A stretch of DNA of 12,364 bases from Candidatus Desantisiibacteriota bacterium (GTDB taxonomy: Bacteria > UBA9089 > CG2-30-40-21): positions 1 through 12,364 of the forward strand of contig JACQYP010000007.1 of the NCBI GenBank assembly GCA_016208205.1, written 5' to 3'. The number at the start of each line of letters is the position of its first letter. Position 1 is the stretch's first letter. Below the pieces are notes generated by a model. That model saw only the letters and a program-made list of their open reading frames with translations, ran no database searches and was not told where the DNA came from. Both the position numbers and the translations under genes were made by a program. This document shows, one piece after another, positions 1-12,364 of the stretch.

Positions 1-72
1 ACAGATAAATATTATTGCACTTGCTAATAGCTAACAAGCCTCTTTAATCCTGACAATCTACGACCATCTGTA

Positions 73-84
73 TCTTAATTAAGA
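73..84. promoter_or_regulatory. 12-bp perfect palindrome upstream of the ORF6N gene
   Basis: TCTTAATTAAGA is its own reverse complement and lies 39 bases before the start codon of the ORF6N-domain gene. A poor promoter candidate (CTGACA, 15 bases, TATCTT) overlaps its left half, so it could be an operator. AT-rich palindromes this short arise by chance, so this is a weak call. Confidence 0.2.
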
Positions 85-123
85 AATCGCCATTGTGGAG
101 GAGAGTGTGAAAGGAGCTAATTT

Positions 124-642
124 ATGAGTGAATTAATCCTACAGGAAGCAATAGAGAAAAAGATTTACTTGATACGAGGGCAGAAGGTTATGCTGGACAG
201 TGACCTTGCGAAAATATACGGTGTTACGACAACAAGGCTGAATCAACAAGTAAATAGGAATCAAGACCGCTTTCCAGAAGATTTTAGGTTTCAATTAACG
301 AAAGAAGAATTTGAGAGTTTGATATTGCAATTTGAAACATCAAAGAAAAGACGCGGTGGCCGCCGTAAACTACCCTATGTATTTACAGAACATGGCGCTA
401 TTATGTTGGCAAGTGTCTTAAATAGTGTTATTGCTGTACGAGCCAGTATCCAAGTGGTGCGTGCCTTTGTGCATTTACGGGAAATTTTATCAACCCATAA
501 AGAACTTGTACATAAATTAAACGAACTTGAGAGAAAAACAGAAAAACATGATACCCAGATACAAGCAATTTTCGAGGCAATTCGCCAGTTAATGGCTCCG
601 TCAGAGAAGCCAAAACAGAACATTGGATTTTATAAGGATTAG
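124..642 (+). CDS. ORF6N-domain DNA-binding protein
   Basis: The 172-residue product matches the ORF6N domain, a module shared by phage antirepressor-type proteins and many chromosomal bacterial proteins of unknown role. The domain covers about residues 12-100. It shows the typical order of an IRGQKVMLDSDLAKIYGV segment, a short RLNQQVNRN stretch, FPEDFRFQLT, a basic patch (KKRRGGRRK, residues 74-82) and YVFTEHGAIMLASVL. Residues 120-155 are charged and heptad-like and are probably a coiled coil. The ATG is supported by AAGGAG at 111-116. In this family the domain is thought to bind DNA; the target here is unknown. No phage or mobile gene is adjacent, so the gene may be a solitary accessory gene. 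The family call is firm; the function is not. Confidence 0.88.
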   Translation: MSELILQEAIEKKIYLIRGQKVMLDSDLAKIYGVTTTRLNQQVNRNQDRFPEDFRFQLTKEEFESLILQFETSKKRRGGRRKLPYVFTEHGAIMLASVLNSVIAVRASIQVVRAFVHLREILSTHKELVHKLNELERKTEKHDTQIQAIFEAIRQLMAPSEKPKQNIGFYKD

Positions 643-689
643 GAAAGAATTAAGCAATACTTGTATCCTCTCAATATTTTGCACTGAAC

Positions 690-743
690 CGTGTCCGTAG
701 GGTAGGACAGACATTCCTGTCTGTCTCTTATCTCACGGACACG
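690..743. repeat. Nested palindromic repeat before the PBP gene
   Basis: There are two concentric hairpins. The outer arms are CGTGTCCGT (690-698) and ACGGACACG (735-743), a perfect 9-bp match. Inside, GACAGACA (706-713) pairs with TGTCTGTC (718-725) around a 4-base TTCC loop. The inner hairpin has the same 8-bp stem and 4-base loop design as the one at 11612-11631 (CACAGGCA, AGAA, TGCCTGTG). The element ends 18 bases before the PBP start codon, so it would lie in that gene's leader. There is no U-tract to suggest a terminator. It looks like a dispersed repeat. Confidence 0.7.
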
Positions 744-761
744 AATAAAGGTATATTATAA

Positions 762-2831
762 ATGAAGCTATCAATTAAACTTCTACTATTTGCTACTCTT
801 ATTGTTATTATTGCATTAAGTATTGCCTCTATATTTTATATACGAGATATTCTTAAGGGCTTACCCGGATTATACCCACTGAAGGATAATACTACCCCGG
901 AGTATCATGACTTGCCTACAAGCGTTTATTCAAACAAGGATGAATTAATTGCTGTCTTTACTGTCATCAGGCAAAGGATGTCTGCTTTCAAGGATGTGCC
1001 CGGGTATTTAACAGATGCGGTTGTTCTGACCAATGACCCTGATTTCTATCAACGCAAAGGGACAAGCCTCAAAAAAATTATCTCCATACTACCCCCCCTC
1101 ACCTTTGGGAAGAAAGCTGAACTGAAGAGAACTGCTTATAATCACACTATTACCGAAGAACTGCTTGAACCCTTGTTTTCAAATCACAATAATACCTTTC
1201 GCCATCGGCTACAGGTGGCTCTTCTTGCTGGACAGGCAGAGAAGATATTTACGAAGGAGGAGATATTATCCCGATATATGAACAGAACCTTCCTTGGTCA
1301 TGGAAATTATGGTGTTGAGGCAGCTTCACGGTGTTATTTTCGAAAGACTGCAAAGGACTTAAAATTAGCAGAATGTGCACTTTTAGCCGGGCTTTTCCAT
1401 ACACCAGAGGAATTTTCACCATTTATTTGCCTTGATAAAGCAATTAGAAGGCAAAAAGAGGTGCTTGGCGTAATGCTCAAGGCAGGTCGTATTACTCAAC
1501 AAGAATATATGGATGCTCAAAAAGGGATGGAAAAAAAACTTAAAAGAATAGGGAAAAAGGGACCGGGCAATATCAAAACAACCGTGAATACTGTCCCTTA
1601 CTTTGTAGATTATATCCGGGAAAATATATCCAGAGAATATGGGAAGAATGCAATATATAAAACAGGATTAAAGGTATATACCACTCTGGATCTTGGACTT
1701 CAGCGACAGGCAGAGATGGTGATTGAAGATGCATTAATGGAACTAAACAAGAATAATCTTACTAACTCAATGATAGAAGGGGCATTAATATCACTTGATT
1801 CAACAACCGGATATATAAAGACAATGGTTGGCGGCAGCGGGGTAGTGCGGTTTAATCGAATGAATCGGGCAGTTTATACTCACAGACAACCGGGTTCAGC
1901 CTTTAAGCCCTTTATCTATACTGCTGCTATTGATTCTGGTTTCACCACGGCTACACTGCTTAATGATTCAGAAATATCATATGGGAAATGGAAACCCAAG
2001 AATTATGAGGATAAATTTCTTGGAACCATTACCTTAAGATATGCCCTGGAGCAATCTATAAATGTTGCCTCAATAAAGCTGCTTAATAAATTAGGTGCCA
2101 GGAAGGCGATTGATTATGCCAAAAGAATGGGCATAGAAAGTAAGCTTGATAATGACCTGACCCTGTGTCTTGGTGTCTCGACAGTAACACCAATAGAGAT
2201 AGCCGGGGCATATACCCCATTTGCTAATGGTGGTCTATCAGTAAAGCCTATGGCTATTAGATATATTAAGGATTATGAAGGAAACCTTGTAGATGTGTAT
2301 CTGCCCAAACAAAAGCAGGCAATTTCTCCTCAAACAGCTTATATCATGCTCGATATGCTCAAAGGGGTCATTGAGCGGGGAACAGCCAGGGGTGCCCTGC
2401 ATAATCGACTCGGAAGGGAAGCGGCTGGTAAAACAGGGACATCAAATGATTGTGCAGATGCATGGTTTATTGGCTTTATCCCTCAGCTTCTTACATGTGT
2501 CTGGGTTGGACACGATAAGGGACAGATTTCCATGGGAGAAGAGATGTGCGGTGGTGAAATAGCAGCTCCAATATGGAGGGATTTTATGCTTAAGGCTATC
2601 TCTCGAATACCACCAGTCTCATTCCAGAGACCAAATGATATCATTGAGGTTATCCTTGACCCATTTACCGGAATGAAGGCTACCCAGTATTGTCCCAGAA
2701 TAAAAAAAGAGATATTTATCGTTGGCACAGAGCCAAAGGGAAGCTGCACAGTTCATGTTAGACCAAGAAAGGCAGCAGTATCGCCGAGGATAGAGGTAGA
2801 GACAGAAACAGACGAAGGGAGTCTTGAGTGA
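762..2831 (+). CDS. Class A penicillin-binding protein (PBP1-like) with a degenerate glycosyltransferase active site
   Basis: This 689-residue protein has the class A PBP layout for periplasmic peptidoglycan synthesis. It has an N-terminal membrane anchor (about residues 5-27), a GT51 glycosyltransferase-like domain (about 75-245) and a penicillin-binding transpeptidase domain (about 330-615). A C-terminal tail follows, with the CP...C..H pattern common in PBP1A proteins. The transpeptidase motifs are intact: SxxK at S379-K382 (SAFK), SxN at S432-N434 and KTG at 557-559. The GT51 domain keeps its late motifs, such as TKEEILSRYMN and the GHGNYGVEAASRCYF stretch. However, the first catalytic glutamate (ED..F motif) is N91 (TNDPDF), the STITQQ motif reads HTITEE, and the second catalytic glutamate (RKxxE) aligns with V152. 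I infer a transpeptidase with a non-catalytic glycosyltransferase fold that would need a partner polymerase. The start has AAAGG at 747-751. No operon partner is seen. Confidence 0.93.
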   Translation: MKLSIKLLLFATLIVIIALSIASIFYIRDILKGLPGLYPLKDNTTPEYHDLPTSVYSNKDELIAVFTVIRQRMSAFKDVPGYLTDAVVLTNDPDFYQRKGTSLKKIISILPPLTFGKKAELKRTAYNHTITEELLEPLFSNHNNTFRHRLQVALLAGQAEKIFTKEEILSRYMNRTFLGHGNYGVEAASRCYFRKTAKDLKLAECALLAGLFHTPEEFSPFICLDKAIRRQKEVLGVMLKAGRITQQEYMDAQKGMEKKLKRIGKKGPGNIKTTVNTVPYFVDYIRENISREYGKNAIYKTGLKVYTTLDLGLQRQAEMVIEDALMELNKNNLTNSMIEGALISLDSTTGYIKTMVGGSGVVRFNRMNRAVYTHRQPGSAFKPFIYTAAIDSGFTTATLLNDSEISYGKWKPKNYEDKFLGTITLRYALEQSINVASIKLLNKLGARKAIDYAKRMGIESKLDNDLTLCLGVSTVTPIEIAGAYTPFANGGLSVKPMAIRYIKDYEGNLVDVYLPKQKQAISPQTAYIMLDMLKGVIERGTARGALHNRLGREAAGKTGTSNDCADAWFIGFIPQLLTCVWVGHDKGQISMGEEMCGGEIAAPIWRDFMLKAISRIPPVSFQRPNDIIEVILDPFTGMKATQYCPRIKKEIFIVGTEPKGSCTVHVRPRKAAVSPRIEVETETDEGSLE

Positions 2832-2842
2832 AGGAAGAAAGA

Positions 2843-2868
2843 AGGCACAAAGGAGGAAAGGCACAAAG
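2843..2868. repeat. Two copies of the dispersed 10-mer AGGCACAAAG
   Basis: AGGCACAAAG occurs at 2843-2852 and 2859-2868, just after the PBP stop codon. The reverse complement CTTTGTGCCT occurs exactly at 3981-3990 and 4004-4013, inside the lipoprotein gene, and at 11636-11645, inside the folate cyclo-ligase gene. It belongs to the same low-complexity repeat material that accompanies the palindromic insertions. No function is evident. Confidence 0.6.
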
Positions 2869-2915
2869 ACAGAGAAAAAGGGAGAAGAAGTCGAGTATTA
2901 GAGATTAGAGATAAC

Positions 2916-3080
2916 TGGTTCAAAAGTTCACGGCTCAAGGTTGGAGAGCGATGAAGCTTATCTCTGCAATGGCAGGGAATTGAACGGGTTGAAGATATTG
3001 AGGTTTGACAACTCGTAGATTCATTAACTATTCCAAGAAATATGAAGAATGTAAATTGCCTAACCGTGAACCTTGAACCA
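2916..3080. repeat. Intergenic segment bounded by an 18-base imperfect inverted repeat
   Basis: The left arm at 2916-2933 ends in GTTCACGG. The right arm at 3064-3080 begins CCGTGAAC and ends TTGAACCA. The arms are complementary apart from a one-base gap and one mismatch. They enclose about 130 bases in the otherwise empty space between the convergent PBP and lipoprotein genes. A related CCGTGAACC string occurs at 6758-6767. The interior may hold a decayed coding remnant. This could be a small nonautonomous repeat element or a convergent terminator region, but there is no clear T-tract. Confidence 0.55.
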
Positions 3081-3118
3081 TGAAGGGAGACAACCTGTTT
3101 TAGCGTTTACATGAATGC

Positions 3119-4369
3119 TTATTTCTCTATCAATACCTGCCTTTTTGAACATTTATATTGTGGTTTTGTAGCTGATATAAAATTACTTGCTGGCTCATTG
3201 CATAGATTTTCAAAGAGTTCCATATCGTAAAGCGGTATTTTTTCTTCATCTTCGACAAAATACTCTTTAACCTTAGAGATATCATATTTTTTATCCCATA
3301 ACAGGTTACTGGTCTTTGCCTCAAGGAAACAAAACCTTATCTTTAATGTCACCTTGCGATTAATACTCGGAATATCATAGTAAATATATCGCCGTTCCTC
3401 TTCTGAATAACGGCTTTTAGTAGTTATCATCTTTTCTTTTTTATCAATAAATTCCATTATTTCAAGAGCAAACAACCACTGAACACCGGAGGAAGCACAC
3501 AAGTCTATTATTGCCTCAGGATTTTGCAAAGACAAGGATAGAGGTATCACCTCTGACACTGGTTTGTCCTTTGCCGAAGAGGTAGCACCTGTCAGAGGTG
3601 CTACCTCTCCGGCAAGTGGCAACTCATTTATTCCCTGCAATATCTCCTCATTGATATAGAATGAACTTTCCTCTTGTATCCTTTCCTTAAATGCTTCAAC
3701 AATCCTTTTGGTTATTTCTTCTGCCTTTTCATCTGATAACAGGACAAGTATTCCAACGTTGTTGATACCATCTATATTCAATATTGGTGGAAGTTTTTTC
3801 TGTATCTCCACCCTTTTGGATAAAATCTTCTTTGAGGCAGAGACTGTTCCTTGTCCTGATAGTAGGGCGGGTTTAGAACCCGCCCCTACCCCTGTTTGTC
3901 CTGTCTCTTCCATGAAATCCTTAAGATTTTGATAACAACTCTGTCCAAGTAGGCGGGTGAATGATGAAGATTTACTATTACTTTGTGCCTCTGTCCCTTC
4001 TGCCTTTGTGCCTTTGTGCTTCTCTCCCTCTCCTGATGGGAGAGGGATGGGGAGAGGGTTCAATTGTGCCTCTGTGCCTTCTTCTATAATACTTACGGCT
4101 TTTTCATAAAGACATTTTGCAGCCTTATTGTCTCCAAAATACTCGTAAACCACGCCAAGATTATTGCAAGTAAATATGTTGCCGGGGTTATTTTTTATAG
4201 CTTTTTCAAGATGAAATTTAGCATCATGCCATAGCCCAATCGTTATACATCTGGTTCCATACCGGCTATCACTTACAGCCATAGAACGCATATTTGTACA
4301 GCCGGTTGTACTACTTATGACCATTATCAGCAGGATAATTTGTGCAAAACAGGTGAGATTAGATAGCAA
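3119..4369 (-). CDS. TPR-containing lipoprotein with in-frame palindromic repeat insertions
   Basis: This 416-residue protein begins with a lipoprotein-type signal peptide: a hydrophobic stretch at about residues 8-20, then STTGC with C24 as the lipidation site. One or two TPR-like helical repeats follow (about 45-95, with EKAIKNNPGN and YEYFGDNKAAKCLYEKAV). The C-terminal half (about 200-416) is a mixed alpha/beta region resembling periplasmic CsgG/LpoB/TolB-N-like domains only in general pattern; I do not recognise the family. The middle is interrupted by low-complexity inserts that coincide with DNA palindromes: residues about 97-128, 159-174, 250-268 and 270-278. The start is TTG with AGAGG six bases upstream; a later ATG would cut into the signal peptide. 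It lies 76 bases downstream of the cyclophilin gene on the same strand and may share its transcript. The role is unknown, probably an outer-membrane or periplasmic accessory protein. Confidence 0.8.
   Translation of the reverse strand: MLSNLTCFAQIILLIMVISSTTGCTNMRSMAVSDSRYGTRCITIGLWHDAKFHLEKAIKNNPGNIFTCNNLGVVYEYFGDNKAAKCLYEKAVSIIEEGTEAQLNPLPIPLPSGEGEKHKGTKAEGTEAQSNSKSSSFTRLLGQSCYQNLKDFMEETGQTGVGAGSKPALLSGQGTVSASKKILSKRVEIQKKLPPILNIDGINNVGILVLLSDEKAEEITKRIVEAFKERIQEESSFYINEEILQGINELPLAGEVAPLTGATSSAKDKPVSEVIPLSLSLQNPEAIIDLCASSGVQWLFALEIMEFIDKKEKMITTKSRYSEEERRYIYYDIPSINRKVTLKIRFCFLEAKTSNLLWDKKYDISKVKEYFVEDEEKIPLYDMELFENLCNEPASNFISATKPQYKCSKRQVLIEK
3541..3615. repeat. Palindromic repeat D inside the lipoprotein gene
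   Basis: The arms at 3571-3590 and 3596-3615 are complementary at 19 of 20 positions around the 5-base loop GTCAG; the core is AGAGGTAGCACCT with its exact complement. A further partial copy, GAGGTATCACCTCTGACA at 3541-3558, matches the reverse complement of 3590-3607 at 17 of 18 positions. The whole block is translated on the minus strand as residues of about 250-278 (LPLAGEVAPLTGATSSAKD and SEVIPLS), so the palindrome adds sequence to the protein without breaking its frame. Confidence 0.75.
3862..3889. repeat. Palindromic repeat C inside the lipoprotein gene
   Basis: GTAGGGCGGGTT (3862-3873) pairs with AACCCGCCCCTAC (3877-3889), giving 12 base pairs with one bulged C and a 3-base loop. It is much richer in G and C than its surroundings. 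On the minus strand it is read as part of GVGAGSKPALLSGQG (about residues 160-174), a low-complexity peptide between helical segments. This is a different repeat family from the ones at 3571 and 4024. Confidence 0.72.
3981..4071. repeat. Palindromic repeat A (48 bases) plus CTTTGTGCC-type repeats inside the lipoprotein gene
   Basis: TCCCTCTCC (4025-4033) and GGAGAGGGA (4039-4047) form a perfect 9-bp stem. The full 48-base unit at 4024-4071 recurs at 11559-11606 with 46 of 48 identities, and a diverged copy lies at 7986-8023. The flank at 3981-4020 carries copies of CTTTGTGCC. On the minus strand this unit is read as NPLPIPLPSGEGE, then KHKGTKAEGTEAQ. The copy in the folate cyclo-ligase gene is read in another frame. 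Confidence 0.82.
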
Positions 4370-4381
4370 TTGGAACCTCTT

Positions 4382-4431
4382 TTGAATCTCGAATCGTGAA
4401 TCTGAATAAATAGAACAGATTCGAGATTCAA
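4382..4431. repeat. 14-bp perfect inverted repeat between the cyclophilin and lipoprotein genes
   Basis: TTGAATCTCGAATC (4382-4395) is exactly complementary to GATTCGAGATTCAA (4418-4431), with a 22-base AT-rich loop. A second imperfect pair, GAATCGTGAATC and GATTTACGATTC, overlaps it. It occupies almost all of the 76-base gap. It could form a hairpin in the minus-strand transcript and weaken read-through from the cyclophilin gene, but no T-tract follows, so I do not call it an intrinsic terminator. Confidence 0.6.
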
Positions 4432-4445
4432 GATTTACGATTCAT

Positions 4446-5111
4446 TTATTTTCCCGTCACAGTTACAGTCATATCTATCCGTTCCAGCGGATTGTCTTGA
4501 GGATCTCTTGGAACATTGACTATTTTATCTGCCACATCCATCCCGGATATTACCTCTCCAAAGACTGTATATTGTCTATCTAAGAAGGTAGCCGGGGCGA
4601 CACAGATAAAGAATTGAGAGCCGGCACTGTTTGGATCAGCAGACCTTGCCATGGAAACAATGCCTCGTTGATGAGAATGACTGTTAAATTCAGCGTGAAT
4701 ATTAAAACCAGGTCCACCCAAACCATCATTTGAACGGTCAGCATCCTTAGTATTAGGGTCTCCCCCCTGAATCATGAAGCCAGGTATAACTCGATGAAAG
4801 GTTGTATTATTATAAAACCCTTGTTTGGCAAGGTTTTTGAAATTCTGGACATGCTTTGGGGCATCATTCTCAAAGAACTTAATCTTTATCTGCCCAAATT
4901 TGGTGTCAATAACAGCTATCTCCTCTGGTTTTTTCTCAGGAATCTTTCCCTCAATAATGGTACTTGTCCCTTGTGTCTGTGTGCCTGTTATTTCTTGATT
5001 AGCTGCTTCTTCAGCTACAACCGGTTGTTTCTCCTGCACATCTTTTTTTGTACATCCTATTGAAGCACCTACAAACAATAGACATACAGTGTAAATAGCC
5101 CATCTTTTCAT
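4446..5111 (-). CDS. Cyclophilin-type peptidyl-prolyl cis-trans isomerase lipoprotein
   Basis: The 221-residue product speeds cis-trans isomerisation of peptide bonds before proline and should act on the outer side of the inner membrane or in the periplasm. Residues 1-19 form a short signal peptide ending at a lipobox-like ASIGC (C20). A charged and Thr/Gln-rich linker (about 21-63) precedes the cyclophilin domain (about 64-221). Family motifs are clear: FHRVIPGFMIQGGDP at 105-119, with the catalytic arginine at R107, then AGSQFFI at 163-169 and YTVFGEVISGMDVADKI. The start was set at 5111 because GGAGG lies six bases upstream and the signal peptide begins there; a longer reading to 5180 adds an unlikely N-terminus. 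A strong promoter and palindromic leader lie upstream. The family is certain; substrates are unknown. Confidence 0.94.
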   Translation of the reverse strand: MKRWAIYTVCLLFVGASIGCTKKDVQEKQPVVAEEAANQEITGTQTQGTSTIIEGKIPEKKPEEIAVIDTKFGQIKIKFFENDAPKHVQNFKNLAKQGFYNNTTFHRVIPGFMIQGGDPNTKDADRSNDGLGGPGFNIHAEFNSHSHQRGIVSMARSADPNSAGSQFFICVAPATFLDRQYTVFGEVISGMDVADKIVNVPRDPQDNPLERIDMTVTVTGK

Positions 5112-5144
5112 ACAAATCCTCCATATATATTTGATATTTTCCAA

Positions 5145-5282
5145 GAAACTACTCATAAACATGGGAAAAGACATGTCCAAATAAGAGTCACAGATTACAC
5201 TGATTTAAGATAAAAATTAATCCGTGAAATCAGTGGCTAAAAAACGATAAACTGTTAATTCCTCACAATTTTGAGTAATTAC
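5145..5282 (-). repeat. Leader palindrome element bounded by inverted 11-mers, 5' of the cyclophilin gene
   Basis: In minus-strand sense the leader opens with GTAATTACTCA (5282-5272), 9 bases after a -10 box, and closes with TGAGTAGTTTC (5155-5145), 22 bases before the SD. Inside lies CACTGATTT (5198-5206), exactly complementary to AAATCAGTG (5227-5235), next to CACAGATTA/TAATCCGTG-type repeat text. The boundary 11-mers match those in the ATPase and degP leaders with one change each. It may be a regulatory leader or a dispersed element. Confidence 0.5.
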
Positions 5283-5291
5283 TTTTTCAAG

Positions 5292-5320
5292 ATTATATCA
5301 ATAGAATCCTAAAATGTCAA
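5292..5320 (-). promoter_or_regulatory. Consensus sigma-70 promoter for the cyclophilin gene
   Basis: The minus strand reads TTGACA (5320-5315), a 17-base spacer, and TATAAT (5297-5292): a perfect match at both hexamers and in spacing. It lies just after the V-ATPase F stop codon, so the cyclophilin gene has its own start of transcription near 5285 and a leader of about 170 bases. Confidence 0.8.
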
Positions 5321-5332
5321 GCAGAAAGATTG

Positions 5333-5641
5333 CTACGCAATCTCACTTCCTACAGCCTTCCGAAGTATTTGTTGCAGCCGGGTGCGTCCAATCCCCTGAC
5401 TCCCCTGATTATTGGGTAAAACAACAACCGCTGGCAAGGGTAAGGCATGTATCTCCTGAATCTGCTGCTCACATTGCTTAAACACATCCTCAGTTACAAA
5501 GATAATGGCATATTCCTTCCCCAGCATCCCCTTAAAGACCTCGTTTGCATCCTTAATATCTTTTATGGCATAGATACTAAACCCTACTGCCTTGAATGGC
5601 CAGATAGTGTCCTTATCTCCCATGATAGCTATTTTAGACAT
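5333..5641 (-). CDS. atpF: V/A-type ATPase subunit F
   Basis: The 102-residue product fits the small F subunit of V/A-type rotary ATPases, part of the central rotor stalk at the membrane-facing side of the catalytic head. The family pattern is visible: an N-terminal MSKIAIMGDKDTIWPFKAVG strand-loop, a central YAIIFVTEDV, then LPAVVVLPNNQGSQG and a C-terminal KAVGSEI. Length is normal for the family. Its ATG overlaps the end of the C-subunit gene by 8 bases (ATGTCTAA), which indicates translational coupling. The A, B and D genes that usually follow are absent; a new promoter starts 13 bases beyond its stop. Confidence 0.9.
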   Translation of the reverse strand: MSKIAIMGDKDTIWPFKAVGFSIYAIKDIKDANEVFKGMLGKEYAIIFVTEDVFKQCEQQIQEIHALPLPAVVVLPNNQGSQGIGRTRLQQILRKAVGSEIA

Positions 5642-6632
5642 AATTTGCCCTCAATCTCATCCGTATCTTATTTTCTGATAAATGATTCAGCTTAGCTACG
5701 AAGATTATCCTTAACAGGTTTGTTTCCATCTCTTTCAAGAGATAATACCTGATTAACGGCTCTGGACCAAAAAATATCAGATTAGCCTGTTTCAGATAAT
5801 TAAGGATATGATTATCTGAGACAACCTCATACTTCCAGAATAATCTTTCTTCAGCCCAACCTTCCATGACCAGATCCTGATAACCCTTAATCTCTGAAAA
5901 TATATCCCATGACTTACTAAAAAGCTTAAGGAAGAAATCCTTGCTTATGCTTCCATCATCAAAAAGCATCTGCCAGAGATAATCTGTCTCAACCTGAGCA
6001 TGGGTTAATCTGAGAAAGGTATGAATATTTATAAGGTCAATCTGCTTTTGATAATAAGTAATCAGAAAAGAGTTTTTACTCTTTTTAGCTTCAGATGTCA
6101 AATATTGCCACATAACTTTATCAATGGCTTGACTTATCCAAAATACCTCATTGTTGCCAGAGGCTACCCCTTTCCTCTCCATTTCCATGATAACCTGCCC
6201 AGATGCTTCTTTTAGATATTCCGGAGCATCTCTCCATTTTCCTTCAATCATTAACCGAAGATTTTCTAAAGGTGTCAGTCCAAGTATGCTGAATGGTTCA
6301 TCTACCGGCTCACCGTAATATTTTGTTTCAAGCAATATCTTGAGGTTGTAAAAGTCATGAGGGATACGAAGAAGGTGGATATAGTGCTGTTCTGGAGACA
6401 ATACCTCCAGAAAACTCAATATCTTGTATAACTCATTACTCAACCCATCCTCAAAGTCAAAGAGATTTCCCACATCATTGAAAGCTTCAGCATATTCTGT
6501 ATTTCGTAGAATAGATAATGCCCTTGTTCCATCCTCAGCAGAGATTAGCCGTTCCACAGTCGGTCTGTCTAATAGATAATTTTCCAATGCCCTAACCCTT
6601 GCTACAGCATAGGTATATCTCGTGTCAGTCAT
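5634..6632 (-). CDS. atpC: V/A-type ATPase subunit C (AC39/subunit d family)
   Basis: The 332-residue protein matches the AC39-type subunit that links the rotor stalk to the membrane c-ring in V/A-ATPases. The N-terminal segment (YAVARVRALENYLLDRPTVERLI) and the repeated helical pattern with LLRIPHDFYNLKILLETKYYGE (about residues 88-109) are typical, as is the length. The start has GAGGAG seven bases upstream of the ATG. It lies between E and F in the standard order. The gap to the upstream E gene (157 bases) is filled by a palindromic repeat, which may affect the ratio of E to C and F in the transcript. Confidence 0.9.
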   Translation of the reverse strand: MTDTRYTYAVARVRALENYLLDRPTVERLISAEDGTRALSILRNTEYAEAFNDVGNLFDFEDGLSNELYKILSFLEVLSPEQHYIHLLRIPHDFYNLKILLETKYYGEPVDEPFSILGLTPLENLRLMIEGKWRDAPEYLKEASGQVIMEMERKGVASGNNEVFWISQAIDKVMWQYLTSEAKKSKNSFLITYYQKQIDLINIHTFLRLTHAQVETDYLWQMLFDDGSISKDFFLKLFSKSWDIFSEIKGYQDLVMEGWAEERLFWKYEVVSDNHILNYLKQANLIFFGPEPLIRYYLLKEMETNLLRIIFVAKLNHLSENKIRMRLRANYV

Positions 6633-6661
6633 TGCCGGCTCCTCTTTTGTAACCGTAATTA

Positions 6662-6756
6662 TGGAGTGCGAAAGCTTACTTGCTTTCGCTTTTCCGTTTG
6701 CATAGATTGCTTGCTACATATAGCTAAAGCGGTAGCAAGTAAGCTACCGCACTCCA
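6662..6756. repeat. Nested palindromic element with TTACTT-loop hairpins between ATPase E and C genes
   Basis: The outer arms TGGAGTGCG (6662-6670) and CGCACTCCA (6748-6756) are perfectly complementary. Inside are two hairpins of the same design: GCGAAAGC-TTACTT-GCTTTCGC (6668-6689) and GCGGTAGC-AAGTAA-GCTACCGC (6729-6750). Flanking GTAACCG (6649-6655) and CGGTTAC (6787-6793) form a further short inverted pair, the latter overlapping the E stop codon. A second, longer member of the family lies at 8198-8344. Confidence 0.8.
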
Positions 6757-6789
6757 AACCGTGAACCGATAACTGTCCATTGTAAGCGG

Positions 6790-7377
6790 TTACCCAAATA
6801 ATATCTCAGCAACATCATGCGTTATCTCTTCTCGAATATTGTGCAGCATTGCCTCAAAGCTACAATTCAACTCTTGTTTTTTGTATTGGAGAATGAACCC
6901 ACCCTTAATAGCTGCCTCTTGTGATGAAAGTTGCAAGTTGCTGCCAATTTTGGCATTCACCTCTTGGAGTACCTTATTAATTAGTTGCTGCCTTTCTTTG
7001 TTCACGCAAACAACAGCTATTTTATCATCATCTGGTTTGACAGCAGAAAGCAATAATTTATTTACAAGATACCTATAATCAGTATCGCTCAGGCTTGTCA
7101 AATAATCCAGGGCACCAGAAAAGGCATTTCCAATCTGTATCTCTTTTTCCTGCAAAAGTTGTTTCCGGCATTCGAGCCTATTCATAGTAAGCTTCCGCTT
7201 TCTTTCCTCTTCTACCTGATGTTTTATCCCTTCCCACAGATTTTGTCTACTCTCATCAGCCTGTTTTTGAGCCTCAGCAACTATGGATTCTGTCTGTTTA
7301 GCTGCTTCAGCCATAATTGACTCTACGGTTTGTTGTGCTTCTTTTTGAATCCGATGGAGAATGTCTTCAAGTGCCAT
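6790..7377 (-). CDS. atpE: V/A-type ATPase subunit E
   Basis: The 195-residue product is the peripheral-stalk subunit E. Residues 1-95 are a long charged, alanine-rich helix (MALEDILHRIQKEAQQTVES and onward), expected to form a coiled coil with the partner stalk subunit. The C-terminal globular part (about 100-195) has the family's GGFILQYKKQELNCSFEAML segment (residues 159-178) and ends in EILFG. The start has AGGAG seven bases upstream. It follows K by 47 bases. The partner stalk subunit (G/H) is not in the window. Confidence 0.9.
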   Translation of the reverse strand: MALEDILHRIQKEAQQTVESIMAEAAKQTESIVAEAQKQADESRQNLWEGIKHQVEEERKRKLTMNRLECRKQLLQEKEIQIGNAFSGALDYLTSLSDTDYRYLVNKLLLSAVKPDDDKIAVVCVNKERQQLINKVLQEVNAKIGSNLQLSSQEAAIKGGFILQYKKQELNCSFEAMLHNIREEITHDVAEILFG

Positions 7378-7424
7378 TTAATGTCTCCTATATGCCCTAT
7401 AAGTCTTAGAAGTCCTATCTCTAA

Positions 7425-7892
7425 CTATCCTAATTTAATATTTCCAAGAAGCAGGATAGTAGCAAGTAATCCCAGAATAGCATAGGTTTCTATAACTACT
7501 GCAAAGATCATTGCCTTGCCTACCTCTTCCGGTCTTTTTGCCACTACACTACACCCTGCAGCTGCACATCTGCCCTGATATATGGCTGATACCAACCCGG
7601 CTATGGCTAATGGCAAGCAAGCAAATATTATCTGCCATCCTTGACACATGGTTATAGCTGCTGAATCAATACCGGTTAATTTATTGAGCACCAAAAACAA
7701 GCCGACCAATCCATAAATTCCCTGGGTACCGGGCAATGCCTGTAAAATAAGTAATTGCCCAAACTTTTCAGGGTCCTCAGTTACCACCCCTGCCCCTGCT
7801 TGTCCGGCAACCCCGCAGCCATAAGAAGAGCCGCAACCAGGCAGTGCTGCAGCCAATGCTGCTCCACAAAGAACCAATACAAAACCATCCAT
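7425..7892 (-). CDS. atpK: V/A-type ATPase subunit K (c-ring), probably sodium-binding
   Basis: This 155-residue proteolipid forms the membrane rotor ring of the V/A-ATPase. It has two hairpins, so four membrane helices, as in the 16-kDa type. The ion-carrying glutamate is E135 in VVIETYAIL of helix 4; the first hairpin has glutamine instead (LPGTQG). Residues equivalent to the sodium ligands of Enterococcus hirae NtpK are all present: L53, T56, Q57, Q106 and E135. I infer sodium coupling. GGAGG lies six bases before the ATG. It is the first gene of its unit; the I (membrane stator) gene that often precedes K is missing and a divergent promoter region lies upstream. Confidence 0.93.
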   Translation of the reverse strand: MDGFVLVLCGAALAAALPGCGSSYGCGVAGQAGAGVVTEDPEKFGQLLILQALPGTQGIYGLVGLFLVLNKLTGIDSAAITMCQGWQIIFACLPLAIAGLVSAIYQGRCAAAGCSVVAKRPEEVGKAMIFAVVIETYAILGLLATILLLGNIKLG

Positions 7893-7931
7893 GATTAACC
7901 TCCATTTATGACTAAAATGCTAACTATCTTT

Positions 7932-8079
7932 GTAACTACTCAGGTATTATTCAGGAGTCAGAAGTCAGAATCCAGAATAGACATTCCCCTCTCTCCTCAC
8001 GGGAGAGGGACGGGGTGAGGGTTCTAACCTCTACGAATAATGCGAGCAGATTCTCTCATTCTGACTCCTGACTAGTTAC
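7932..8079 (-). repeat. Leader palindrome element bounded by inverted 11-mers, 5' of the ATPase genes
   Basis: In minus-strand sense the leader opens with GTAACTAGTCA (8079-8069), 4 bases after a -10 box, and closes with TGAGTAGTTAC (7942-7932), 28 bases before the SD of the K gene. Within it TCAGGAGTCAGAA (7951-7963) is exactly complementary to TTCTGACTCCTGA (8059-8071). The centre holds a diverged copy of repeat A. The parts are nested, as if repeats had been inserted into one another. Confidence 0.6.
7986..8023. repeat. Third, diverged copy of palindromic repeat A (intergenic)
   Basis: CTCTCC (7991-7996) pairs with GGAGAG (8002-8007) around a 5-base loop, followed by GACGGGGTGAGGGTTC. It is clearly related to 4024-4071 and 11559-11606 but lacks their TCAA(C/T)TGTGCCT tail. 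Unlike those two, it lies outside any gene, in the ATPase leader. Confidence 0.75.
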
Positions 8080-8083
8080 CATA

Positions 8084-8112
8084 ATTTTATCAAAAATGCT
8101 ATCATTTGTCAA
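8084..8112 (-). promoter_or_regulatory. Promoter of the ATPase K-E-C-F unit, divergent from degP
   Basis: The minus strand reads TTGACA (8112-8107), 17 bases, TAAAAT (8089-8084). The -35 box lies in ATTTGTCAA (8104-8112), one arm of a perfect 9-bp inverted repeat whose other arm (8124-8132) holds the -35 box of the opposite promoter. The 11 bases between the arms are T-rich. Confidence 0.72.
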
Positions 8113-8123
8113 CATTTTTTTAC

Positions 8124-8152
8124 TTGACAAATACCTTTATCCTTATTATAAT
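8124..8152 (+). promoter_or_regulatory. Consensus sigma-70 promoter for degP
   Basis: TTGACA (8124-8129), a 17-base spacer and TATAAT (8147-8152) match the consensus fully. Transcription should start near 8159, giving a leader of about 278 bases that contains the whole 8166-8406 palindromic element. No CIRCE element (TTAGCACTC-type repeat) or other known stress operator is visible. Confidence 0.8.
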
Positions 8153-8165
8153 ATGAATTAAATTT

Positions 8166-8406
8166 GTAACTACTCAGCAAGAGGAATTTACCACGAAATT
8201 TGGAGTGCGAGAGCTTACTTGCTCTCGCTTTGCTTTGAAAAAGCTTACTTGCTTTTGTTCTGCAAGTTGCTGTATCGCAAAAACGGTAGCAAGTAAGCTA
8301 CCGTAAAAACAAAGCGAAAGCAAGTAAGCTTTTGCACTCCAAATAAGCGGACTTTTGCATATGAGTAGTTACTCTCAGTGGTAAATTCCCCTTGCTGAGT
8401 AGTTAC
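8166..8406 (+). repeat. 241-base nested palindromic element forming most of the degP leader
   Basis: The outer arms at 8166-8194 and 8378-8406 are complementary at 28 of 29 positions and begin and end with GTAACTACTCA and its inverse. A second layer is ATTTGGAGTGC (8198-8208) with GCACTCCAAAT (8334-8344). Inside lie four hairpins with TTACTT or AAGTAA loops: 8207-8228, 8239-8256, 8283-8304 and 8314-8335. A further TGAGTAGTTAC lies at 8362-8372. The inner block is a longer relative of 6662-6756. Confidence 0.85.
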
Positions 8407-8436
8407 TTAAATTTAACAGTTTGGAGGTATTTTAAG

Positions 8437-9924
8437 ATGTGGATAAAGTCGAAAAAGTTTGAATATACACTGCTTATCATTGTTTGTGTGACTCTGGGTG
8501 GATTGATAGGCGTGGGTTTTGGGGCACATAAGTATATCTCAGGATGTATGAGTAAACTAAATATTGAGAAGACTGAACATCGCCCGGGGGCAAAGGATGC
8601 AGTCAGTCTGCAGGATGCCTTTGTTAATGTAGCTGAGGTTGTAAGCCCATGCGTGGTTAACCTGAGTGTGGAAAAGACGGTTCGAGATAATGGAGGCTCC
8701 TTTCCAGGGTTTGAGTTTAGAGGAACACCATTTGAGGACTTTTTTAAGGATTTTTTTGGCGGGGGAAATAGTCCGCGTGAATTTAAGGATCAAAGCCTTG
8801 GTACCGGATTTATTGTAGACTCACGAGGCTATATCCTCACCAATAATCATGTGGTCAAAGGGGCAGATGTAATAACTGTTTGTCTGCTTGATGGCAGAAA
8901 ATTCAAGGGTAAGATTGTTGGAACAGACCCAAAGGTAGATCTGGCTCTTATCAAGATTGATGTTTCGGATTCCTTGCCAACAGCCAGATTAGGGAATTCG
9001 TCAAAAACAAAGATAGGAGAATGGGTAATTGCTATCGGCAATCCCTTTGGTTTAGAGCATACCATTACTGTTGGGGTAATAAGTGCAAAGGGGAGAAGTC
9101 TTGGGCAGCAAGCACAATATGAAAATTTTATTCAAACAGATGCGTCAATTAATCCTGGTAATAGCGGTGGACCCTTAGTAAATATCTATGGTGAGGTGAT
9201 TGGGATTAATACAGCTATTGTTGCCGGTGGGCAGGGTATTGGATTTGCTATTCCTGTAGATATAGTCAAACATACTATCAACAGCTTGATAAAACATGGC
9301 AAGGTTACTCACGCATGGCTTGGTATCTATATCCAGGATATTGATGATACATTAGCAAAGCATTTTAAGGTTAATCCTATGTCAGGGGTTTTGGTGGCAG
9401 ATGTGATGAAAGATAGTCCTGCAGAAAAGGCAGGTATAAAAAGAGGGGATATCATCACAACAGTAAATAGAGAAAAGGTTTCCGCACCATCTGACCTTCA
9501 GTCAAAAATATTAGAAAAAGATGTCGGAGAAAAGGTTGAGGTTACAGTTCTGCGGGATGGGAAGGAAGATATTTACAACATAGTTCTGGAAGAGATGACA
9601 AACGATGGAGAAGGCAGCGGGCTTTCTGCTGGTGAGCATGGATGGAGGGGGATGACCCTGCAAAATATTACCCCGGAGATTGCCTCAGAATTCAAGCTCC
9701 CTTCGCAGACTCAAGGTGTAATTATAACCAGAATAGAACCCAGAACCCCAGCGGCTGAGGCACAGATTCAAAAGGGAGATGTACTTGTTGGTATGAATAA
9801 TGAGTCAATTGATTCACTTGATGAGTTTAACAAAACAGTCAAACAGATTCAAGATACAGAAGATGTAATGTTGGTTATAAAACGGGAGGGGCATACATTT
9901 TTTGTTGGGCTGTCGGGAAGATAG
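8437..9924 (+). CDS. degP: HtrA/Deg-family serine protease with two PDZ domains
   Basis: This 495-residue envelope protease degrades or refolds damaged exported proteins. A hydrophobic segment (about residues 9-30) is a signal peptide or membrane anchor. The trypsin-like domain (about 50-285) has the triad H138 (TNNHVV), D168 (KVDLALIKI) and S243 (NPGNSGGP). Two PDZ domains follow (about 290-385 and 403-490), the layout of DegP/DegQ/MucD-type proteins. A flexible Phe/Gly-rich loop (about 86-112) resembles the LA loop. The start at 8437 has GGAGG at 8423-8427; a longer reading from a TTG at 8392 would begin inside the inverted-repeat arm and is rejected. It is divergent from the ATPase genes, with a strong promoter and long structured leader. 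Whether it is DegP- or DegS-like cannot be settled; two PDZ domains favour DegP/DegQ. Confidence 0.93.
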   Translation: MWIKSKKFEYTLLIIVCVTLGGLIGVGFGAHKYISGCMSKLNIEKTEHRPGAKDAVSLQDAFVNVAEVVSPCVVNLSVEKTVRDNGGSFPGFEFRGTPFEDFFKDFFGGGNSPREFKDQSLGTGFIVDSRGYILTNNHVVKGADVITVCLLDGRKFKGKIVGTDPKVDLALIKIDVSDSLPTARLGNSSKTKIGEWVIAIGNPFGLEHTITVGVISAKGRSLGQQAQYENFIQTDASINPGNSGGPLVNIYGEVIGINTAIVAGGQGIGFAIPVDIVKHTINSLIKHGKVTHAWLGIYIQDIDDTLAKHFKVNPMSGVLVADVMKDSPAEKAGIKRGDIITTVNREKVSAPSDLQSKILEKDVGEKVEVTVLRDGKEDIYNIVLEEMTNDGEGSGLSAGEHGWRGMTLQNITPEIASEFKLPSQTQGVIITRIEPRTPAAEAQIQKGDVLVGMNNESIDSLDEFNKTVKQIQDTEDVMLVIKREGHTFFVGLSGR

Positions 9925-10297
9925 GTGGTAATCAGGTAATCGGTAAGAGAAACATTGTAGCATTTGGCATTTGAAAAAATTGCGATCTGTAAAGTAGAAA
10001 TTTGTGTTTAGCTTATCTATGTTTTTCTGTGCGGGTCAGATAGCCTTAATCTGGGCGGAATGTTTATAGCTCTAAACACAACCATGTTAAAGCCCCATAG
10101 GGGCAACCTGTCTGCGTGCAACACACAGGGAGATATGTTTGTTAGCACATAGTCCCCTCTGGGGCTAAAACCTATTTCACAGTTCAAAAATATTTGACAT
10201 TTTCTGAAAAATGCCTTGTGTCCCTTAATTCCTTAAGTTTTTACAGGAAAGGTTGCCCATTCCTGCATTGTCCAAACATGGTTACTAAGTCCAGCCA
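9925..10297. other. 373-base intergenic stretch with GCCCC-type hairpins, no gene seen
   Basis: This region separates the convergent degP and ROK kinase genes. No ORF with a plausible start site was found. It holds two GC-rich hairpins: GCCCC-ATA-GGGGC (10092-10104) and TAGTCCC-CTCT-GGGGCTA (10150-10167, one G-T pair). They flank about 45 bases that include CCTGT...ACAGG. GCCCC(A/T)-type repeats of this sort are common dispersed repeats in environmental genomes. No convincing T-tract terminator was seen. Confidence 0.55.
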
Positions 10298-11281
10298 TCA
10301 TTGCTGGAGTCCGTTTATTATAGCTTGTGAACGGTTACAAATCAGAAGGCTTGCCCCTATCAATCCTGCATCACTGCCAAGTTTGGCTAATTCTATCCTC
10401 AGGTTATCTTTTGCCTGTGAAAGTGCTCTATTTTGAACCGTATCCTTTATTATTTTCAATAGATGCCGTCCTGCTGCTTCCATGACACCACCACCCAGGA
10501 TAATTGCTTCCGGATTAAGAATATTAACAAGATTTGCTACACCTATGCCAAGATATTCGCCTGCTCTGTTTAATATCTGAAGACTGAGATTATCGCCCAT
10601 ATCAGCTGCCTCAGATGTAATCCCTACTGTAATCTTATTCAGGTCATTATCTACCATCTTCAAGATATTTGTTTGTGTTCCGGAAATAATCTTCTTCCTT
10701 ATTTGATGAATAATTGCCGGTCCTGCAGACAATGTTTCCAGACATCCCTTATTCCCACAACCACATACCAGCCCATTTTTCTTCATGGTCATATGTCCTA
10801 TTTCCCCACCAGCAAAACCGGCTCCTTGCATCAGCTTGCCATCAATGATTATCCCGCCGCCAATTCCGGTACCAACGGTTATCCAGATGAGGCTGTTTGC
10901 CCCTGAACCTGCCCCAAGTTTAGCCTCAGCCAATGCCCCGCAATTGGCATCATTTTCTATTTCTACAGGCAATCTGTATCTTTCATAGATAATCTTCTTT
11001 AAGTTTATATTTTTCCATCCTAAGTTTGGAGCAAAAAGAACAATACCATTCTTAACATCCACCTGTCCTGGGGCACCAATTCCGATTCCACGAATAGGGG
11101 TTTTTATACCATCTGTTATTTTTTCAATCGCATCATATATCCTCTGGACAATTGCATCTAACCCCTCATGAATATTAGTAAGAATGCGTATCTTCCTGAG
11201 TATCTTGCCGGAAGCCTCTATTATGCCGACATCTATCTTTGTCCCACCAATATCAAGCCCGATTACTAATTTCTGATTCAT
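10298..11281 (-). CDS. ROK-family sugar kinase (glucokinase-like)
   Basis: The 327-residue protein phosphorylates a sugar, most likely glucose or an N-acetylated hexosamine, using ATP in the cytoplasm. The phosphate-binding motif DIGGTK is at residues 10-15 and the catalytic base is D111 in ENDANC. A second glycine-rich motif, TVGTGIGGG, lies at 135-143. The ROK zinc site is present: H163 (GEIGHMTM) with C173, C175 and C180 (CGCGNKGCLE). The length and the absence of an N-terminal helix-turn-helix show it is a kinase rather than a ROK repressor. The SD is modest (AAGGGG, ten bases before ATG). It lies 153 bases downstream of the folate cyclo-ligase on the same strand, with a hairpin element between them, so co-transcription is possible. 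The exact sugar cannot be told from sequence alone. Confidence 0.9.
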   Translation of the reverse strand: MNQKLVIGLDIGGTKIDVGIIEASGKILRKIRILTNIHEGLDAIVQRIYDAIEKITDGIKTPIRGIGIGAPGQVDVKNGIVLFAPNLGWKNINLKKIIYERYRLPVEIENDANCGALAEAKLGAGSGANSLIWITVGTGIGGGIIIDGKLMQGAGFAGGEIGHMTMKKNGLVCGCGNKGCLETLSAGPAIIHQIRKKIISGTQTNILKMVDNDLNKITVGITSEAADMGDNLSLQILNRAGEYLGIGVANLVNILNPEAIILGGGVMEAAGRHLLKIIKDTVQNRALSQAKDNLRIELAKLGSDAGLIGASLLICNRSQAIINGLQQ

Positions 11282-11330
11282 ATTTCAGCTACCCCTTATA
11301 CGGATTTCAGAAAGTATCTTTGAATACAGT

Positions 11331-11388
11331 CGTTTGGGAAACGAGCCCTACATATAGGAATCCGAATGTAGGGTGCGTTTCCCAAACG
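11331..11388. repeat. Long palindromic hairpin element upstream of the ROK kinase gene
   Basis: The arms at 11331-11353 and 11366-11388 are complementary at 21 of 23 positions, with a 12-base loop. Each arm also contains its own small hairpin: CGTTT-GGG-AAACG (11331-11343) and GCGTTT-CCC-AAACGC (11375-11389). It lies between the folate cyclo-ligase stop and the kinase start, so any shared transcript would carry it. There is no T-tract. It appears to be another dispersed repeat family. Confidence 0.8.
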
Positions 11389-11434
11389 CACCTTTGTCTG
11401 ATACCAAATCAACGGTTATTTTTTGAAATCCATA

Positions 11435-12091
11435 TTAAACATTAGTTACAATCATTCGTTTCTCGGTGATAATTATTCCCACAGCCATATCATGGCTTTC
11501 AACTGGAACAGCATCTATTAGCTGACATTCAAAACACACACCAATAAGGCATACATTACTCCCTCTCCTCATGGGAGAGGGATGGGGAGAGGGTTCAACT
11601 GTGCCTTTAGTCACAGGCAAGAATGCCTGTGCTACCTTTGTGCCTTCTATTTGCTCAATCATTCGATCATAATACCCACCGCCATATCCTATTCTGTAAC
11701 CTTGCAGGTCAAAGGCTACCCCTGGAACAATGATCGTCTCTACCTCAGAAAGTGGAACAAATCTCTGGTAAATTTCCATAGGCTCCAGAATGCCATATGC
11801 CCCTTTTGCAAGTTCAATATCAAAATCATGCAACTCTGAAACAAGCAGTCTTTTATTTCCAATATCGGTTACAGGGACAAAAACCCTCTTGCCCTGTTGA
11901 ATAGCCTGCTTGATCATACCCTCTGTCTGTACCTCACTTCTGGTAGCAACATAAAATAAGATGCTTGATGATTCATGGAATTTCTCAAGACAAAATAGTT
12001 TTTCTGCAATCAACATACTCTTTTGGCATCTTTCCTCATGGCTTAATGCATTTCGTATGGATAAAATAGAGGTTCTTAATGATTTTTTCAT
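11435..12091 (-). CDS. 5-formyltetrahydrofolate cyclo-ligase with an in-frame repeat-derived insertion
   Basis: The enzyme (MTHFS family) converts 5-formyltetrahydrofolate and ATP to 5,10-methenyltetrahydrofolate, returning the storage form to the one-carbon pool. Family motifs are all present: R13 and nearby N-terminal residues, EVQT at 53-56 (folate site), PGVAFD at 123-128, GYGGGYYDR at 135-143 (ATP site), IGVCFECQ at 183-190, and PVESHD with IITE near the C-terminus. At 218 residues it is longer than the usual 180-200. The surplus lies between YYDR and IGV, where 39 residues replace the expected 10 or so. About residues 150-178 (GTKVAQAFLPVTKGT, then VEPSPHPSPMRRGSN) are encoded by two DNA palindromes. 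All catalytic motifs survive on both sides, so the enzyme is probably active. SD is weak (GGGTG). Its own promoter lies upstream at 12127-12154. Confidence 0.92.
   Translation of the reverse strand: MKKSLRTSILSIRNALSHEERCQKSMLIAEKLFCLEKFHESSSILFYVATRSEVQTEGMIKQAIQQGKRVFVPVTDIGNKRLLVSELHDFDIELAKGAYGILEPMEIYQRFVPLSEVETIIVPGVAFDLQGYRIGYGGGYYDRMIEQIEGTKVAQAFLPVTKGTVEPSPHPSPMRRGSNVCLIGVCFECQLIDAVPVESHDMAVGIIITEKRMIVTNV
11559..11645. repeat. Two adjacent palindromic repeats inside the folate cyclo-ligase gene
   Basis: Repeat A at 11559-11606 has the 9-bp stem TCCCTCTCC (11560-11568) and GGAGAGGGA (11574-11582) and matches 4024-4071 at 46 of 48 bases. Directly after it comes repeat B, CACAGGCA-AGAA-TGCCTGTG (11612-11631), then the 10-mer CTTTGTGCCT (11636-11645). 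The block's ends match the boundaries of the extra peptide in the protein. Confidence 0.85.
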
Positions 12092-12126
12092 GATAATTCA
12101 CCCATCTGTTGGTTACTCTTTAACCT

Positions 12127-12154
12127 ATTATACCAGAATTTCACTAATTGTCAA
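12127..12154 (-). promoter_or_regulatory. Sigma-70 promoter of the folate cyclo-ligase gene
   Basis: The minus strand reads TTGACA (12154-12149), a 16-base spacer and TATAAT (12132-12127), with an extended -10 (TGG before TATAAT). The short leader holds a small hairpin, GGTTA-AAGAG-TAACC, before the ATG at 12091. Confidence 0.75.
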
Positions 12155-12194
12155 TAATATTTAATAAATTCTAACTACTTTTGCAAGAATTTTC

Positions 12195-12223
12195 TTGACA
12201 CAAAAATCAATCTATGCTATCAT
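12195..12223 (+). promoter_or_regulatory. Rightward sigma-70 promoter near the window edge
   Basis: TTGACA (12195-12200), a 17-base spacer and TATCAT (12218-12223) make a strong promoter. It is divergent from the folate cyclo-ligase promoter. Downstream there is no protein gene before the window ends; the ATG at 12242 stops after five codons. Confidence 0.7.
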
Positions 12224-12305
12224 TATAAATTCAAAGGTGATTATGAAGCCTCTCGGATAAAACTGTAAAAAAAGCCAAAACAGGCTTAATTGACAACCAA
12301 CAGAT

Positions 12306-12318
12306 TGTTCTTTGAAAA
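12306..12318 (+). promoter_or_regulatory. boxA-like antitermination sequence, possible rRNA operon leader
   Basis: TGTTCTTTGAAAA resembles the boxA-type sequence found before 16S rRNA genes in many bacteria. It lies 83 bases after the -10 box at 12218-12223, with no coding capacity between and a weak hairpin at 12272-12287 (AAGCC/GGCTT). The inference of an rRNA operon to the right rests on this short match and context only. Confidence 0.35.
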
Positions 12319-12364
12319 TTTTAAGATGAGAATAGATAATTGGGGAAAAAGAGGGAGAAAAAAA

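Follow-up and report, generated by a model that had tools for sequence, protein, structure and literature searches.

The window analysed here, a stretch of 12,364 nucleotides from a Candidatus Desantisiibacteriota contig (JACQYP010000007.1) and thus from a poorly known, uncultured group of bacteria, carries near its end a gene for 5-formyltetrahydrofolate cyclo-ligase (MTHFS) with an in-frame insert built of repeats. An earlier note on this DNA had reported such an insert, and we confirm it. Read in the direction of the gene, it consists of the GAAGGCACAAAG tract, element B, the AAAGGCACA tract and element A, each of which starts on a codon boundary and has a length that is a multiple of three (Table 1). 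Two palindromes in tandem and in frame were correctly described, but their limits had to be moved: the second begins four bases earlier than given, with a GTAG head at 11632-11635, and the first occupies 11555-11599. GGCACA (11600-11606), which had been counted into element A, is ruled out as part of it by the copies of A in a related genome, G001. Folded as single-stranded DNA, the 93 nt form two hairpins (z -3.6), and none of 200 shuffled sequences was equally stable. A scan of the window against Rfam returned no family reaching the gathering threshold. The sequence AAGGCACA is found on either side of B; a target duplication around B was rejected as unproved, because excising one copy together with B would break the frame.

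Table 1. Coordinates of the MTHFS gene, the parts of its insert and related repeats in the window.
Feature	Position	Strand	Basis and remarks
B-like hairpin GACAGACATTCCTGTCTGTC, near a GTAG, intergenic	704..725	+	sequence; nested in larger inverted repeat CGTGTCCGT / ACGGACACG (690-745), between ORF6N gene and penicillin-binding protein
Third palindrome in TPR lipoprotein ORF	3571..3615	.	overlaps 12 residues (LPLAGEVAPLTG) missing from 9/9 aligned homologues
Family C REP (GTAG head) in TPR lipoprotein ORF, peptide VGAGSKPAL	3862..3889	+	sequence and homologue alignment
Element A copy 2, in frame in TPR lipoprotein ORF (3119-4369), other frame than in MTHFS	4024..4071	-	sequence
Element A copy, intergenic, 71% over 48 nt	7987..8034	-	sequence
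MTHFS (5-formyltetrahydrofolate cyclo-ligase), 218 aa	11435..12091	-	PF01812, E 1.5e-44; solved relatives 1ydm, 1sou, 2jcb
Whole insert, 31 codons, 93 nt, residues 149-179, peptide EGTKVAQAFLPVTKGTVEPSPHPSPMRRGSN	11555..11647	-	homologue and 1ydm alignments
GAAGGCACAAAG tract	11636..11647	-	similar tracts in the loop of L001 and L002, both without palindromes
Element B, GTAG-type REP: GTAG head (11632-11635), 20-base palindrome CACAGGCATTCTTGCCTGTG (11612-11631), ACT; sequence GTAGCACAGGCATTCTTGCCTGTGACT	11609..11635	-	matches in G001-G004, covarying stem
AAAGGCACA tract, separates B and A	11600..11608	-	sequence; G001 copies of A
Element A, GTTGAACCC...GGGAGTAAT, REP-like, head GTTG not GTAG	11555..11599	-	boundaries set by G001 copies

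From 971 homologues found, 18 were aligned with the MTHFS of the window, 17 of which are comparable, P0013 being truncated. P0007 and P0008, named Candidatus Desantisbacteria, are near relatives of the window enzyme; P0008 is nearly duplicated by P0009 and P0011, which leaves fewer than 17 independent homologues. The insert peptide is missing from all 17. Homologues that share the peptide while lacking the DNA palindrome, proposed earlier as evidence against the insertion, were looked for in this set and 0/17 share it. The loop between YYDR and IGV counts 39 residues in the window enzyme versus 10-23 in the comparable homologues, an excess of 16-29; an extra length of 27-30 residues, as first estimated, holds against the distant norm of 10-11 but not against the closest relatives, most of which have 13-18 and one 23. 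Orthologues align in one frame before and after the insert, in agreement with the claim that the motifs on both sides remain in frame. When aligned to the solved MTHFS structure 1ydm, whose title names it just as a structural-genomics target, residues 155-182 are unmatched, and the piece after the insert follows in order, with a weak score when taken alone (9.4 bits). An AlphaFold model made from a 53-sequence alignment has a mean pLDDT of 89; the three ten-residue blocks of the insert score 40, 53 and 57, as against 84-98 for the rest of the protein, with values below 50 at segments 152-161 and 173-176, although low pLDDT is expected wherever no other row of the alignment covers a segment. 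The top twelve fold matches are all MTHFS or MTHFS-like structures. Fold and motifs are those of family PF01812, from which the protein differs by the 31-codon insert in the loop after GYGGGYYDR. Modelling of the insert, a check suggested at the outset, thus predicts a disordered loop in an intact fold, probably at the surface; the enzyme looks intact and would be expected to be active.

Element B has the form of a GTAG-type REP (repetitive extragenic palindrome), a palindrome in the range of 20-40 bp with an unpaired GTAG head (11612-11635), and dispersed copies with compensatory stem changes are present in the genomes of relatives. A pattern of GTAG plus B, allowing at most 3 mismatches, matched 102 times in G001, 41 times in G002, twice in G003 and 15 times in G004 (160 in total), and the backward control matched 0 times. 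The stem covaries, with 21 double-changed cells versus 5.7 in shuffles (0/500), in a set of 37 distinct variants among the matches listed, for which related sequences alone can beat shuffles; sliding the partner destroys the pairing. Of all tetramers next to G+C-rich hairpins, GTAG occurs most often: in 80 contigs or pieces of contigs (20 from each of G001-G004) it was counted 46 times at 194 hairpins, an enrichment of 15.6-fold relative to background, as compared with 2 counts at 77 hairpins in shuffled sequence; in G004 this enrichment was not seen (1 count at 32 hairpins). Traits of this kind characterise GTAG REPs in the accounts of PMC3733652 and PMC2817692. The B copy of the window is not extragenic, lying as it does inside MTHFS; the REP name is historical and intragenic GTAG REPs have been published. 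Nine of 40 family B sites in G002 fall in ORFs of at least 120 aa, 4 of them deep, and 0 of 8 in a G001 sample, so B is mostly intergenic in relatives and the copy in the window is atypical of its family. Some G001 copies stand 50-250 bases from contig starts and some are paired about 35 bases apart, as if beside a longer, assembly-breaking repeat.

The 48-base repeat to which element A belongs occurs three times in the window, at 4024-4071, 7987-8034 and 11559-11606. The head of A is GTTG in the MTHFS copy and ATTG in the copy within the TPR lipoprotein gene, and six of seven G001 copies have GTTG and one ATTG; as the head is mainly GTTG and not GTAG, we call A REP-like and not a GTAG REP. 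Its dispersal is seen in G001 (7 matches versus 1 in the control) and in G012 (65 A-like matches versus 0). It was not found above control in G002 (2 versus 10) or G004 (0 versus 3), had a single match in G003, and was absent from 35 of the 39 other genomes scanned. With two dispersed palindromes of unrelated families side by side and in frame in a conserved enzyme, the core of the earlier description is borne out. Element A encodes EPSPHPSPMRRGS in MTHFS and NPLPIPLPSGEGE in the TPR lipoprotein, in different frames, so the two copies are homologous as DNA and not as a selected peptide. The TPR form of the peptide recurs with its flanks in a Desantisbacteria ABC transporter ATPase (P0131), at 26 of 30 residues, a match at the protein level only. 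Where the TPR gene has its family C REP, the homologues are occupied by different sequence that is about as long or somewhat shorter, so that this is not evidently a clean insertion. Between the V-ATPase genes and a DegP-like protease, at 8166-8406 of the window, several hairpin repeats are bounded by inverted ends of 29 bases (97% complementary), forming a composite that resembles a MITE.

We compared the DNA of four near orthologues of the MTHFS gene (L001-L004; 64-72% identity in the best segment). The same loop of L003, from genome G003, contains GTAGGGGAGGGTTCTAAACCCGCCCT, an unrelated GTAG palindrome that encodes VGEGSKPAL and is 1 mismatch from a family, here called C, with 47 matches in G003. 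The loops of L001 and L002 have GGCACAAAG-type tracts only, and that of L004 is short. A survey of the phylum gave 17 loci in 17 of 19 genomes (G001-G004 included again), and among the 13 in which the loop was recovered by motif search the sole REP was that of G003. Different REPs, B in the window and family C in G003, therefore stand at the same point of MTHFS in two lineages; an enzyme of this size has few loops to spare, so same-site REPs need not imply targeting. An MTHFS tree, from which P0009, P0011 and P0013 were dropped, had 1 of 13 inner branches starred and was too weak to order the insertions. The record that contains L002 (DYDG01000058.1) is titled Marinifilum sp., but the MTHFS and the valyl-tRNA synthetase in it look like their counterparts from Desantisbacteria-like genomes, and it is possibly mislabelled or misbinned.

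The 47 family C matches in G003 merge into 46 sites (control 0). ORFs of 120 aa or longer contain thirty-two of these (70%), 29 of which are at least 25 residues from either ORF end. The ORF calls come from a simple longest-first rule and not from a gene finder, and by the same rule the coding fraction is 0.821 in a 109-kb sample; 70% in ORFs against 82% coding is a mild deficit, so placement is not fully random. The 32 sites are spread over 24 ORFs, with three in one gene for a RAYT (REP-associated transposase) and three more in its two neighbours. A Pfam scan of 19 of these 24 host ORFs and one G001 ORF (L229) gave matches at 1e-3 for 16 of the 20, some below the curated cut-off, and none for L245, L246, L255 and L285. 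The hosts include EPSP synthase, HypF, HypD, valyl-tRNA synthetase (ValRS), an HI0933-type flavoprotein, ferredoxin-like proteins, a helicase, a methylase and a RAYT, among others. In alignments to solved structures the inserts of ValRS and of EPSP synthase appear as gaps; HypD has a gap of just 5 residues at its REP, and a second, larger repeat-like insert at 102-136. Outside the lineage family C matched in 2 of 39 other genomes, 3 times altogether. Upstream flanks of the sites show no strong consensus and downstream flanks are T-rich. Target preferences for the GGCACAAAG tract, hinted at by two window genes, and for a TCAGAATTCAG-type tract were considered and set aside, since too few family C sites (2/46 in each case) have such a tract within 60 nt, versus 236/20,000 and 240/20,000 random positions, respectively.

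The aminoacyl-tRNA synthetases of G003 carry larger inserts. The one full-length ValRS found in this genome (L371, G003:C14) contains two inserts with repeats, one of them about 85 residues long and composed of several repeats, that are lacking in the G001, G002 and G004 orthologues (matched segments 71-92% identical), whose first loop is also variable. The isoleucyl enzyme, IleRS (L378, G003:C368), has two inserts absent from the G004 orthologue; these bear a related peptide, and their DNA contains GTAGGGGCAGACCTATGTGTCTGCCC units. Both genes are open throughout their aligned length. The repeat-rich inserts of L371 and L378 have a peptide of about 40 residues in common, and the ValRS of G001 (L373) has another insert, YSPLSKGAGGLLFPP, in a different loop and coded by a CCCCCTTATCAAAGGGGG palindrome.

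Genes with Y1_Tnp matches are present in all four relatives (G001-G004). Nine of the proteins were scored with NCBIfam REP_Tyr_transpos (cut-off 80): L276 (150.5 bits) and L275 (111.2) pass, L266 (65.6) and L270 (62.5) fall under the cut-off, possibly because of their inserts, and L267 is better matched by IS200 and by score is an ordinary IS200 transposase. Eight of the 12 Y1_Tnp loci have a GTAG hairpin in the gene or within 400 bases of it and four have none. L276, of G004, is flanked by several GTAG hairpins of a family other than B. L266 of G003 (6564-7274 of its locus) carries family C three times within its reading frame, and in the same genome L270 (3212-3868) has another GTAG pair inside the frame; GTAG REPs are likewise in the frame of L269 (2495-2863), a partial gene. 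These internal REPs might serve self-regulation or be a by-product of REPs crowding near the gene. A RAYT flanked by family B was not found among the 12 loci of G001-G004, and in G001, which has the most B matches, no GTAG hairpin was seen near the sole Y1_Tnp match, over 400 bases on one side and over the 71 bases to the contig end on the other. Action of a RAYT on these elements is likely, judging from the RAYTs with REPs in or beside them.

We consider it probable that two short mobile palindromes, B as a GTAG-type REP and A as a REP-like element with a GTTG head, entered a permissive loop of MTHFS, presumably at the surface. This reading builds on the identity of the elements, their dispersal in relatives, their in-frame position and their absence from orthologues. 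The likely mover would be a host-encoded RAYT, one of the Y1 transposases, which work on single-stranded DNA. Because the insert is divisible by three in length and free of stops, translation of the enzyme would run on through it, and the protein would keep its fold and gain a disordered loop of 31 residues whose peptide is itself probably neutral. Many other coding genes of the lineage have probably been invaded by the same process, with selection purging only those copies that break the frame or a core element.

Copying without a transposase, by hairpin-primed slippage, gene conversion or recombination between repeats, is unlikely as the means by which the palindromes spread. Head-to-tail expansions of 15 bases in host genes, encoding (SKPAL)n and (GLEWA)n, look slippage-like, but slippage leaves unexplained the GTAG head, the dispersal to unrelated sites and the RAYTs that carry REPs, and it may act afterwards. 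Such head-to-tail units are seen in L233 and L266 of G003, where one half of a REP is repeated in frame.

The earlier suggestion that the repeats are either tolerated or domesticated stands in its first part. Element A read in two frames, and an unrelated peptide at the same place in G003, argue for tolerance and not for a selected peptide. That the insert is kept as a useful MTHFS loop, for binding, regulation or stability, is quite improbable: a loop of variable length filled by different repeats in several relatives would suit repeated selection for a longer loop, but domestication is opposed by the unrelated peptides at one place, the two frames of one element, the low predicted order of the insert, DNA palindromes as intact as in recent insertions, and the many unrelated proteins invaded. 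An error of assembly or binning, to which a single contig and relatives known as metagenome assemblies would lend themselves, is very improbable in view of the frame, intact on both sides of the insert, and of an independent assembly whose MTHFS loop also holds an insert of this kind, with others in ValRS and IleRS. The element is, moreover, much shorter than usual sequencing reads, which far exceed it in length. Removal of the segment from the RNA or its skipping in translation, in the manner of bypassing elements, would fit the strong hairpins and is still hardly credible, because a skipped segment could lose the frame or hold stops and neither the MTHFS insert nor the in-ORF family C copies do so, the latter a weak count as those copies were chosen as open.

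Palindromic repeats inside genes have published precedents. The Rickettsia palindromic elements (RPEs), proposed earlier as the closest parallel, are likewise palindromic repeats found in frame in unrelated genes (PMC10969869, PMC3733652), as the MTHFS elements are. By the descriptions in these papers, however, RPEs are about 150 bp long and hosted by Rickettsia, and intragenic R. conorii repeats matching RPE-4 and RPE-6 are placed in the CGTC and not the GTAG super-family; the heads found here are GTAG or GTTG, not CGTC. A better match are the GTAG-tagged REPs, some of them intragenic, described in the text of PMC3733652: short palindromes with an unpaired GTAG head and several families per genome, most intergenic and some inside genes that include tRNA synthetases, where the inserts, it is argued, may be neutral in flexible loops. 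The same text reports different REPs at about the same recB site in two Xanthomonas species. The elements described here share the palindrome, the GTAG head, the multiple families and the intragenic copies, so that the kind is already known; the insert is better named an intragenic GTAG REP (B) with a REP-like element (A), both of which a loop tolerates. They differ in that the REPs of that account are mostly intergenic, whereas family C of G003 lies in ORFs nearly at the coding-density rate, and in their hosts, which here include MTHFS, EPSP synthase, HypD, HypF, ValRS, IleRS and a RAYT (compared with the text of PMC3733652). In the RAYT/TnpA-REP system, as described in PMC2817692, IS200/IS605-like transposase genes have REPs on both sides, as at L276 of G004; unlike in that description, REPs of G003 are also within RAYT frames (L266, L270 and the partial L269). 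Relative to the text of PMC3733652, the novelty here lies in the lineage, in how heavily coding DNA is used, in the core-enzyme hosts and in the reuse of one loop by unrelated REPs. Among open-licence PMC papers, none of the titles listed by a search for Desantisbacteria repeats concerned such inserts.

We hold it possible, if somewhat short of probable, that in this Desantisbacteria-like lineage the barrier that usually keeps REPs out of genes has for the most part gone: palindromes borne by RAYTs would become fixed in genes almost at the coding-density rate, loops would be refilled by unrelated REP families across species, essential enzymes and the RAYTs themselves would be partly REP peptide, and REP turnover would be a steady source of new loops. 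The MTHFS genes form a natural insertion series, one enzyme loop with different repeat DNA in related species and empty-loop orthologues to compare, which the tRNA synthetases with large repeat-derived inserts extend. This makes it testable how often mobile DNA supplies segments of bacterial proteins and whether the gain is neutral. It is also a warning that extra loops of environmental enzymes may be DNA parasites rather than adaptations. Mobile hairpins that are normally intergenic are found in a folate enzyme and in many core enzymes of a relative, where they leave the frame unbroken and would be read as new stretches of protein.
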